DNA of 64,000 bases from Glycomyces harbinensis (GTDB lineage Bacteria > Actinomycetota > Actinomycetes > Mycobacteriales > Micromonosporaceae): positions 186,001-250,000 of the forward strand of contig NZ_FNAD01000005.1 of NCBI RefSeq assembly GCF_900101745.1. The letters are read 5' to 3'. This document shows, one piece after another, positions 1 to 64,000 of the stretch. Below the pieces are notes generated by a model, which had not been told where the DNA came from, did not search any database, and worked only from the letters and a program-made list of their open reading frames with translations. A program made the position numbers and the translations under genes. Positions within the stretch are counted from its first letter, which is position 1. Every line of letters starts with the position of its first letter.

Positions 1-1
1 C

Positions 2-994
2 GCCGGGCTCGACGCGCTCTCCCGCGCCTACGGTCTCGGCGCGATCCGGTCCTGCCGGTACCTGCCCGACGGACTCCTCAACCGCAACTGGCGCATCGAC
101 ACCGCGCAAGGCGTCTTCGCGCTGAAGGAACTGGTCGGCCTCGACCCCGACGTCGCTCGTCGCAACCTTGCTCTGCTGCAGGACCTTTCGACATTCGGCG
201 TTCCCGTCGTCGAGGCGGTGCCCGCCCGCTCCGGCGAGACCGTCATCGCCCTCGGCGGCCACCACTATTATCTCGCTCCCTGGATCGAGGGCGCTCATCC
301 GCGCGGCGAGGCGATGGACGCGGACGCCGCCTTCCACATGGGTTCGGTCATCGGCCGCATCCACCGCGCGCTCGGCGATCCGGCGATCGGGCTGCCTGCG
401 CCCCAACCGCCCGGCGGCGCGCCCACCACGCCCGATGAGGCTCGCGAACGCATCGGCGACTACCTCGGACGGATCGGTCTCCTCGCGGCGCCGTCCGAGT
501 TCGACACCGCCTGCGCCAAAGTGCTCCGCGCCCGCCTGGAACTCCTTGCCGCACATGAACATCTGCGGCCGGCCGACACCGCGCCGACCGGACCGTTCGG
601 GTGGATGCACGGCGACTGCCAGAACTGGAACCTGCTGTGGTCGGGCGGGCGGATCGCCGCCGTCATCGACTGGGACCGTTTGTGCGTCAAGCCTTTCGGC
701 GAGGAGATCGTGCGTGCCGCGATGTACCAGTTCGTGCTGGCCGACGGCCGCGTCGACCTCGGCAACGTCGCGGCCCTCGTCGCCGGGTACCGCTCCGAGG
801 CCCCGATCGACGCGGCCGCTCTGGTCGATGCCGCCAGGCGCCGCTGGTGGCGCCTGACCTCCAGCGTCTGGCACCTGAAATACCACTACCACCTGGGCGA
901 CCACTCCAGCGACCATCTGTTCTTCTCCGACGAGCGCCTGGTCCGGTGGTGGACGGCGCACCTCGACGAGGTCGAGGCGGCGTTCGCGGCCTGA
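2..994 (+). CDS. Phosphotransferase of the APH family (5' truncated by window edge)
   Basis: The reading frame enters from the left edge and reads in phase from base 2, so the true start is outside the window. The in-frame GTG at 218 is unlikely to be the start, because the upstream codons already encode kinase N-lobe sequence (LPDGLLNRNW, then FALKEL with the likely ATP-binding Lys). The C-lobe has the catalytic HGDCQNWN motif at about 608-631 and the metal-binding IDWD at 665-676. This is the aminoglycoside/homoserine/choline-kinase-like fold. The substrate cannot be told, and resistance should not be assumed. It ends one base before the convergent response regulator stop codon. Confidence 0.85.
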   Translation, partial: AGLDALSRAYGLGAIRSCRYLPDGLLNRNWRIDTAQGVFALKELVGLDPDVARRNLALLQDLSTFGVPVVEAVPARSGETVIALGGHHYYLAPWIEGAHPRGEAMDADAAFHMGSVIGRIHRALGDPAIGLPAPQPPGGAPTTPDEARERIGDYLGRIGLLAAPSEFDTACAKVLRARLELLAAHEHLRPADTAPTGPFGWMHGDCQNWNLLWSGGRIAAVIDWDRLCVKPFGEEIVRAAMYQFVLADGRVDLGNVAALVAGYRSEAPIDAAALVDAARRRWWRLTSSVWHLKYHYHLGDHSSDHLFFSDERLVRWWTAHLDEVEAAFAA

Positions 995-995
995 G

Positions 996-1673
996 TCAGT
1001 CCGGGCGCCGCCACCGGTAGCGGCGCTCGGGGCGTCCCCGGCCCGCGTACTTCAGGGCCACGGCGGCGCTGCCGCGTTCGGCGAGCTGCTCGAGGTAGCG
1101 GCGGGCGCTGACGCGCGAGATGCCGATCCGCATCGCGCATTCGGCGGCCGACAGGGTGCCTTCGGCCTCGCGCAGGGCGGTCTCCACCAGTTTCGCCGTC
1201 TCGTTGCTGAACCCCTTGGGCAGCATCGACACCGCCGCCGCGGAGGGGCGCTCGAAGGCGCGGTCGACGTCGGACTGGTCGTGCACGGCCGCCTCCGCCA
1301 GGCCCGCCCGGCGGTTCGCGTACTGCTCCAGGCGTTCGGAGAAGTCGTCGAAGCTGAAGGGCTTGAGCAGGTAGGACACGACGCCGAGCCGGACGGCGGC
1401 GCGGACGGCCTCGGCCTCGCGGGCCGCCGAGATGACGAAGACGTCGCAGTCGTGGCCTTCGGACCGCATGCGCCGCAGCAGGTCCAGGCCGAACACGTCA
1501 GGCAGGTACAGGTCGAGCAGTACCAGGTCGGGCCGGTGCTCCCGGACCGCGGCGAGGGTCTCCTCGCCGGTGCGGGCGCACGCGACGGCCTGGAAGCCCC
1601 GGGTGCGCTCGACGAAGCCGCGGTGGATGTTCACCAGCCGGAAGTCGTCGTCGACGACCAGCACATCGATCAT
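996..1673 (-). CDS. CitB/DcuR-type response regulator
   Basis: 225 aa. The N-terminal receiver domain has the acidic pair at D8-D10, the phospho-acceptor D54 in VLLDLYLPD and the conserved K104 in YLLKPF. The C-terminal part (about 150-225) is a helix-turn-helix of the CitB/DcuR/DctR class, with SAAECAMRIGISRVSARRYL. Its ATG overlaps the stop codon of the upstream sensor kinase gene (ATGA), so the two are translationally coupled. The divergent neighbour is a tctCBA transporter operon. The inference is that phosphorylated regulator activates tctCBA in response to a tri- or dicarboxylate. Confidence 0.93.
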   Translation of the reverse strand: MIDVLVVDDDFRLVNIHRGFVERTRGFQAVACARTGEETLAAVREHRPDLVLLDLYLPDVFGLDLLRRMRSEGHDCDVFVISAAREAEAVRAAVRLGVVSYLLKPFSFDDFSERLEQYANRRAGLAEAAVHDQSDVDRAFERPSAAAVSMLPKGFSNETAKLVETALREAEGTLSAAECAMRIGISRVSARRYLEQLAERGSAAVALKYAGRGRPERRYRWRRPD

Positions 1674-3310
1674 GTCGGCTCCTGGGACGGGGAAAGGGGC
1701 GCGCCGAGCAGCGGCAGGACCGCGGTGAAGCGGGCGCCGCCGGCGGTGTCCGCGAGGGCCACCGTGCCGCCGTGATGCTCGCACACGAGCCTGGTCAGCG
1801 CAAGGCCGATGCCGTGCTCGCCCGCAGCGGCCTTCGTGGTGTACCCGTGCGCGAAGACCTCGCCGGCGGTCTCGGGCGGCACGCCCGGCCCGGAGTCGGT
1901 GACGGTGAGGTGCACGGCCCCTTCGGTTTCGCGGATCTCGACGGCGACCCAGGCCTCCGCGGCGCTGCGCCGGGGCAGGGGCGCGGCGCCGGCGAGGCCC
2001 GCGGCGGCGTCCACGGCGTTGTCGACGAGGTTGCCCAGGACGGTGCCGACGTCGGCGGAGTCGGCGGCCGACAGCGGCCCGAGCAATGAGCCCTCGACCA
2101 TGCGCAGGCGCACCTGCCGTTCGGAGGCCTGCGCGGACTTGGCCATCAGGAGCGCGGCGATCGCCTTGTCGCCGATCGGGCCGCCGATGGACAGGTCGAG
2201 CGACTGGCGGTGGCGGTTGAGCGCGTCGATGTAGGAGCCGACCTCGTCGTGCTCGCCGATCTGGATGAGCCCGGAGATGGTGTGCAGCTTGTTGTCGAAC
2301 TCGTGCGCCTGCGCCCGCAGCGCTTCGGCGGTGGACCGGAACGATCCGAGGTCGCGCTCGAGCTGGGCGAGCTCGGTGCGGTCGCGCAGGGTGGCGACCG
2401 CGCCGAGGGCCCGCCCGTCCTTGGACACGGGCATCCGGTTCACCACCAGGACCCGGTTGCCCTGCAGGACCACCTGGTCGGAGCCGGTCACCGCACCGGA
2501 CAGGACGTCGCGCAGCCGCCCGGTCAGGTCGAGCTCCCCCAGCGACCGCCCGACGGAATCGCCGGGCAGGTCCAGCAGGCGGCGGCCGACGTCGTTGACG
2601 AGCGTGACCCGCTGCTGCGGGTCGAGCGCGACGACGCCCTCGGCGATCCCGTACAGCATCGCCTCCCGGTGCTCGGCCAGGCCCGCGATTTCCCTGGGCT
2701 CCATGCCGAACGTCTGGCGTTTGATGCGCCGCGCCAGCATCCACGACCCCGCCACGCCCAGGACGCTCGCGACGCCCAGGTACAGCAGCAGGTTCGGGCT
2801 CGCGCCCGCGAGCCGCTCGAACGGGGAGGGCACCCGGTGGCCGACGACGGCGACGCCCAGCTGCACGCCGTGGGCGGCGCCGTCGGCGCCGATCACCGGG
2901 ACCTGCGCGACCAGTTCGGTGCGCCCGCCCAGGTCGGTCTCGCCCCGCCAGCCCCGCCCCTCGAGCACCCCCGACCCGAGCGCGGGCTCGGTGCCGATGA
3001 GCAGCGGATTGGTGGAGGCGACCACGACGCCTTCGGCGTCGGCGAGCGTCACCGAGGAGACCTGCCAGCGTTCGAGGTCGCTTTGGATCTGCGGGGCGAG
3101 CGTCTGCTCCGGCGCGGGCGCGGGCAGCAGCTCGCGCACCAGGTCGGAGGCCGCGAGGCTCTCGGCGAGCTGGGTGACGCGCCGGCCCTGCTCGACGGTG
3201 AACACGGCCGCGGACTGCGCCAGGGAGAGCCCGGCGACGGCGGCGAGGACGAGAAGGATCACCGTCAGCTGGAAGACGAGCAGCTGACCGGCGAGCGTGG
3301 GGCGGGGCAC
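1670..3310 (-). CDS. CitA/DcuS-type sensor histidine kinase
   Basis: 546 aa from the GTG at 3310; an alternative GTG at 3349 adds 13 residues. I prefer the shorter start because RPTLAGQLLVFQL is the usual beginning of this family, but neither start has a strong Shine-Dalgarno. Order: a membrane helix (about 10-35), a periplasmic sensor domain (about 40-160), a second helix (about 170-195), a PAS domain (about 215-310), then the H-box RAQAHEFDNKLHTISG with His about 336. After it come an N-box GNLVDNAVD (about 426) and G-boxes DSGPGV and GIGLAL. This is the architecture of citrate, fumarate and other carboxylate sensors. It is cotranscribed with the response regulator (ATGA overlap) and divergent from tctCBA. 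Confidence 0.92.
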   Translation of the reverse strand: MPRPTLAGQLLVFQLTVILLVLAAVAGLSLAQSAAVFTVEQGRRVTQLAESLAASDLVRELLPAPAPEQTLAPQIQSDLERWQVSSVTLADAEGVVVASTNPLLIGTEPALGSGVLEGRGWRGETDLGGRTELVAQVPVIGADGAAHGVQLGVAVVGHRVPSPFERLAGASPNLLLYLGVASVLGVAGSWMLARRIKRQTFGMEPREIAGLAEHREAMLYGIAEGVVALDPQQRVTLVNDVGRRLLDLPGDSVGRSLGELDLTGRLRDVLSGAVTGSDQVVLQGNRVLVVNRMPVSKDGRALGAVATLRDRTELAQLERDLGSFRSTAEALRAQAHEFDNKLHTISGLIQIGEHDEVGSYIDALNRHRQSLDLSIGGPIGDKAIAALLMAKSAQASERQVRLRMVEGSLLGPLSAADSADVGTVLGNLVDNAVDAAAGLAGAAPLPRRSAAEAWVAVEIRETEGAVHLTVTDSGPGVPPETAGEVFAHGYTTKAAAGEHGIGLALTRLVCEHHGGTVALADTAGGARFTAVLPLLGAPLSPSQEPT

Positions 3311-3422
3311 GGGCCTGAACACAATGAACTCAATGATCGTTTCGGACACAAGGCTGACACCGGGGCCGCGCCAGGGTGACCATCGTCTCTCACCCCGCCC
3401 CCGAAATGAAAGAGCAACGACG

Positions 3423-4418
3423 ATGAAATTTCACCGGAGGGCCCTCCTGTCCGCCGCGGCGGCCGTCCCCGTCGCCGCGGCCGCGTCCGCCTGCGGCCTC
3501 ACCGCCGACGACGGCGCCGACGGCGGCCCGCTCGCCGGCCTGCGCATCATGGTGCCCAACAGCCCCGGCGGCGGCTACGACACGACCGCCCGGTCCATTG
3601 CCCGGATCATGGAGGACGAGTCGATCGCCAAGGGCGTCGAGGTCTTCAACCTCTCGGGAGCCGGCGGCACGGTCGGCTTGCAGCGCACCGTGAACGAGGA
3701 GGGCAACGGCGACCTGGTCATGCAGATGGGCCTGGGCGTCGTGGGCGCCTCCTACACGCAGAACTCCGAGGCGAAGCTGACCGGGACCACCCCGATCGCG
3801 AAGCTCGTCGAGGAGGCCGGGGCGATCGTCGTGCCCTCGGGGTCGCCGTTCCAGACGATCGGCGACCTGGTCGAGGCCTGGAACGGTGACCCGGGGGGCG
3901 TCGCGATCGGCGGCGGCTCCTCCCCCGGCGGGCCCGACCACCTGCTGCCGATGCGCCTGGCCTACACCGTGGGCATCACCCCGGTCGACGTCAACTACGT
4001 GTCCTACGACGGGGGCGGCGAACTGCTTCCGGCGCTCCTGGGCGAGAAGATCGCCGCGGGCGCGAGCGGCGTCGGGGAGTTCATCGACCAGATCGAGGCG
4101 GGGTCGCTGCGGGTCCTGGCCGTCTCCACCGCCGAGCGCGTCGACGCCGTACCCGACACGCCGACGTTCACCGAATCGGGCATCGACCTGGTGTTCACCA
4201 ACTGGCGCGGCTGGGTGGCCCCGCCCGGCATCGAGGACGCCGACCGCGACAAGTGGATCGACGCGATCACCGCGGTGGCCGAGTCCGACGCGTGGGCCGA
4301 GGAGCTCGCCAAGCAGGGCTGGATCGACGCGTTCGTCACCGGCAGCGCCTTCGGCGAGTACCTCGAGGAGCAGGACACCGAAGTGGCCGCGATCCTCCAG
4401 GAACTGGGCCTGGCATGA
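3423..4418 (+). CDS. tctC: Tripartite tricarboxylate transporter substrate-binding protein TctC
   Basis: 331 aa. The ATG at 3423 follows a GAAAGAG ribosome-binding site. The N-terminus is a lipoprotein-type signal peptide (RRALLSAAAAVPVAAA) ending in a lipobox-like ASAC, so it should be anchored outside the membrane. The body has the TctC/Bug fold: MVPNSPGGGYDTTAR near the start, which binds the carboxylate in this family, then NLSGAGGTVG, and FTNWRGWVAPPG in the C-terminal half. It is the first gene of tctC-tctB-tctA, and tctB starts in the ATGA overlap at its stop. The ligand is probably citrate or a related carboxylate, but the exact one is unknown. Confidence 0.92.
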   Translation: MKFHRRALLSAAAAVPVAAAASACGLTADDGADGGPLAGLRIMVPNSPGGGYDTTARSIARIMEDESIAKGVEVFNLSGAGGTVGLQRTVNEEGNGDLVMQMGLGVVGASYTQNSEAKLTGTTPIAKLVEEAGAIVVPSGSPFQTIGDLVEAWNGDPGGVAIGGGSSPGGPDHLLPMRLAYTVGITPVDVNYVSYDGGGELLPALLGEKIAAGASGVGEFIDQIEAGSLRVLAVSTAERVDAVPDTPTFTESGIDLVFTNWRGWVAPPGIEDADRDKWIDAITAVAESDAWAEELAKQGWIDAFVTGSAFGEYLEEQDTEVAAILQELGLA

Positions 4419-4993
4419 CCGGTGCCGACGACACGGCCGTCCCGGCCGCCGACAATGCCGCCGACGACAGCGCCGCCGACGGCGGCCCCGACACCGGAGC
4501 CGACGCCGAGGCGACCGCGCCTGCGGGGCCGGACCGCGCCCAGTATTGGGTGTGCGGCGGCCTCGCGCTGCTGGGCGTCCTCGTCATCGTCGACGCCGCC
4601 CGCATCGCCGGGTTCACCGCCTCCAACGACCCGATCGGGCCCAAACCTGTTCCGATCATCCTGGGCGCGCTGCTCATCGGCGTCGCCGCGTTCTACGCGC
4701 TCGACGTCGCCCGGGGCGGGCGCGGCGAGGCCGCCGAGACCGACGGGGCCTTCGACTGGCGCACCGTCGGCCTCCTGTGCGCGCTGTTCGTCGCGAACGC
4801 GCTCGTCATCGAATGGCTCGGCTGGGTCATCTCCGGTTCGCTCCTGTTCTGGGGCGCGGCGATCGTGCTCGGCTCGCGCCGCTACTTCCTGACGCTCGGC
4901 GCCGCGGTGGTGCTGGGACTGGCCACGTTCTACGGCTTCGCGATCGGACTGGGCGTGGGCCTGCCCGCCGGGATCTTGCAGGGGATCCTCTGA
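4415..4993 (+). CDS. tctB: Tripartite tricarboxylate transporter small membrane subunit TctB
   Basis: 192 aa. Its ATG overlaps the tctC stop (ATGA), and its own stop overlaps the tctA start by one base (TGATG). An acidic, Ala-rich cytoplasmic leader of about 40 residues precedes four predicted membrane segments (YWVCGGLALLGVLVIVDAA, PIILGALLIGVAAFYAL, VGLLCALFVANALVIEWLG and the C-terminal pair). This matches the four-helix TctB subunit. The long negatively charged N-terminal extension is unusual for the family, where the protein usually begins close to the first helix. It works with TctA as the permease of a solute-binding-protein-dependent secondary transporter. Confidence 0.9.
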   Translation: MTGADDTAVPAADNAADDSAADGGPDTGADAEATAPAGPDRAQYWVCGGLALLGVLVIVDAARIAGFTASNDPIGPKPVPIILGALLIGVAAFYALDVARGGRGEAAETDGAFDWRTVGLLCALFVANALVIEWLGWVISGSLLFWGAAIVLGSRRYFLTLGAAVVLGLATFYGFAIGLGVGLPAGILQGIL

Positions 4994-6501
4994 TGGACAA
5001 CATGCATGCGCTCATCGACGGGTTCGGCGCGGTCCTGACCCCGCAGAACCTGCTCATCGCGCTCATCGGCGTCACCATCGGCACGGCCGTCTCGATGCTC
5101 CCGGGCATGGGCACGGCCATGGCGATCGCGCTGCTCCTGCCGATCACCTACGGGCTGGAGCCGACCCAGGCGTTCATCATGTTCGCCGGGATCTTCTACG
5201 GCGGCATGTACGGCGGCTCGACCACCGCGATCCTGCTGAACACGCCGGGGCAGTCGTCGTCGGTCGTGACGGTGATGGAGGGCTTCAAGATGACCCGCAA
5301 GGGCCGCGGGGGCCAGGCGCTGGCGACGGCGGCGATCGGGTCGTTCGTGGCCGGGACGATCGCGACGGTCGCGCTCGTGTTCGTCACGCCGATCACGGTG
5401 GACTTCGCGATCGGGCTCGGCGCGCCCGACTACTTCGCGATCATGGTGCTCGCGCTGGTGGCGACCGCTTCGGTCCTGGGGTCCTCGCGCATTCGCGGGT
5501 TCGCGTCGCTCCTGTTCGGGCTCGCCTTGGGCACCATCGGGATCGACGCGGTGACGGGTCAGCAGCGGTTGACGTACGGGCTGCCGCAGCTGGCCGACGG
5601 GATCGACGTGGTGATCGTCGCGGTGGGCGTGTTCGCCATCGGCGAGGCGCTGTGGATCGCGGCGCGGGGGCGCGCGACGAAGGACGAGGTGCTGCCGGTC
5701 GGGCGGGTGTGGATGGGCCGGTCGGACTGGAGGCGGTCGTGGGGGCCGTGGCTGCGGGGGACCGCGCTCGGGTTCCCGTTCGGCGCGATGCCCGCCGGGG
5801 GCGCGGAAGTGCCGACGTTCCTGTCCTATGTGACCGAACGGCGGTTGTCGAAGCACAAGGACGAGTTCGGTCACGGGGCCATCGAGGGCGTCGCGGGGCC
5901 GGAGGCGGCGAACAACGCCTCGGCGGCCGGGACGCTGGTGCCGATGCTCGCACTGGGCCTGCCGTGCAACGCGACGGCGGCGATCATGCTGGCGGCGTTC
6001 CAGACGTACGGCATCCAGCCGGGGCCGCTGCTGTTCGAGAACGAGTCGACGCTGGTGTGGACGCTCATCGCGAGCCTGTTCATCGGGAACGCGATGCTGC
6101 TGGTGCTCAACATGCCGATGATCCCGATCTGGGTGAAGCTGCTGCGCATTCCCAAGCCGTACCTGTTCGCGGGGATCCTGTTCTTCGCGTCGATGGGGGC
6201 GTACGCGGTGAACGCGCAGCCGTTCGACCTGTTCGTGCTGCTGGTCCTGGGCCTGGTGGGTCTTGCGATGCGGCGCTTCGGGGTGCCGATGCTGCCGTTG
6301 ATCGTCGGGGTCATCCTCGGCCCGATGGCGGAGCGCCAGGCGCGGATGTCCCTGCAGCTGTCGGGCGGGGACTTGTCGGGCCTGATCGGTGGGCCGGTCT
6401 CGTGGACCGTGTACGGGATCATCGCTTTGATCGCCTTGTGGCCGTTGGCGGTGCTCGTGCGGCGGCGCTCGACCCGCGTGCGCGAGCCAGCCGCGGCCTG
6501 A
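4993..6501 (+). CDS. tctA: Tripartite tricarboxylate transporter large permease TctA
   Basis: 502 aa, the usual TctA length, with about 11-12 membrane segments. Family signatures include SMLPGMGTAMAIALLLPITYG near the N-terminus, GIFYGGMYGGSTTAILLNTPG (about 75-95) and the internal repeat GVAGPEAANNASAAGTLVPML in the second half. The latter two are the paired PGxG/NTPG-type repeats of the TctA fold. It is the ion-coupled permease that takes substrate delivered by TctC. It is the last gene of the operon, followed directly by a strong terminator hairpin. Confidence 0.95.
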   Translation: MDNMHALIDGFGAVLTPQNLLIALIGVTIGTAVSMLPGMGTAMAIALLLPITYGLEPTQAFIMFAGIFYGGMYGGSTTAILLNTPGQSSSVVTVMEGFKMTRKGRGGQALATAAIGSFVAGTIATVALVFVTPITVDFAIGLGAPDYFAIMVLALVATASVLGSSRIRGFASLLFGLALGTIGIDAVTGQQRLTYGLPQLADGIDVVIVAVGVFAIGEALWIAARGRATKDEVLPVGRVWMGRSDWRRSWGPWLRGTALGFPFGAMPAGGAEVPTFLSYVTERRLSKHKDEFGHGAIEGVAGPEAANNASAAGTLVPMLALGLPCNATAAIMLAAFQTYGIQPGPLLFENESTLVWTLIASLFIGNAMLLVLNMPMIPIWVKLLRIPKPYLFAGILFFASMGAYAVNAQPFDLFVLLVLGLVGLAMRRFGVPMLPLIVGVILGPMAERQARMSLQLSGGDLSGLIGGPVSWTVYGIIALIALWPLAVLVRRRSTRVREPAAA

Positions 6502-6514
6502 ATGGGGGGGGGAG

Positions 6515-6547
6515 GGTGCGGGCCGCGGCTGCGGCCCGCACCTTTTT
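6515..6547 (+). terminator. Intrinsic terminator of tctCBA
   Basis: A perfect 12-bp stem (GGTGCGGGCCGC with GCGGCCCGCACC) around a GGCT tetraloop is followed at once by TTTTT. It lies 13 bp after the tctA stop and just before the end of the convergent DUF418 gene. Confidence 0.9.
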
Positions 6548-6552
6548 GCGGT

Positions 6553-7713
6553 TTAACGCAGGAGGGTCTTCTGGAGCATCTCGGCCGGGCCGGTCGCGAA
6601 GCGGCGCAGCCACAACCGGGATCCGACGAGGAGGACGGCGCTGATGGCGAGCCACAGGGCGGCGACGAACCACGGGTCGTCGCCGAAGCGCGCGGCCAGG
6701 CCCAGGCCCCACCCGTAGCAGATCGCCGAGGCCAGCAGGTTCTGGAGGATGTACCCGCTGAGTGCGGTGCGGCCCAAGGACTCCAGGGCGGCGGTGACGG
6801 GTCCGCGGCGGACGCGTTCGATGAGGAGGCCGACGAGGCCGACGTACCCGAGCATGACGACCGGGGCCGCGGCGTACCGCTCCAGGAAGAACAGCTCGTC
6901 GGGGCCGAGCATGAGCGCGAGGTTGGCCGGCAGGCCGATGCCCAGGCCCCACGACAGGAGCCTGTTGCGGATCCGGCCGCCGGTCGCATCGGAGCCGAAG
7001 GCCCCGGCGCGGAAGAGCCTGACGCCCAGCATGAACAGGAACACCAGCAGCGGGAACGTCACGATCGGCTCGATGCGGAACATCAAGGCGTTGTCCAGGC
7101 GGAACTGGACCTGCTCCCACCAGGATCCGGAGGCGTAGAGCGCCTGGATCTCGGGGTCGTGCTGGGGGGCGATGCCCGGGCCCGTGAACATGGCGGCGGT
7201 GACCAGGCCCATGATCGTCAGGTGCACGCCGAGTGCGGTCCACATGACCGCGTGCTGCGCGCGCTGGGAGCGGGTGAGCAGCCAGGCGACGGCGACCGCC
7301 GTGACGGCGTAGCCCATGAGGACGTCCCAGGCGAACACGAGCGTGAAGTGGATCGTGCCTTCGACAAAGAGGAACAGGGCCCGCCAGTGGTAGCGGCCGG
7401 GCCAGCGGCGCCCGCGCTTTTCGGCCGAGCGGTACTGGATGGCGAGGCCGACGCCGAAGAGGACGGTCAGCATGGACAGGAACTTGCCGTTGGCGAGCAG
7501 TGCGAAGAGCGCGCCGATCGCGGTGTCGTCGGTGCCGGCCGAGCCGATCAGGGGGCCGGCCTCGCCGTACTTGTCGGCGAAGATCCAGACGTTGGTGCCG
7601 AGCGTGCCGAGGATGGCGACGCCGCGCAGGACGTCCAGGAGCGGCAGGCGCCCCTTCGGCGCGGGCGGCGCGGCTTCGCGGGCGGCGGCCTGGGCCGCGG
7701 CGGAGGTGTGCAT
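6553..7713 (-). CDS. DUF418 (YeiB-like) multi-pass membrane protein
   Basis: 386 aa from the ATG at 7713; an ATG at 7761 would add 16 residues. I prefer 7713 because GATCCT lies six bases ahead of it, the spacing of other leaderless starts here, and the family domain (RLPLLDVLRGVAILGTLGTNVW) starts soon after. About ten membrane helices are visible. The last 160 residues are the DUF418 domain, with WGLGIGLPANLAL and GRTALSGYILQNLLASAICYGWGLG. The family is related to acyltransferase-3-like membrane proteins and has no firmly established reaction. A heme or transport role should not be inferred from this sequence. Confidence 0.85.
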   Translation of the reverse strand: MHTSAAAQAAAREAAPPAPKGRLPLLDVLRGVAILGTLGTNVWIFADKYGEAGPLIGSAGTDDTAIGALFALLANGKFLSMLTVLFGVGLAIQYRSAEKRGRRWPGRYHWRALFLFVEGTIHFTLVFAWDVLMGYAVTAVAVAWLLTRSQRAQHAVMWTALGVHLTIMGLVTAAMFTGPGIAPQHDPEIQALYASGSWWEQVQFRLDNALMFRIEPIVTFPLLVFLFMLGVRLFRAGAFGSDATGGRIRNRLLSWGLGIGLPANLALMLGPDELFFLERYAAAPVVMLGYVGLVGLLIERVRRGPVTAALESLGRTALSGYILQNLLASAICYGWGLGLAARFGDDPWFVAALWLAISAVLLVGSRLWLRRFATGPAEMLQKTLLR

Positions 7714-7869
7714 GTCTTCAGGATCGCCGCCGCGCGGGCCCGATGAATCCTGCTGCGGCATGGACTTTCGGGCCCGGCGGGGGCGACCGGCGGTGCAGTC
7801 CGGGCCGGTCCGAAGGTGGGACGCGGGCGGGGGCGGGTGCGACTTTGGTGGCAGGCCCCCGCCCGGTCC

Positions 7870-8607
7870 TCACGCGGGCACAGTCGCCGTCCGGTTGCGG
7901 CGCTTGGGTTTGCGGTCGAGCCACCACTGGGCGATCATCAGGTTGACGATCCCGCTGATCCAGATCGAGGCGACGGCCACGTCCTCCATGAGGGCGTTCG
8001 TGTCGCCGCCGTAGTAGCCGTCTTGGAACGGCGTGAGGATCAGGATCAGCACGACCATCCACAGGCGGTTGACCACGATCGAGGTGCATAGCGCGAAGCT
8101 GCGGATCATCCAGCGGCGGTGGTCCCCGAAGCGGCGGCGCCTGGCGGCGGCGAACCCGGCGGCGGTGGTGGCGAGCCACAGCACCGCGAGGAAGACCTGC
8201 CCGATCTTGCCGGCCGCTCCGACGACCGAGAGGATGCCGACGACCAGGGCGAACAGTCCTGAGGGGAGCACTCCGGCGAACACGTAGAGGCGCCCGGAGA
8301 TCCGGTGGACCTTCGGGTGGTGCCGGCGCAGCCACGGCCACACCTGCATCGAGCAGGTGATGATCGCGATGGAGCCGAACAGGATGTGTCCCGAGAGCAG
8401 CAGGTAGTGGGTCTCGGGGAAGGCGGCCTGGAGCTGGACGAGCGAGTCGTCGGTGTCGAAGGTCAGGTAGGAGGGCAGCCTCGCGGCCACGAAGAGCCCG
8501 ACGATGGTGAACAGCGGGATGATCCAGGGCCGGCGGTACCACTTGGGTTTCGCTCGGGCGGGCCCGGATTCGGGTGCGGGGCGGGTGAGGGTGGTCGGCT
8601 GGGCCAT
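7870..8607 (-). CDS. DUF2306 membrane protein, target of the adjacent TetR
   Basis: 245 aa. The ATG at 8607 is preferred over the one at 8628 because GGAG lies six bases ahead of it. About six to seven membrane helices are visible, with the DUF2306 pattern of a cytoplasmic histidine-rich loop (RRHHPKVHRISGRLYVFAG) between helices. A second basic loop, RRRRFGDHRRWMIRSFAL, comes before the later helices. The function is unknown. The gene is divergent from a TetR regulator, and the 146 bp between them contain a large composite palindrome. The likely arrangement is that the TetR protein represses this gene and itself. Confidence 0.85.
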   Translation of the reverse strand: MAQPTTLTRPAPESGPARAKPKWYRRPWIIPLFTIVGLFVAARLPSYLTFDTDDSLVQLQAAFPETHYLLLSGHILFGSIAIITCSMQVWPWLRRHHPKVHRISGRLYVFAGVLPSGLFALVVGILSVVGAAGKIGQVFLAVLWLATTAAGFAAARRRRFGDHRRWMIRSFALCTSIVVNRLWMVVLILILTPFQDGYYGGDTNALMEDVAVASIWISGIVNLMIAQWWLDRKPKRRNRTATVPA

Positions 8608-8642
8608 GGGTGTCTCCGATCGCGGCATGGAGTGCCGATCAA

Positions 8643-8680
8643 TGCGTATGAGATACGCTATTTAGCGTACATCATACGCA
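8643..8680. promoter_or_regulatory. Composite TetR operator (two overlapping dyads)
   Basis: A 38-bp near-palindrome: TGCGTATG-aga-TACGCTA, then TT, then TAGCGTA-cat-CATACGCA (15 of 18 pairs match). It can also be read as two adjacent 15-bp operators: GCGTAT-gag-ATACGC at 8644-8658 (perfect) and GCGTAC-atc-ATACGC at 8665-8679 (5 of 6). It is strikingly AT-rich against its surroundings and lies between the divergent DUF2306 and tetR-type genes. Confidence 0.8.
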
Positions 8681-8753
8681 TCAGTGATGCCTGCGAGCGG
8701 CTCCCGGCCGGGTCGTAATCTGCGACTCTCGGGCGAAGTGGAGGAGGAACACT

Positions 8754-9443
8754 GTGGGACAAGGCGAGTACGAGCTGTTCTGGGGGGACCGGTCGCGGCC
8801 CGGGCGGGGACGGCCCCCCGGGCTCAGCCGCGAAGGCATCGTGGCCGAAGCCGTCGCAATCGCCGATGCCGAAGGCCTGCAAAAGGTCTCAATGAAACAC
8901 CTCGCCGAACGGCTCGGCAGCGGCGTCATGTCCCTGTACCGGCACGTGCCGGGCAAGGACGAACTGGTCATCCTCATGTACGACTCCCTCATGGCCGAAC
9001 CCCTGCCCGAACCCGAGGCCGACACCCTCCGCGACCTCCTGCTCGCATGGGGGCGCGCGGTGAAGGACATGCTCACGGCCCACCCGTGGGCGCTCAAAGT
9101 GGCTACCTCGCACCGCTCCATGGGACCGAACGAGGCGGCCTGGCTCGACGCGACGCTCGCCCGACTGGACGCGGTCGACATGCCCCCGAGACTCGCGATG
9201 ATCGCGATCCTGACCGTCGACTACTTCGCGCTCGGCGCGGTGCGACCCGAGATCGGCGGCTCCGAGTCCTCCGAGGAACTCTTCCGGTTCCTCGCCGACC
9301 CGGCGGTGAACTCGCGCTTCCCCCACCTCGCGCGGATGGCCGCGCCCGGCTCCCAGCCCGAACCGCCCCTGGACGACCACTTCGAGTTCGGCCTCGGACT
9401 CGTCGTCGACGGCCTGGAACGCTACATCGAATCCGCACGCTGA
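8754..9443 (+). CDS. TetR-family transcriptional repressor (tetracycline-repressor-like C-domain)
   Basis: 229 aa. GTG start with GGAGGA eight bases upstream. The N-terminal helix-turn-helix is clear: GRPPGLSREGIVAEAVAIAD, then MKHLAERLGSGVMSLYRHVPGKDEL. The rest is a helical ligand-binding and dimerisation domain of the TetR_C_1 class, including AHPWALKVATSHRSMGPNEAAWLDATL. Its start lies about 75 bp from the composite operator 8643-8680, so autorepression is likely. The controlled partner is probably the divergent DUF2306 membrane protein. The ligand is unknown. Confidence 0.92.
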   Translation: MGQGEYELFWGDRSRPGRGRPPGLSREGIVAEAVAIADAEGLQKVSMKHLAERLGSGVMSLYRHVPGKDELVILMYDSLMAEPLPEPEADTLRDLLLAWGRAVKDMLTAHPWALKVATSHRSMGPNEAAWLDATLARLDAVDMPPRLAMIAILTVDYFALGAVRPEIGGSESSEELFRFLADPAVNSRFPHLARMAAPGSQPEPPLDDHFEFGLGLVVDGLERYIESAR

Positions 9444-9570
9444 ACCGCACCGTGCGCCGCCTCACCCCCGGCGACCGACGCGGACCGGGCCGGATTGTCG
9501 GACCCCTCTGCCACCCTCAATACAAGGGGCGCGAGAAACCGCCCCCAAGGCCGCCAACCCTGCCATGAAA

Positions 9571-9606
9571 ACGAGGGGCCGACCCGTGTCCGGGCCGGCC
9601 CCTCGT
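9571..9606 (-). terminator. Terminator of the dicarboxylate symporter gene
   Basis: An 11-bp perfect stem (ACGAGGGGCCG with CGGCCCCTCGT) has a 14-base loop. On the minus strand it is followed by TTT and lies 21 bases past the stop of the symporter gene. Confidence 0.7.
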
Positions 9607-9627
9607 CATCTCAGGAGAGCAGTAAAG

Positions 9628-11037
9628 CTAAGCGGGTTGCAGCGCAGGCCCACCCTGACGGGCCGGACCAGCCGAACCACGGCCGTCCGCAGCATCCTCG
9701 GCACCGTCCTCGGCACCATCGAACGCCGACGCCGCATCAAGCGGCCGCGGCGCCGCGTCGTACACCTCGCGGTCGAGGATCTTCTCCGACTTCGCCACGA
9801 TCACCGGCACCACCATTTGCCCGGCCACGTTCGTCGCCGTACGGATCATGTCCATGATCGGGTCGATCGCCAGCAGCAGACCCACACCCTCCAGCGGCAG
9901 ACCCAGCGTCGACAGCGTCAGCGTCAGCATCACCGTCGCACCCGTCAGACCCGCCGTCGCGGCCGAACCGATGACCGACACGAACGCGATCAGCAGGTAA
10001 TCCTGCACACCCAGATCGACCCCGTACACCTGCGCCACGAAGATCGCGGCAATGGCCGGATAGATCGCGGCGCAACCGTCCATCTTCGTCGTCGCACCGA
10101 ACGGCGACGCGAACGACGCGTAATCGCGCGGCACCCCGAGCCGCTCCGTCACGATCTTCTGCGCCAACGGCAGCGTCCCCACCGACGAACGCGACACGAA
10201 CGCGAACTGGATCGCCGGCCACGCCTTCCGGAAGAACTGCACCGGCGACACCCGGGCGACCACACGCAGCAGCACCGGATAGACGATGAGCATCACCGCC
10301 AGAGCACCCGCATAAATGTCGATGCTGAAGACCGCCAGCGGCTCCAGCAGATCCCACCCGTACGAGTACACCGACTTGCCGATCAGCGCCGCAGTACCCA
10401 ACGGCGCCAGACGGATGACCCACCACAGCGCCTTCTGGACCAGCGACAGCGCCGACGCGTTGAACTTCAAGAACGGCTCCGCCTTGACGCCGATCCTCGC
10501 GGCCGCCGCGCCCACCACGATCGCGATGAACACGATCTGCAGGACGTTGACGTTCACGAACGCGTCGACCACGTTCGTCGGAATGATCCCGGTCAAGAAG
10601 TCCGTCCACGACCCCGACGTCTCCGGCGCGGCCGCCGCACTGGTGAGCTCCACGCCCTCACCCGGATTCGTCGCCAACCCGATGCCGAGCCCGATCGCCA
10701 CGGCGATGAGCGACGTGAGCGCGAACCAGCCCAAGGTCTTGGCGACCAGCCGGCCCGCGTTCGCGAGATTCCGCAGATTCGCGATCGAAGCGACGATCGC
10801 AGTGAAGACCAGGAACGGAACGATCAGGAACAGCAACTGCACGAACAACGTGCCGATCGTTTCCAGAGTCGTACCGAGCCACGCGACCGACCACTCCCGG
10901 GCGACATACCCCAGGACGAGGCCCAGCACGAGGCCGATGAGCAACTGTGCGGCGAACGGGACCTTGAAGCGCCGGCGCTTCAAGGTGCTCGCAGTGGTGT
11001 CGCCGGTCTCGGACGCGGCGCTGGCAGATGTGGACAT
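9628..11037 (-). CDS. Dicarboxylate/amino acid:cation symporter (DAACS, GltP/DctA type)
   Basis: 469 aa from the ATG at 11037, which has AGAGGA eight bases upstream. Eight membrane helices and two re-entrant hairpins are expected. The serine-rich hairpin motif is SRSSVGTLPLAQKIV, followed by PFGATTKMDGCAAIYPA (equivalent to the family PxGxTxNMDGTA, here with K in place of N). Later come LPLEGVGLLLAIDPIMDMIRTATNVAGQ, with the substrate-binding D and the DMxRTxxNVxG motif. The family imports glutamate, aspartate or C4-dicarboxylates with Na+ or H+. The C-terminal 40 residues form a low-complexity acidic Ala/Gly tail. It is transcribed alone. Confidence 0.92.
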   Translation of the reverse strand: MSTSASAASETGDTTASTLKRRRFKVPFAAQLLIGLVLGLVLGYVAREWSVAWLGTTLETIGTLFVQLLFLIVPFLVFTAIVASIANLRNLANAGRLVAKTLGWFALTSLIAVAIGLGIGLATNPGEGVELTSAAAAPETSGSWTDFLTGIIPTNVVDAFVNVNVLQIVFIAIVVGAAAARIGVKAEPFLKFNASALSLVQKALWWVIRLAPLGTAALIGKSVYSYGWDLLEPLAVFSIDIYAGALAVMLIVYPVLLRVVARVSPVQFFRKAWPAIQFAFVSRSSVGTLPLAQKIVTERLGVPRDYASFASPFGATTKMDGCAAIYPAIAAIFVAQVYGVDLGVQDYLLIAFVSVIGSAATAGLTGATVMLTLTLSTLGLPLEGVGLLLAIDPIMDMIRTATNVAGQMVVPVIVAKSEKILDREVYDAAPRPLDAASAFDGAEDGAEDAADGRGSAGPARQGGPALQPA

Positions 11038-11389
11038 GGGTGATCCTCTGAGCAGATTCAGGGCGGGCAGCACGACACAGGGGCACAGGGCGCGGTGGCG
11101 CCCCGCCGCTACAGGCGTGCTTACTAAGGAAATGCCGGAACGGACTCAGGTCCGGCACGGAAAACGGGAGGCATCGGCGAGCCCGCCGGTGAGGCCGTAC
11201 GTACTAACGACAGAGCACGGTCGACACGCGGCAGAAGTCGATATGACGCCTGCGTGTCAGATACCGGTACGTAACGGAGAAGTTCATCGCCCACCAACGA
11301 TAGACGATCTCGCATATCGGACGCAAGAGCCGGTGAGCGATCGCATACAGACGCGAGCACCCCCACCGACCCGGGACTAGATTCATGTG
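11038..11389. other. 352-bp intergenic region between symporter and fluoride channel genes
   Basis: This is noticeably less GC-rich than its surroundings and contains no convincing gene. It must hold the divergent promoters of the symporter (minus) and crcB pair (plus). I see related short words, CGTACGTACTAACG near 11196 and GGTACGTAACGG near 11266, and an imperfect dyad CCGGAACGGACT-cagg-TCCGG near 11135. I looked for a fluoride riboswitch and did not find its conserved core. Confidence 0.5.
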
Positions 11390-11839
11390 ATGCCCCGACC
11401 CGACCGGCCACCGCTGCGCAGCACCCTGCGCGCCGTCCCGACCGCCGCCCTCACCGCGGTCGCCGCCGGCGGCGCCATCGGAGCCCTCGCCCGGCACGCG
11501 CTCACGGTCGCCCTCCCCGCCCCGCCCGGCTCGTTCGACCTCGCCACCTTCCTCGCCAACACCGCCGGCGGCCTCCTCATCGGCATCCTCATGGTGATCC
11601 TCACCGAGGTCAGACCCGGAGCACGGCTCGTGCGGCCATTCCTGGGCGTCGGCGTACTCGGCGGCTTCACCACCTTCTCCACCTACATCGTCGGCATCGG
11701 CCGCGCCATCGACGCCGAAGCGCAACTGCTCGCCGTCGCCTACGCCTTCGCGACCCTGGCCGCCGCACTCACCGCAGCGGCCCTCGGCATGTGGGCGACC
11801 CGCCGAGCCGTCGCCCGACCGCGGAGGGAGGAGCCGTGA
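11390..11839 (+). CDS. crcB: Fluoride ion channel subunit CrcB/Fluc 1
   Basis: 149 aa; a GTG at 11387 directly before the ATG is an alternative start. Four membrane helices. Family motifs: GGAIGALARH in helix 1, FLANTAGGLLIGIL with the pore-lining Asn, and GVLGGFTTFSTY, which carries the Phe-box and the Na+-binding loop. CrcB proteins are dual-topology fluoride exporters. It overlaps the second subunit gene by four bases (GTGA), so they are likely co-produced as an antiparallel heterodimer, as in other Actinobacteria and Bacilli with paired genes. Confidence 0.93.
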   Translation: MPRPDRPPLRSTLRAVPTAALTAVAAGGAIGALARHALTVALPAPPGSFDLATFLANTAGGLLIGILMVILTEVRPGARLVRPFLGVGVLGGFTTFSTYIVGIGRAIDAEAQLLAVAYAFATLAAALTAAALGMWATRRAVARPRREEP

Positions 11840-12198
11840 CGCTGCTGCTGGTCGCCGCCGGAGCCGCCGTGGGCGCTCCGGCCCGATTCCTCACCGACGT
11901 CCTGATCGCCCACTACGCGGGACGCCGACTCCCCTGGGGAACCCTGGCGGTCAACACCACCGGCTCCGGCATCGCGGTGTTCCTCGCGGTCGCCATCGCC
12001 GACCCGGCCTGGACCGCACTGCTGGCCACGGGCTTCTGCGGGGCGCTCACCACCTACTCGACCCTGTCGTACGAGACGCTCGTCCTGGCCGAAGAGGGGC
12101 GCTGGCGCGCGGCGGCCGCCAACGTGGGACTGAACCTCGCGGGAGGGCTCGCGGCGGGCCTGATCGGCCTCGCGATAGCGCGCCTCGTCACCGGCTGA
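11836..12198 (+). CDS. crcB: Fluoride ion channel subunit CrcB/Fluc 2
   Basis: 120 aa. The GTG at 11836 overlaps the stop of the first crcB (GTGA) and has GGAGGAG a few bases upstream. Four short membrane helices. Motifs: AAGAAVGAPARFLTD, LAVNTTGSGIAVFL with the pore Asn, and GFCGALTTYSTLSYET. In the last motif the family FTTFST is changed to LTTYST, so one Phe-box aromatic is replaced by Leu. That suggests the two subunits are functionally unequal. Confidence 0.92.
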   Translation: MTLLLVAAGAAVGAPARFLTDVLIAHYAGRRLPWGTLAVNTTGSGIAVFLAVAIADPAWTALLATGFCGALTTYSTLSYETLVLAEEGRWRAAAANVGLNLAGGLAAGLIGLAIARLVTG

Positions 12199-12683
12199 AC
12201 CACCGCGGGGGACAGCGGGGCCCGAAACCGCACCGCATCGGCGAACGGTGCAGCGCCACCGGCTTCGGCGGAGAACGGCACGACGGCCCCAGCCCGTTCC
12301 AGGAACACCCGCCTCGCGCGGACCAGCGCGCCTCGAAGGCCGCACGACCGGCCGACACCGAAGGAGCCTCGGGCAAGCGAACCCTCCGCGCCTCAGGTGC
12401 GCCGTGCGCCAGGCCTCCCGAACGAGCCACCTCAGATATGCGCAGTCACCTCAGGCACGCGGAATGTCGGACCCATCGGCCACCCTTGTGTCGGGGGCCC
12501 TGCGAAGTCCGATTTGAAGGCTGATGCCGGGCTCGTCCCTCCAATGCCGACACGCGCGGGCGTGCGGCAAATCCGCGGTTCGGGCCGCCGCATGGCCCAC
12601 GATCGAGGTCCTGCCAGATCTGTCGGCCGGGGTGCCCGGGCGCCTCCGCGCACCCCGGCCGACACGAGTCGAAGGGACCCCTG
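12199..12683. other. 485-bp gap upstream of the subtilase, with repeat element and large hairpin
   Basis: There is no convincing coding sequence. It contains a 26-bp imperfect repeat (12461-12486) of a sequence also found at 9492-9517, resembling a weak PafBC-type promoter. It also contains a 15-bp perfect inverted repeat at 12621-12664, just before the ribosome-binding site (GAAGGG at 12671) of the subtilase gene. The rest is featureless GC-rich sequence. Confidence 0.5.
12621..12664 (+). promoter_or_regulatory. Large hairpin in the leader of the subtilase gene
   Basis: TGTCGGCCGGGGTGC (12621-12635) pairs perfectly with GCACCCCGGCCGACA (12650-12664) across a 14-base loop. There is no T-run after it. 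It sits seven bases before the GAAGGG ribosome-binding site, so it could stabilise or attenuate the mRNA, or terminate upstream transcripts. Confidence 0.55.
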
Positions 12684-15236
12684 ATGCCGGGATTCCGCAC
12701 CCGCCCGCGCCGCCGATCCGCTTCCACCGCTTTGCCGCACCTCGCCGCCCACTGGCGGCCGCTGCTCGCGGCATCGCTAGCACTGCCGCTCCTCGTCTCG
12801 TCCGCCCCTGCGGCCGAAGCGAAAACGGAGGACGGGCCTGCACCGGTGTGGCTGGTGGAACTCGTCCCCGGCGCGAGCGCGGACGCACTCGAAGCGGCCG
12901 CCCACGACCTCGACTACACGCTCCGGCACGACTTCGAGCGGGTGTGGAACGGCGTCTCGGTCGAAGCCGACCCGGCCACCGCCCGCCGCCTCGAAGGCCT
13001 CGACCTGGTCGAAGAGGTCTGGTCGGACGTGGTCTTCACCGGGCCCGCCCGCGTCGGCACCACCCCCGACGCGCCCGCCGAATCCGGCGCCATTCCCGAA
13101 CTGGCCCAGGCGATCGAGACCACGCGCGCCGCCGACGCACACGAGCGGGGCATCACCGGCGAGGGCGTCAAGGTCGGCGTCATCGACACCGGCATCGACT
13201 ACACCCACCCCGACCTCGGCGGCTGCTTCGGCCGCGGCTGCCGCGTGGTGACCGGCGCCGACTTCGTGGGCGACGAGTTCGACTCGGACGACCCCGAGAA
13301 CGCCGAACCCGTCCCCGACGACGACCCCGCCGACTGCGGCGGCCACGGCACCCACGTCGCCGGCATCGTCGGCGCGAACGGCCAGGTCACCGGCGTCGCC
13401 CCCGACGCGCGGTTCGGCGCGTACAAGGTCTTCGGCTGCGAGGGCTCCACCAGCTCCGAAGTGATCATGCAGGCCCTCGAAGCGGCCCTCGACGACGGCA
13501 TGGACGTCGTGAACCTCTCACTGGGCCAGTCGTTCCAGTGGCCCGGCTACCCGACGGCCGAGGCGGCCGACCGGCTCACCGAGGAGGGCGTGGTCGTGGT
13601 CGCCTCGATGGGCAACGACGGCGAGGCCGGGGTCTACTCCGGCTCGGCGCCCGGCGTCGGCGAGGACGTCATCGCGGTGGCCTCCACCGACAACCCGTCC
13701 GAGCGCATGGAGGCGGCGTTCGTGCCCGGACTCGACCGCGCCATCGGCTACCGGGTGCTCGACGCGACGCCCGCACCGGAACCCGGGACGGCGACCGACG
13801 AGCTGGTGTGGCTCGGCCGCGCCTGCGCCGACGACGCCTCGGAAGGCGACGTGAACGGCAAGGCGGCGTTGATCATCCGCGGCACCTGCACGTTCAAGGA
13901 GAAGTACGCGCGGGCCGTCGCCGAGGGCGCGACGAGCGTCGTGGTCTACAACGATCGGTCCGGGCCGTTCGGCGGCGCGGGGGTCGAGGACCTCGGCGTC
14001 CCGATGGTCTCCGTGACCGACACCGACGGTGCGGACCTGCGGGACCTGACCGAGATCGGCGAGGGTCCCGTCCTGGAGTTCACGGACGAGACGGTGCTGG
14101 TCGACCTGCCCCGGGCCGGGCTCGCCTCCGCGTTCACCGCGTACGGCCCGGCCCCGGACCTCCAGTTCAAACCGGACCTGGCCGCGCCGGGCGGCGGGAT
14201 CTGGTCGACGGTGCCGGTCGCCGACGGCTCGTACGAGTCGCTGTCGGGCACGTCGATGTCGTCCCCGCACGTGGCCGGCGCGGCGGCCCTGCTGCTGGAC
14301 GCCGAACCGCGGCTGGAGCCGCGCGAGGTGCGAACCCGCCTCGCGAACTCGGCCAAGCCGGTCGCGTGGGGCGACAACCCGGACCTGGGCGAACTCGAAG
14401 CGGCGCACCGGCAGGGGACCGGAGTCATCGACGTGATCGACGCCCTCGACGCCGAAGCCTGCCTGTACCCGACGGGGGTCAACGTCGGCGACGGCACCGA
14501 GGCGCGCACGTTCGAGCTGACGCTGACCTCGCGTGAGCGCGCCGCGCGCTCATACGCATTGACGCACCAGTCGACGATCGCGACCACCGGCGACGACATG
14601 GACCCGGGCTTCCATGCGGCCGAACCGAAGGTGACGTTCGCGCCGCAGGAGCTCACGCTGTATCCGGGCCAGTCGGCGACCGTGGAGGTCACGGTCGAGC
14701 CGAGCGAGGAACTGCCGCTCGGCAGCGTCTTCGGCGGGCGCATCACGGCGAGGCCCGAGGGCGACGGCGAGTCGCTGACGGCCGCCTACTCGGGCTACCA
14801 GGGCGACTACCTCGCGATTCCAGTGCTGGAGCACCCGGACTACCCGAGCCTGGCCGCGGTCGTCGGGCAGGACGCGGAGACGCGCGAGTTCGAGTACCGG
14901 GACCTGGAAGACGGCGAAAAGTTCAGCATCGCCGAGGGCCCCGACGTGGCCGCGCTCGTGTTCCTGGGACACCAGGTCGCCGAGATGGAGGTCAGCGCGA
15001 CCAACGTCGACAGCGGAGCGATCATCGAGTGGGAGCCGGAGGCGTACCTGCCGCGCTCGCCCGGGCCGGGCGATGCGATGGCGATCCACTTGGAGGACTT
15101 GTCGGCCCAGCGGCCCGACGCGTTCGAGCCGGGCCAGTGGACCTTGGAAGTGCGGGTGCTCAAGGCCTTGGGCGACCCGGCGAATCCGGATCACTGGGAG
15201 CAGTGGACCTCGCCGGCGTTCACGCTCACGGACTGA
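12684..15236 (+). CDS. Secreted subtilisin-like serine protease (S8) with PA domain
   Basis: 850 aa; ATG at 12684 with GAAGGG eight bases upstream. A long basic signal peptide (hydrophobic stretch about 27-42, cut near AAEA) leads to an I9-like prodomain (about 52-118). The catalytic triad is D168 (VIDTGIDYTHPDL), H221 (GHGTHVAG) and S524 (GTSMSSPHVAGAAAL). The roughly 300-residue spacing from His to Ser accommodates a PA insert (about 365-435, GKAALIIRGTCTFKEKYARAVAEGA). The last 250 residues form a beta-rich Fn3-like C-domain with no membrane anchor or sorting signal. It is probably a secreted protein-degrading enzyme with autocatalytic maturation. Confidence 0.93.
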   Translation: MPGFRTRPRRRSASTALPHLAAHWRPLLAASLALPLLVSSAPAAEAKTEDGPAPVWLVELVPGASADALEAAAHDLDYTLRHDFERVWNGVSVEADPATARRLEGLDLVEEVWSDVVFTGPARVGTTPDAPAESGAIPELAQAIETTRAADAHERGITGEGVKVGVIDTGIDYTHPDLGGCFGRGCRVVTGADFVGDEFDSDDPENAEPVPDDDPADCGGHGTHVAGIVGANGQVTGVAPDARFGAYKVFGCEGSTSSEVIMQALEAALDDGMDVVNLSLGQSFQWPGYPTAEAADRLTEEGVVVVASMGNDGEAGVYSGSAPGVGEDVIAVASTDNPSERMEAAFVPGLDRAIGYRVLDATPAPEPGTATDELVWLGRACADDASEGDVNGKAALIIRGTCTFKEKYARAVAEGATSVVVYNDRSGPFGGAGVEDLGVPMVSVTDTDGADLRDLTEIGEGPVLEFTDETVLVDLPRAGLASAFTAYGPAPDLQFKPDLAAPGGGIWSTVPVADGSYESLSGTSMSSPHVAGAAALLLDAEPRLEPREVRTRLANSAKPVAWGDNPDLGELEAAHRQGTGVIDVIDALDAEACLYPTGVNVGDGTEARTFELTLTSRERAARSYALTHQSTIATTGDDMDPGFHAAEPKVTFAPQELTLYPGQSATVEVTVEPSEELPLGSVFGGRITARPEGDGESLTAAYSGYQGDYLAIPVLEHPDYPSLAAVVGQDAETREFEYRDLEDGEKFSIAEGPDVAALVFLGHQVAEMEVSATNVDSGAIIEWEPEAYLPRSPGPGDAMAIHLEDLSAQRPDAFEPGQWTLEVRVLKALGDPANPDHWEQWTSPAFTLTD

Positions 15237-15287
15237 ATGTTTCCCCGGGGTCCGCCAGGAATGGCGCGGATCCCCGGGAGCGTTGAG

Positions 15288-15323
15288 CGCGGGCGACCGG
15301 ACTGGATGGTCCGGTCGCCCGCG
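15288..15323 (+). terminator. Terminator of the subtilase gene
   Basis: A 14-bp perfect stem (CGCGGGCGACCGGA with TCCGGTCGCCCGCG) has an 8-base loop, 51 bases past the stop codon. It is followed by TTCGCTTT and has no long T-run, which is usual for high-GC actinobacterial terminators. Confidence 0.75.
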
Positions 15324-15420
15324 TTCGCTTTGGTCGGGCCGGTGTTGCGGGGACCGCGCGCGGGTGGCTCCCGCGCGCGGTCTCGGTATGGCGACTTTCG
15401 CGATTCCCCTTGTATGGTCG

Positions 15421-15448
15421 CCATCCCGCAGTGCCGGATGGGTTTTTT
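15421..15448 (+). terminator. Short hairpin with T6 tract
   Basis: CCATCC (15421-15426) pairs with GGATGG (15436-15441), followed by G and six T. It is the only classic U-tract terminator in this gap, but no gene is seen directly upstream. It could end read-through from the subtilase or a small RNA. Confidence 0.5.
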
Positions 15449-15680
15449 GTTACAACCGTGACATGGCCTGCGGGGAACTGGCGAGCACTATTTTCCAGCC
15501 TGTGGATAACTGCCGCCGAGCCGCGCTTCGCGCAGGACACGGCCTCGTCGGAGGCGGTGTCCGCTCGGTGGTCGAAGCTCGTCTGGCGCATGGATCAACC
15601 GTGGCACATGCCTCCACAAAGCCGCAAGTGGAAGTTCGTCGCCTGTGGATAACTCGGTGCCCCTGCTGGTCGGGCAGGGT

Positions 15681-16415
15681 TTATTGGCGGCGGTGGACCA
15701 GTTGCGCTCCGGCCTGGTCCCTCGGCGTGATGGTGATCTGGTCGATGTTCACATGGGCCGGCCTGGTCGCCACCCACGCGATCGAGTCGGCCACATCCTC
15801 CGCCGTCAGCGGGGTCATCCCCGCGTACACCGAATCGGCCCGCTTCTGGTCCCCCTCGAACCGCACCACGCTGAACTCGGTCTCGACCATGCCCGGGTCG
15901 ACCTCGCACACCCGCACCGGCTCCCCCAGCAGCTCCATGCGCAGCACCCTTGTCAGCGCCGCCTCCGCGTGCTTCGCCGCGTTGTAGCCGCCCCCGCCCG
16001 GGTACGGCTGGTGCGCCGCGATCGAGCCGATCACCACGACCTGCCCGTCCCCCGAGGCCACCAGCTTCGGCAGGAGCGCCTTGGTGACCCGCACCGTCCC
16101 CAGCACGTTCACGTCGTACATCCGCTGCCACAGTTCGAGGTCCGCACCCGCGATCGAGTCGAGCCCGAACGCCCCGCCCGCGTTGTTGACGAGCAGGTCG
16201 CAGCGGCTCACCACGGCGGCGAAGGCGGCCACCGAATCCTCGTCGGTCACGTCCAGCGGCAGCGCGGTCCCGCCGCATTCGGCGGCGACCTCGGCGAGCC
16301 GGTCGGCTCTGCGGGCCCCCAGCACGACGTCGAACCCGGCTTCGGCCAGGGCTTTCGCGGTGGCCGCCCCGATGCCGCTGCTCGCTCCCGTGACGACTGC
16401 GGTCTTCCTGCTCAT
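15681..16415 (-). CDS. Short-chain dehydrogenase/reductase (YdfG-like)
   Basis: 244 aa. The Rossmann NADP-binding motif TGASSGIGAATAKALAEAG is at 9-27, with VVLGARRADRL marking NADP preference. LLVNNAGGAFG comes next, and the Ser-Tyr-Lys triad lies in GSIAAHQPYPGGGGYNAAKHA. The C-terminal half has VDPGMVETEF and TAEDVADSIAWVATRPAHVNIDQI, as in the YdfG/serine-3-dehydrogenase-like classical SDRs. The substrate (3-hydroxy acids, serine or similar) cannot be told. It is a single gene, divergent from the riboswitch-metE unit. Confidence 0.9.
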   Translation of the reverse strand: MSRKTAVVTGASSGIGAATAKALAEAGFDVVLGARRADRLAEVAAECGGTALPLDVTDEDSVAAFAAVVSRCDLLVNNAGGAFGLDSIAGADLELWQRMYDVNVLGTVRVTKALLPKLVASGDGQVVVIGSIAAHQPYPGGGGYNAAKHAEAALTRVLRMELLGEPVRVCEVDPGMVETEFSVVRFEGDQKRADSVYAGMTPLTAEDVADSIAWVATRPAHVNIDQITITPRDQAGAQLVHRRQ

Positions 16416-16563
16416 GGATTCCTCCTCGGTGCGTCGGATGGGTCCGCCGGCGCTCGAGGCGCCGCCGGTCCGATCGGACCCTACTCGGGGGCTTTCGGCG
16501 CCCGCTTCGGGTTCTCACACTCTGGCCGCTCTCGCCGCACCGCGCCGCGGCGGCCGTACCATC

Positions 16564-16750
16564 GCGGGTGACGCTGGTTCCGCGGCAGTGCGCCTGCCGC
16601 GGCCAAGAGGGAATCTGGTGTGAATCCAGGACTGCCCCGCAGCGGTGAGAGGGAACGAACCCCGCCATGAGCACTGGGCCCGCGGGTCTGGGAAGCGGCG
16701 GGAAGTAGGTGCCGGCGACGGCGCGCCCTCGAGTCCGAATACCTGCCCGC
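16564..16750 (+). ncRNA. Cobalamin (B12) riboswitch controlling metE
   Basis: The conserved core is seen in order: GGCAGTGCGCCTGCC stem, AAGAGGGAATCTGGTGTGAA with TCCAGGACTGCCCCGCA, then AGCGGTGAGAGGG, GCACTGGG, and CTGGGAAGCGGCGGGAAGTAGG. This matches the adenosylcobalamin riboswitch (B12 box and L5-L13 kissing elements). A putative -10 TACCAT at 16557-16562 places the transcript start at about 16568. A 9-bp hairpin (16754-16773) follows, and the metE ribosome-binding site is at 16791. B12 would shut off this B12-independent enzyme, so the genome probably also has MetH. Confidence 0.93.
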
Positions 16751-16806
16751 GTCCCGCGCGCGACCGCGCGCGGCCCCGTTGTCGCACGTTCGAGGGAAAC
16801 TGACAC

Positions 16807-19062
16807 ATGAACACGACCACTGCCGTGCCCGCAGGGCGCCTCACGTCCACCGCGCTGGGGTATCCGCGCATCGGGCCGAACCGGGAGTTGAAGCGGGCCT
16901 TGGAGGCCCACTGGTCCGGGCGGCTCGACGCCGACGGGCTGGAGGCCGCCGCGGCCGCCGTCCGGGCGGGGATGCTCGACGACCTCTCGGTGCTCGACAC
17001 CGTTCCGACCGGCACTTTCTCGCTCTACGACCATGTGCTCGACGCGGCGTTCGCCGTGGACGCGGTCGCGCCTCGTCACCGTCGCGAGACCGCGCTGGCT
17101 TCGTATTTCGCCGCCGCCCGCGGTGACGACGCGGCCGCGCCGCTGGAGATGACCAAGTGGTTCGACACGAACTATCACTACCTCGTCCCCGAGATCGGGC
17201 CCGACACCGAGTTCAAGGCCAATCCCGACAAGGCGGTCGCCGAGTTCCTCGAGGCCCGCGAACGCGGCCTCGACGCCCGGCCCGTGCTCCTCGGCCCGGT
17301 CTCCTTCCTCCTGCTGGCCAAGCCCGCGGCAAACGCCCCCGCCGACTTCCGTCCGCTCGACCGGATCGTCGATCTCGCGGTGGTCTACGTCGAGATCATC
17401 AACGCGCTCGGCCGCGCCGGTGCCGGACTCGTGCAGCTCGATGAACCCGCGCTGTGCGCCGACCGCACCCGGGAGGAGCTCGCGGCGACCGCCGAGGCCT
17501 ACCTGCGGTTCAACGAGGACGTCGAGATCGTGGTCGGCGGCGGCTACGGCCCCCTCGGCGTCGCCCTCGAGGTGCTGCGGTCGGCAGGCGTCGAGGGCTT
17601 CGCGCTCGACCTGGTCCGGGGCCGCAGTGACATCGAGACGCTCGAGGAGTTGCAGTCGCCGCATGTTTCACGTGAAACATATTTGCTCGCGGGGGTCGTC
17701 GACGGCCGCAACATCTGGCGCACCGACCTCGCCCGGGCGGCCGCGGACATCGAACGGCTGCAGCGCATCAGCGACCGCGTCGCGGTCAGCTCCTCGTCCT
17801 CGCTCCTGCACGTCCCGGTGGACCTCGCCGTCGAGCACGACCTTCCCGAAGGCCTGGCCGAGCGCCTGGCCTTCGCCCGGCAGAAGCTCGAGGAGATCGT
17901 CGCCCTCGCCGACCCGGACGGGCCGCGCGACGCCCGCCCGGAGAGCCCGGAGGCCTGGCGTGACGCGGCCGTCCGCGAACGCCTCGCCGCCCTCGACCCC
18001 GGCGCCGACCGGCGCGTCCCCTACGCCGACCGCGCCGCCGCCCAGGCCGCGCGCGTCCCGCTCCCGGCGATCCCGACGACCACGATCGGCTCGTTCCCGC
18101 AGACCGCCGAGCTGCGCAAGGCCCGCGCGGCCCACCGCCAGGGCCTGATGATCGACGCCGACTACCGCGCCCGGATGCGGGCCGAGGTCGCCGCCGTCAT
18201 CGCCGAACAGGAGCACCTCGGCCTCGACGTGCTCGTGCACGGCGAACCCGAGCGCAACGACATGGTCCAGTACTTCGCCGAGCAGCTCACCGGCTTCGCG
18301 ACCACCGCCGCCGGCTGGGTCCAGTCCTACGGTTCGCGCTGCGTCCGCCCCCCGGTCCTCTACGGCGACGTCGCCCGGACCGCCCCCATGACCGTGGAGT
18401 GGACGGCGTACGCCCAGTCGCTCACCGAGAAGCCCGTCAAGGGGATGCTGACCGGACCCGTCACGATCCTGGCCTGGTCGTTCGTGCGCGACGACCAGCC
18501 GCTCGCCGACACCGCCGACCAGGTCGCCCTCGCCCTGCGCGACGAGGTCCGCGACCTCGAAGCGGCCGGAACGGCGATCATCCAGGTCGACGAGCCCGCC
18601 CTGCGCGAGCTGCTGCCCGTGCGCGCGGCCGCCCGAGCGGCCTACCGCGACTGGGCGACCCGCTCGTTCCGCCTCGCCACCTCCGGCGTCCGCCCGGAGA
18701 CCGCGATCCACACGCACCTGTGCTACTCGGAGTTCGGCGAGGTCATCGACGCGATCAGTGCCCTCGACGCCGACGTCACCTCGATCGAGGCGTCCCGTTC
18801 GAAGATGGAGGTCCTCACCGACCTCGACCGCGCCCGGTACCGCAGCGCCGTCGGCCCGGGCGTGTGGGACATCCACTCCCCGCGCGTCCCCGCCGCCGAC
18901 GAGATGGCCGCGGCCCTGCGCCTGGCCGTCGCCGCGCTCGGACCCGGCCGCGTCTGGGCCAACCCCGACTGCGGCCTGAAGACCCGCCGCTACGAGGAGG
19001 TCCGCCCCTCGCTCGCGGGCCTCGTCGAAGCCGCACGGGCGGTCCGCGCCGAGGTCGCCTAG
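16807..19062 (+). CDS. metE: Cobalamin-independent methionine synthase MetE
   Basis: 751 aa. It transfers a methyl group from 5-methyltetrahydropteroyl-triglutamate to homocysteine in the cytoplasm. N-terminal half: LGYPRIGPNRELKRALEAHW. C-terminal catalytic barrel: IPTTTIGSFPQT, VHGEPERNDMVQYF, and the zinc ligands in IHTHLCYSEF (His, Cys), SIEASRSKMEVL (Glu) and ANPDCGLKTR (Cys). It is preceded by a B12 riboswitch. Codons 17664-17679 form an exact parS sequence, encoding part of HVSRETY in the linker between the domains. It is followed by alr after 149 bp. Confidence 0.97.
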   Translation: MNTTTAVPAGRLTSTALGYPRIGPNRELKRALEAHWSGRLDADGLEAAAAAVRAGMLDDLSVLDTVPTGTFSLYDHVLDAAFAVDAVAPRHRRETALASYFAAARGDDAAAPLEMTKWFDTNYHYLVPEIGPDTEFKANPDKAVAEFLEARERGLDARPVLLGPVSFLLLAKPAANAPADFRPLDRIVDLAVVYVEIINALGRAGAGLVQLDEPALCADRTREELAATAEAYLRFNEDVEIVVGGGYGPLGVALEVLRSAGVEGFALDLVRGRSDIETLEELQSPHVSRETYLLAGVVDGRNIWRTDLARAAADIERLQRISDRVAVSSSSSLLHVPVDLAVEHDLPEGLAERLAFARQKLEEIVALADPDGPRDARPESPEAWRDAAVRERLAALDPGADRRVPYADRAAAQAARVPLPAIPTTTIGSFPQTAELRKARAAHRQGLMIDADYRARMRAEVAAVIAEQEHLGLDVLVHGEPERNDMVQYFAEQLTGFATTAAGWVQSYGSRCVRPPVLYGDVARTAPMTVEWTAYAQSLTEKPVKGMLTGPVTILAWSFVRDDQPLADTADQVALALRDEVRDLEAAGTAIIQVDEPALRELLPVRAAARAAYRDWATRSFRLATSGVRPETAIHTHLCYSEFGEVIDAISALDADVTSIEASRSKMEVLTDLDRARYRSAVGPGVWDIHSPRVPAADEMAAALRLAVAALGPGRVWANPDCGLKTRRYEEVRPSLAGLVEAARAVRAEVA
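17664..17679. promoter_or_regulatory. parS: Perfect parS (ParB-binding) site inside metE
   Basis: TGTTTCACGTGAAACA is an exact 16-bp match to the universal bacterial parS palindrome. It lies in the metE coding sequence, in AT-richer DNA than its surroundings. Confidence 0.9.
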
Positions 19063-19211
19063 CGGCGATGAGGCCGGACGGCGCCCCCGTCCGGCCGCGC
19101 CCCCGCCCGGACCGCCGGACCCGCAGGAAACGGAACCGGCGGTCCGGGCGCCCACCGCGCGACGCACCGGCACCACCGGCCGCCCCGGCGAGAGCCACGT
19201 ACCCTTGTCCT

Positions 19212-20402
19212 GTGGCGATGGACAACTACCGCATTCTGTCGGAACCGGTCAACGGCGGCATGTCCGGCCTGGCCAAGGCCAGCGCGGACTGGCGCCGTCT
19301 GGCGCACAACGTCGAGGCGCTGGCGCAGGTCGCGGGCGTGCCGATGATGGCGATGGTCAAGGCCGACGCGTACGGGCACGGCATGGTCCCGGCGGCGCGC
19401 GTCATCGTCGAGGCCGGCGCGGCGGGCCTGGGCGTGGTGACGCTGCGCGAGGCCTGGCAGCTCAAGCGGCTCCCCGACCTGGCCGAGGCGAGGGTGATGG
19501 CGTTCTTCTTCGCGCCCGGTCAGCCGGGCCTGGCGGAGGCGGTCGGGGCCGGGATCGACCTGGGCGTCTCGTCGCTGGCGCAGTTGGACGCGGTCGCGGA
19601 GGCCGCGGTGCGGGCGGGTCGTCCGGCGCGCATCCATCTCAAGGGCGACACGGGCATGTCGCGTGGCGGGGTCGGCGAGCACGAGTGGGCGCAGGCGGCC
19701 GAGGCGGCCGCGAAGCACCAGGCCGCGGGTGCGGTCGTGGTGGTCGGGGCGTGGAGTCATCTGGCGTGCGCGGATGAGATCGGGCATCCGGCGAACGCGG
19801 AGCAGAAGGCGTCGTTCGGGCGGTTCCTGGAGGTGGTGGCCGCGGCGGGTCTGGAGCCGGAGGTGCGGCATCTGGCGAATTCGGCGGCTTTGATCGCCGA
19901 TCCCCAGACGCGTTATGACATGGTGCGGCCGGGCATCGCGTTGTACGGGTACAACCCGGTGCCGGAGTTCGCGGTCGATCTGCGGCCGGTGATCGAGGTG
20001 CGCAGCCAGGTCATGAGTGTGAAGCGGCTGCCGGCCGGTACGGGGATCTCGTACGGGCACACGCATGTCCTGGAGCGGGATGCGAATGTGGCGCTGGTGC
20101 CTTTGGGGTATGCGGACGGGGTGCCGCGTGCGGCCTCGAACAAGGCCGAGGTGTACGTGGCGGGGAAGCGGCGGCGGGTGCTGGGGCGGATCTGCATGGA
20201 CCAGTTCGTGGTCGACTGCGGTGACGATCCGGTGAAGGCGGGTGAGCCGGTGGTGCTCATCGGTGCGGGGGAGCAGCATCCGGACGCCGACGACTGGTCG
20301 GTGTGGGCGGGCACGATCCCGAACGACATTCTGACCGGGTTGGGTTCGCGCATCCCCCGGTTGTGGAATCGCGGCGTCGGGGATTCGCCGGCGGGCGGAT
20401 AG
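19212..20402 (+). CDS. alr: Alanine racemase
   Basis: 396 aa from the GTG at 19212, which lies six bases after a TACCCT -10 box, so the mRNA is probably leaderless; ATG 19218 is the alternative. It interconverts L- and D-alanine for peptidoglycan. The PLP-binding motif MMAMVKADAYGHG has the Schiff-base Lys at about residue 50, and the second catalytic base is Tyr (about 281) in GTGISYGHTHVL. NSAALIADPQTRYDMVRPGIALYGYNP and GRICMDQFVVD are family signatures. It starts the conserved actinobacterial alr, hydrolase, tsaE, tsaB, rimI, tsaD cluster. Confidence 0.95.
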   Translation: MAMDNYRILSEPVNGGMSGLAKASADWRRLAHNVEALAQVAGVPMMAMVKADAYGHGMVPAARVIVEAGAAGLGVVTLREAWQLKRLPDLAEARVMAFFFAPGQPGLAEAVGAGIDLGVSSLAQLDAVAEAAVRAGRPARIHLKGDTGMSRGGVGEHEWAQAAEAAAKHQAAGAVVVVGAWSHLACADEIGHPANAEQKASFGRFLEVVAAAGLEPEVRHLANSAALIADPQTRYDMVRPGIALYGYNPVPEFAVDLRPVIEVRSQVMSVKRLPAGTGISYGHTHVLERDANVALVPLGYADGVPRAASNKAEVYVAGKRRRVLGRICMDQFVVDCGDDPVKAGEPVVLIGAGEQHPDADDWSVWAGTIPNDILTGLGSRIPRLWNRGVGDSPAGG

Positions 20403-20443
20403 GGCCGGGTGCGGCGGAGTCCCTCTAGTCACTGTGAGAGCGC

Positions 20444-21643
20444 ATGAGTGAGAAGCAGTCCCGTCGGCGTCGCGGTCTGGCGATCGCGGGCGGGGTGACC
20501 GGTGGTGTGGCCGTGGGTGCCGCGCTGGCGTTCGGTGTGCCGCGGTATCTGGCGCGGCGGACGCGGTTGTCGTCGACGGATCCGTACGCGCATGAGCCGT
20601 TCGAGTTGCCGCCGTTGAATTCGGTGCGGACGGTGGAGACGCGGGACGGTGTGGCCGTGCATGTGGAGACGGCGGGGCCGGAGGACGCCGATCTGACGGT
20701 GGTGTTCCTGCACGGGTACATGCAGGACATGGGGACGTTCTATTTTCAGCGCAAGGCGGTCGTGGCGGCGGATCGTGAGGGGTTGTCGCTGCGGGCGGTG
20801 TTCTACGACCAGCCGGGGCACGGGCGGTCGGGGCCGCTGCCGCGGACGGAGTACAGCATCGAGGATCTCGCGGAGGTGCTGTTCGACGTGGTGGCGGCGG
20901 TGGCGCCGCGGGGGCCGCTGGTGCTGGTGGGTCATTCGATGGGCGGGATGACGATGCAGTCGTTCGCGCGGTTGCATCCGGAGGATTTCCACGAGCGGGT
21001 GAAGGGCGTGGCGTTCCTGTCGAGTTCCGCGGCGGGGCTGGACATGGTGGAGACGAAGCCGATGCGGGCGCTGCGGCGGTTGCGGCGGACGGTGTTGCCG
21101 ATGCTGCAGCAGGTCGCGGGGTGGACGCCGGATCTGATCGACCGGTCGCGGCTGCTCGCGGGCGACTTGGCGTGGTTGTTGACGCGGCGGGCCGCGTTCG
21201 GGCACGCGGATCCGCCGGCGTCGCTGGTGAGCCTGGTGGAGCGCATGAACCGGCGGACGTCGATTCAGAGCATCGTGGGTTATGCGCGCGCTATTCTCGA
21301 CCACGATGAGACGGCGACGCTGCCGCGGTTCGCGGGTCTGCCGGCGCTGGTCGCGGTGGGGGATGCGGATCTGCTGACGCCGCCGGAGCATTCGCGGCGG
21401 CTCGCGGCGGCGCTGGGGGGTTCGCGTTTCGTGCTCGTAGCCGAGGCGGCTCATTCGCCGCAGCTGGAGTATCCTGGTGAGATCTCACAACTGTTGTTGG
21501 AGATGATCGACAAAGTCGCGGCCGAGATCGGTAACGGTTCCGGTGCGTCCGTCCCGTCCCGTCAGGCGGCGCCCGAGGGCGACCGGCGGCATCGCAGGTG
21601 GACGCCGTTCTCGCGCCAGCACGGTCATCGTCTCGAACCGTGA
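20444..21643 (+). CDS. Alpha/beta hydrolase of the alr-tsa cluster
   Basis: 399 aa. An N-terminal basic stretch and one membrane helix (RRRRGLAIAGGVTGGVAVGAALAFG, about 7-31) anchor it. The oxyanion-hole motif is VVFLHGYMQDM, the nucleophile elbow VLVGHSMGGMTM, an acid is in VGDADLLTPPEHS, and the catalytic His is likely in AEAAHSPQLEYP. The C-terminal 50 residues are a low-complexity tail. It is conserved between alr and tsaE in Actinobacteria, but its substrate is unknown. A possible -10 TAGTCACT precedes the gene. Confidence 0.88.
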   Translation: MSEKQSRRRRGLAIAGGVTGGVAVGAALAFGVPRYLARRTRLSSTDPYAHEPFELPPLNSVRTVETRDGVAVHVETAGPEDADLTVVFLHGYMQDMGTFYFQRKAVVAADREGLSLRAVFYDQPGHGRSGPLPRTEYSIEDLAEVLFDVVAAVAPRGPLVLVGHSMGGMTMQSFARLHPEDFHERVKGVAFLSSSAAGLDMVETKPMRALRRLRRTVLPMLQQVAGWTPDLIDRSRLLAGDLAWLLTRRAAFGHADPPASLVSLVERMNRRTSIQSIVGYARAILDHDETATLPRFAGLPALVAVGDADLLTPPEHSRRLAAALGGSRFVLVAEAAHSPQLEYPGEISQLLLEMIDKVAAEIGNGSGASVPSRQAAPEGDRRHRRWTPFSRQHGHRLEP

Positions 21644-21695
21644 ACCCGGATCCGGGCCAGGTGGGTCGGATCCTACGCATGTGGAGGAGTGCAAC

Positions 21696-22178
21696 GTGAG
21701 GCTCGAGCTTCGTTCGGCCGCTGACACCCACGACTTCGGACGGCGCCTCGCCGCGGTCCTGCGCGCGGGCGACCTCGTGATCCTCACCGGCCCGCTCGGG
21801 GCGGGGAAGACCGCTCTCACGCAGGGGGTCGGTGCCGGTCTGGGTGTCGAGGGTCGCATCACCAGCCCTACGTTCGTCATCGCCCGGTCGCACCGGGCGG
21901 GCGAGGGGGGCGTGCCGCTGGTCCATGTGGACGCCTACCGGTTGGAGACGCTCGACGAGTTGGACGACCTCGACTTGGACACGGATGTGGACGCGGCGGT
22001 CACCGTGGTGGAGTGGGGTGCCGGTCTGGCCGAGCGCCTCGCGGAGTCCCACTTGGAGATCGCGATCGAGCGGCGGGCGGACGAGACGCGCGTCGCGGTC
22101 CTGCGCGGGCGCGGCGGGGACTGGGCCGAGCGCCTCGCCTCGCTGGGGTCGGGCGCTCCGGTCGGCGCGTCCGCATGA
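21696..22178 (+). CDS. tsaE: tRNA threonylcarbamoyladenosine biosynthesis ATPase TsaE
   Basis: 160 aa. The GTG at 21696 follows GGAGGAG. P-loop ATPase with Walker A GPLGAGKTALTQGV, switch SPTFVIARS and HVDAYRLETLDELDDL. It belongs to the TsaB-TsaD-TsaE complex that adds threonylcarbamoyl to A37 of tRNAs reading ANN codons. Its stop overlaps the tsaB start (ATGA). Confidence 0.94.
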   Translation: MRLELRSAADTHDFGRRLAAVLRAGDLVILTGPLGAGKTALTQGVGAGLGVEGRITSPTFVIARSHRAGEGGVPLVHVDAYRLETLDELDDLDLDTDVDAAVTVVEWGAGLAERLAESHLEIAIERRADETRVAVLRGRGGDWAERLASLGSGAPVGASA

Positions 22179-22813
22179 GGGTGCTCGCGCTCGACACTTC
22201 CACCAGTGCCGTTCAGGCGGCGCTGGTCGACCTGGACGACGACGAGCAGTTCCTCATCTCGTTTCGCCGGGAGATCAACGCCCGCGGGCATGTGGAGAAG
22301 CTCGCCCCGTTCATCGAGGGCTGTCTGGACGACGCGGGGAAGCGGCCCAAGGATGTGGACGCGGTCGTGGCGGGGATCGGCCCGGGCCCGTACACGGGCC
22401 TGCGGGTCGGCATGGTCACCGCCGCCGCGTTCGCCGACGGCGCGGGCGTCCCCGTCTACGGGGTGTGCTCGCTCGACGGCATCGGCGGCAACACGCGCGG
22501 GCGGGCCCTCGCGGCGACCGACGCGCGCCGCAAAGAGATCTATTGGGCCGTCTACGAGGACGGTGTGCGCGAAGGCGAACCGCAGGTGTGCAGGCCCGCG
22601 GAGCTGCCCGACACGGGTGCGGACTACGCGATCGGCGAGGGCGCCAGCAAGTACGCGGGCGAGCTCGCGGTCCCGGCCGAGGCCGAACCGGTCTACCCCG
22701 ACCTGGTCAAACTCGTCGAATTGGCTGCGCCGCGGCTGCTCGCCGGGGCGGCGGGCGAGCGGCTCACCCCCATGTACCTGCGCCGCCCGGACGCCCAGCC
22801 CGCCGCGTCGTGA
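22175..22813 (+). CDS. tsaB: tRNA threonylcarbamoyladenosine biosynthesis protein TsaB
   Basis: 212 aa. ASKHA-fold inactive paralog of TsaD: VLALDTSTSAVQAALVD, VVAGIGPGPYTGLRVGMVTAAAFADG, and DARRKEIYWAVYE. It scaffolds TsaD and TsaE in t6A synthesis. It overlaps tsaE by four bases. Confidence 0.95.
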   Translation: MRVLALDTSTSAVQAALVDLDDDEQFLISFRREINARGHVEKLAPFIEGCLDDAGKRPKDVDAVVAGIGPGPYTGLRVGMVTAAAFADGAGVPVYGVCSLDGIGGNTRGRALAATDARRKEIYWAVYEDGVREGEPQVCRPAELPDTGADYAIGEGASKYAGELAVPAEAEPVYPDLVKLVELAAPRLLAGAAGERLTPMYLRRPDAQPAAS

Positions 22814-22843
22814 CGCCGCCGCGGCGTGGTACAGCTTGACGTG

Positions 22844-23286
22844 ATGAACGGTGACTTGCGGATCGACCGGCTGCGCTGGTGGCACCTCCCTGCGGTCGCG
22901 GCCATGGAGATCGCGATCTTCGGGCCCGAGGCCTGGAGCGAGGGCCTGCTGTGGTCCGAGCTGTCGGCCGGGCACGACTACCGGGCGGTCTTCGACGGCG
23001 ACGCCGTCGCCGGCTACGCGGGGACCGCGTACGGCGACGCCGAGGCGTGGCTCAACAACATCGCCGTGGACGCGGCCCACCGGCGCCGCGGCGTCGCCCG
23101 GATGCTCATGGACGACCTGGTCGCGCGCGCCCGCGCGGGCGGGGCGAAGTCGGTGTTCCTGGAGGTCGCGGTCGACAACGTCCCGGCGCAGCGCCTCTAC
23201 GACTTGTACGGTTTCTACGGCATCGGGGTGCGCAAGCACTACTACCAGCACACCGGCACCGACGCCGCGGTGATGAGGATGGACCT

Positions 23287-23290
<4 letters not shown>
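22844..23290 (+). CDS. rimI: Ribosomal-protein-alanine N-acetyltransferase-like GNAT (RimI)
   Basis: 148 aa. The ATG at 22844 is preferred; GTG 22841 and GTG 22826 are in frame. GNAT fold with [26 protein letters not shown] (acetyl-CoA-binding RRRGVA) and [29 protein letters not shown]. In this position, between tsaB and tsaD, it is annotated as RimI, but actinobacterial members may have broader N-terminal acetyltransferase targets. Its stop overlaps the tsaD start (GTGA). Confidence 0.9.
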
Positions 23291-24363
<1,073 letters not shown>

Positions 24364-24383
24364 CCCGCCGAATGCGGGCGCGG

Positions 24384-24406
24384 TTGTCGGTGCCCCGGTC
24401 TACCGT
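24384..24406 (+). promoter_or_regulatory. PafBC-type DNA-damage promoter of the dinB-family gene
   Basis: TTGTCGGTG-N8-TACCGT is an exact fit to the actinobacterial LexA-independent damage-promoter consensus TTGTCRGTG-N8-TANNNT. The ATG of the next gene is 7 bases after the -10 box, so the mRNA should be leaderless. Confidence 0.8.
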
Positions 24407-24413
24407 TGCCCTC

Positions 24414-24992
24414 ATGAGCGACGACGACTACTGGTGGGAGCCCCCCACCGCCGGCACCGAGACCGAACACCTGCTCGGGGCCCTCGACCGGCTCCGCACC
24501 ACGTTCCGCTGGAAGGCCGACGACCTCGACGCGGCGGGCCTGGCCGTCCGCGTCGGCGCCTCGGCCCTCACCATCGGCGGACTCCTGAAGCACCTCGCCG
24601 CCTGCGAGGACTTCATGTTCACCGCGAAGATGTCCGGGCAGCTGCCCGGCGAACCCTGGGACTCCCTCGGCTGGAAGCCCTTCGAAGACGAAGGGTGGGC
24701 GTTCACCTTCGACACCACCGGGCTCGCCCCCGCGCAGCTGTACGCGCTGTGGGACGGCGCGGTCGAACGCAGCCGCACGCGACTGGCCGCGGCCCTGGCC
24801 GCAGGCGGACTCGACCAGGAGGTCCACCTCGCCTGGCCCGACCGCGGCCACCTGAACCTGCGCCGCCTCGTGTTCGACCTGGTCGAGGAGTACGGCCGCC
24901 ACACCGGCCACGCCGACCTCCTCCGCGAGGCCGTCGACGGCCGCGTCGGCGAGGACCCGCCCGCCGGCTGGCACCCCGTCAGCGGCCGCTAG
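24414..24992 (+). CDS. DinB-family (DUF664-like) protein, probably damage-inducible
   Basis: 192 aa. Four-helix DinB/YfiT-like fold. The three metal-binding His are probably in LLKHLAACEDF, in DLVEEYGRHTGHADLLREA and nearby, as is typical of the actinobacterial mycothiol-dependent transferase type. The start is defined by the -10 box TACCGT 7 bases upstream, implying leaderless translation. The promoter matches the PafBC consensus, which fits the damage-inducible name of the family. The enzymatic reaction is not established. Confidence 0.85.
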   Translation: MSDDDYWWEPPTAGTETEHLLGALDRLRTTFRWKADDLDAAGLAVRVGASALTIGGLLKHLAACEDFMFTAKMSGQLPGEPWDSLGWKPFEDEGWAFTFDTTGLAPAQLYALWDGAVERSRTRLAAALAAGGLDQEVHLAWPDRGHLNLRRLVFDLVEEYGRHTGHADLLREAVDGRVGEDPPAGWHPVSGR

Positions 24993-25071
24993 CGGTCCGG
25001 CGGCCGGCTTCGGCCGAAGGCCCGCTTTCGGCCGGTACGGCCGTTGACATGGGCCGGTAGGCTTCCGGCCC

Positions 25072-26109
25072 ATGAGCGAAGACAGCGCAGCCGTCACGGT
25101 CGCCGAACCCGACGGCGCGACCGGCACGCCCCGGCGCCCCTGGCACCGGGCCCGCCCGCTCCGGTTCCTCTCCTGGCTGTGCACCGCCGGCGTCCTCGCT
25201 TACACCCTGGTCCGGCTCCTCGGCCTGGAGACGGGGTGGATCCTGGTCACCACCATCGCCTTCGTCCCCTACGTCGCCGCCGCCGCCCTCGTCGGCGCCG
25301 GACTCCAAGCGGCCGTCCGCCACTGGGCCGGCGCCGCGGCCACCGCCCTCGCCGTCGCCGCGCTCGCGGTCGTGCTCGCGCCCCGGCTGATCCCCGACGC
25401 GCAGGACGGGGCCGCGGGCCGCGAACTCACCGTCATGTCCGTGAACCTCTACGTGGGCCAGACCGACCTGGGCAAGGTCATCGACCTCGTCGAAACGCAC
25501 CGGCCCGACCTCCTCAGCGTCCAGGAGCTCACCCCCGGCGCGGCCGAAGGCCTCGCCGAACTCGGCCTCGAAGCGCTTTTGCCGCACACCGTGCTCGAAC
25601 CCGACGATCTCGCCGTCGGCACCGGCCTGTACTCCGCGTACCCCCTGGAGCGCATCGACACCGTCGGACGCGACGGCATCTTCTACCAGATCGGCGCCGA
25701 AGTCGACCTCGGCGGCGGCGACGCGGTGCGCTTCATGGCCGTCCACACCGCCGCACCCGCCACCCCCGAGCGGATCCCCCTGTGGGAAGAGGACTTCACC
25801 GACCTCCCCCGCCCCGACGGCGGCGCCCCGTGGGTCCTCGCCGGGGACTTCAACGCCACCCTCGACCACGACAACATGCGCGACCTCCTCGGCGACGGCT
25901 ACACCGACGCCGCCGAAGCCGCCGGGAGCGGACTCCAGGCCACCTGGCGGCCCATCGAAGGCGGCTACCTCGGCGGCCTCGTCCGGCCCCCGGCCGTCAC
26001 CCTCGACCACGTCCTCGCCGAGACCGGCGTCGCGATCCTCGACTGGGAGGTCCTCGACAAGTCCGGCTCCGACCACGCCCCGGTCCTCGCCCGCCTGCGC
26101 CTGCCCTGA
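25072..26109 (+). CDS. Membrane-anchored endonuclease/exonuclease/phosphatase-family protein
   Basis: 345 aa. Two or three N-terminal helices (about 30-105: LSWLCTAGVLAYTLVRLLG, ILVTTIAFVPYVAAAALV, ALAVAALAVVLAP) lead to an extracytoplasmic EEP domain. Catalytic motifs of the DNase I-like fold: MSVNLYVG, LLSVQELTPG (metal-binding Glu), VLAGDFNATLDH and SGSDHAPVLARL (His). The same layout is found in Streptomyces proteins of unknown substrate. A TAGGCT box eight bases before the ATG suggests leaderless translation. Confidence 0.88.
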   Translation: MSEDSAAVTVAEPDGATGTPRRPWHRARPLRFLSWLCTAGVLAYTLVRLLGLETGWILVTTIAFVPYVAAAALVGAGLQAAVRHWAGAAATALAVAALAVVLAPRLIPDAQDGAAGRELTVMSVNLYVGQTDLGKVIDLVETHRPDLLSVQELTPGAAEGLAELGLEALLPHTVLEPDDLAVGTGLYSAYPLERIDTVGRDGIFYQIGAEVDLGGGDAVRFMAVHTAAPATPERIPLWEEDFTDLPRPDGGAPWVLAGDFNATLDHDNMRDLLGDGYTDAAEAAGSGLQATWRPIEGGYLGGLVRPPAVTLDHVLAETGVAILDWEVLDKSGSDHAPVLARLRLP

Positions 26110-26210
26110 CCGCCCTTCCTGAAGCGGATTTCAGGTTTGCGATGAATCCTGTCGGACCGCCTCGTCATAGTGGAGGAGAAGCCAACGACCCGCACCGGAG
26201 GAACCGCATC

Positions 26211-26777
26211 ATGCGCCAGCTCATCGTCACCGCCTTCGTCTCCCTCGACGGCGTCATGGAAGCCCCCGGCGGCGAACCCGGGTACCGCAACACCGGATGG
26301 ACCTTCAAGGACATCGAATTCCTCCCCGAGGCCTACGACCTCAAGGCCCGCGAACAGGACGAGGCCGGGGCGCTGTTGATCGGCCGGCGCTCCTACGAGG
26401 CGTTCGCCCCCGTGTGGCCCACCATGGTCGACGAATTCGCCGGCTACAACGCGATGCCCCGCTACGTCGTCTCCACCACCCTGAAAGAGGAGGACGGGCG
26501 CTGGCCCGCCACGATCCTCCGCTCGATCGACGAGGTCGCCGCCCTCAAGGAGACCGAAGGCGGACCGATCTCCGTCCACGGCAGCGCCACCCTCGGCAAG
26601 AGCCTCGCCGACGCCGGACTCGTCGACCGCTACCACCTGCTGGTCTTCCCCAAGCTCCTCGGCGCCGGCAGGCGGCTGTTCTCCGAAGCCGACAAGGACG
26701 CGGTCAACCTCGAACTCGTCGAGCACGAGGCCTACGCCAACGGCATCCAGAAGCAGGTCTTCGACGTCAAGCGCTGA
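26211..26777 (+). CDS. Dihydrofolate-reductase-like (RibD C-terminal domain) protein 1
   Basis: 188 aa. ATG with GGAGGA nine bases upstream. RibD-C/DHFR fold: VTAFVSLDGVMEAPGGEPG, GALLIGRRSYEAFAPVWP, PRYVVSTTLKEE, ISVHGSATLGKSLADAGLVDRYHLLVFPKLLGAGRRLF. This large family binds NADPH; few members have known substrates, and true folate reduction is unlikely. A second paralog is at 54070. It is followed by a GGGCCGGAA-CCG-TTCCGGCCC hairpin (26790-26810). Confidence 0.9.
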   Translation: MRQLIVTAFVSLDGVMEAPGGEPGYRNTGWTFKDIEFLPEAYDLKAREQDEAGALLIGRRSYEAFAPVWPTMVDEFAGYNAMPRYVVSTTLKEEDGRWPATILRSIDEVAALKETEGGPISVHGSATLGKSLADAGLVDRYHLLVFPKLLGAGRRLFSEADKDAVNLELVEHEAYANGIQKQVFDVKR

Positions 26778-26789
26778 CACCCGCCGTCC

Positions 26790-26810
26790 GGGCCGGAACC
26801 GTTCCGGCCC
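26790..26810. terminator. Hairpin between convergent genes
   Basis: A 9-bp perfect stem (GGGCCGGAA with TTCCGGCCC) has a CCG loop. It has no T-run on either side, so it is only a plausible bidirectional terminator. Confidence 0.5.
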
Positions 26811-26869
26811 AGGGCGTCAGCCCCGACCGACAATCCCGCTGAACTGCCCCGCCCGGTCGGCGCCGCGGC

Positions 26870-27415
26870 TCAGCGCAGCTCCTCCACGGGCCGGTCCTTC
26901 GGCAGCGTCAACCGCTCCAGCGGATAGGACGCGCCCGCCAGGTCGAGGGCGCCGGTCTCCCCGTCGGCGACGAAGCCGTACCGCTCGTAGAAGCGGCGGC
27001 CGATGTCGTTGCCGGCCAGCTCCCAGACCCGGACCGGGAGCATGTCCCGCTCCGCGAGCCAGCGGTGCACCTCGCGCATCAGCGCGAAACCCGCCCCCCG
27101 GCCCCAGTGGTCGGGGTGGACGTAGATCGCCCACACCTCGCCCGGATCGCCGGGACCGGACGCCTCCTCGCTGCTCTCGCGAGTGTCCCAGCCGACCGAG
27201 GCGAAGCCGATCACGTTGGGGCCCTTCTCGGCCACGAGGGTGATCGCGAATTCGCGGCGTCTGGCGAGGCTGCGCACGAACCGTTCGGGGGCCACTTCGG
27301 GAAGCTCGGCGAGGGCGTCCTCGTCCACGATGCCGGAGTACGCGGCGCGCCACGACGCGGTGCGCACCTGCACGATCTCGTCTGCGTCTGCGGGGCCGCC
27401 GGTTCGGATCCTCAT
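26870..27415 (-). CDS. GNAT-family N-acetyltransferase
   Basis: 181 aa. The ATG at 27415 is preferred over the one at 27442 because MRIRTGGPADADEIVQVRTASW is the usual GNAT opening. The acetyl-CoA-binding motif is VHPDHWGRGAGFALMREVHRWL, and ELAGNDIGRRFYERYGFVADGE is the typical C-terminal part. The substrate is unknown. It is separated from the upstream LD-carboxypeptidase by 87 bp on the same strand, so the two may be cotranscribed. Confidence 0.9.
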   Translation of the reverse strand: MRIRTGGPADADEIVQVRTASWRAAYSGIVDEDALAELPEVAPERFVRSLARRREFAITLVAEKGPNVIGFASVGWDTRESSEEASGPGDPGEVWAIYVHPDHWGRGAGFALMREVHRWLAERDMLPVRVWELAGNDIGRRFYERYGFVADGETGALDLAGASYPLERLTLPKDRPVEELR

Positions 27416-27502
27416 GTCTACCAACCGTGCCCGAAGGTCCACAAGAAAGCAACCGCTCAGGCGGTCGGAATTGCGGCAGCAACCCGTTCGTGCAAGAAAC
27501 GT

Positions 27503-28483
27503 CTAGTCGACGGGCGACTCCAGCAGCCGCAGCTGATGCGACGTGGCGTCCACCGAGGCGAGCGTCCCGATCGGCAGCGGCAGATTCGGGCCGGTATGTC
27601 CGAAGTCGACTCCCGCAAGCACGGGGAAGTCGTATTCGCCGACGGCGTCGAGCACGATGTCCTTGACGCCGATGCTGCTCCCGTCCGGCATCTCGTAGTC
27701 GGGGATGTCGAGCGGAATGCCCACGACCATCGCGCCGATCCGGTCGAACACGCCCTGCATCCGCAGCACGTGGAGCTGGTTCCACACGTGCCCGATGTTG
27801 CGGCCCACGTCCTCCCAGAAGAACACCGCCCCGTCCCACGCCTCCGGCGCCAGCGCGTACGGCGAGGCCTGCACGTTGATGAGCCGGTCCAGCAGCCCGC
27901 CGACCAGGCGGCCCGTCGCCCGTCCCGGCTTCCATGTCTCCCAGGCGTTGTCGGCCGGGAGCGTGACCTCGCGGAGTTCGCCGGTGAGGAGCCCGCGCAC
28001 CAGGCCCGCGATCTCGGCGTGGCGCTCGGCCGTCGCGTCCTCCCAGAACAGGCCGCCCAGGCCCGGTGCGAAGTCGCAGTGGAAGCCGACCAGGCCGGTC
28101 TGGGAGTGGAACGCCAGGTGGAGTGCGGTGATGTCGCTGAAGCCCAGGAGCGGCTTGGGGTCGCGGCGGATCGCGTCGTAGTCGATGCGGTCGAGGTAGG
28201 CGGTGGTCCCGTTGCCGCCGGAGAACGGGACGATCGCGCGGATCTCGGGGTCGGCGAGCAGCGCGTTGAGTTCGGCGGCCTGCACCTCGGGCGGGGCGGA
28301 TCGCCAGAAGTGGTGCCCGCCGTTGTTGACCAGGTCGGTGGCCCGGACTTTGAACCCCATGCCCTCGAAGACCGCGGTTGCCGCGTCGAGGTGTTCGTGC
28401 CGGTGCGCGAACGCGGGCCCCGAGGGGGCGCTGACGGCGATCGTGTCGCCGGGTTGCAGTCGCTTGGGCCGCAAGAGTTCCAT
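27503..28483 (-). CDS. S66-family LD-carboxypeptidase / MccF-like serine peptidase
   Basis: 326 aa. The nucleophile Ser is in LLGFSDITALHLAF, Glu is probably in FFWEDVGRNIGHVWNQL, and the catalytic His is in LAGVDFGHTGPNLPLPIG. IVPFSGGNGTTAYLDRIDYDAI stands where LdcA has RGGYG. Members trim L,D-tetrapeptides in peptidoglycan recycling or hydrolyse microcin-C-like nucleotide peptides. The FSGG in place of RGG resembles the MccF side of the family. No signal peptide, so it is cytoplasmic. Confidence 0.88.
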   Translation of the reverse strand: MELLRPKRLQPGDTIAVSAPSGPAFAHRHEHLDAATAVFEGMGFKVRATDLVNNGGHHFWRSAPPEVQAAELNALLADPEIRAIVPFSGGNGTTAYLDRIDYDAIRRDPKPLLGFSDITALHLAFHSQTGLVGFHCDFAPGLGGLFWEDATAERHAEIAGLVRGLLTGELREVTLPADNAWETWKPGRATGRLVGGLLDRLINVQASPYALAPEAWDGAVFFWEDVGRNIGHVWNQLHVLRMQGVFDRIGAMVVGIPLDIPDYEMPDGSSIGVKDIVLDAVGEYDFPVLAGVDFGHTGPNLPLPIGTLASVDATSHQLRLLESPVD

Positions 28484-28566
28484 GTTGCCTGCTTCCAGTG
28501 GACGGGTCCGGGGCCGCGACCAGCCTACGGCGGCCTGGGCCCCGGATCAATGCCTGGACGCAAGCG

Positions 28567-29634
28567 CTATCGGGGTGCCGGGGCGGGCGCCGCGTCCTCG
28601 AGTGCGGCCGGGCGGCGGGCCCGGCGGATCGTCAGTGCGACGCCGGCGGTCGCGACGAGGACGGAGGCGGCGAAGGCGGTGACGGTGGCGGCGTCGGGGG
28701 CGGTGAGCGACTGGCCGCGCGCGGCCTGCCATGCGGTGGTCGCGAAGACCCCGAGGTAGCCGGCGGCGAGCCAGCGCACGAGGGCGGCGCGGACGCGGTC
28801 GTCGCGCAGCCAGGCGCGGCGGGCGGCGATGAGGCCCAGGAGCATCGCGGCGGCGATGAGGACCTGGATGCCGTGCAGGCCGAGGAAGTGGGGGACGCGC
28901 ATGTCGCCGCCGGTGGTGGACCAGCCGGTGAGGAACATGCCGTTGCCGTCCAGGTCGCCGACGCCGTGTCCGGCGTTGAGCGTCACCCGGTCGCCGTCGG
29001 CGTCTTCGACGACGCGTTCGCCCTGGCCGCCGGTGGAGACGATCGCGAACGCGGCGGCCATGCCGAGGGTCGACAGGGCCAGGCCCCAGCGGATGACGGC
29101 GGTGACGGTGCGGTCGCCGATGCGCTGGAAGAGCACGATGACGGCGATGAGCAGGTTGAGCATGAACATGACCGGCACGAACTGGAAGGCGGCCTGGACG
29201 ATCTGGTTGAGCTGGTCCTCGGAGGTGTTGAAGTGGCTGTAGGTGCCCGCTGCGGCGGCCGCGACGATGACGGCGACCTCGGCGGCGCTGATGAGGGCGA
29301 AGAGGGTGCCGAAGACCCAGGCGGTGCGGCGCAGCTTCGTCATGTGGGACAGGAGCCAGGCGAGCGAGAGGCAGTAGGTGAAGAACGCGAAGTTGAACTT
29401 GAAGGCCTTGATCCAGACGGATTCGCCCTGGAGGGTGCGGTCGTCGAAGGGGATGGCGAGGAGGCAGGCGAGGGCGGCGGCGCCGCAGGCGATGCCGAGG
29501 ACGACCAGGGGGCGGTGCCAGCGGCGGGTGCCGTCGGTGAGGGCGAGGCCGGAGGCGGCGGCCTTGTCCTGGAGGGTGCGGCGGCGGCGGGCGGGGTCGG
29601 TGCCGACCGGCGCGGGCGCGAGGGTCTCGTTCAT
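28567..29634 (-). CDS. Uncharacterised membrane protein with eight helices
   Basis: 355 aa from the ATG at 29634; a TAGCGT -10 box seven bases upstream suggests leaderless translation. About eight membrane helices, with the longest loop between helices 5 and 6 (GERVVEDADGDRVTLNAGHGVGDLDGNGMFLTGW). Conserved-looking features are WIKAFKFNFAFFTYCLSLAWLL, histidines in SHMTKL and HFLGLHGIQVL, and the acidic loop. I do not recognise the family with confidence. The histidine pair at the ends of helices could bind heme or metal, but that is speculative. Confidence 0.75.
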   Translation of the reverse strand: MNETLAPAPVGTDPARRRRTLQDKAAASGLALTDGTRRWHRPLVVLGIACGAAALACLLAIPFDDRTLQGESVWIKAFKFNFAFFTYCLSLAWLLSHMTKLRRTAWVFGTLFALISAAEVAVIVAAAAAGTYSHFNTSEDQLNQIVQAAFQFVPVMFMLNLLIAVIVLFQRIGDRTVTAVIRWGLALSTLGMAAAFAIVSTGGQGERVVEDADGDRVTLNAGHGVGDLDGNGMFLTGWSTTGGDMRVPHFLGLHGIQVLIAAAMLLGLIAARRAWLRDDRVRAALVRWLAAGYLGVFATTAWQAARGQSLTAPDAATVTAFAASVLVATAGVALTIRRARRPAALEDAAPAPAPR

Positions 29635-29869
29635 GCCTATGACGCTATGGAGATCGGGGCCCCGGCGCATTGCCGCGAGCCGCCCGAAACGGGGTGGGGC
29701 CTGCCTTACCTTGTGGAGCCGCGGCGATGGCGCCCTGGGGGCGGCGGGGGCGGGGCTGAGGGGGCGAATGCGGTGAAACCGGTTCGTCCGAAGTGGCGCA
29801 GCGGCGAATCCTAGACGAAGTGCGGGCTTCTCCTTGCGCGTTCACTCCGCTGTAACGAGGATGTGACGA

Positions 29870-32146
29870 ATGAGCTCTAATCTCAGTCGCATCTTGGACA
29901 GCGTTGACCCGTTCATCGGTACCGCCGCTACCGATCTGCCCGCGGCACAGGGGCTGGCCGCCTCCTGGTGGTGGCCGAAGGCCCAGGTCGGGAACACCCA
30001 CCCGGGCGCCTGCCACCCCCTCGGCATGGTCTCCGCCTGCGCGTGCTCGGGCGCCTACCCCACCGGTTACGGCCGGTACGGCATCTCCACCGAAGGCGCC
30101 CCCGAGCCGATCTACGACGACTACCTCGCCAGCGGCTTCACCCACTTCCAGCAGTCCGGCACCGGCGCGATCCGCAAGTACTACAACTACTTCCGCGTCA
30201 CCCCCATGATCGAGCCGCTCGACGCGCTCGGCACCCGGTGGCGGCTTTGCGACGAGGTCGCCGAGCCCGGCTACTACGCGGCCACCCTCGAGAACGGCAT
30301 CCGGTGCGAACTCACCGTGGGCGAGAAGACCGCGGTGCACCGCTACACGTTCCCCGAGGCCTCCTCGGCGCGCGTGGTCATCGACTTCTCCTACGGCGGC
30401 CTCGCGATCGAGCACGGCACCACCGTGCCGCTGCGCGCCGGCCTCGAGAGCCTCGGCCAGGGCTGCGCCCAGGGGACCGTGGTCATGGAGGGCATGCCCC
30501 TGTCGGTCTACATCGACGCGGACGCACCGAAGGCGTGGCGCCAGCTCGTCTGGTACGACCGCCGCCGCGTGGACGGCGGCACGCGCCTGGACTTCGACTA
30601 CATCCGCCGCACCACCCTGCGCCCGTTCGGGCTCATGTTCATGGGTCCGGTCCGCGCCGGCCAGACGGTCGAGATCCGCATGGGCTTCTCCATGCGGGGC
30701 ACCGACCAGGCCCGGCGCAACCTCGAGCAGGCCCTTCCCGGGGACGCGGGGTTCGCGCACGCGCGCGCCGCGACCAAGAACGCCTGGTCCTCCTACTTCT
30801 CGCAGGTGGAGGTCCAGGGCGGCACGCCCGAGCGGCGGACCGTGTTCGCCACGAGCCTGTACCACTCGCTCATCAAGCCCTGCTTCGCCGAGGACGAGAG
30901 CCCCTTCTGGCCCTCCAAGGGCCCCTTCGTGTTCGACATCGCGACGATGTGGGACATGTACAAGACGCAGTTCCCGCTGCTGACGGCCCTGAACCCGGCC
31001 AAGGGCGCCGACATGCTCGAGTCGCTGGTGCGCATCGCCGAGGAGGAGGGGAACCTCCCCATCGGCTACCGCATGGCCCGCGGCTCCGACCGGTTCTTCC
31101 GGCAGGCCTCGGCCCTGGCCCACACCGTGCTCGCCGACGGCTTCCAGCTAGGACTCGAAGGCCTCGAATGGGACTGGGCCCTCGTCCACATGCAGGACGA
31201 CCTGCGCCGCGGCTACGGCGAGGAGTTCGCCGAGCGCGGCGTCGTGCACCCGGTCAGCCACACGCTCGACCTCGCGGCCGGGTACTGGTGCACCGCGATC
31301 GTCGCCCGCGGCCTGGGCGACCACCGCCTCGCCGACGAACTCGAGGCCAAGTCCCGGGCCTGGGTCAACGCGTTCGGGCCCGACGGGCTCCTGCGCGACT
31401 CCAGCTTCTACGAGGGCGGGCGCTGGAACTACTCGTTCCGGCTCCTGCACGACATGGCCTCGCGCATCGAACTCGCCGGCGGCGACGCCGAGTTCACCGC
31501 GATCCTCGACCGCTTCTTCGGGTTCGGGGCCGAACCGGTCGCCCAGCTCGGGGTGGCGCCCTTCGGGCCCGAGTTCGCCATGGGCCTGGACCTGAACCGC
31601 TTCGAGGGCCTCAACAACGAGCCCGACATGGAGGCCCCCTGGGCCTACCACTACGCCGGGCGGCCCGACCGCACCGCCGAGATCGTCCACGCCGCGCTCG
31701 CCTACCAGTTCGGGACCGGGCGCGGCGGCCTCCCCGGCAACGACGACTCCGGGGCCCTGTCCTCGTGGTACGTGTGGGCGTCCCTGGGACTGTTCCCGGT
31801 CGCCGGCCAGAACCTGTTCCTGGTCAACGCGCCCGCGTTCGCCGCCGCCGGACTCCGCTTCGGCGGCAACGACTTCGAACTGGTCACCACCGGCCACGTC
31901 GAGTCCGGCATCGGGGCCGACGCGGCCGGGTCCAAGCCCCGGTACGTCCAGTCGGCGCGCTTCAACGGCAGGTCGCTGGACCACGGGTTCATCACCGGCA
32001 ACCAGCTGCACGGCGGCGGGAGGCTGGAGATCGAGCTCGGACCCGAACCCTCCGACTGGGCGACGAAGACGCGCCCGCCGTCCGCTTCCGACCGCCCCGG
32101 GCACGGCCCGGGCGGCCGCATCCGCTTCCAGGAGTTACCACCATGA
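29870..32146 (+). CDS. GH92-type glycoside hydrolase, cytoplasmic
   Basis: 758 aa with no signal peptide. GH92 (calcium-dependent exo-alpha-mannosidase) signatures: DPFIGTAATDLP near the start, FVFDIATMWDMYKTQFPLLTALNP, LNNEPDMEAPWAYHYAGRPDRT, and the catalytic-motif region GLPGNDDSGALSSWYVWASLGLFPV. Most bacterial GH92 enzymes are secreted and have an N-terminal beta-sandwich. This one starts directly in the domain and is coupled (ATGA) to a GT4 glycosyltransferase, so its substrate may be an intracellular glycoside. The conserved aspartates in NDDSG are present. Linkage specificity cannot be told. Confidence 0.85.
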   Translation: MSSNLSRILDSVDPFIGTAATDLPAAQGLAASWWWPKAQVGNTHPGACHPLGMVSACACSGAYPTGYGRYGISTEGAPEPIYDDYLASGFTHFQQSGTGAIRKYYNYFRVTPMIEPLDALGTRWRLCDEVAEPGYYAATLENGIRCELTVGEKTAVHRYTFPEASSARVVIDFSYGGLAIEHGTTVPLRAGLESLGQGCAQGTVVMEGMPLSVYIDADAPKAWRQLVWYDRRRVDGGTRLDFDYIRRTTLRPFGLMFMGPVRAGQTVEIRMGFSMRGTDQARRNLEQALPGDAGFAHARAATKNAWSSYFSQVEVQGGTPERRTVFATSLYHSLIKPCFAEDESPFWPSKGPFVFDIATMWDMYKTQFPLLTALNPAKGADMLESLVRIAEEEGNLPIGYRMARGSDRFFRQASALAHTVLADGFQLGLEGLEWDWALVHMQDDLRRGYGEEFAERGVVHPVSHTLDLAAGYWCTAIVARGLGDHRLADELEAKSRAWVNAFGPDGLLRDSSFYEGGRWNYSFRLLHDMASRIELAGGDAEFTAILDRFFGFGAEPVAQLGVAPFGPEFAMGLDLNRFEGLNNEPDMEAPWAYHYAGRPDRTAEIVHAALAYQFGTGRGGLPGNDDSGALSSWYVWASLGLFPVAGQNLFLVNAPAFAAAGLRFGGNDFELVTTGHVESGIGADAAGSKPRYVQSARFNGRSLDHGFITGNQLHGGGRLEIELGPEPSDWATKTRPPSASDRPGHGPGGRIRFQELPP

Positions 32147-33435
32147 CCGAGCAGTCCCGCGCCTCGCAGCGCCGCCTCGTCATCGTCGTCCGCGCCGACC
32201 CGGTCATCTGCGGGCACGCCACCGAGGCCCGGGGCCTCGCCGAGGTCGCGCTGAAGCGCGGCTTCGACGACGTGCGCATCGTGACCTGGCCGATCGAGGC
32301 GCTCGAGGCCGCGGGACTGCCGCTCAAACCGCTCGACGAGCTCCTGCCGTACTCGGCGGGGATCACCGTCGAGCGGCCCGGGCCCGTCGGGGACTACCGC
32401 GTCCCCGACGGCCGCTACCTCCTGGGGCTCTCGGGGCGCCTCTTCGAACTGTTCACCGACGGCGTGCCGACCGTGTGCATGTCGATGTACCTGTCCCCGC
32501 ACGCCGACGCGGTCGTCGACGCCCTCCGCTCGGTCCGCGCCTCGGGGCTCGACGCCGACGTCACCACCGTCGCCGAGGCGGTCGGCTCCGACATCACCAA
32601 CGTGGTCCGCTCCTGCATCGCCAAGGGCGACATCGGCGCCGCCGCGTCCCTGTTCACCACCTACCTCGCCAACGACCTGTGCGTCGCCGTCTCGGCCTAC
32701 ACCCGGGAGCTCATCATCGAAGCGGCCGAACAGGTCGACCTCGCCTGCGGGACCCGCTTCGCCGGGGAGGTCACCGCGCGCGTCCAGGTGTCCTACCCGG
32801 CCGTGAACGCCGCCGCCTACACCGGCCTGGACCCGGCGGCGGTCGACGCGGCCCTCGCCGCGCGCGGCCTCGAACGCGACGGCTACGTCCTGTTCCTCTC
32901 CCGCGTCGCCGCCGCGAAAGGCGCCGACGACCTCATCCACGCCTACCGCGCCTCCGCTGCGTCCGGCACGCACCGGCTCGTCATCGCCGGGAACGGCCCC
33001 GCCCTGGCCGACACGAAGGCCCTCGCCGCGGGCGACGAGCGCATCCTGTTCCTCACCGACGTCTCCGACGACGAGAAGCCGCTGCTCATGAACGGCTGCG
33101 CCGCCTACGCGCTGCCGTCCAAGCCGCGCCCGGAGTTCGTCGAGACGTTCGGGATCGCCCTGGTCGAGAAGATGCTCGCCGGCGGCGGACCCGTCATCAC
33201 CACCCGCACCGGCGGCATCCCCGAAGCCGTGGGGGACCACGCGATCGAAGTCCCGCCCGCCGATGCGGCCGCCCTCGCCGCCGCCATCGACCGGGCCCTG
33301 GCGACGGGCCCGGCCGAACGCGCGGCCGCCGCCGAGGCCGCCCGCGCCTGGGCGATGCGCTTCGACCGCACCGCCGTCTTCGACCACCTCTTCGCCGGCC
33401 TGCTCGGCGCCGGGATCCCCGCCCCCATCGGCTGA
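32143..33435 (+). CDS. GT4-family glycosyltransferase, cotranslated with the GH92 gene
   Basis: 430 aa. ATGA overlap with the GH92 stop. GT-B fold: an N-terminal acceptor domain with VVRADPVICGHATEARGLAEVALKRGF, a linker, then VLFLSRVAAAKGADDLIHAYRA and RLVIAGNGPALADTKAL. The donor-binding motif is PEFVETFGIALVEKMLAGGGPVITTRTGGIPEAV (E-x7-E). The donor and acceptor are unknown. The pairing with GH92 suggests synthesis and turnover of one glycoside or glycolipid. Confidence 0.88.
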   Translation: MTEQSRASQRRLVIVVRADPVICGHATEARGLAEVALKRGFDDVRIVTWPIEALEAAGLPLKPLDELLPYSAGITVERPGPVGDYRVPDGRYLLGLSGRLFELFTDGVPTVCMSMYLSPHADAVVDALRSVRASGLDADVTTVAEAVGSDITNVVRSCIAKGDIGAAASLFTTYLANDLCVAVSAYTRELIIEAAEQVDLACGTRFAGEVTARVQVSYPAVNAAAYTGLDPAAVDAALAARGLERDGYVLFLSRVAAAKGADDLIHAYRASAASGTHRLVIAGNGPALADTKALAAGDERILFLTDVSDDEKPLLMNGCAAYALPSKPRPEFVETFGIALVEKMLAGGGPVITTRTGGIPEAVGDHAIEVPPADAAALAAAIDRALATGPAERAAAAEAARAWAMRFDRTAVFDHLFAGLLGAGIPAPIG

Positions 33436-33774
33436 CGCCCGCCGACACCGCCGACTGCGCGAACACCGCCGCGGGGCCGCACCGAAAAAACTTTCGGATC
33501 CGCGGCAACCTTCGGGGCGCCCGCGGCAACTAGATGTCGGTGCGGCAACCCGGCTCCGCCGCACCGCACAACTTTCCGGCCACCGGGCCGATCGCGATCG
33601 GCCCGAAGCGCCGACGGTCACGACACGGAAAGGCTTTCCTGCCATGGAGAGACGCAGCAGGCGCGGACACCGGGGGTGCCCGCGCCTGCGCGCTCGTCGG
33701 GAAGCGGGGTCGACTTGGTTCGGCTGCTAGACTCGCCGCCTCCCCGACTTCTCCCCTCGACCGGAGGCCCTCCG
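33436..33774. other. 339-bp leader region of the ECF sigma gene with repeats
   Basis: It contains three copies of YGCGGCAACY (33501-33510, 33522-33531, 33541-33550) spaced 21 and 19 bp, and a weaker copy near 33564. There is also a 20-bp perfect palindrome GGGCCGATCG-CGATCGGCCC (33585-33604). A short hairpin GGAAAG-gc-TTTCC is near 33628. A 28-codon basic frame at 33643 is not convincing as a gene. A TAGACT box lies at 33728-33733. Confidence 0.5.
33501..33550 (+). promoter_or_regulatory. CGCGGCAAC direct repeats upstream of the ECF sigma gene
   Basis: Three near-identical 10-bp words (CGCGGCAACC, CGCGGCAACT, TGCGGCAACC) are phased about two helical turns apart. The first pair could also be the -35 (GGCAACC) and -10 region of an ECF-type promoter. 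Confidence 0.5.
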
Positions 33775-34305
33775 TTGGACGTCCCCTTGGAGGAAGACGC
33801 CTTCCGCGCCTTCTTCGAGCGGCACCACGCCGAGCTGGCCCGCTTCGCGTGGCTGCTCATCGGCGAACGCGGTGCGGCGGAGGACATCGCGGCCGACGCC
33901 ATGCTCGCGGTGTGGCGGCAGTGGGACCAGGCCCGCCGGGCCCGCTCGCAGATCGCCTACGCGCGCGGCATCGTCGCCAACCTCGCCAAGACCCGCATCC
34001 GCGGCGCCGTGCGCGAACGGCGGCGCAACACCCTGTTCTGGCAGCGCCCCGGCGAGACCGACGACGGCCCCGACACGGCCGCCGTGCTCGACGTGCGCCA
34101 GGCGCTGGCCCGGCTCCCGCTGCGCCGCCGCGCCTGCGTCGTCCTGCGCCACTCCCTCGAACTGTCCGAGCGCGAGACCGCCGAGGCCCTGGGGGTCTCG
34201 GTCGGCACGGTCAAGAGCCAGACGTCCAAGGGCCTGGCCGACCTGCGCCGCCTCCTCGGACCCCAGGGGTCGCAGGCGACGCTGCGGAACGAGGTGGAAC
34301 GGTGA
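33775..34305 (+). CDS. ECF sigma factor of the SigE-like group
   Basis: 176 aa from a TTG at 33775 with GGAGG eight bases upstream; no ATG or GTG fits better. Sigma-2: DAFRAFFERHHAELARFAWLLIGERGAAEDIAADAMLAVWRQW. Sigma-4: LPLRRRACVVLRHSLELSERETAEALGVSVGTVKSQTSKGLADLRRLL. There is no C-terminal extension. The next gene, overlapping by four bases (GTGA), encodes a single-pass membrane protein that could act as anti-sigma or as an envelope effector. An autoregulated promoter is probable in the repeat-bearing leader. Confidence 0.9.
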   Translation: MDVPLEEDAFRAFFERHHAELARFAWLLIGERGAAEDIAADAMLAVWRQWDQARRARSQIAYARGIVANLAKTRIRGAVRERRRNTLFWQRPGETDDGPDTAAVLDVRQALARLPLRRRACVVLRHSLELSERETAEALGVSVGTVKSQTSKGLADLRRLLGPQGSQATLRNEVER

Positions 34306-35075
34306 ACGACGAACTGCCCGACCGGCTCCGCGTGAGCGCCGAGGAGTACGAGCCCGACCGCGACCGCATGTGGTCGCGCGTCGCGGAGGGGATGCGCGAG
34401 CCGCGCGGCGTCGCCGCCGAACCGGTGCGCTCCGGCTGGCGGATCTCGCACCTGGCCCTCGCGACCGGCGCGGCCGTGGTCCTCATCGGCGGCGTCGTCC
34501 TCTTCGGGCAGACGCTCGGCCTCGGCCCCGTGGTCGGCCCGTCCCCCGAGCCGCCCGCGGCCGGACCCGCTTCGTCGGCGCCCGAGACCTCCGAGCCGGC
34601 GACGACCGGCGCCGAGACCTCCACGGGGGAGGCCTCGGACCCCGACAGCGACGACGTCGAGACGACCGGCGACGAGGGCGGCGAGACCGAGGCCCCCGCG
34701 TGGCTGCGGACGGACGGCTCGGTCGACCAGGGCAGCGGCGAGTACTGGTCCCAGGCGAACCTGAAGCTGGAGAACGACGAGCCCCTCGCCGAACTGGACG
34801 TGGAGCTGCGGGTCGCGATCGGCGAGGGCCTCCAGTCCACCGGGTCGTGGACGACCGACAGCCGCTTCACCGACGCGGTGGTCACCGAGGAGGACGGCTT
34901 CCTCGTCTACCGGTGGTCGCTGCGCGAGGGGCAGGTGCTGCCCGCCGGCGAGTACACGCTCGCGGGCCAGTTCAACCACGGGTCGGGGGCGCGCAGCGCC
35001 GAGGACGACGACTTCACCTTCGAGGCCGCGACCGAGTCCGGCGAGGACGGCCGGACCGAGGGCGACTTCGCATGA
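34302..35075 (+). CDS. Single-pass membrane partner of the ECF sigma factor
   Basis: 257 aa. GTG overlapping the sigma stop. Cytoplasmic N-terminus of about 50 residues (DELPDRLRVSAEEYEPDRDRMWSRV), a helix (ISHLALATGAAVVLIGGVVLFG, about 49-70), an acidic Ser/Thr/Pro/Glu linker (about 78-130), then a beta-rich external domain (YWSQANLKLENDEPLAELDVELRVAIG and GEYTLAGQFNHGSG). The layout fits an anti-sigma or signal-sensing protein, but the cytoplasmic part has no recognisable ASD or ZAS motif. The function is inferred from position only. Confidence 0.75.
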   Translation: MNDELPDRLRVSAEEYEPDRDRMWSRVAEGMREPRGVAAEPVRSGWRISHLALATGAAVVLIGGVVLFGQTLGLGPVVGPSPEPPAAGPASSAPETSEPATTGAETSTGEASDPDSDDVETTGDEGGETEAPAWLRTDGSVDQGSGEYWSQANLKLENDEPLAELDVELRVAIGEGLQSTGSWTTDSRFTDAVVTEEDGFLVYRWSLREGQVLPAGEYTLAGQFNHGSGARSAEDDDFTFEAATESGEDGRTEGDFA

Positions 35076-35258
35076 GCGCGCGGCGCCCGGCGCCGCGAAC
35101 CCCAGGGCTGGAGCGGGGGCCGGGCTGCGAACCGGTCCCCGCTCCGCAGACCCGCAGCGAACATGAAACCGGCGGTGTCCCGCAATATGCGGATAAATCC
35201 GGCCTAAGGGACCCCTGGCGCAAAAATACTCGCCGGGTCCGACGCGAAACGCCCGAGT

Positions 35259-35287
35259 GACCGCGACCGGCCACGCCGGCCGCGGTC
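35259..35287. terminator. Hairpin between convergent genes
   Basis: GACCGCGACCGGC pairs with GCCGGCCGCGGTC (12 of 13) across a 3-base loop, between the ends of the sigma-partner gene and the PIG-L gene. There is no T-run. Confidence 0.6.
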
Positions 35288-35312
35288 CCCGGAGCGATGA
35301 TCGTGCTCGGTG

Positions 35313-36041
35313 TCAGAAATTGACCAGCTCGAAGGTGGTCGCGTACGTCGTGCCGAAGCGCTCGCCGGCGGCCGCCGCGAAGCTCGTGAGGAACCCGCGC
35401 ACGTACGTCTCGGGGTCCTCGTCCGTCAGCGCCGCGATGTAGGCCCGGTGCTCCAGGAGCGAGGCCACCCCGGCCTCGAACGTGTCGGTCACGTCCACCG
35501 CGTGCCGCGCCTCGGGCGAGGCCGCCAGGGCGACCCACCGCACCCCGCCCCACGGCTCCAGGCCCTCGTCGGCCAGTTCGGGGAAGATCCACCGGTTCCC
35601 CGCGTCGTTCGCCGCGTCCAGCACCGACTCGCCCACCGCCCGGTGGTCGGCGCTGTTCCACGTCCCCGGCACGAAGGCCTCGCGCCGGTTCAGGGTGATC
35701 ACGAGCTCGGGCCGGTGGCGCCGGATCGCGGCCGCCAGGTCGCGGCGCAGCGCGACACCGGACTCGATCACGCCGTCCTTGTGGTCGAGGAACTCCACGG
35801 ACGAGACGCCGACCACCGCCGCGGAGGCGCGCTGCTCGGCGTCGCGCACCGGCGCGCACTCCTCGGGGCTCATGGTGTCGATCCCGGCCTCACCGCGGCT
35901 GACCATGAGGTACGCGACCTCGCGGCCGCCGCCGGTCCAGTGCGCGACGGCCGCGGCCGCCCCGTACTCCATGTCGTCGGGATGGGCCACGATGGCCAGC
36001 GCCCGAGACCAGTCCTCGGGCATGGCGAGCAGTTCGGTCAT
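35313..36041 (-). CDS. PIG-L family deacetylase
   Basis: 242 aa. The zinc-binding motif AHPDD is at 19-23, and SADHRAVGESVLDAA supplies the second His motif. Family members include MshB (mycothiol precursor deacetylase), Mca (mycothiol S-conjugate amidase) and N-acetylglucosaminyl-lipid deacetylases. This one lacks features that would decide among them. It begins six bases after a CATAAT -10 box on the minus strand, so it is leaderless. Confidence 0.9.
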   Translation of the reverse strand: MTELLAMPEDWSRALAIVAHPDDMEYGAAAAVAHWTGGGREVAYLMVSRGEAGIDTMSPEECAPVRDAEQRASAAVVGVSSVEFLDHKDGVIESGVALRRDLAAAIRRHRPELVITLNRREAFVPGTWNSADHRAVGESVLDAANDAGNRWIFPELADEGLEPWGGVRWVALAASPEARHAVDVTDTFEAGVASLLEHRAYIAALTDEDPETYVRGFLTSFAAAAGERFGTTYATTFELVNF

Positions 36042-36100
36042 GCACTGATTATGGCCCCGTGGTCAACCGGCGCAGGGGACCGCGTCGACCGGCCCCGGAC

Positions 36101-36580
36101 TCAGCAGGCGCAGGAGACGCCGCTTTCGGCGCCGACGGGCACGGTGCGCGGGTCGGGCTCGCCGCGTTCGATGCCGGCGTCGGTGGCCACGGGCAGGCCC
36201 TCGCGGATCCAGTACTCCATGCCGCCGATCATCTCCTTGACCTGGTAGCCGAGCCGCGCGAACTCGACCGCCGCCCGGTAGGCGCCGTTGCAGCCCGGGC
36301 CCCAGCAGTAGACGACGACGGGCAGCGCCGGGTCGGCGAGTTCGGCGGCGCGCGCGGCGATCTCGTCGGTCGGCAGGTGCACGGCGCCCGGTGCGCGGCC
36401 CTGGTCCCAGGCGGCCCGGCCGCGCGAGTCGACGAGCGTGAAGCCCGGCTCCCCGCCCTCCAGCGCGGAGTGCACGTCGGAGACGTCGGTGCGGAAGGCC
36501 AGCTGGCCGGTGAAGTAGGCGAGCGCGTCGGCCGGGGAGGCCGGGGGTACGCGCAGCACGGCGTTCTCGTTCGTTCCCAT
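36101..36580 (-). CDS. Rhodanese-like domain protein
   Basis: 159 aa. A single rhodanese domain with the catalytic Cys at about 92 in VVVYCWGPGCNGA, plus LVDSRGRAAWDQGRAPGAVHLP and EMIGGMEYWIREGLPV. The extra Cys-rich end (GVSCAC) and a second Cys in the active loop (CWGPGC) suggest a redox or sulfur-transfer role. It is leaderless, with TAGGTT six bases before the ATG. Sulfur donor and acceptor are unknown. Confidence 0.9.
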   Translation of the reverse strand: MGTNENAVLRVPPASPADALAYFTGQLAFRTDVSDVHSALEGGEPGFTLVDSRGRAAWDQGRAPGAVHLPTDEIAARAAELADPALPVVVYCWGPGCNGAYRAAVEFARLGYQVKEMIGGMEYWIREGLPVATDAGIERGEPDPRTVPVGAESGVSCAC

Positions 36581-36771
36581 GCCGTGAACCTATGTGCCGG
36601 TACAACAATACGAGTGCTTGATACAGACTCGGTCATCATGTGGGATCACCGGGCGCCTGTGGCCGGGGGCGGGTGATTCGCGCCGTTTCCCGGGTACCCC
36701 GGCGGCGGTAGCGTAGAGCGCGCCGCACACCGGCCACCCGGCGGCGCACCCGAGCAGAGAGGCTTCCCACC

Positions 36772-37608
36772 ATGGCACCTGAAGCACCGACGGTCGAACT
36801 CGCGCACGGCGCGGCCATGCCCCGCCTGGGCCTGGGCACCTGGCCGATGGACGACGCCGAGGCGGAGCGGGTGATCGCCGAGGCGATCGGGCTCGGCTAC
36901 CGGCTCGTCGACACCGCGGAGAACTACCGCAACGAGCGCGGCGTCGGCTTGGGGCTCAAGGCCTCCGGGGCCGCCCGCGAGGACCTGTTCGTCACCACCA
37001 AGTTCAACAGGGAGTGGCACGGCGTCGACCTCGCGGCCGAGGCCTGCCAGCGCTCGCTCGACAGGCTGGGTTTGGACTACATCGACCTGCTGCTCATCCA
37101 CTGGCCGAACCCGCAGCACGGGCATTACGAGGAGGCGTTCCAGGGGCTGGTGCGGCTGCTGGAGGCGGGGCGGGTCAAGGCGATCGGGACGTCGAACTTC
37201 AAGCCGGCGCATCTGGACCGGATCATAGAGGCCACGGGCGTCATTCCCGACGTGAACCAGATCCAGTTGAGCCCCTTGACGACTCGGCTCGACGCGCGCG
37301 CGTATCACAAGGAGCGGGGGATCGTGACGCAGTCGTGGTCGCCGATCGGCGGTTCGGGCGGCGAGGTCCGCGAGGACCCGGTGGTGGTCGGGCTGGCCGA
37401 GAAGTACGGGAAGACGCCGGTGCAGGTCGTGCTGCGCTGGCACCTGGACCTGGGGCTCGCGGTGGTGCCGAAGTCGAGCAACCTCAAGCGGTTGGAGCAG
37501 AATCTGGACGTGTTCGATTTCTCGCTCGACCCCGACGACGTGATGGCGCTGTCGGCCCTGGACCAGGGCGAGGCCTCGGCCGCCGACTCGGACGCGTTCG
37601 GGCACTAG
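36772..37608 (+). CDS. Aldo/keto reductase
   Basis: 278 aa. The catalytic tetrad is D47, Y52, K77 and H110 (VDTAENYRNERGVG, TTKF, IHWPNP). C-terminal NADPH motif: VVPKSSNLKRLEQNLDVFDF. It is related to 2,5-diketo-D-gluconate reductase-like (AKR5) enzymes. The substrate cannot be told. A TAGCGT box lies about 60 bp upstream, with an AGAGAGG ribosome-binding site about 10 bases before the ATG. Confidence 0.92.
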   Translation: MAPEAPTVELAHGAAMPRLGLGTWPMDDAEAERVIAEAIGLGYRLVDTAENYRNERGVGLGLKASGAAREDLFVTTKFNREWHGVDLAAEACQRSLDRLGLDYIDLLLIHWPNPQHGHYEEAFQGLVRLLEAGRVKAIGTSNFKPAHLDRIIEATGVIPDVNQIQLSPLTTRLDARAYHKERGIVTQSWSPIGGSGGEVREDPVVVGLAEKYGKTPVQVVLRWHLDLGLAVVPKSSNLKRLEQNLDVFDFSLDPDDVMALSALDQGEASAADSDAFGH

Positions 37609-37614
37609 GCGAGC

Positions 37615-37724
37615 GGTCCGTCCCCCGGGGCCGGGTGTGTCGGTTCGGAGGGTCCCCCGGTTCGAGCATGGCGCGGGGGTGTGACGGTCGGCGGGAGGGT
37701 CCGTCCCCCGGGGTCGGGTGTGGC
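37615..37724. repeat. Two-copy 25-bp direct repeat downstream of the aldo/keto reductase
   Basis: GGTCCGTCCCCCGGGG followed by YCGGGTGTG occurs at 37615-37639 and again at 37699-37723, with one mismatch. The intervening sequence is GC-rich and noncoding. Confidence 0.65.
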
Positions 37725-37800
37725 GCGGCTCGGGGCCCCCGGTCACAAGGGTGCGTCGGGGGTCCGACAGTTCGGCGCCGGCGTGGCCGGTTCGGCGCGG

Positions 37801-37838
37801 GCCCGGGTTTCGGATCCCATGGGATCCGAAACCCGGGC
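37801..37838. terminator. 38-bp perfect palindrome between convergent genes
   Basis: GCCCGGGTTTCGGATCCC, then AT, then its exact reverse complement; this is an uninterrupted palindrome with no loop in DNA form. It lies just past the stop of the ECF41 sigma gene and 192 bp past the aldo/keto reductase stop. It probably works as a bidirectional terminator, though no T-run follows. Confidence 0.75.
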
Positions 37839-37846
37839 GCTTCGTC

Positions 37847-38728
37847 TCACGCGTCGAGCAGGGTGAGCTCCATGCCCTGGAGGCGTTCGGCGTCGGTGAT
37901 GGCTTCCAGGGCGGTGATCTTGTCGTCCTCGATGGTGAACACGAGGATCCTGGTGCCGAGGTCGCCGGCGGTGGCGACGACGCCGATCTTGCCGTCCACG
38001 ACGACGAGCTGCCCGTCCTTCGCCATGGAGGAGAAGGTGATCGCGCCGCCCGCGAGCTGCGCGGCGCCGCGGATGACCGGGCCGACCGAGCCGCCGTTCG
38101 TGCGGGCGGTGACGTCCGGGTCGAGGACGGCGACGAGCGCGTCGAAGTCGCCGTCGCGCGCGGCCCCCATGAACGCCTCGACCACGGTGCGCTGGCGCGA
38201 CACGTCGCGGGTCGGCGGCGTGCCGGTGCCGCGGACCCGCGCGCGGGCGCGGCTGGCGAGTTTGCGGGCGGCGACCGGGGTGCGGTCGATGATCTGGGCG
38301 ATGTCGTCGAAGGGCACGGCGAACATGTCGTGGAGGACGAACGCGAGCCGTTCGGCGGGTTCGAGGGCCTCCAGGACGACCAGGAGCGCGAGGCTGACCG
38401 AGTCGGCCATGAGCGCGGCGGTCTCGGGGTCGGCCGCGGGGCCCGCCTGCGCGGCGGGCTCGGCCAGGCCCTCCTCGAATGCGGGCATGGGCTGCTCGGC
38501 GCGGGTCTTGCGGCGGCGCAGCTGGTCGAGGCAGACGCGGCCGACGACGGTGGTGAGCCAGCCGCTGAGGTTCGCGATCGCGCCGGTGTCGCTGGCGGCC
38601 AGGCGGAGCCAGGCCTCCTGGACGGCGTCCTCGGCTTCGCCGGAGGAGCCGAGCATCCGGAATGCCACGGCCTCCAGGCGGGGCCGGTCGGCTTCGAAGC
38701 GGCGGGCCAGCCACTGGTCGTCGTTCAT
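37847..38728 (-). CDS. ECF41-type sigma factor with C-terminal SnoaL-like domain (SigJ-like)
   Basis: 293 aa. The ATG at 38728 has GAGGAGGAG eight bases upstream; longer in-frame starts lack one. Sigma-2: LEAVAFRMLGSSGEAEDAVQEAWLRLAASD. Sigma-4: PAERLAFVLHDMFAVPFDDIAQIIDRTPVAARKLASRARARV. C-terminal SnoaL/NTF2-like extension (about 190-293), RQRTVVEAFMGAARDGDFDALVAVLDPDVTARTNGG, a fused regulatory domain in ECF41 in place of an anti-sigma. It is divergent from a carboxymuconolactone decarboxylase-like gene, the classic ECF41 partner. Both genes have GGTCACA-N16-CGTC promoters, consistent with autoregulation. Confidence 0.92.
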   Translation of the reverse strand: MNDDQWLARRFEADRPRLEAVAFRMLGSSGEAEDAVQEAWLRLAASDTGAIANLSGWLTTVVGRVCLDQLRRRKTRAEQPMPAFEEGLAEPAAQAGPAADPETAALMADSVSLALLVVLEALEPAERLAFVLHDMFAVPFDDIAQIIDRTPVAARKLASRARARVRGTGTPPTRDVSRQRTVVEAFMGAARDGDFDALVAVLDPDVTARTNGGSVGPVIRGAAQLAGGAITFSSMAKDGQLVVVDGKIGVVATAGDLGTRILVFTIEDDKITALEAITDAERLQGMELTLLDA

Positions 38729-38763
38729 CGCGCTCCTCCTCGGTTCGGGCGGTACGAGGGTAT

Positions 38764-38790
38764 GACGCACGGGCGGGCGCGGTTGTGACC
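38764..38790 (-). promoter_or_regulatory. ECF41-type promoter of the sigma gene itself
   Basis: On the minus strand: GGTCACA (38790-38784), 16 bases, CGTC (38767-38764). It lies 36 bp upstream of the sigma-gene ATG. It matches the published ECF41 consensus TGTCACA-N16-CGTC except the first base. Confidence 0.75.
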
Positions 38791-38839
38791 GCACCGGCGC
38801 ACCTGCCCGGCGATGGTGGCCGGGGACACGTCCGGCGGC

Positions 38840-38866
38840 GGTCACACCGGTGCGGCGGCGCCCGTC
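38840..38866 (+). promoter_or_regulatory. ECF41-type promoter of the carboxymuconolactone decarboxylase-like gene
   Basis: GGTCACA (38840-38846), 16 bases, CGTC (38863-38866), 41 bp upstream of the ATG at 38907. It has the same -35 word, spacing and -10 word as the divergent sigma promoter. Confidence 0.8.
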
Positions 38867-38906
38867 ATGTCGGTGCAAGGACGTACACCACCGAAGGGCA
38901 TCGATC

Positions 38907-39380
38907 ATGGAACCGCGATTCAACCTCTACGCCAGCCCCGCCGCCGCCAAGGTCGCGAAGTACCTCAACTCGGCCTCGAAGGCCGTCGAGGACGCGGGCC
39001 TCGACCCGAAGCTGCCGAACCTGCTCCTGCTGCGGGCCAGCCAGATCAACGGCTGCGGCTTCTGCACCGACATGCACTACAAGGACGCCGTCGCCGCCGG
39101 GGAGGACCCGGTCCGCCTCAACCTCGTGGCCGCCTGGCGCGAGGCGACGCTGTTCACCGGCGCCGAGCGCGCCGCCCTCGCCCTGACCGAGGAGGGCACC
39201 CGCATCGCCGACGCGCGGACCGGCGTCGACGACGGCGTGTGGGAGGACGCCCGCAAGCGGTTCTCCGACGACGAGCTGGCCGGGATCATCTCCCTGGTCG
39301 CGATCATCAACGCCTACAACCGCCTCAACGTCATGGCCGGCTCCCCGGCCGGCGGCTACGTGGCCGGCCAGTTCGGGTAG
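38907..39380 (+). CDS. Carboxymuconolactone decarboxylase/AhpD-like protein, ECF41 partner
   Basis: 157 aa; ATG with GAAGGG upstream. AhpD-like helical fold with the redox pair in QINGCGFCTDMHYKDA (CxxC-xx-H), as in peroxide-reducing adaptors. ERAALALTEEGTRI and DDELAGIISLVAIINAYNRLNV follow. In the ECF41 context such proteins (COE group) are the main regulated target; the reaction is unproved, but a peroxidase or disulfide role is likely. A tandem repeat of GGGAGCC begins nine bases after the stop. Confidence 0.9.
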   Translation: MEPRFNLYASPAAAKVAKYLNSASKAVEDAGLDPKLPNLLLLRASQINGCGFCTDMHYKDAVAAGEDPVRLNLVAAWREATLFTGAERAALALTEEGTRIADARTGVDDGVWEDARKRFSDDELAGIISLVAIINAYNRLNVMAGSPAGGYVAGQFG

Positions 39381-39388
39381 TCGTCTCT

Positions 39389-39479
39389 GGGAGCCGGGAG
39401 CCGGGAGCCGGGAGCCGGGAGCCGGGAGCCGGGAGCCGGGAGCCGGGAGCCGGGAGCCGGGAGCTGGGAGCCGGGAGCC
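39389..39479. repeat. 13-copy tandem repeat of the 7-bp unit GGGAGCC
   Basis: Thirteen exact-phase copies of GGGAGCC run from 39389 to 39479; only the eleventh copy (39459-39465) differs, as GGGAGCT. It begins nine bases after the stop of the AhpD-like gene. It is a likely length-variable minisatellite. Confidence 0.95.
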
Positions 39480-39580
39480 GCACCTCTGCCGGACCGGCGG
39501 GCCGGTGCCCGGAGGGCGCGATGAGTTCGTGCAGGTCCCCCGAACCCGGGGCGTGCGAGCGCCGCGCGGCCGCGCCGGCC

Positions 39581-40393
39581 TCAGATCAGTTGCGGCCGCA
39601 GGGGTTTGCGGCCCCAGACCGACACGAGCGAGTACGAGGTGACGGCGAACGCCGGGTCGTCCAGGAGCGCCCAGAAGCGTTCCAGGCGTTCGGGTGCGAC
39701 GCCCCCCTGGACGAGTTCGGTCCGGAGCTGGCGGGTGTTGACCCGGTGCAGGGCGATGCCGTCGCCGCCGCCGCGCCAGGTCTCGGTGAACACCGAGGTC
39801 CGCAGGTCGGTGAGGCCGACCTCGCGGGCCGCGGCGAAGGACCGCTCGGCCCAGCGGATGTCGGCCCCGGCGCCGGCCATGACCCGCACGAACGCGTCGT
39901 GGACCTCAGCGAACAGCGCGGTCGACTCCGTGTCGGGGGTTTCGAGCACCGGCGCGTGCGCGAGCGCGAAGTCCTCGACGAGCAGGCCGCCTCCAGGACG
40001 CAGGGCCCTGACCATGTTCGCGAGCGCGGTGAGCCGGTCGGGCAGGTGCATCAGGACGAGGCGGGCGTGCGCGATGTCGAACTCGCCCTCGGGGAGCGGG
40101 TCGCGGACGATGTCGTGGCGCCGCACGGCGAGGTTCGCCCGGGGCGTCGTGGAGGGCGCGGGCTTGAGGTCGGTCGCGAGGACCGACCCGTCGGGGGCGA
40201 CGCGGTCGGCCATCCACGCGGCGACCGATCCGGCCCCGGCGCCCACTTCGAGGCACCGCGCGCCGGGGGCGAGGCCGAGCCGGTCGAGGCAGTCGCGGGT
40301 GTGGGCGTCGTAGCGGCGCGCCAGCACCGCGAACCGGTCGGGCGCCTCGGCGCCGTCGTTGTCGAGCATGTACCGGCGTTCGGGCGTCTCCAC
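39581..40393 (-). CDS. SAM-dependent class I methyltransferase
   Basis: 270 aa. Motif I LEVGAGAGSVAAWMAD at about 48, the acidic residue in VLATDLKPA, then FDIAHARLVLMHLPDRLTALANMVRALRPGGGLLVEDF. The C-terminal third is a substrate domain (WRGGGDGIALHRVNTRQLRTELVQGG). It resembles Mycobacterium/Streptomyces methyltransferases of unknown substrate. It is a single gene between the tandem repeat and arcA. Confidence 0.88.
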   Translation of the reverse strand: METPERRYMLDNDGAEAPDRFAVLARRYDAHTRDCLDRLGLAPGARCLEVGAGAGSVAAWMADRVAPDGSVLATDLKPAPSTTPRANLAVRRHDIVRDPLPEGEFDIAHARLVLMHLPDRLTALANMVRALRPGGGLLVEDFALAHAPVLETPDTESTALFAEVHDAFVRVMAGAGADIRWAERSFAAAREVGLTDLRTSVFTETWRGGGDGIALHRVNTRQLRTELVQGGVAPERLERFWALLDDPAFAVTSYSLVSVWGRKPLRPQLI

Positions 40394-40588
40394 GGGTGCT
40401 CCTCACTGCGGCCGTCCTTCGGGGGAGGGCCGGCACGGGCGCGGCCCGTGCCTTCGAATCGTAGGGACCCTGCGGCGCGAGCGCAGGCAGAAAGCGGTCA
40501 GATCGTATATGCGACACGGCGCTTGACGGGAGGCGCGGGAGGCGGGACCGTGCCCCGGCCCCGCCCGCCGCTCTGCGGACCGCGCTTG

Positions 40589-40613
40589 CGGCCGCCGGTG
40601 CGCTCGGCGGCCG
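40589..40613 (-). terminator. Possible terminator of the arcD-arcA unit
   Basis: A 9-bp perfect stem (CGGCCGCCG with CGGCGGCCG) and a 7-base loop lie five bases past the arcA stop on the minus strand. No T-run follows. Confidence 0.55.
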
Positions 40614-40618
40614 GCCTG

Positions 40619-41872
40619 CTAGAAGTCGACGGGGTCGCGGACGATCGGGCAGGTCATGCAGTGGCCGCCGCCGCGCCCGCGCCCCAGTTCGGCGCCGACG
40701 ATGGTGACGACCTCGATGCCGGCCTCGCGCAGCAGCGTGTTCGTCTGCGTGTTCCGGTCGTACGTCATGACGACGCCGGGTTCGAGCGCGACCGCGTTGT
40801 TCCCCGAGTCCCACTGCTGGCGTTCGGAGGCGTACTCGTCGCCGCCGGTCTCGATGACCCGCAGCCGGGGCAGGCCGAGGGCCCCGGCGACCACGTCGGT
40901 GAACGCGGCCGTGCCGTGGTCGACCAGTTCGACGCCCGGCTCGCGGTCGGCGGGCAGGAGCGAGAACGTGTGGACCGCGTCCATGATGCGCGGGTACAGG
41001 GTCACCACGTCCCGGTCGGCGAACGTGAACACCGTGTCCAGGTGCATGGCCGAACGCAGCTTCGGCATCCCCGCGACGACGACGCGCTCGGCCGCGCCGC
41101 GCGCGAACAGGGCCCGCGCGACCTGCGTGATCGCCTGGCGCGACGTGCGCTCGCTCATGCCCGCGAGGACGACGCCGTTGCCGACGGGCATGATGTCGCC
41201 GCCCTCGAACGTGGCCTGGCCCCAGGACTCGTCCGGGTCGCCCCACCAGATCTCGGACCCCGTGAAGTCCGGGTGGAACAGGTAGACCGCCTTCATCAGC
41301 AGCGTCTCGTCGTGGCGGGCCGGCCAGTACAGCGGGTTGAGCGTCAGGCCGCCGTAGAGCCAGCACGTGGTGTCCCTGGTGTACAGGGTGTTCGGCAGCG
41401 GCGGCATCAGGTACTCGCGCGCGCCGGTCGACTCCCGCGCCAGCGCGATGTAGGGCGGGCGCAGGTCCTCGGGCAGGTCGGCGGTGGACAGGCCGCCGAT
41501 GAGGAACTCGGCGAGGTCGGCCGGGGCCAGCGACTCCAGGTGGGCGCGGGTCGGCTCGACGAGGCCCAGGCCGACCTCGTTCGCGGTGATCTTGCGGTCG
41601 AGGAGCCACGACCGGGCGGCCGGGTCGGACACGGTGGCGGCGAGCAGGTCGTGCAGCTCGACGACCTCGACGCCCCTGGCGCGCATCTTGTCGACGAAGT
41701 CGGCGTGGTCGCGCTGGGCGTTCTCGACCCACATGACGTCGTCGAAGAGGAGCCCGTCGGCGTTCGTCGGGGTCAGGCGCCGGTGCGCCAGGCCCGGCCT
41801 GCACACGAGCACCTTCCGCAGTCTCCCGACCTCGGAGTGGACTCCGTGGGCGGCCTGGTCCCGATCGGTCAT
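40619..41872 (-). CDS. arcA: Arginine deiminase
   Basis: 417 aa. It converts arginine to citrulline and ammonia. Catalytic residues: Cys in [17 protein letters not shown] at the C-terminus, [23 protein letters not shown], and [10 protein letters not shown] with the catalytic His/Asp. The N-terminal [20 protein letters not shown] is typical. GGAGGAG lies ahead of the ATG, and the start is 52 bp after arcD on the same strand. No arcB (ornithine carbamoyltransferase) or arcC (carbamate kinase) gene is in this window. Confidence 0.96.
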
Positions 41873-41924
41873 GTCGGTTCTCCTCCGTTGCGGCGCGGTG
41901 TTCTCAAGGATCGGATCTCCCGGC

Positions 41925-43406
41925 TCAGATGGTGAGCCAGCCGGCGGCGAGGGCGGCGACGCCGAGGACGGCCCCGGCGATGGCGACGGCGAACAGGACC
42001 ATCTCGCCGGGGGTGAAGACGCGGCGGCCCTGCTCGCGGCGGGCCATGGCGAACAGGACCGTGGCGGGCGCGTAGATGATGAACGAGACGAGCAGGAACT
42101 CCAGGCCCGCCGCGAACAGCAGGAACGCCGTGTAGGCGGAGGCCAGGAGCGCGACCGTCATCTCGCCGCCCGTTCCGCGCCCTGGCGGGCCGGCGTCCGC
42201 GGCGGCGCCCTCGAGCGCGCCGTTCACCGTGCCGCCGTACCCGAACGCGACCTTGACGGCGAACAGGGCCGCGAGCAGGAACGGGATGAGCGTCAGGGCG
42301 CTGGTCATGTCGAGCGCGAAGTTGAACGCGTCCTCGGAGAAGTAGGTGACGACCAGGAACAGCTGGCTGAGCGCGGTGGACATGACCAGCGCCGGGACCG
42401 GGACGTCGTCCTTCGTGGCGCGGGCCAGGAACCGCGGCATGTCCTTGTCCTTGGCGGCCACGAACAGGACCTCGGCGGCCATGAGCGTCCACGCCAGGTA
42501 GGCGCCGAGCACCGAGACGATCAGGCCGATCGAGACGAACACCATGCCCCAGGTGCCGACCGCGTGCTCCAGGACCCCGGCCATCGACGGCTGGCGCAGC
42601 TCGGCGATCTGCTCCATCGGCATGACGCCGTAGGACACGATCGTGACCGACGCGAAGATCGCGAACACCGAGAGGAACCCGGTGACCGTGGCCCGGCCGA
42701 CGTCCTCGCGGCGCTTGGCGTGCCGCGAGTACACCGAGGCGCCCTCGATGCCCAGGAACACGAACACGGTGACGAGCATCGTGCCCTTCACCTGGCCGAA
42801 CAGGGAGCCCGCGTAGTCGGCGCCGCCCCAGTTGTCGGCGAACACGCCGGGGTCGAACAGGAACAGCACCAGGAGGATGAACACGCAGATGGGGACGAGC
42901 TTGGCGACCGTGACGACCCGGTTGATCGCCGCGGCCTCCTTCACGCCCTGCTTGATGAGCAGGAAGAACCCCCACAGGCCCACCGTGGAGAGTGCGATCG
43001 CGAGGATCGTGTCGCCCTTGCCGAGCGCGGGGACGAGCGCGCCCGCGGTCGACATGATGAGGACCCAGTAGGTCACGTTGCCCACGCACGCCGACGCCCA
43101 GTAGCCGATCGCGGAGAAGAACCCGGGGTATTCGCCGAACCCGGCCTTCGCGTACGCGTACACCCCGGCGTCGAGGTCGGGGCGGCGCATCGCCAGGCGC
43201 TGGAACACGAACGCGAGCATGAGCATGCCGGTGCCCGCGATCGCCCACGAGATGAGCGCGCCCGCGACGCCGGTCTCCTGCGCGAACCGGCCCGGGAGCG
43301 AGAACACGCCCGCGCCGACCATCGAGCCGACCACCATCGCGGTGAGCGTCCAGTAGCCGAGTTTCGCGGCGGGCGGGTTCGTGATCTCGGTGTCGGAGTG
43401 CGCCAT
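41925..43406 (-). CDS. arcD: Arginine/ornithine antiporter (APC superfamily)
   Basis: 493 aa with about 13 membrane helices. APC motif [26 protein letters not shown] near the N-terminus; [23 protein letters not shown] and [34 protein letters not shown] are the ArcD/YjdE-type signatures. It exchanges arginine for ornithine, or citrulline if OTC is absent. It is cotranscribed with arcA 52 bp downstream and divergent from an AraC-family regulator. Confidence 0.92.
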
Positions 43407-43572
43407 GGCGTCCTCGCAGGTCGAGCGCCCGTGGCCGGGCGGCCTCGGGCATCGCTGGCCTGAATATAACGCCGCCCGTACCGTTTTCAGGTGGTTTCGC
43501 CGCGAAGCCCGCGGGGCGCGGGCCGCGCTCGGACACCCGTGCGATCATCGGCGGGAACCCTTGGAGGAGTCC

Positions 43573-44013
43573 GTGGCGAAGAGCCCGACAGAGGACGAGA
43601 ACCGCCGCCTGCTGCGCGCCCGCGACGCCGTGGACCGCGACTTCGCGAAACCGCTCGACGTGCCCGCGCTCGCGCGCGTCGCCCTCATGTCCCCCGCGCA
43701 CTTCAGCCGCCGGTTCCGCCTCGCGTTCGGCGAGACCCCGCACCGCTACCTCCAGCGCCGCCGCATCGAGCGCGCCTGCGCGATGCTCCGCGACACCGGC
43801 GCCACCGTCACCGCGATCGCCCTCGCGGTCGGCTTCGACAGCTTCGGGACGTTCAGCCGCACGTTCACCGCGATCATCGGCCGCTCCCCCACGCGGTACC
43901 GGGCCGACACCGCCCCGTTCCACGCCCCGGTCTGCTTCGTCAAGTCCTGGACCCGGCCGGCGGGTGCCGACCGAGCAGTTTCGGATAAGCCCGGGCCCCC
44001 GCAGCGGCCATAG
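43573..44013 (+). CDS. AraC-family regulator lacking a ligand domain
   Basis: 146 aa from GTG 43573, with GGAGGAG eight bases upstream. It consists only of the two-HTH AraC domain: DFAKPLDVPALARVALMSPAHFSRRFRLAFGETPHRYLQRRRIERACAMLRDTG, then TAIALAVGFDSFGTFSRTFTAIIGRSPTRYR. The C-terminal 35 residues have no known domain. The downstream VOC gene is in the same direction 9 bp later, a common AraC-VOC pair. It is divergent from arcD, which it could also control. Confidence 0.9.
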   Translation: MAKSPTEDENRRLLRARDAVDRDFAKPLDVPALARVALMSPAHFSRRFRLAFGETPHRYLQRRRIERACAMLRDTGATVTAIALAVGFDSFGTFSRTFTAIIGRSPTRYRADTAPFHAPVCFVKSWTRPAGADRAVSDKPGPPQRP

Positions 44014-44022
44014 GCTGGGCGC

Positions 44023-44430
44023 ATGTTCACAGGAATCAGCATTCACACCGTGTTCGTCCTCGACCAGGAGGAGGCGATCGACTTCTACGTCGGCAAGCTC
44101 GGCTTCGCGGTCGTCGAGGACGTCGACCTCGGCTTCATGCGCTGGCTCACCGTCTCGGTGCCCGGGAAGCCCGAGCAGCGCATCCTCCTCGAGGTGCCCG
44201 GCCCGCCCTCGCACGGCGAGGAGGTCGCCGCCGCGGTCCGCGACCTGCTCACCAAGGGCGCCCTGGGCGCGACCATCCTCACCACCGACGACTGCCGCGG
44301 CACCTTCAAGCGCCTCTCCGACCTCGGCGTCGAGTTCACCGAGGAGCCCGTCGAGCAGCCCTACGGCATCGACTGCGCGCTGCGGGACCCGTTCGGCAAC
44401 CACCTGCGCATCACCCAGCCCGCCGGCTGA
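44023..44430 (+). CDS. VOC-family (glyoxalase-like) protein
   Basis: 135 aa. Two beta-alpha-beta-beta-beta modules: GISIHTVFVLDQEEAIDFYVGKLGFAVVEDV and FEEPVEQPYGIDCALRDPFGNHLRITQ-like C-terminus, with candidate metal ligands His and Glu at equivalent places. The function is unknown, and it is often coupled with an AraC-type regulator. A TAGGCT box six bases before the ATG means it also has its own leaderless promoter. Confidence 0.88.
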   Translation: MFTGISIHTVFVLDQEEAIDFYVGKLGFAVVEDVDLGFMRWLTVSVPGKPEQRILLEVPGPPSHGEEVAAAVRDLLTKGALGATILTTDDCRGTFKRLSDLGVEFTEEPVEQPYGIDCALRDPFGNHLRITQPAG

Positions 44431-44541
44431 CCGCCGGTCCGGACGGCCGGGCGCCCGGCGGCCCGCCGTCCGCGGCGTCCGGAAACGGTTGAACCGCCCC
44501 CTCCCGGGTACCCGACGGACCAGCGAGACAAGGGGGACGAC

Positions 44542-44988
44542 ATGGACCAGTCAGCACAGGCGCAACAGCGGATCGTCGTGGGCGTCGACGGCTCCCCGGC
44601 ATCGGTCAAGGCGCTCGGATGGGCCCTGGGGCAGGCCGAGTTGACCGGCGCGAAGGTCGAGGCCGTCCAGGCCTGGGAAGTGCCCGTCATGTACGGCACC
44701 GGGATGATGGTGCTCCCCGGCGGCGAGGAGTTCGACGCGGCCGCGAAGCGGTCGCTGGAGGCGTCCATCGCCCAGGCCGCCGAAGGCCGGCCGAACGTCC
44801 AGGTCGAGGCGACCACCGTCGCGGGCCACCCGGCCAAGACCGTCATCGACCTGGCCGAAGGCGCCGACCTCCTCGTCGTCGGCAGCCGCGGGCACGGCGG
44901 GTTTGTCGGGACGCTCGTCGGCTCGGTGAGCCAGTACTGCGTCGCCCACGCGACCTGCCCCGTGGTCGTGGTCCGCGACCAGGACTAG
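44542..44988 (+). CDS. Universal stress protein
   Basis: 148 aa, single UspA domain. ATP-binding motif GSRGHGGFVGTLVGSVS (G-x2-G-x9-G-S) near the C-terminus and VVGVDGSPASVKALGWAL at the N-terminus. GGGGGAC lies ahead of the ATG. Actinobacterial ATP-binding Usp proteins act in hypoxia or dormancy, but the role here is not determined. Confidence 0.93.
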   Translation: MDQSAQAQQRIVVGVDGSPASVKALGWALGQAELTGAKVEAVQAWEVPVMYGTGMMVLPGGEEFDAAAKRSLEASIAQAAEGRPNVQVEATTVAGHPAKTVIDLAEGADLLVVGSRGHGGFVGTLVGSVSQYCVAHATCPVVVVRDQD

Positions 44989-45028
44989 GAAGACCAGGCA
45001 CGAACACAGCGGTCGGCGTGCACCGAAG

Positions 45029-45064
45029 CGAAGCGGCCCCGGGGTCACCCCCGGGGCCGCTTCG
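45029..45064. terminator. Bidirectional terminator between usp and GH43 genes
   Basis: A perfect 16-bp stem (CGAAGCGGCCCCGGGG with CCCCGGGGCCGCTTCG) has a TCAC tetraloop, between two convergent genes. Confidence 0.85.
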
Positions 45065-45075
45065 GCATGGGGGCC

Positions 45076-46551
45076 TTACGTTCCGGGCGTGTACGCGATC
45101 CGGTGCAGCCGCGAGGAGCCGCCGACCGCGCCCGCGCCGATCACCCGGCCGGTGAAACCGGTCGCGACCTCCGTGGAGAGATAGCGCCCGTCCAGGCGCG
45201 CCAACTCCACCGCGCCCCCGGCCTCCTGCACCGAGAGCACGATGTCGTCGGGGCCGTAAGCGGTCAACGTCGCCGCGTCGCACTCGACCGCGTCGATGCG
45301 CAGCGTCGCCGGGCCCTCGGGCGCCGGCGCCGAACCGAGGTCGGCGCTCACGCCGCCGATGCGCGCGTACGCCGTGACCCGCCCGTCCGCGAAGAGCAGG
45401 CCGTACTTGTGCCGGTCGTCGATGCGGACCTCGAACCGGCCCGACCCGGTGAACTGCGCCGTCGCCGTCCAGCGGAGATCGCGCACCCGCGCGCACAGCA
45501 GCCCCGGCGACGGGTCCCCCGGCTCGCGCAGCTCCAGGCCGCCCTCCGGGTGCGGCGCCGCGACGGCCGCCGGCTCGCCCCCGGGGGAGACCCAGCGCTG
45601 ATCCAGCCCGCCCGAGAAGTCGTCGGCGAACGCCGTGTCCGCCGGGGTCAGCTCGTAGCGTCCCGCGTCGAAGACCGGCCAGCCGTCGACCCAGTCGACG
45701 CCCGCCAGGAACGTCTCGCGGCCGATCACGTGGAACTGCGGCGTGAACCCGCCCGGCCGCACGCCCAGGTAGACCGCGGCCCAATCGCCCGCGGCCGTCT
45801 CGACCAGGTCGGCGTGCCCGGTGTTCTGGACCGGCAGCGCGGTCGAGCGGTGGGTGAAGACCGGGTTGGCCGGGCAGGCCTCGTACGGGCCCTCGGGGCG
45901 TTCGGCGCGCGCGATCGTGACCGTGTGGCCGCGCTCGGTCCCGCCCTCGGCGAGCATGAGATACCAGTGGCCGCCGATGCGGTACAGGTGCGGCGCTTCG
46001 GGAGCGGCCAGCCCGGTGCCCTGCCACACCGGGTACGGGTCGCCGACGAACTCGCCGGTCTTGAGGTCCAGGCGGCCCTGGTGGATTCCGTTGACCTCCT
46101 CGCCGGCGACCGTGCCCGCCCACGTCAGGTAGCACTCGCCGTCCTCGTCCCAGGCCAGGTCGGGGTCGACGCCGACCGCCTGCGGCACGAACACCGGGTC
46201 GCTCCAAGGCCCTGCGGGGTCCTCAGCGGTCACGATCGTCTGGCCCGAGCCGGCGTCGCTGCCGTTGGTCGTGACGTAGTGGAAGCGCCCGTCGTGGTGG
46301 CGCAGCGTCGGCCCGTAGATCCCTCCCGAGGCCCGCCGGTCGCCGGGCAGGAACTGCCCGCGCCGGGTCAGGATGTTCCCGATCTGCTTCCACGACACCA
46401 GGTCGCGGCTGTGGAAGATCGGGGCGCCGGGGAAGTACTCGAAGCTGGAATGGGCGAGGTAGTAGTCCTCGCCGACGCGGCAGATCGTCGGGTCGGGGTA
46501 GAAGCCCGGCATGATCGGGTACTCGGCTGCGGACACGGTCTGACGCTGCAA
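45076..46551 (-). CDS. GH43-family beta-xylosidase/alpha-L-arabinofuranosidase
   Basis: 491 aa from a TTG at 46551 with AGGAAAGG eight bases upstream; GTG 46536 is the alternative. N-terminal five-bladed propeller: the catalytic Asp is in GFYPDPTICRVG (about 20), another Asp in VGVDPDLAWDEDGECY, and the acid is in AAPEAPHLYRIGGHWYLML. The C-terminal concanavalin-like domain (about 305-491) is of the XynB type. No signal peptide, so it is cytoplasmic and probably acts on imported xylo-oligosaccharides. A -35/-10 promoter with a CGGTAAAC-rich operator-like region lies upstream. Confidence 0.92.
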   Translation of the reverse strand: MQRQTVSAAEYPIMPGFYPDPTICRVGEDYYLAHSSFEYFPGAPIFHSRDLVSWKQIGNILTRRGQFLPGDRRASGGIYGPTLRHHDGRFHYVTTNGSDAGSGQTIVTAEDPAGPWSDPVFVPQAVGVDPDLAWDEDGECYLTWAGTVAGEEVNGIHQGRLDLKTGEFVGDPYPVWQGTGLAAPEAPHLYRIGGHWYLMLAEGGTERGHTVTIARAERPEGPYEACPANPVFTHRSTALPVQNTGHADLVETAAGDWAAVYLGVRPGGFTPQFHVIGRETFLAGVDWVDGWPVFDAGRYELTPADTAFADDFSGGLDQRWVSPGGEPAAVAAPHPEGGLELREPGDPSPGLLCARVRDLRWTATAQFTGSGRFEVRIDDRHKYGLLFADGRVTAYARIGGVSADLGSAPAPEGPATLRIDAVECDAATLTAYGPDDIVLSVQEAGGAVELARLDGRYLSTEVATGFTGRVIGAGAVGGSSRLHRIAYTPGT

Positions 46552-46610
46552 TGCGCTGGCCTTTCCTCGGAGCGGCGGTTTTTCGCCGCCGGGGTCCGGC
46601 GGCTGACCAA

Positions 46611-46639
46611 CGCTAAGTTGCGTCGGTAAACATTGTCAA
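46611..46639 (-). promoter_or_regulatory. Promoter and possible LacI-type operator of the GH43 gene
   Basis: On the minus strand: TTGACA (46639-46634), 17 bases, TTAGCG (46616-46611). An imperfect dyad CGGTAAAC-att-GTCAACCG (46624-46642) covers the -35, and a second CGGTAAC follows. Sugar-responsive LacI repression is a reasonable guess. Confidence 0.6.
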
Positions 46640-46824
46640 CCGGTAACACCCCCGCGCACGCCGCCTGCCCGATTCGGGGATTCGCCCGCCCGCGGCCGTT
46701 TGCCCGGAGTTCACTCGAGGTTGGTGGAACCGCGCACCTGCGGCGCATAGCTTCCACACAGGTGAGAGACAACCACAACACGAGCCGCCCCCGCTCGTTC
46801 ACACCGGACTGATTTGGAGTCGCG

Positions 46825-48900
46825 ATGCAATCCCCATCCGATCGCCGTCGACTGCCGCTGTTCGCCCCCCATGAGGGCGGACGCTCGGCGATGACCTGCG
46901 CCTACCGCTGCGGCAACGCCTGCAGCCACCCGGTGCCCAACACCTCGCAGAACCCGTACCTCGGCGACCTCATCGCCCAGGCCGTCTCGCGGCGCTCGCT
47001 CCTGCGCAGCGGCGTCGTCGCCTCCGTGGCCGCCGGTGCCGCCGGGGTCTTCGCGGCCCCCGCCGCCGCCGGCGAGAACGGGGCGGACACCGCCTCGGCG
47101 AACTGGGGCCGGGGCCCGCGCGGCCTGGACTTCGAGCCGGTCGAGCCCAACCAGGCCGACCAGGTCTCCATCCCGGACGGCTACGAGCAGCACGTCGTGA
47201 TCGCCTGGGGCGACCCGATCTTCGAGGACGTCCCGGAGTTCGACCCCGAGCACCAGACCCCCGAGTCGCAGGCCGGCCAGTTCGGCTACAACAACGACTA
47301 CGCCGCGCTCCTGGAGCACCCCGACAGCCGCCGCCGGAAGGTCCTCGTGGCCAACCACGAGTACACCAGCGAGTCGATGATGTTCCCGGCCTACGACGAG
47401 GTCGCCCCGACCCGCGACCAGGTCGAGACCGCTTGGGCCGCACACGGCATGACCGTGGTCGCCCTCGACGAGGACCGCCGCTCCGGCGAGCTCACGGTTC
47501 GCCTCGGCGACGACCTCAACCGCCGCGTCACCGTCACCACGCCGTTCACGGTCACCGGCCCCGCCGCCGGATCGGACCTGCTCAAGACCACCGCCGACCC
47601 CGACGGCGAGACCGTCCTGGGCACCCTCAACAACTGCGCGGGCGGCACCACCCCGTGGGGCACGATCCTCTCCGGCGAGGAGAACTTCAACCAGTACTTC
47701 GCCAACGCCGGCACCGTGACCGACCCGGACGCCAAGGCCCGCCTCGCGCGCTACGGCCTCTCCGGCGCCGCCAGCGCCCGCAAGTGGGAGCAGTTCGACC
47801 CGCGCTTCGACATCGCGCAGGAGCCCAACGAGCCCAACCGGTTCGGCTGGATCGTCGAGATCGACCCGTACGACCCCGACTGGGCGCCGCGCAAGCGCAC
47901 CGCCCTGGGCCGCTTCAAGCACGAGGGCGCCGACACGCGCCTGACCCGCGACGGCCGCGTCGTCGCCTACATGGGCGACGACGAGCGCTTCGACTACATG
48001 TACAAGTTCGTCTCCGACAAGAAGATGAAGACCGGCAACAGCCGCCGCGCCCGCGAGCACAACCGCACGCTCCTGGACGAGGGCACGCTCTACGTCGCCA
48101 AGTTCACCGGCGACAGCCCGGCGTCGGAGATCGACGGCACCGGCGCGCTCCCCTCCGACGGGAAGTTCGACGGCTCGGGCGAGTGGATCAAGCTCGCCTC
48201 CGGCGACAAGTCTTTCGTGGACGGCATGACCGCCGAAGAGGTGTACGTCTTCACCCGCCAGGCCGGCGACATGGTCGGGGCGACGAAGATGGACCGCCCC
48301 GAGGACGTCCAGCCGAACCCCAAGACCGGCAAGGTCTACGTCGCGCTCACCAACAACACTGCGCGCGGCACCGGCACGAACGCGAAGGCCGACGAGGCCA
48401 ACCCGCGCAGCTCGAACAAGCACGGCCAGGTCCTGGAGCTCACCGAGCGCCACGACGACCCGACCGCGCTCAAGTTCAGCTGGAACCTGCTGCTGGTCTG
48501 CGGCGACCCCGAGGACCCGTCGACCTACTTCGGCGGGTTCCCCAAGGACCAGGTCTCCCCGATCTCCTGCCCGGACAACGTCGCCTTCGACCCGTACGGG
48601 AACCTGTGGATCTCCACCGACGGCAACGCCCTGGGCACCAACGACGGCCTGTTCGCCGTCCCGCTCGAGGGCTCCCACCGCGGCCAGGTCAAGCAGTTCC
48701 TCACCGTGCCGCGCGGCGCGGAGACCTGCGGGCCGGTCGTCCAGGAGAAGCACGTGCTCGTCGCGGCCCAGCACCCGGGCGAGATCGACGGCGCGAGCTA
48801 CGAGAACCCGCTCTCGGAGTGGCCCGACGGACCCGGGCGCATCCCGCGGCCCGCGGTGATCAACGTGACCCGTGAGGATTTCGGCCGCATCGGCTGCTAG
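46825..48900 (+). CDS. phoX: Secreted PhoX-family alkaline phosphatase (Tat substrate)
   Basis: 691 aa. Twin-arginine signal SRRSLLRSGVVASVAAGAAGV at about 55-75. It is preceded by the family-typical N-region with three Cys (CAYRCGNACSHPVPNTS) found in DUF839 proteins. Domain body: VLVANHEYTSESMMFPAY (metal-binding), GGTTPWGTILSGEENFNQYF, FDPRFDIAQEPNEPNRFGWIVEIDPYDP, VAYMGDDERFDYMYKFVS. It is a calcium-dependent phosphomonoesterase active outside the cell. A GTTCACTCGAG word upstream (46708) resembles a PHO-box unit. It ends at a strong terminator. Confidence 0.93.
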   Translation: MQSPSDRRRLPLFAPHEGGRSAMTCAYRCGNACSHPVPNTSQNPYLGDLIAQAVSRRSLLRSGVVASVAAGAAGVFAAPAAAGENGADTASANWGRGPRGLDFEPVEPNQADQVSIPDGYEQHVVIAWGDPIFEDVPEFDPEHQTPESQAGQFGYNNDYAALLEHPDSRRRKVLVANHEYTSESMMFPAYDEVAPTRDQVETAWAAHGMTVVALDEDRRSGELTVRLGDDLNRRVTVTTPFTVTGPAAGSDLLKTTADPDGETVLGTLNNCAGGTTPWGTILSGEENFNQYFANAGTVTDPDAKARLARYGLSGAASARKWEQFDPRFDIAQEPNEPNRFGWIVEIDPYDPDWAPRKRTALGRFKHEGADTRLTRDGRVVAYMGDDERFDYMYKFVSDKKMKTGNSRRAREHNRTLLDEGTLYVAKFTGDSPASEIDGTGALPSDGKFDGSGEWIKLASGDKSFVDGMTAEEVYVFTRQAGDMVGATKMDRPEDVQPNPKTGKVYVALTNNTARGTGTNAKADEANPRSSNKHGQVLELTERHDDPTALKFSWNLLLVCGDPEDPSTYFGGFPKDQVSPISCPDNVAFDPYGNLWISTDGNALGTNDGLFAVPLEGSHRGQVKQFLTVPRGAETCGPVVQEKHVLVAAQHPGEIDGASYENPLSEWPDGPGRIPRPAVINVTREDFGRIGC

Positions 48901-48945
48901 AACGGCGGGTCGGCGCTCCTCCAGACGCCGGTCCGTGCTGTGAAG

Positions 48946-48987
48946 GCGCGAGACGAGGGAACCGCCGCCCTCGTCTCGCGCTGTTTT
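48946..48987 (+). terminator. Intrinsic terminator of phoX
   Basis: A 14-bp perfect stem (GCGCGAGACGAGGG with CCCTCGTCTCGCGC) has an 8-base loop, followed by TGTTTT. Confidence 0.88.
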
Positions 48988-49126
48988 CACCGGCGGCCGC
49001 CAGAGCTCGGCGCGCACCGCGAACGGCCCGGGCGCCGCGAGCGCCCCGAGCGCGCGGTGCGCTCCCGGCGCTTCCCGGTTCGCGGAGGCGGGCGCTCCTG
49101 TCACACCGCGGCGCTACGTTGGAGGT

Positions 49127-49858
49127 GTGGCGACCGGTTCGAGCTACGAGGAGCGCGCCGTCCGGGGGGACATGGGCGCCTGGTCCCCGTGCGTGTGGAC
49201 GCGCCGGGCCGGGGACGAGGCGGCCCGCATCGTCCCCGACGGGTGCGTCGACCTGATCTGGATGCGCGGGCGCCTGGAGATCGCCGGACCCGACTCGGCC
49301 CACCGCGAGGTCGCGCTCGGGCCGGGCGAGCCGATCACCGGCGTGCGGCTGCGGCCGGGCGCCGCGCGGGTCCTGCTGGGCGAGACCCCGGCGAGCGAGG
49401 TCCGCGACGCGCAGCCGGCGCTGACCGAGGTGTGGGGGACCGCCGCGAGCCGCCTCGAGGACCGGGTCGGCGGCGAGCCCGACCCGTGGCGGGTCGCCGG
49501 TCATCTCGCGCAGGCGCTGCACGCCAGGGCGGCGCGGTTCGCGCCCGACCCGGTGGCGGTCGCCGTCGCCGAAGCGCTCGACCGGCCCAGGCCGCCCGCG
49601 ATCGGCGACATGGCCTGGGAGTTCGGCTACTCGGAACGCCAGCTGCGGCGTCGTGTGATCGCGGCGGTCGGCTACGGCCCCAAGACCCTCGAGCAGATCC
49701 TGCGCTTCCGCCGCACCGCCGCGCTCGCGGAGGACGGCCCGGACTGGGCCCGCCTCGCCGCCGAGCAGGGCTACGCCGATCAGGCGCACCTCAGCCGCCA
49801 GATGCGGCGCTGGTCGGGCCGGCCCCCAAGGGAACTGGTGGTCGGCGCACCCGCCTGA
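49127..49858 (+). CDS. AraC-family transcriptional regulator with DUF6597-like N-domain
   Basis: 243 aa; GTG with GGAGG four bases upstream. The N-terminal sensor-like domain (WSPCVWTRRAGDEAARIVPDGCVDLIWMRGRLEIAG, then GVRLRPGAARVLLG) resembles AraC proteins with the DUF6597 domain. The C-terminal two-HTH domain is GDMAWEFGYSERQLRRRVIAAVGYGPKTLEQILRFRRTAAL, then LAAEQGYADQAHLSRQMRRWSGRPPREL. Target genes are unknown. It is convergent with the alpha/alpha-toroid gene. Confidence 0.9.
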   Translation: MATGSSYEERAVRGDMGAWSPCVWTRRAGDEAARIVPDGCVDLIWMRGRLEIAGPDSAHREVALGPGEPITGVRLRPGAARVLLGETPASEVRDAQPALTEVWGTAASRLEDRVGGEPDPWRVAGHLAQALHARAARFAPDPVAVAVAEALDRPRPPAIGDMAWEFGYSERQLRRRVIAAVGYGPKTLEQILRFRRTAALAEDGPDWARLAAEQGYADQAHLSRQMRRWSGRPPRELVVGAPA

Positions 49859-50013
49859 GCGCGCCCGGCCGGCAGGCGGGCCGAAGGCCGCCCGGGCCGC
49901 GGTGCGCGTGCAGGGTCCGCGCTGCGATCGCCCGTCCACAAACCCCCACCCACCACGAGAGGGGAAACGAAACGACTGTCGCGCCGCTCGATCCTTCCGC
50001 GGGGGTCCGACAG

Positions 50014-50039
50014 GATCCGGGCCCTTTCGGGCCCGGATC
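50014..50039. terminator. Hairpin between convergent genes
   Basis: An 11-bp perfect stem (GATCCGGGCCC with GGGCCCGGATC) has a TTTC loop, followed by GCTCGCTTTC on the plus strand. Confidence 0.7.
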
Positions 50040-50111
50040 GCTCGCTTTCACCCGAACGTGTCGCGCCGGGGCCGCAGCGGGTACCGGTGCGCCGGCCGAG
50101 CGGCGTTGCCC

Positions 50112-51023
50112 TCAGACAACGCCCTCCCAGGCCTTCAGGATCTTCAGCGCCGCGATGGTCGCCCGCGGCCTCGCCTGCTGTTCGATCGCCGGGTTCCACA
50201 GCTTGTAGTGGATCGGCCAGCCGCCGTCCTCCCGCTGCTCGGAGACGAGATGGTCGAGCGCGGCCCGCATCTCGTCCCTGGTGAACCACGCCGCCGCGAC
50301 GCCGTCCGGCGTCCCCGCGAAATCGCACGCGAAGGTGAACTCGTGCTCGGCGTACCCGGGCGGCGTCGCGATCCCGTCCGGGTTCGCCGGGTCGAGCAGT
50401 ACGAGCGGGGCCTCGCGCACGATCGCCCCCACGCGCTTCGCCGCGGCCTCGGCCCAGGCCCGGTCCGGGCAGTGCTCCAGGAACGCGAGCACGCTGAACA
50501 CCTCGTACGGGTGCGAGGTCTCGATCGCGTCGATCCTGCTGCGGCAGAACGCGGTCGCCCCCTCGACCCACGGGTGGTCGATCCGGTGCTTCAGCAGCAT
50601 TCCGACCGCCCGCGCGGTCGTCAGCAGCCCTCCCTCGTCCTGCGGGGGCGCCTCGACCCACGGCGGGCGCGGGTACGCGGTGATCGTGGTCAGCAGGTCG
50701 GGCACGCCGCCGTCGGCAGCGGTGTACCGGGCCAGCCAGTCGCAGACGCCCGCGCCCGCGGTCTGGTCGAGCGCGCCGATCTCGTCGAGGATCTCCAGCG
50801 CGGTCATCGCCGTCAGCGGCTGCGGATCGGGCCCCTTCACGTCGGCTTCGAGCGCGAACGCGAAGCCGCCGTCGGTCGTGCGGTGGGCGTCGAGGGCGGC
50901 CAGCGCCGCCTCCCGACTCCCGCCGCCGCTCCAGAGCGCGTACCGGTGCTGGTCGAGAACACTGCCGGTCAGCCAGACGAACTCGGCGGACCGTTCGGTC
51001 ATGGTGTCGGTGATGCGTGTCAT
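50112..51023 (-). CDS. Prenyltransferase-like alpha/alpha-toroid protein
   Basis: 303 aa. Two turn motifs typical of prenyltransferase/squalene-oxidase repeats are visible: TDGGFAFALEADVKGPDPQPLTAMTALEIL and EQREDGGWPIHYKLWNPAIEQQARPRATIAALKIL. Between them is a helical body with WLARYTAADGGVPDLL. The DxDD motif of terpene cyclases is absent, and no signal peptide is seen. It is best described as a toroid protein of unknown function. TAGCGT six bases upstream of the ATG makes it leaderless. Confidence 0.8.
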   Translation of the reverse strand: MTRITDTMTERSAEFVWLTGSVLDQHRYALWSGGGSREAALAALDAHRTTDGGFAFALEADVKGPDPQPLTAMTALEILDEIGALDQTAGAGVCDWLARYTAADGGVPDLLTTITAYPRPPWVEAPPQDEGGLLTTARAVGMLLKHRIDHPWVEGATAFCRSRIDAIETSHPYEVFSVLAFLEHCPDRAWAEAAAKRVGAIVREAPLVLLDPANPDGIATPPGYAEHEFTFACDFAGTPDGVAAAWFTRDEMRAALDHLVSEQREDGGWPIHYKLWNPAIEQQARPRATIAALKILKAWEGVV

Positions 51024-51171
51024 GGCTCCACGCTATGGCCGCACCGGCGCCCCCGTCTTGAACAGAACGGACACGAGCCGTCGCCGCCGACGGGCGGGAG
51101 CGCCGATCGGGGCGGGCCGCCGCGCCCGGCCCGGGTGTGAAATGGCCCAATCGGGGAATCCGACGGCGCCC

Positions 51172-51190
51172 ACCTGGAAGGCTTCCAGGT
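51172..51190. promoter_or_regulatory. Palindrome over the kup promoter
   Basis: ACCTGGAAG-g-CTTCCAGGT is a perfect 9-bp inverted repeat. It overlaps the -35 region for a TATGGT -10 (51212-51217), upstream of the kup GTG. It is a candidate repressor operator. Confidence 0.6.
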
Positions 51191-51271
51191 CAGCGGGCGT
51201 AATTCGCGAGCTATGGTCCATCGGTCGGACGGACCTCCGGCGCCCGGACAGCCCTGAGAAGGAGTACTGCA

Positions 51272-53221
51272 GTGACCGCTGCGAGCAGCGCGAGTGAGCC
51301 CGCACTCGCCCACTCGTCCCCCCGCGGCCCCGGCGCGCGCCGGACCGCCGGCCTCGCCGTGGCCGTCGGCGCGCTCGGCGTGGTCTTCGGCGACATCGGC
51401 ACCAGCCCGATCTACGCCCTCCAGACCGTGTTCAACCCGGCCGACCCGCACCCCGTGCCCGTGGACCAGGCGAGCATCTACGGCGTCATCTCGCTCATGT
51501 TCTGGTCGATGACCATCATCGTCACGGTCACCTACGTGCTCCTGGCGATGCGCGTCGACAACGACGGCGAGGGCGGCATCATGGCCCTCATCACGCTCCT
51601 GCGCCGGTGGAAGGCCGGGCGCGGGCGCAAGGCCGCGCTGACCCTCGCGGCCCTGGGCATCTTCGGCGCCTCCCTGTTCCTGGGCGACAGCATGATCACC
51701 CCGGCGATCTCGGTCCTGTCGGCCGTCGAGGGCCTCAAGGTCGTCGAACCGTCCCTGGAGACCGCGGTCGTCCCGATCACGGCGGTCATCATCGTGGCGC
51801 TGTTCGCCGTCCAGCGCAAGGGCACCGCCGCGGTCGGGCGCCTGTTCGGACCGGTCATGATCGTCTGGTTCACCACCATCGCGGCCCTCGGCATCGGCGG
51901 CATCGGCCACCACCCCGACATTCTCAAGGCCCTGTCGCCGACGTACGCGGCCGCGTTCCTGTTCGGCCACTTCCACATCGCGTTCTTCGCCCTCGCCGCG
52001 ATCGTCCTGTGCATCACCGGCGCCGAGGCCCTGTACGCCGACATGGGGCACTTCGGCCGCAAGGCCATCAGCAAGGCGTGGCTGCTCGTCGTCTTCCCCG
52101 CGTGCCTGCTCAGCTACATGGGCCAGGGCGCTTTGATCCTGGAGGACCCCGCGAACGTCTCGGGCCCGTTCTTCCTGCTCGCGCCCGAATGGGCGCGCCT
52201 GCCGCTGTCGATCCTCGCGACCGCCGCGACCGTGATCGCCGCGCAGGCGGTCATCACCGGCGCGTACTCGGTCGCCTCGCAGGCCTCGCGGCTGGGCTAC
52301 CTGCCGCGGCTGCGCATCGACCACACCTCCGCGCAGCAGTACGGGCAGATCTACGTGCCGTGGATCAACTGGCTGCTCATGGTCTCGGTGCTGACCCTGG
52401 TGTTCGCGTTCCGCAGCTCGGCCTCGCTCGCGTACGCCTACGGCATGGCCGTCATGGGCACGATCGCGATCATGACCCTCCTGTTCCTGTACATCATCAA
52501 GCCGCGCTGGAACCTGCCGCTGTGGGCGGTCCTGGGCTTCGGCGGCCCGCTGCTCGCGTTCGAGCTCCTGTTCGTGGCCGCGAACTTCACCAAGCTCGTC
52601 CACGGCGCGTGGCTGCCGCTGCTCATCGGCGTCACCGCGTTCACCGTCATGGTCACCTGGCAGCACGGCCGGGTCATCGTGACCGCCGAACGCGACCGCC
52701 TCGAAGGGCCGATGCGCGGGTTCGTCAAGCGGATGCGCGCGGAGCTGCCGAAGTCCCAGTGCGTGAGCGGCACGGCCGTGTTCCTCAACCGCGGCAAGCT
52801 CACCGCGCCGCTGGCGCTGCGGGCGAACCTCGAGCACAACCACGTGCGCCACAAGCACATCGTGATCGTCTCGATCGAGACCGAGCCGGTGCCGCGCATC
52901 GCGGACACTGATCGCGTGCAGGTCAGCTACCTCGGGTACGCCGACGACGGGATCATCCACGTCACCGCCCGCTTCGGCTACATGGAGACCCAGGACGTGC
53001 CGCACGCGCTGAGCCTGCTGGAGGAGCAGGAGCACCTGCACCTCGACCAGGCCTCGTACTTCCTGTCGACGATCCAGCTGCGGTGCGGCGGCGAACCGAC
53101 CATGGCGGCCTGGCGCAAGAAGCTGTTCATCGCGACCTCCCACATCACCGCCGACGCGGCCGAGCACTTCCGGCTCCCGCGCGACCGCACCGTCATCATG
53201 GGCTCCCAGATCGAGGTCTAG
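51272..53221 (+). CDS. kup: KUP-family potassium uptake protein
   Basis: 649 aa. GTG with GAAGGAG upstream. About 12 membrane helices. KUP motifs: LGVVFGDIGTSPIYALQTVF, IMALITLLRRW, LFLGDSMITPAISVLSAVEGL, TGAEALYADMGHFGRKAI, IAAQAVITGAYSVASQASRLGYLPRL, YVPWINWLLM. The C-terminal domain (about 470-649) is cytoplasmic. It is a proton-coupled high-affinity K+ importer. I found no c-di-AMP riboswitch upstream, but a palindrome covers the promoter. Confidence 0.96.
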   Translation: MTAASSASEPALAHSSPRGPGARRTAGLAVAVGALGVVFGDIGTSPIYALQTVFNPADPHPVPVDQASIYGVISLMFWSMTIIVTVTYVLLAMRVDNDGEGGIMALITLLRRWKAGRGRKAALTLAALGIFGASLFLGDSMITPAISVLSAVEGLKVVEPSLETAVVPITAVIIVALFAVQRKGTAAVGRLFGPVMIVWFTTIAALGIGGIGHHPDILKALSPTYAAAFLFGHFHIAFFALAAIVLCITGAEALYADMGHFGRKAISKAWLLVVFPACLLSYMGQGALILEDPANVSGPFFLLAPEWARLPLSILATAATVIAAQAVITGAYSVASQASRLGYLPRLRIDHTSAQQYGQIYVPWINWLLMVSVLTLVFAFRSSASLAYAYGMAVMGTIAIMTLLFLYIIKPRWNLPLWAVLGFGGPLLAFELLFVAANFTKLVHGAWLPLLIGVTAFTVMVTWQHGRVIVTAERDRLEGPMRGFVKRMRAELPKSQCVSGTAVFLNRGKLTAPLALRANLEHNHVRHKHIVIVSIETEPVPRIADTDRVQVSYLGYADDGIIHVTARFGYMETQDVPHALSLLEEQEHLHLDQASYFLSTIQLRCGGEPTMAAWRKKLFIATSHITADAAEHFRLPRDRTVIMGSQIEV

Positions 53222-53276
53222 GAACGAGAACGGCGAGCCCTTGCGCTCACCGTCCTCCGGTGCAATACTTAGCCTC

Positions 53277-53612
53277 ATGGCAAACTATTCGGCGGCGCTG
53301 GACGGCGTGTTCACCGCCCTGGCCGACCCGACCCGGCGCGACGTGGTCCGCCGCCTCGGCCGCGGCCCCAGGAGCGTGGGCGACCTCGCCCGCGAGTTCC
53401 CGATGACCCTCCCGTCGTTCATGAAACACGTGCGGACCCTCGAATCGTGCGGCATGATCCGCACCGTCAAGTCCGGCCGGGTGCGCACCTGCGAACTCAG
53501 GCGCGAGCGCCTCGCCGTCCTCGACGACTGGCTCGGGGAGCAGCGCCGGATCTGGGAAGAGCGCACCGACCGCCTCGAACAGCACGTCACCGACCCGAAG
53601 GAGCCGTCATGA
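53277..53612 (+). CDS. ArsR-type winged-helix regulator
   Basis: 111 aa; ATG 53277 is preceded at seven bases by an AATACT -10 word, so it is probably leaderless. DNA-binding domain: VFTALADPTRRDVVRRLGRGPRSVGDLAREFPMTLPSFMKHVRTLESCGMIRTVKSGRVRTCEL. No ArsR metal-binding Cys pattern. It heads an ATGA-linked operon with an AHSA1 protein and a RibD-like protein, a common actinobacterial arrangement. Confidence 0.92.
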   Translation: MANYSAALDGVFTALADPTRRDVVRRLGRGPRSVGDLAREFPMTLPSFMKHVRTLESCGMIRTVKSGRVRTCELRRERLAVLDDWLGEQRRIWEERTDRLEQHVTDPKEPS

Positions 53613-54073
53613 ATCCCGACCTCGACCTGACCCTCGAACGCGTCATCCGCGCGCCGCGCGCCGCCGTGTGGGACGCGTGGACCGACCCGTCCCGCTTCGA
53701 GCAGTGGTGGCTGCCGGCCCCCATGCGCTGCAAGGTCGACCGCCTGGAGGTCCGGCCCGGAGGCGCGATGGTCACGCGCATGAGCGAGGACGGCGAGACG
53801 TTCCTCCCGCACCTGGACGCGAGCTTCCTCGTCGTCGACGACCTCGAGCGGATCGTCTTCACCAACGCGATCGACAGCGCCTGGCGCCCGGTCGATCCGG
53901 CGCCGGTCGCCATGACCGCCGAGATCACCCTCGCCGACCACCCCGACGGCACCGACTACCGGGTCGTCGTGCGCCACGGCACCCCCGAATCCCGCACGCG
54001 CCACGAGGAGCTCGGCTTCTTCGAAGGCTGGGGCACGGTCACCGCGCAGCTCGCGAAGGCGGCCGAGGGATGA
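53609..54073 (+). CDS. SRPBCC/AHSA1-domain protein
   Basis: 154 aa. START/SRPBCC fold: ERVIRAPRAAVWDAWTDPSRFEQWWLPAP, GGAMVTRMSEDGETF, FEGWGTVTAQLAKAAEG. It overlaps the ArsR stop by four bases (ATGA) and its own stop overlaps the next gene. It binds a small hydrophobic ligand of unknown identity and may sense or modify the signal for the ArsR regulator. Confidence 0.92.
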   Translation: MNPDLDLTLERVIRAPRAAVWDAWTDPSRFEQWWLPAPMRCKVDRLEVRPGGAMVTRMSEDGETFLPHLDASFLVVDDLERIVFTNAIDSAWRPVDPAPVAMTAEITLADHPDGTDYRVVVRHGTPESRTRHEELGFFEGWGTVTAQLAKAAEG

Positions 54074-54696
54074 GGCTCTCGCTCACCGAGTTCGTCAGCC
54101 TCGACGGCGTCAGCCAGGGCCCCGGTTCGCCGGAGGAGGACACCAGCGACGGCTTCACCCGCGGCGGCTGGCTCGTGCCGTACATGGACGAGCACTTCAT
54201 CCGCCGCGCCTCCGAGTGGCTCGGCCTGGCCGACGGCCTGCTGCTCGGCAGGCGCACCTACGAGGCGTTCGCCCGCGACTGGCCGCAGATCACCGACCCG
54301 GACGACCCGTTCACCGAGCGGATGAACGCGCTGCCGAAGTACGTCGTCACCGGCACGCTCGAGCAGGGCGACTGGCATCCGACCACCGTCCTGCGCGGCG
54401 ACCCGGTCCGGACCGTGGGGGAGCTCAAGGCGCGGCCGGGCCGCGAACTGCAGATCCACGGCAGCGCCCGGCTGGGGAACGCGCTGCTAGCCGCGGGCCT
54501 GGTCGACGCGCTCCGCCTCGTGGTCGCGCCGACCGTGGTCGGCACGGGAAGGCGCCTGCTCGAACACCCCGGGAGCCCCGTGGGTCTGCGCCTGACCGGT
54601 CACGAGGCGACGCCGAAGGGCCTGCTGCTCCTGGAGTTCGAACGCACCGGAGCGGCGCCGGTCGCGACCTATCAGGGCGTCGGCGACTTCGTCTGA
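54070..54696 (+). CDS. Dihydrofolate-reductase-like (RibD C-terminal domain) protein 2
   Basis: 208 aa. ATG overlaps the AHSA1 stop. TEFVSLDGVSQGPGSPEEDTSDGFTRGGWLVPYMDEHF, GLLLGRRTYEAFARDWPQI, LPKYVVTGTLEQ, LQIHGSARLGNALLAAGLVDALRLVVAPTVVGTGRRLL. It is a paralog of the protein at 26211, in an ArsR-AHSA1-RibD-like operon. The enzyme role is unknown. Confidence 0.9.
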   Translation: MRLSLTEFVSLDGVSQGPGSPEEDTSDGFTRGGWLVPYMDEHFIRRASEWLGLADGLLLGRRTYEAFARDWPQITDPDDPFTERMNALPKYVVTGTLEQGDWHPTTVLRGDPVRTVGELKARPGRELQIHGSARLGNALLAAGLVDALRLVVAPTVVGTGRRLLEHPGSPVGLRLTGHEATPKGLLLLEFERTGAAPVATYQGVGDFV

Positions 54697-54916
54697 CCCG
54701 GACCCGGGCCGAAGGAGGGGGACTCGGGGCCGGTGATCCATCGCGGTGCTCACGGCGCGATCCGCCCCTTTGTCTCCAGTATCTAGCACAGCGTGCGCGA
54801 AGCAGTTCGGACCGGGTCGCCCCTATGGCCCGCAACGTGGTGCACAATAGCCGATCGAGACCTCACCACCTGCGGAAACAGTGGCCCCCGGGCCGCTGCT
54901 CGATCGGAGCGATGCC

Positions 54917-57091
54917 GTGCAACCCGCCACTTCCAGTGCGTTCCAACTGCCCGCGAATCTCTCCGCCAAAGCCGACCCGAAACTCATCGCCGACGACGAG
55001 CGCCACTTCGCCGCCATCGGCGCGAGCCTGGAGCAGTCGATCGGCGACCTCACCGGGCGGCTCGAGGCCGCCCGCAAGGCGCCCGGCGGCCAGGGCCAGG
55101 CCGCCATGGACCGGGACCAGGAGATCCACCGCCTGACCGCCCGCCTGCGCGCGCTGCGCCGCTTCGGCCTGGACCTGTGCCTCGGCCGCACCGTCAGCGC
55201 CGACGGCACCGAAACCGTCTACATCGGACGACTCGGCCTCACCGACGGCGACGGCCGCCGGCTGCTGCTGGACTGGCGCTCCCCCGCGGCCGAGCCGTTC
55301 TTCGGGGCGACCCACGCCGACCCGATGGGCCTGGCCAGCCGCCGCCGCTACCGCTGGACCCGGGGCCGGATCGCCGACTACTGGGAAGAGGTGTTCACCG
55401 CCGAAGGGCTGCAAGGCAACGCGGCCCTGGACGACCAGTCCGCGTTCATCGCCAGCCTCGGCGCCGACCGGTCCGAGCGGATGCGCGACGTCCTCGGCAC
55501 CATCCAGGCCGACCAGGACGCCGTCATCCGCGCCGGATCGCGCGGCGCGCTCGTCGTGGACGGCGGACCGGGCACCGGCAAGACCGTCGTCGCCCTCCAC
55601 CGCGCCGCCTACCTGCTCTACTCCGACCCGCGCGTCGGCCACCACCGCGGCGGCGTCCTCGTCGTCGGCCCCCACCAGCCCTACCTGGCGTACGTCGCCG
55701 ACGTCCTCCCCAGCCTGGGCGAGGAGGGCGTGCAGACCTGCACCGTCCGCGACCTCCTCCCCGAAGGCGCCGCGGCGGTCGAAGAGCCGGACCCCGAGGT
55801 CGCGCGCCTCAAGTCGACCGCCCGGATGGCGACGGCCATCGAACCCGCGATCGGGCTCTACGAGCGCCCGCCCAAGCAGGGCACGGACGTCGAGACGCAC
55901 TGGGGCGAAGTGAAGGTCACCGCCCGCGAGTGGGCCGACGCGTTCGCGGCGGTCGCCCACGGCACGCCCCACAACGAGGCGCGCGAGCAGATCTGGGAGG
56001 AGCTGGCCGCGATCATCCTCGACAAGCTCGACGAGGACGAGGTCTCCGAAGACCTGCTGCGCCGCTCGCTGCGGGCGAACCGGGAGTTCACCGCGACCCT
56101 CAACCGGTCGTGGCCGCTCATCGAGCCGAACGACCTCGTCGGCGACCTGTGGACCGTCCCCGACTACCTGCGGATGTGCGCGCCCTGGCTCACCGAGGCG
56201 GAGGTCGCCAAGCTCCAGCGCGCCGAGGCGCAGGCCTGGACCACCGCCGACCTGCCGCTCCTGGACGCCGCCGGGCAGCGGCTCGGCGACCCCGAGACCG
56301 GGCGGCGGATGCGGCGGGAGGCCGCCGAGGAGGCCTCCCAGCGGGAGGTCATCGACCGCGTCGTCGAAGACCTCCTCGAAGCCGAGTACGACAACGAGGG
56401 CGCGATGATCATGTTGCACGGCAACGACCTCCAGGCGGCCCTGATCAACGAGGACGCGATGCCCGCCATTGACCCCGACCTCCTCGCGGGCCCGTTCGCG
56501 CACGTCGTCGTGGACGAGGCGCAGGAGCTGACCGACGCCGAGTGGCAGATGCTGCTGCGCCGGTGCCCGTCCCGCAGCTTCACCGTCGTCGGCGACCGCG
56601 CCCAGGCCCGGCACGGCTTCACCGAGTCCTGGCGCGAGCGCCTGAAGCGCATCGGCCTCGAACGGATCGAGCTGGCCTCGCTGACCATCAACTACCGGAC
56701 GCCCGAGGAGGTCATGGCCGAGGCCGAGCAGGTCATCCGGGCCGCGCTCCCGGACGCCAACGTGCCGACCTCGATCCGCAGCAGCGGCGTGCCCGTCGAG
56801 CACGGGTCGACCGCGGACCTGGACGCGATCCTCGACGCCTGGCTGGCCGAGCACGCCGAGGGGACGGCCTGCGTCATCGGCACCGAGCCCGCCGCCGGAG
56901 CGTTCGAGGCCGCGTTCGACGCCGCGTCCCGGATCAGAAGGCTCACACCGGAGCTGTCGAAGGGGCTCGAGTTCGACCTGGTCGTCCTCATCGACCCCGA
57001 CGGGTTCGGCGACGGCGTCGAGGGCGCGGTCGACCGGTACGTGGCGATGACCCGGGCGACCCAGCGGCTGGTCGTCCTCACCGGCGGCTGA
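54917..57091 (+). CDS. helR: HelR/HelD-like RNA polymerase motor ATPase
   Basis: 724 aa from GTG 54917 with GGAG eight bases upstream; a longer in-frame start at 54881 lacks one. SF1/UvrD-like: N-terminal coiled coil (about 35-75), conserved LLLDWRSPAAEPFFGAT, Walker A GGPGTGKTVVALHRAAYLLY, Walker B VVVDEAQELTDAEWQML, motif III VVGDRAQAR, motif VI VAMTRATQRLVVLTGG. The N-terminal arm, the RSPAAEPFF motif and the lack of a UvrD 2B domain match HelR, the actinobacterial factor that removes rifampicin from, and recycles, RNA polymerase. No rifamycin-associated element is seen upstream. Confidence 0.88.
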   Translation: MQPATSSAFQLPANLSAKADPKLIADDERHFAAIGASLEQSIGDLTGRLEAARKAPGGQGQAAMDRDQEIHRLTARLRALRRFGLDLCLGRTVSADGTETVYIGRLGLTDGDGRRLLLDWRSPAAEPFFGATHADPMGLASRRRYRWTRGRIADYWEEVFTAEGLQGNAALDDQSAFIASLGADRSERMRDVLGTIQADQDAVIRAGSRGALVVDGGPGTGKTVVALHRAAYLLYSDPRVGHHRGGVLVVGPHQPYLAYVADVLPSLGEEGVQTCTVRDLLPEGAAAVEEPDPEVARLKSTARMATAIEPAIGLYERPPKQGTDVETHWGEVKVTAREWADAFAAVAHGTPHNEAREQIWEELAAIILDKLDEDEVSEDLLRRSLRANREFTATLNRSWPLIEPNDLVGDLWTVPDYLRMCAPWLTEAEVAKLQRAEAQAWTTADLPLLDAAGQRLGDPETGRRMRREAAEEASQREVIDRVVEDLLEAEYDNEGAMIMLHGNDLQAALINEDAMPAIDPDLLAGPFAHVVVDEAQELTDAEWQMLLRRCPSRSFTVVGDRAQARHGFTESWRERLKRIGLERIELASLTINYRTPEEVMAEAEQVIRAALPDANVPTSIRSSGVPVEHGSTADLDAILDAWLAEHAEGTACVIGTEPAAGAFEAAFDAASRIRRLTPELSKGLEFDLVVLIDPDGFGDGVEGAVDRYVAMTRATQRLVVLTGG

Positions 57092-57101
57092 CCGGACGCG
57101 G

Positions 57102-57124
57102 GCGGCCGCCTTCCCGGCGGCCGC
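57102..57124. terminator. Hairpin between helR and the FMN reductase gene
   Basis: A 9-bp perfect stem (GCGGCCGCC with GGCGGCCGC) has a TTCCC loop, between the two convergent stop codons. Confidence 0.6.
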
Positions 57125-57733
57125 TCACGCCCGGGCCGCCAGGGCCGCCCGCGCGGCCGGGTAGCGGGTGACGGCCTCGACCACGGTGAGGTAGCCGTCG
57201 AGCACCGCGTCGAGGCGGGCGCCGTCGCCCGGGTCGGCGAGGCCGCCGGACGCGTCGAACGCCTTGTCCGCCTTGGCGAGGCTGAACATCGTAGGGTGCA
57301 GGCGCATGCCGATCCCCTCGAGGGGGACGCGCAGGGCGAGCAGGCCGCGGTGCCCGCCGACCGGTCCGGGGGAGGCGGACATGAGCAGGCCGTCGACCCC
57401 GGCGGTGGGCCAGGGCTTGATCCGCGAGACCCAGTCGAAGAGGTTCTTGAGGGAGCCGGGCATCGAGTAGTTGTACTCCGGGGAGACGATCACGAGGCCG
57501 TCGTGGTCGCGCAGCCGCTCGGCGAGCCGCACCGCGCCCTCCGGGACGCCTTCGCGCCCTTGCAGGTCGGCGTCGTAGAGCGGGACCGGGAAATCGCCGA
57601 GCCCGGTCAGGTCGGCCTCGGCGCCGGCCGCGGCGAGGCGCCGCACGACCGCCTCGGCGAGCGCGCGGTTGACCGATCCGGTCCGGGCGGAGGCGCACAG
57701 CACGAGGAGGCGCAGGGGTCGGGTCGCGGTCAT
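57125..57733 (-). CDS. NADPH-dependent FMN reductase-like protein
   Basis: 202 aa. Flavodoxin-like fold: LVLCASARTGSVNRALAEAVVRRL (FMN phosphate loop) and VIVSPEYNYSMPGSLKNLFDWVSRIKPW, the diagnostic SPEYN motif. NAD(P)H:quinone or azo/chromate-type reductase. It is divergent from a MarR regulator, with two inverted repeats between them. Confidence 0.92.
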   Translation of the reverse strand: MTATRPLRLLVLCASARTGSVNRALAEAVVRRLAAAGAEADLTGLGDFPVPLYDADLQGREGVPEGAVRLAERLRDHDGLVIVSPEYNYSMPGSLKNLFDWVSRIKPWPTAGVDGLLMSASPGPVGGHRGLLALRVPLEGIGMRLHPTMFSLAKADKAFDASGGLADPGDGARLDAVLDGYLTVVEAVTRYPAARAALAARA

Positions 57734-57751
57734 GTCGGCGCTCCAAAGGTA

Positions 57752-57799
57752 GTTGACGTGTCAACACCGAAGGTAGCGCGGGTTTGCTGACATGTCAAC
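57752..57799. promoter_or_regulatory. Two MarR operators
   Basis: GTTGAC-gt-GTCAAC at 57752-57765 (perfect arms) and GCTGAC-at-GTCAAC at 57786-57799 (5 of 6). Centre to centre is 34 bp. The second overlaps the MarR -35 (TTGCTG) with the TAGGCT -10 at 57807-57812; the first lies in the divergent FMN reductase promoter region. Confidence 0.8.
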
Positions 57800-57818
57800 T
57801 ACCGGTTAGGCTGGGCCC

Positions 57819-58274
57819 ATGCCCGAACCGCGATGGCTCACCGAGGAGGAGATGCGCGCCTGGCTGGGCTACCGGCGGATGCGCAACCTCATGGACCTCC
57901 AGATCAACCGCGACCTGGCCGCCGACGGCCTCTCCGAGCAGGACTACGACGTGCTGTCACAGCTCGCCGACCTCCCGGACGGGCGGATGCGCGTCTCGGA
58001 GCTCGGGACGCGGCTGCGCTGGTCGCGCAGCAGGCTGTCCCACCACCTCACCCGCATGGTGCAGCGCGGGCTCGTGGGGCGCGACGAGGTCCCCGGCGAC
58101 GCGCGCGGCGCCGTCGCGGCGCTCACCGACGCGGGCGGCGAGGCCATCCGCGCCGCCGCACCGGGGCACGTCGCCTCGGTGCGCGAACACCTCATCGATC
58201 TCTTGACGCCCCAAGAGATCCGCGTGCTGGGCGACATCGCCGAGAAGGTCCTGGAGCGCCTCGAGGCGACGTGA
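57819..58274 (+). CDS. MarR-family transcriptional repressor
   Basis: 151 aa. Leaderless: TAGGCT six bases before the ATG. Winged helix: [69 protein letters not shown] (MarR wing with DARG). One dimer site overlaps its own promoter and another that of the divergent FMN reductase gene. This suggests an oxidant- or phenolic-responsive repressor, but no sensing Cys is visible. Confidence 0.92.
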
Positions 58275-58330
58275 GGGCGCAAAGCCCCGTTCGCGTTGCC
58301 GCACCCGCCGGGCTCTGCGATCATGGCCGT

Positions 58331-59752
58331 ATGACTGAGCGCGAAGTGGACCTGGTCGTGATCGGCGCCGGACCGGTGGGCGAGAACGCCGCCGACCGGG
58401 CCGTCCAAGCCGGACTGGAGACCGTGATCGTCGAAAGCGAACTCGTCGGCGGCGAATGCTCGTACTGGGCGTGCATGCCCTCGAAGGCGCTGCTGCGGTC
58501 ACCGCAGATCCTCAGCGCCGCAAAGGCGGTGGCCGGCGCGGCCGAGGCCGTGAAGGGCGAGCTCGACGTCGGCGCGGTCCTGAAGCGGCGCGACTCGTTC
58601 ACCAGCGAATGGTCCGACGCGGGCCAGGTGGGCTGGCTCGAGAGCGCGGGCATCGACCTCATCCGCGGGCACGGCCGCATCAGCGGCGAGCGCGAGGTCA
58701 CCGTGACCGCCGAGGACGGGACCACCACCGTGGTCCGCGCCCGGCACGCGGTCGTGGCCGCGACCGGCTCGGTCGCGAACACCCCCGACATCCCCGGGCT
58801 GCGGGACGCGAAGCCGTGGACGAGCCGCGAGGCCACCAGCGCGAAGACGATCCCCGAGAGCCTCGCGATCATCGGCGGCGGCGTCGTCGCCACCGAGATG
58901 GCGACCGCCTACCGGGCCTTCGGCGCCCAGGTGACCATGATCGTCAGGGGCGGGCTCCTCGGCGGCGTCGAACCGTTCGCCGCCGAACGGGTCGCGACCT
59001 CCCTTCGGGCGCAAGGCGTCACGATCCTCACCGAGACCGAGACCCTGCGCGTCGAACGCACGGGCGAGGGCGTCACCGTCGAGACGAGCGGCCCCACCGT
59101 GGACGCCGCCGAGGTGCTGGTGGCCGCCGGGCGCTCGCCCGCGACCGCCGACCTCGGGCTCGAGACGATCGGGCTCGAACCCGGCGCGAACCTCGAGGTC
59201 GACGACACGCTGCGCGTCGAGGGCTTCTCATGGCTCTACGCCGTGGGCGACGTCAACGGCCGGGCGCTGCTGACCCACCAGGGCAAGTACCAGGCGCGCG
59301 CGGCGGGCGACGTGATCGCCGCCCGCGCCGCGGGCGAGGCGGTGGACGACGCGCCGTGGGGCGCGCACGTGGCGACCGCCGACCACGCCGCCGTGCCGCA
59401 GGTCGTGTTCACCGACCCCGAGATCGCCGCGGTCGGACCCACCGCCGACCAGGCGCGCGACCAGGGCAAGAACATCCGCGTCGTGGACTACGACCTCGGC
59501 TCCGTCGCCGGGGCGAGCCTCTCGCGCGACGGCTACGCGGGCGCCGCGCGCATGATCGTGGACGAGGACCGCGGCGTGATGATCGGGGCGACCTTCGTCG
59601 GCCCCGACGTCGCCGAGCTCGTGCAGACCGCCACGACCGCGATCGTCGGCGAGGTCCCGATCGACCGCCTCTGGCACGCGGTCCCCGCCTACCCGACGGT
59701 GAGCGAGATCTGGCTGCGCCTCCTGGAGGCGTACGGGCGCCCCAAGGCCTGA
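58331..59752 (+). CDS. FAD-dependent pyridine-nucleotide disulfide oxidoreductase with altered base
   Basis: 473 aa. FAD motif [16 protein letters not shown], redox-active Cys43-SYWA-Cys48, NAD(P)H motif [19 protein letters not shown], and a second FAD motif [32 protein letters not shown]. In dihydrolipoamide/mycothione-type enzymes the C-terminal HPT(x)xE supplies the His-Glu dyad. Here the equivalent is Y454-P-T-V-S-E459, so the general-base His is Tyr. It is thus a member of the actinobacterial Lpd/mercuric-reductase-like subgroup of uncertain reaction. It ends at a 19-bp terminator stem. Confidence 0.88.
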
Positions 59753-59766
59753 TCCGGACCGGACCG

Positions 59767-59806
59767 CGCGAAAGGCCGAGGCCCCTTGGGGCCTCGGCCT
59801 TTCGCG
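59767..59806. terminator. Very strong bidirectional terminator
   Basis: A 19-bp perfect stem begins CGCGAAAGGCC and ends GGCCTTTCGCG. There are only two central T between the arms, and it separates two convergent genes. Confidence 0.9.
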
Positions 59807-59815
59807 TCGAAGGCC

Positions 59816-60325
59816 TCAGCGCGATTCGAGGAGGCCGCGCGCGTAGGCGGCCTGGCCGGTGTGCTGCTGGTTGTCGTTGACGACGCTCACCAGGCGCACG
59901 CCGAGGGTCACCGGCGGGTCCCAGTGCTCGTCCACGACCCGGTCGAGGTCGTCGGCCGAGAGGGCGCCGACGTAGTCGAGCGTGGCGGCGTGGACCGCGT
60001 CGTAGTAGGCGCCCAGGTCGGCCGCGCTGACGCCGCTGACCTGCGAGACCTGCTCGCCGGTGTGCCCGTATCCGATGTCGCCGGTCGCGAGCGGCAGTCC
60101 GAACCGCTCCTGCCAGCCGCCCGCGGTCCAGGTCTGCTCGCGCCCGGCGACGCCCGCGACGTGGTCGTCCTGGACCCGCGCGATGTGCCACACGAGCCAC
60201 CCGATCGAATTCGCCGCCGGTCCCGGCCGCGCGTCGAGGCGCTCCTGCGAGAGGCCGTCCAGCACGGCGTGGACCTCCTCCCGCACGCGTCCGAACGCGT
60301 CCGCGAAGACTCCGCTGACGTCCAT
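59816..60325 (-). CDS. DinB-family (mycothiol transferase-like) protein
   Basis: 169 aa. ATG 60325 with GAGAGG seven bases upstream. Metal-binding His candidates: WHIARVQDDHVAGVAG and VVNDNQQHTGQAAYARGLL, in DinB-like positions. LSQERLDARPGPAANSIGWLVWH is the typical N-terminal part. The reaction is unknown; in Actinobacteria such proteins may use mycothiol. No PafBC box is seen at this gene. Confidence 0.9.
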   Translation of the reverse strand: MDVSGVFADAFGRVREEVHAVLDGLSQERLDARPGPAANSIGWLVWHIARVQDDHVAGVAGREQTWTAGGWQERFGLPLATGDIGYGHTGEQVSQVSGVSAADLGAYYDAVHAATLDYVGALSADDLDRVVDEHWDPPVTLGVRLVSVVNDNQQHTGQAAYARGLLESR

Positions 60326-60401
60326 GGAAACACCTCTCTGCCGGTCCTGCGCCGGTCCGGACGGCGCCCGGACGGGTCCATCCTCGCACCGGCCGCGGCG
60401 C

Positions 60402-60887
60402 TCAGCCGAGCGTCTCGGCGAGCAGGCGCGCCACGACGGCCGAGAGCGGCGCGTCCGTGTCGATCTCCAGGTCCGCGCCCGCGCGCAGCAGCGGCTCGAC
60501 CTCGGCCTGGTCCCGCAGCGCCCGCTCCAGTTCGCCGGGCGCCTTGCCGTAGTCGTTGCCGGTGCGGTCCAGGAGCCTGCGGCGCACCGTCTCCGGTGCG
60601 GCGCTGAGCAGCACGACACGGTCGAAGTCCGGGTAAAAGGCGCCCTGGTTGGGGACGCAGCCGGCCACGAACAGCGCGCCGTCGCGGTCGGCCTCCAGCA
60701 GCGCCCGCATCCGCCGCTCGTTCCACACCCAGTCGGGCCGGGCGACCGGGCCCGGCGGCTCGGCGTCCGGCGTCGGCGAGCAGTAGCCGTAGTCGGTGTC
60801 GACCGCCTCGTAGCCGCGGGCGGTCAGCTCGCCGAGGACGGTCGACTTCCCGACCCCTGACACACCCGTGATGAGCACTCGCCGCAT
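60402..60887 (-). CDS. Small P-loop nucleotide/sugar kinase-like ATPase
   Basis: 161 aa. Walker A ITGVSGVGKSTVLGEL at the N-terminus, then a substrate-like loop YEAVDTDYGY, a basic lid AAPETVRRRLLDRTGNDYGK, and the C-terminal ADLEIDTDAPLSAVVARLL. It resembles adenylate kinase/shikimate-kinase-like AAA_33 proteins. The substrate is unknown. It is leaderless, with TAGCCT six bases before the ATG. Confidence 0.88.
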   Translation of the reverse strand: MRRVLITGVSGVGKSTVLGELTARGYEAVDTDYGYCSPTPDAEPPGPVARPDWVWNERRMRALLEADRDGALFVAGCVPNQGAFYPDFDRVVLLSAAPETVRRRLLDRTGNDYGKAPGELERALRDQAEVEPLLRAGADLEIDTDAPLSAVVARLLAETLG

Positions 60888-61058
60888 ACCCGCAGGCTAT
60901 CGGCACCCAGGGTCCGGCCGCGGCGGGCCGGCGCGGAGAACGCCGCACCGGTTTCCGTGTCAGGGCTGCGTCAGGGGTGTGACAGGGCGAGGGTGGACCG
61001 TAGTCGCATGACAAGCCAGCGCGGCCCCGCTGCCGCGGCACACCAGAGGAGCGCCGCC

Positions 61059-61895
61059 ATGACCACCTTCGCCACGCCCGGTCCCATCGCCGCCACCGTG
61101 CAGGTCGCCGGCGCGCGGGTGCGGGTCAACGCGACCGATCGGGACGACACGGTGGTCACGGTCGAGCCCGTCGACCCCGCGAGCCGGTTCGACGTCAAGG
61201 TCGCCGAGAAGACCAAGGTCGCCTTCGCGGGCGGGCGGCTGTCGGTCAAGACCACCGCCTCGGGCCGGAAGGGCGCCTCGGTCGCCATCACGATCGACCT
61301 GCCCGCCCACTCGAGCCTGGTCGCGTACCTGGGGCACTCGACGGTGGACGCCGAGGGCTCGTTCGGCGAGTGCGAGCTGCACACCGCGTCGAGCACGGTC
61401 ACGTTGGAGGAGGTCGCCGCGCTGCAGGCGAACTTCGGCTCGGGCGAGCTGGCGGTCGGCCGCGTCGCCGGGCGCACGAGCATCGACGGGGGCCGGGTCG
61501 CCGTGCGGATAGGGGAGGCAGGGGGACCTGTGCGGCTGGCGAACTCGGGCGGGCGGGTCTGGATCGGCCGCGCCGCGGCGGACCTGGACCTCACCAGCGG
61601 CCACGGCGCCTTCGACGTCGACCGCGCCGATGCCGGCGTCAGCGTGCAGACCGGCGACGGCGCGATCCGGGTCGGCCGGATCACGCGGGGCCGCGCGAAG
61701 CTGTGGAACGGCTCGGGGGACATCGAGATAGGCATCGGCGAGGGAAGCGGTGCGCAGGTGCACGCGGAGAGCAAGAAGGGTTCGGTGCGCAACGACATTG
61801 CGGCGCAAGACGATTCGGAGCGTGTCGGCGAACAGGTCACAGTAGACGCCCGCACCCGGTTCGGCGACATCGTGATCCGCCGCACGGCGAACTGA
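61059..61895 (+). CDS. DUF4097 beta-helix-like protein
   Basis: 278 aa; ATG 61059 is chosen because GAGGAG lies eight bases upstream. It consists of repeated beta strands with the pattern VxLxxxxG: DAEGSFGECELHTASSTVTLEEVAALQANFGSGELAVGRVAGRTSIDGGRVAVRIGE and following. There is no signal peptide or membrane segment. DUF4097 proteins often accompany DUF1700 or regulator genes; none is directly adjacent here. The function is unknown. Confidence 0.88.
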   Translation: MTTFATPGPIAATVQVAGARVRVNATDRDDTVVTVEPVDPASRFDVKVAEKTKVAFAGGRLSVKTTASGRKGASVAITIDLPAHSSLVAYLGHSTVDAEGSFGECELHTASSTVTLEEVAALQANFGSGELAVGRVAGRTSIDGGRVAVRIGEAGGPVRLANSGGRVWIGRAAADLDLTSGHGAFDVDRADAGVSVQTGDGAIRVGRITRGRAKLWNGSGDIEIGIGEGSGAQVHAESKKGSVRNDIAAQDDSERVGEQVTVDARTRFGDIVIRRTAN

Positions 61896-62040
61896 CCGGC
61901 GGGGGCCCGGTCCGCAACGAGCACTGGCACGAGATTTGCTGCACCGCAACGGCTGTCAGGGACGATGGAACCCGTTCGGTGTTCACCGCAACACAAGCGG
62001 ACCGACAGACACCCGGATTCGCGACCGCGAGGTGGACGCC

Positions 62041-62063
62041 GCGCCCGGTGATCGGCCGGGCGC
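62041..62063 (-). terminator. Possible terminator of the AfsR-like gene
   Basis: GCGCCCGG pairs with CCGGGCGC across a 7-base loop, just past the stop codon on the minus strand. No T-run. Confidence 0.5.
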
Positions 62064-62070
62064 GTCGTGA

Positions 62071-63999
62071 TCAGGCGTCGAGCGTCGCTCTGACCAGCTC
62101 GGTCCAGTCCGCTTCCGCGCCTTCACGACTCGCCTCGGCGAACGCCGCGTCGCCGAGGCGGTCCCGCGCCTCCCGCTCGATCCGGTCCAGGTCCGGCTGG
62201 GTGCGGTCGACCAGGCCGCGAGCGGCGGTGCTCGCCGCGGTCAGGCGCGCGGCCTGCCCGTACTGCTCGCGGCGCAGCGCCAGGTCCGCGACCCCGACGA
62301 GCGCCAGCGCGACCACGGGCGCGATGCCCGCCTCGACCGCGGCCTCGCAGGCGGCCGCGTGCTGCGCACGCGCCTCGTCCAGGTCGTCGGCGAGACAGCC
62401 GTGCAGGCTGTGGGTGACCGCGCGGATGTACGACAGGTCGGCCCCGTCGCCGAGCACCGCGGACACGACGTCGATCTGCCGGGCCGCCTCCTCGGCGTCG
62501 CCGGCCCAGCGGGCGAGCTCCGCCTTCGACAGGGCCAGTTCGACCAGCGCGTCCGGCCAGACGACCCGTTCGGCGCTCCGCTCGGCCCTGCCCATCGCGG
62601 CGGCGGCGGCGTCGGGATCGCCCAGCAGCCAGTACAGCTGGGCCTGGCGCGCCCGCATCCGGATGACGTCGTCGACGGCGCCGATCTCGGAGACGGTCGC
62701 GATTGCCTGGTCGAAGTGCTCGCACGCGTCGGCGAACCCGCCGCGCGCGGCGATCCGGTCGGCCAGTTCGGACTGGGCGAAGGCGATGCCGAACCGCTCG
62801 CCGATCGTCCGGAACTCGGTGAGCGCCGCTTCGAGGTGCGCGTCCGCGTGCTCCCCGTCCATGCCGAGCATGATCCGCATCTTGCCCAGTTGCAGGCGCG
62901 CCATCGCGCGGACCCACGGGTCGGCGTCGTCCAGCAGGGACTCCCAGGCGGGCAGGATCGCGTCCGGCTCGCGCAGCATCCGCTCCATCGGGGCGACGAG
63001 CGACAGCAGCGGGTAGCGGCCCCGGCCGTGCCGGGCGGCCTCGTGGGCCTTGTGGATCCACTCCTCGGCTTCGCGCTCGTCGCCGCGCCCGGAGGTCAGG
63101 AACGTCGTCATCATGGCGTACACCATGGCCTGGACGTCGGCGTCGACGTCGCCGGGCAGTTTCGTCGCGGCGGCGGTCAGCTCGACGCCTTCGGCCTTGT
63201 TGCCGCTGAGCCACCAGTAGAAGCCGGCGCTCGCGGCGATCCGCATGGCCGACTGGGCGTCGCCGTCCGCGAGGGCGCCGCGCACGGCCGCGCTGACGTT
63301 GTCGTGGTCGGCCTTGAGCGCGGCGAGCCATCGGAGTTGATCGGCGCGGCGCAGCTGCGGCTCCGCGGATTCGACGAGTCCGGTGAAGTGGGCGAGGTGG
63401 GCGCGGCGCGCCGAGTCCGCGTCGCCCGCGTCCGCGAGCCGCCGGGCGGCGTACTCCTTGATGATGCCGAGCATCCGGTATCGCGGTGCGCCTTCGCCTT
63501 CGGCGAGAAGCAGCGACTTCTCCGACAGGAGGGTGAGCAGTTCGAGGACGTCGGCCCGGTCGACGGTGCCGGTGGCGCAGACCTCCTCGGCCGCTTCGAG
63601 GCTCGCCCCGCCGGCGAACACGGAGAGCCGCTGCAGCACGGTCCGCTCGGGTTCGGTGAGCAGCTCCCAGCTCCAGTCGACCACGGCGCGCAGGGTCTTG
63701 TGGCGGGGCAGCGCGGTGCGGCTGCCGCCGGTGAGCAGCCGGAACCGGTCGTGGAGGCCGTTGGCGAGCTGGTCGAGGGTCATGGTGCGCAGGCGGGCCG
63801 CGGCGAGTTCGATGGCGAGCGGCATGCCGTCCAGGGCCCGGCAGATGCGGACCATGGCGGCGACGGCGTGCGCGTCGTCGGCGAGGTCCTTGCGGACGGC
63901 GCTCGCGCGGTCGCGCAGCAGTCGGAAGGCCGGGGAGTCCTCGGCGTCGCCGGGGTCGGCGTCGCTCTCGGGCAGGGCGAGCGGGTCGACCAGCCAGAG
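62071..63999 (-). CDS. AfsR/SARP-like NB-ARC-TPR regulator (5' truncated by window edge)
   Basis: At least 642 residues, with the start codon beyond base 64000. The visible part has the C-terminal piece of an NB-ARC domain (ICRALDGMPLAIELAAARLRTMTLDQLANGL, RLLTGGSRTALPRHKTLRAVVDWSWELL, SVFAGGASLEAAEEVC). After it come about ten TPR-like helical repeats up to the C-terminus. This is the layout of AfsR/SARP or LuxR-NB-ARC regulators, whose DNA-binding and BTAD domains would be upstream. It runs convergent with the DUF4097 gene. Confidence 0.9.
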   Translation of the reverse strand, partial: LWLVDPLALPESDADPGDAEDSPAFRLLRDRASAVRKDLADDAHAVAAMVRICRALDGMPLAIELAAARLRTMTLDQLANGLHDRFRLLTGGSRTALPRHKTLRAVVDWSWELLTEPERTVLQRLSVFAGGASLEAAEEVCATGTVDRADVLELLTLLSEKSLLLAEGEGAPRYRMLGIIKEYAARRLADAGDADSARRAHLAHFTGLVESAEPQLRRADQLRWLAALKADHDNVSAAVRGALADGDAQSAMRIAASAGFYWWLSGNKAEGVELTAAATKLPGDVDADVQAMVYAMMTTFLTSGRGDEREAEEWIHKAHEAARHGRGRYPLLSLVAPMERMLREPDAILPAWESLLDDADPWVRAMARLQLGKMRIMLGMDGEHADAHLEAALTEFRTIGERFGIAFAQSELADRIAARGGFADACEHFDQAIATVSEIGAVDDVIRMRARQAQLYWLLGDPDAAAAAMGRAERSAERVVWPDALVELALSKAELARWAGDAEEAARQIDVVSAVLGDGADLSYIRAVTHSLHGCLADDLDEARAQHAAACEAAVEAGIAPVVALALVGVADLALRREQYGQAARLTAASTAARGLVDRTQPDLDRIEREARDRLGDAAFAEASREGAEADWTELVRATLDA

Positions 64000-64000
64000 G

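Follow-up and report, generated by a model that had tools for sequence, protein, structure and literature searches.

The parS site in metE

This locus raises the question of why a perfect copy of the chromosomal ParB-binding site, parS, lies within the coding sequence of a methionine synthase gene, and whether it is the DNA or the protein that is being maintained there. The features concerned lie within the window, which here denotes the whole 64-kb stretch of DNA that was analysed:

16558..16764, + strand: cobalamin riboswitch upstream of metE (RF00174, 94.7 bits)
16807..19062, + strand: metE, the gene that contains the parS site, encoding a cobalamin-independent methionine synthase of 751 aa (NCBIfam NF003556, 981.7 bits; PDB relatives 1u1h etc.)
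17664..17679, palindromic, without strand: parS, TGTTTCACGTGAAACA, exact; core unchanged in all 22 congeneric species

The original prediction of a perfect 16-bp parS inside metE was accurate to the base, as positions 17664-17679 match the consensus exactly. It was also right that the site is alone, as TGTTTCACGTGAAACA remains the sole match in the window even when three mismatches are allowed. No match appeared in 100 shuffled windows, and at the window GC content of 72.1% only 4e-7 exact copies of the 16-mer are expected by chance per 64 kb, or 4e-5 across the whole genome versus the seven observed; a chance origin of the metE site was rejected on these figures. The flanking DNA is less GC-rich, as had been described, if only mildly (60-70% over 20-50 bp), but metE itself is 73.3% GC rather than about 71%. 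The palindrome lies 857 bp past the metE start codon and extends from the third base of codon 286 to the end of codon 291, touching six codons instead of the seven first proposed. These codons are CAT, GTT, TCA, CGT, GAA and ACA, encoding H followed by VSRET, and the site begins at the final T of CAT.

The description of metE as riboswitch-controlled was likewise correct, and a cobalamin riboswitch also precedes metE in all 20 related loci scanned. This is ordinary B12 control of a B12-independent enzyme, with no evidence tying the riboswitch to parS. The closest named relative found was G. algeriensis (MetE 83% identical), and the metE of its strain DSM 44727 also contains the parS.

Conservation and distribution of the metE site

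All 22 Glycomyces genomes searched contain a single metE, and in every one parS occupies the same codon register. The site is perfect in 19 species and has one outermost base changed in three, where C stands in place of the outermost T; the other 15 bases, GTTTCACGTGAAACA, are invariant. Loss of the palindrome in close relatives had been named as an observation that would count against the site; since all 22 species retain it, this comparison does not do so. Nineteen of the 22 genomes have seven parS sites in total, the exceptions being G007 (two), G020 (six, in a fragmented assembly) and G021 (eight). In G007, ParB was not found and the only parS besides that in metE is on a different contig; the assembly is 92% complete and most likely lacks the parAB region. 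The gene order parB-dnaA-metE holds in all 15 genomes that have the three genes on one contig, with the metE parS 18.6-89.3 kb (median 29.7 kb) from dnaA.

Across the family (355 genomes), a search pattern combining the exact 12-bp parS core with GTNGAYGGNCGNAAY downstream (the VDGRN codons), which could miss a few cases elsewhere, was matched by 21 genomes, all of them Glycomyces. The 22nd Glycomyces genome (G017) escaped this pattern because VID replaces VVD. None of the 333 other family genomes matched, and among 399 genomes sampled from the order the pattern was found nowhere outside Glycomyces. This confinement indicates that the metE parS arose in the lineage leading to Glycomyces.

Selection at the DNA level

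In a codon alignment of metE from the 22 species, pairwise MetE identity is 74-93% and mean GC3 is 93%. There are 367 columns with an invariant amino acid that could be encoded by more than one codon, of which 70 also have an invariant codon. Among the 367, an invariant codon with A or T in third position occurs at only five, namely the parS codons GTT, TCA, CGT, GAA and ACA. As shared ancestry inflates counts over 22 species, third-base changes were counted on a tree built without the parS site, which gave none at the five parS codons versus a mean of 3.58 at the 362 other columns. Zero-change columns for the same amino acids are scarce elsewhere in the gene (V, 1 of 25; S, 0 of 12; R, 2 of 43; E, 4 of 23; T, 0 of 21). 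Five-codon windows average 19.3 third-base changes against zero for the parS window, and the only other zero-change windows, whose codons are GC-ending, share positions with the invariant IQVDEP motif. The bias extends to the base preceding GTT, which is T in 19 of 22 species, although at other positions the codons that supply it (AAT, GAT and CAT) encode their amino acids in only 5-8% of cases. Conservation in relatives is thus independent of coding and exceeds what the codons demand, the comparison that the original prediction had called for, and selection acts on the DNA site itself.

The origin region and its ParB

The 6.17-Mb Glycomyces genome contains exactly seven parS sites at up to two mismatches, all of them perfect, and a reversed-pattern control search returned no matches. 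Six sites identical to the metE parS lie within 5 kb (C17:162767-167760) around the genes rsmG, parA and parB, 5-10 kb to one side of dnaA: one inside rsmG, one between rsmG and parA, two inside parB and two beyond parB. dnaA lies at 172 kb, ending at C17:173179, and is followed by what we take to be dnaN, recF, gyrB and gyrA, the order being read from the open reading frames and the names from recognition of their sequences. The metE site (C17:203664) stands alone on the opposite, dnaN-gyrB side, 30.5 kb or about 0.5% of the genome from dnaA. The suggested genome-wide count and mapping therefore places the locus close to the origin, as predicted. SMC is also encoded in the genome.

The two sites inside parB (C17:165399 and 165432) are 33 bp apart, start to start. 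All 20 of the Glycomyces parB loci that were checked have such a pair, with a spacing of 33-57 bp and, in some, one outer-base change.

To assess specificity, the DNA-binding domain of the host ParB was aligned with those of Spo0J and Corynebacterium glutamicum ParB, and its residues were numbered manually on the basis of the aligned motif, with residue roles taken from PMC7383237. The host protein keeps R173 and G201, which are described as absolutely conserved among ParB orthologs (Jalal et al., PMC7383237). It also keeps the parS contacts Q162, G170, S172, N178 and R204, with K171 replaced by R, and has M179 and G184 in place of the Noc lysines. The protein is of the parS type (R173, G201) rather than the Noc type (Q, K, K, R), and because these specificity residues are retained, the host ParB should read parS.

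A model for the metE site

ParB loads at parS as CTP-bound clamps, slides outward and recruits ParA and SMC. By analogy, the host ParB would bind the metE site and load there as CTP-dependent sliding clamps, forming a small ParB-covered region some 30 kb from oriC. This region would belong to the origin partition complex as an outlier and would aid segregation by ParA and, probably, the loading of SMC. The extent of ParB spreading is 2.5-3 kb in Streptomyces venezuelae (PMC12511625), and in C. glutamicum it reaches as far as 16 kb to each side of one parS (PMC7083940). With such ranges the metE site would give a separate zone that takes in metE and adjacent genes, lies about 36 kb away from the main one and is divided from it by oriC. 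We consider it highly probable, from the sequence comparisons, that the metE palindrome is a true parS of the chromosome and serves this complex as an outlier at which ParB, and probably SMC, is loaded. Such strong conservation implies that the site contributes to fitness, most simply via segregation or SMC loading. A single parS can be redundant, as one site suffices in C. glutamicum (PMC7083940), so any selective advantage of having a site on this side of oriC is presumed.

Alternative explanations

The invariance of VSRET in 22 species could be taken to mean that MetE needs this peptide and that the palindrome is a by-product. However, the MetE proteins of other genera and families have unrelated residues at the aligned position, with VSRET absent, solved MetE structures have gaps or other residues there, and a protein constraint cannot account for invariant rare A/T-ending codons in genes with 93% GC3. 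A protein-level need for VSRET was therefore rejected and we give it almost no credence; since the codons are invariant and A/T-ending and the residues of other MetE proteins are unrelated, it is the DNA site that constrains the protein and not the reverse. The restriction of the site to one genus would fit a relic that arose once in the metE of the genus ancestor and has had too little time to decay, but MetE identity falls to 74%, synonymous codons differ at an average of 32% of identical residues, and the site has no third-base changes where an average five-codon window has 19.3. Recent common ancestry was rejected as the cause of conservation on these tree counts, and a relic is very improbable. 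A palindrome could also self-pair in RNA, and the sequence might be an mRNA hairpin, or the operator of another regulator, that matches parS by accident. This is just as hard to credit, as the sequence is identical rather than covarying across the 22 species and is the same as the six parAB-side sites of its own genome.

A less remote, though still improbable, explanation is that ParB bound to or spread over metE modulates its transcription, as a roadblock or by silencing beside the B12 riboswitch, and that this keeps the site in place. The site appears to stay with the gene, since it lies within metE in all 22 species although the distance between dnaA and metE varies from 18.6 to 89 kb, but ordinary insertions suffice to explain that variation. 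Spreading over 2.5-3 kb, as in S. venezuelae (PMC12511625), would cover metE and its riboswitch, and excess ParB represses promoters near parS3 and parS4 in Pseudomonas aeruginosa, according to the accessible part of PMC5521831. Conversely, the metE parS lies 857 bp into the gene and away from the promoter, a review confines ParB-dependent regulation to a few genes that are not necessarily near parS (PMC7022226), and the lone sites of other genera described below are in unrelated genes or intergenic. The originally suggested effect of ParB spreading on metE transcription is therefore geometrically possible, but no finding supports or needs it.

Comparison with other parS systems

The implied oddity of an intragenic parS did not hold up, as such sites are known both in trpCF of C. 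glutamicum and in essential genes of Caulobacter. Like the metE site, C. glutamicum parS1 is a full 16-bp parS in an actinobacterial amino-acid biosynthesis gene and is the site furthest from oriC; parS1 is bound by ParB (PMC7083940), while binding at metE is predicted. All ten C. glutamicum sites form one 35-kb cluster, whereas the Glycomyces metE site is alone across oriC from its cluster, and in the comparison with parS1 it is for the metE site that genus-wide conservation at the DNA level is demonstrated. In Caulobacter crescentus, parS sites also lie inside essential or fitness-relevant (costly) genes near the origin, in a cluster about 8 kb from it on one arm, and the accessible part of that report describes no lone site across oriC (PMC5815017). 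S. venezuelae resembles Glycomyces in having an actinobacterial ParB, many origin-proximal sites and 2.5-3 kb spreading, but has 16-17 sites versus seven (PMC12511625). P. aeruginosa also has some parS away from its four-site origin cluster but belongs to a different phylum, and a single site of that cluster is necessary and sufficient, according to the accessible part of PMC4368675. Our literature search found nothing on parS in metE or on parS in Glycomyces. What is new here is a parS in metE of Glycomyces with unusually clear evidence of selection at the DNA level.

Lone gyrB-side sites in related genera

A survey of related genomes, which was an unplanned sample, found a lone parS or near-parS on the gyrB side of dnaA in seven of the eight other family genomes with any parS, about 11-120 kb away and opposite the main cluster. 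The sites, each a lone parS with one mismatch on the gyrB side, are at:

G034 C1:24054
G033 C1:1228989
G022 C1:63683
G024 C1:4371758
G373 C1:102033
G372 C40:21357
G025 C1:2993522

The mismatch to the 16-mer falls in an outer base or internally, and most of the sites are intergenic. One is inside a high-GC3 open reading frame, presumably methyltransferase-like, that adjoins a presumed nuoD, and in G022, G024 and G032 the lone site is near genes that we take to be sufE- or ybaK-like; all of these names come from reading the sequences rather than from a family search. A common host gene across genera was rejected, as the positions are non-orthologous save for the sufE/ybaK-like position in three genomes. 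In G343, a single-contig genome of the same family, dnaA is present but no parS was found anywhere at up to one mismatch, which would mean that its centromere sequence has diverged or that the system has been lost. The metE frame of G343 holds one in-frame TAG.

Given the unplanned sample and the gene names read from sequences, the recurrence of gyrB-side sites is offered as a lead. One tentative reading, which we regard as possible but not the likelier outcome, is that the family maintains, on the gyrB side and tens of kilobases away from the cluster beside parAB, a solitary parS that is a functional element in its own right, is housed differently in different genera and might serve as a second SMC loading point or an origin marker on the other side. 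This raises the question of whether a solitary parS across oriC does something that the main cluster does not.

In MetE, the site occupies a variable loop that tolerates the peptide VSRET, so that selection for parS has fixed both this peptide of five residues and its five rare codons in the enzyme across the genus. The metE locus of Glycomyces thus offers a clean natural case in which a DNA-binding site dictates the sequence of a metabolic enzyme.

Follow-up and report, generated by a model that had tools for sequence, protein, structure and literature searches.

A probably self-driven SigJ/ECF41-like sigma factor of Glycomyces harbinensis, its predicted dispersed regulon and a candidate Crp site

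The window (the whole 64,000-nucleotide stretch of DNA that was analysed, from the soil actinobacterium Glycomyces harbinensis) encodes a sigma factor with a C-terminal extension and, divergently, a CMD/AhpD-like protein. The region between the two genes carries an ECF41-type promoter for each and a palindrome between these promoters:

37847-38728, minus strand: SigJ/ECF41-like sigma factor gene, 293 aa, with sigma2, sigma4 and a SnoaL/NTF2-like C-terminal domain (Pfam/NCBIfam, match to 5xe7, AlphaFold with Foldseek)
38755, minus strand: predicted transcription start of the sigma gene, a G 9 nt after CGTC that is kept in 16/16 orthologues
38764-38790, minus strand: sigma gene promoter, with -35 GGTCACA (38790-38784), N16 and -10 CGTC (38767-38764), then ATA
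38816-38829, no strand assigned: palindrome GTGGCCGGGGACAC, of the form GTG-N8-CAC; the other strand, GTGTCCCCGGCCAC, fits the Crp form GTG-N6-GNCAC (locus comparison and motif literature)
38840-38866, plus strand: CMD gene promoter, with -35 GGTCACA (38840-38846), N16 and -10 CGTC (38863-38866)
38875, plus strand: predicted transcription start of the CMD gene, 9 nt after CGTC, a G in 11/13 orthologues
38907-39380, plus strand: CMD/AhpD-like partner gene, 157 aa, with a CGFC (CxxC) motif (Pfam CMD; TIGR00778)

The partner was recognized as AhpD-like in the initial annotation, in agreement with its matches to Pfam CMD (67.9 bits) and the AhpD core domain (TIGR00778, 55.2 bits) and with its CGFC motif. 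About 10 tandem GGGAGCC-type units lie directly 3' of it (39390-39480). The other flank of the sigma gene holds an aldo/keto reductase gene, and none of the neighbouring genes tested matched an anti-sigma family. An arginine deiminase gene is located nearby (40619-41872); in several relatives (L028, L033, and L034) the end of an arginine deiminase gene lies directly 5' of the sigma promoter.

The sigma factor has the layout expected of ECF41, with sigma2 and sigma4 followed by a C-terminal SnoaL/NTF2-like extension, a COE neighbour (the divergent CMD gene), and no adjacent anti-sigma gene. The SnoaL extension reported earlier is present by fold but divergent in sequence, scoring 23.8 bits against Pfam SnoaL_2, below the cut-off of 27. 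In an AlphaFold model (mean pLDDT 82) the tail matches NTF2/ketosteroid-isomerase/SnoaL-type folds, which argues that it is a real SnoaL-type domain; in the Foldseek search of this model SigJ (5xe7) came first and SigG1 (7qh5) next. M. tuberculosis SigJ (PDB 5xe7) is the best whole-length match in both structure and sequence (about 35% of residues identical when aligned by structure), and SigJ (PRK09636) is also the best NCBIfam match, at 232.8 bits and thus below its cut-off of 271; a canonical paralogue in the same genome (L012) scores 337.9 bits. The hallmark motifs of ECF41, WLPEP and NPDKL (PMC3426412; PMC7730460), are both absent from the window sigma factor: the sigma2-sigma4 linker reads MPAFEEGLAEP, and the extension has TDAERL in place of NPDKL. 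Two paralogues of the same genome (L012 and L017) have WLPEP in the linker, and the extension of L017 contains NPEKL. The ECF41 label is therefore partly supported, by the promoter type, the SnoaL-type tail, and the SigJ-like fold; because the two motifs are missing and the SigJ score is below cut-off, we speak of a SigJ/ECF41-like clade with an ECF41-type promoter, an assignment short of proven membership of ECF41. ECF56 SigG1 of Streptomyces tsukubaensis (PMC7730460; PDB 7qh5) also has a SnoaL_2 extension without NPDKL; unlike the window sigma factor, SigG1 has an anti-sigma factor (RsfG), a CCG/CCCTCC promoter, and no sign of autoregulation (PMC7730460). The window locus departs from ECF56 in its GGTCACA/CGTC promoter, which lacks a CCCTCC-type -10, and in that no anti-sigma neighbour was found.

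The two promoters were described at the outset as identical GGTCACA words with the same N16-CGTC spacing on opposite strands, and this is exact. Each CGTC lies a short distance from its start codon (35 nt from the sigma ATG at 38728, minus strand; 40 nt from the CMD ATG at 38907, plus strand). KGTCACA-N16-CGTC has no match in the window other than these two promoters; dinucleotide shuffles of the window gave a mean of 0.15 matches and never reached two (n = 100). The genome-wide search proposed with the original description yielded seven matches in the 6.17-Mb genome, versus one for the reversed pattern.

Conservation across Glycomyces points to function. The pattern xGTCAC(A/G)-N16-CGTC is found 32-46 nt 5' of the start codon in 16/16 sigma orthologues (G. 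amatae is a named relative, 85% identical); the core is invariant in all of them, an invariant C precedes xGTCAC, and conservation is poor over most of the spacer. At the CMD gene (CMD1), 13/13 orthologues have this promoter upstream, and it has been kept in four genomes where CMD1 is unlinked from the sigma gene (L206, L221, L224, and L244). A G is found nine bases after CGTC in 16/16 sigma promoters, 11/13 CMD promoters, and 16/17 promoters of a second CMD family (CMD2, below); because it matches the G starts mapped at ECF41 promoters (Wecke 2012, PMC3426412), it is the likely transcription start site. Divergent ECF/COE loci with both promoters were already described in that study (Wecke 2012, PMC3426412), in which the promoter was found at the ECF gene in 36 and at the COE gene in 41 of 55 divergent loci (PMC3426412). 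Since both promoters are conserved while the spacer drifts, the positive autoregulation of the sigma gene predicted in the initial annotation is well supported, and is strongly suggested by this footprint at 16/16 sigma orthologues and 13/13 CMD genes. In one genome (G011) the sigma/CMD locus is present in identical form on two contigs (L029 and L043), by duplication or as an assembly artefact.

Gaps of 25 and 10 bp separate the palindrome at 38816-38829 from the -35 elements of the sigma and CMD promoters, respectively. Of the 16 Glycomyces orthologues, 13 have GTG-N8-CAC no more than 60 nt from the sigma -35 (it is absent at L022, L025, and L033). Most Micromonospora loci that have divergent promoters also contain it, usually 3-5 bp from both -35 elements; it is absent from the canonical TGTCACA pair L005. 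The form of the palindrome matches the published sites of Streptomyces Crp, GTG(N)6GNCAC, and of GlxR, GTG(N)8CAC (PMC10033298). Of the 30 such palindromes found at 106 homologous loci, 27 fit GTG-N6-GNCAC on one strand, where base composition would give an estimated 60% or so. The genome encodes an orthologue of M. tuberculosis Crp (E 7e-105) that is also close to GlxR, so both the site form and a close regulator are shared with Streptomyces Crp and Corynebacterium GlxR. Probably, then, the palindrome is a Crp (cAMP receptor) site; the open-licence literature searched contains no report linking Crp to an ECF41-type locus, and such a candidate site appears to be previously undescribed at such loci.

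Another dimeric regulator might bind here instead, or the palindrome might be a by-product of -35-like half-sites, with Crp uninvolved; this we regard as possible, though less probable. The half-sites resemble the -35 core GTCAC (GGTCAC itself contains TCAC), positions 4 and 11 are unfixed, unlike the strongest TGTGA-N6-TCACA sites, and at high G+C the additional G in the Crp motif of Streptomyces is easily matched. Against it, the spacing is strict and equals that of the published GlxR and Crp motifs. Among 106 loci, spacing 8 between GTG and CAC occurs at 30 and the other spacings from 0 to 16 at 0-3 loci each; spacings 17-19 occur at 6-13 loci, 17 being accounted for by the half-site of the partner -35. 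Spacing 8 is also kept at four loci without a partner promoter (L028, L030, L031, and L034), and CMD2 promoters, which have the same -35, have a palindrome upstream in just 2/17 cases. A similar palindrome 5' of CMD2 was considered and dropped, because the recurring GTGAC overlaps the stop codon of the preceding gene in several genomes. Rex sites have the form TGTGAA...TTCACA, and Rex was rejected as the binder since the palindromes lack the A/T of that form.

For the candidate Crp site, activation is favoured over repression because of the position of the palindrome upstream of the -35 and its spacing. The gap between palindrome and sigma -35 falls into three groups, of 3-5, 14-15, and 25-26 bp, apart from one case of 10 bp and one of 21 bp. 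Helical phasing of the palindrome is suggestive: a Rayleigh test of 11-bp phasing gave p of about 0.17 for the sigma-side gap states and 0.02 for promoter-to-promoter distances.

The initial annotation took the regulon to be defined from sequence by the promoter pair together with the SnoaL extension and the AhpD-like neighbour; the pair stands, but dispersed unlinked targets and the central palindrome had been missed. We scanned 22 Glycomyces genomes (16 with and 6 without the sigma gene) for GGTCACR-N16-CGTCA. The sigma-positive genomes contain 68 sites versus 13 for the reversed-pattern control, and the sigma-negative genomes 7 versus 6. Where downstream genes were inspected, sites with a good start codon 30-44 nt further on belong mainly to the sigma gene, its CMD partner, CMD2, a third CMD-like family, and SDR dehydrogenases; one precedes a gene for a SnoaL-like protein. 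All 16 sigma-positive genomes encode CMD2, against one of the 6 sigma-negative ones, and the promoter precedes all 17 of the CMD2 genes tested. CMD2 proteins (L193 and orthologues) have GSSYF in place of the partner's CxxC, so CMD2 may not be a peroxidase. For the window genome, the predicted members are the sigma gene, CMD, CMD2 (C8:69520), and an NmrA-like gene (C31:86199). About 35 nt 5' of the last (L064/L247, C31:85471-86163) lies GGTCACA-N16-CGTCA, and an ECF41 sigma gene was not detected near it. NmrA was rejected as a conserved target, GGTCACA being found there in the window genome only; two orthologues (L066 and L067) have TGTCACA, and their loci also contain an ECF41-like sigma gene, which suggests that the NmrA-like gene changed regulator. 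The founding ECF41 studies reported one target only (PMC3426412; PMC6180224). Unlike that single-target rule, the regulon predicted here is dispersed over unlinked enzyme genes, which is new.

The promoters might be genuine but used chiefly by another sigma factor of ECF41 type in the same cell, so that regulation is shared rather than self-directed. The genome contains 14 homologous sigma stretches, so cross-recognition is conceivable; TGTCACA sites occur as a second divergent pair (C17:276308-276396) and 5' of the L012 sigma gene, and one genome (G012) keeps a GGTCACA promoter at CMD2 with no orthologue of the window sigma factor detected. However, target sites exceed the control in sigma-positive genomes only, and the paralogues have TGTCACA near their own promoters or, in the closest clade, a GGTC -10, which together make this explanation unlikely. 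The second divergent pair (L005) consists of canonical TGTCACA-N16-CGTC promoters in both directions and is flanked by a WLPEP/NPEKL sigma gene and a CMD-like gene. Chance matches in G+C-rich DNA, for which the shortness of the words and the single GGTCACR sites found without genes might speak, are contradicted by the shuffles, the reversed-pattern controls, and the conserved footprint, and can be ruled out as the origin of the pair. The downstream sequence of one site (C16:288654, L002) has no convincing gene.

The window promoters match ECF41 TGTCACA-N16-CGTC at all but the first base. The initial annotation was right that the -35 is one base from TGTCACA, by T to G; to regard the G as a mere off-consensus base is unsupported, because G is the rule across the clade (15/16 sigma orthologue promoters). 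In raw counts over 106 homologous loci, with relatedness uncorrected, G accompanies a Lys in the sigma4 recognition helix (R/K-K-LASRAR) in 28/31 homologues and a Gln there in 20/74. Near-identical helices in Nonomuraea differ at this point, one with Gln and TGTCACA (L103) and the other with Lys and GGTCACA (L104). The Lys occupies what we take to be the position of the DNA-contacting Ser172 of E. coli sigmaE, and plausibly Lys156 underlies the G at the first -35 base. The link is best treated as a lead because independent changes are few (four parsimony changes for Lys). A tight one-residue code was considered and is weakened by these few changes, by a counter-example outside the clade (the canonical paralogue L012, Lys with TGTCACA), and by Gln loci with any first base.

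On this comparative evidence, we think it quite probable that a self-driven SigJ/ECF41-like sigma factor controls its own gene, the CMD gene, and a dispersed redox-type set, with the palindrome most likely a Crp input. The SnoaL-fused sigma factor would direct RNA polymerase to CGGTCAC(A/G)-N16-CGTCA promoters, with Lys156 plausibly responsible for the reading of G over T at the first -35 base. One such promoter would drive the sigma gene itself (positive autoregulation) and one the divergent CMD/AhpD-like gene; further promoters would drive a small dispersed set of redox type (a second CMD, and SDR or NmrA-like genes in some species). Once active, the sigma factor would raise both its own synthesis and these redox-type enzymes. 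A candidate Crp site 5' of the sigma promoter could add a cAMP or metabolic input, and the SnoaL domain may sense a signal. ECF41 proteins are believed to be held in check by their SnoaL domain (PMC3426412; PMC6180224); in this protein, which lacks the contact motifs, such restraint may differ in detail.

The locus resembles ECF41 of Bacillus licheniformis and Rhodobacter sphaeroides (PMC3426412) and RpoE9 of Sinorhizobium meliloti (PMC6180224) in its SnoaL-type sigma extension, CxxC CMD partner, promoter near TGTCACA-N16-CGTC, and lack of an adjacent anti-sigma gene, and in having the promoter on both sides, as is often the case at divergent loci. It differs from those single-target loci in the G for T, the missing WLPEP and NPDKL, the unlinked targets, and the central palindrome. 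Actinobacteria very commonly carry sigma factors of ECF41 type, and the founding study knew of no inducing condition; here sequence is enough to outline a regulon of several unlinked enzyme genes, and the Crp-like site provides a concrete candidate input.

Tentatively, and with rather more doubt, cAMP-Crp, on a palindrome set at helically phased distances from both promoters, might gate the sigma gene and its partner jointly, and Lys for Gln in sigma4 might fix the G, helping to insulate the regulon from other ECF41-like sigma factors. The correlation of Lys/Gln with G/T offers a straightforward prediction of the way in which numerous similar sigma factors are kept apart in one cell. The closest paralogue clade (L009, L044, L046, L048, and L049) has xGTCAC(A/G)-N16-GGTC upstream, with a different first base of the -10; this GGTC is possibly another insulation.
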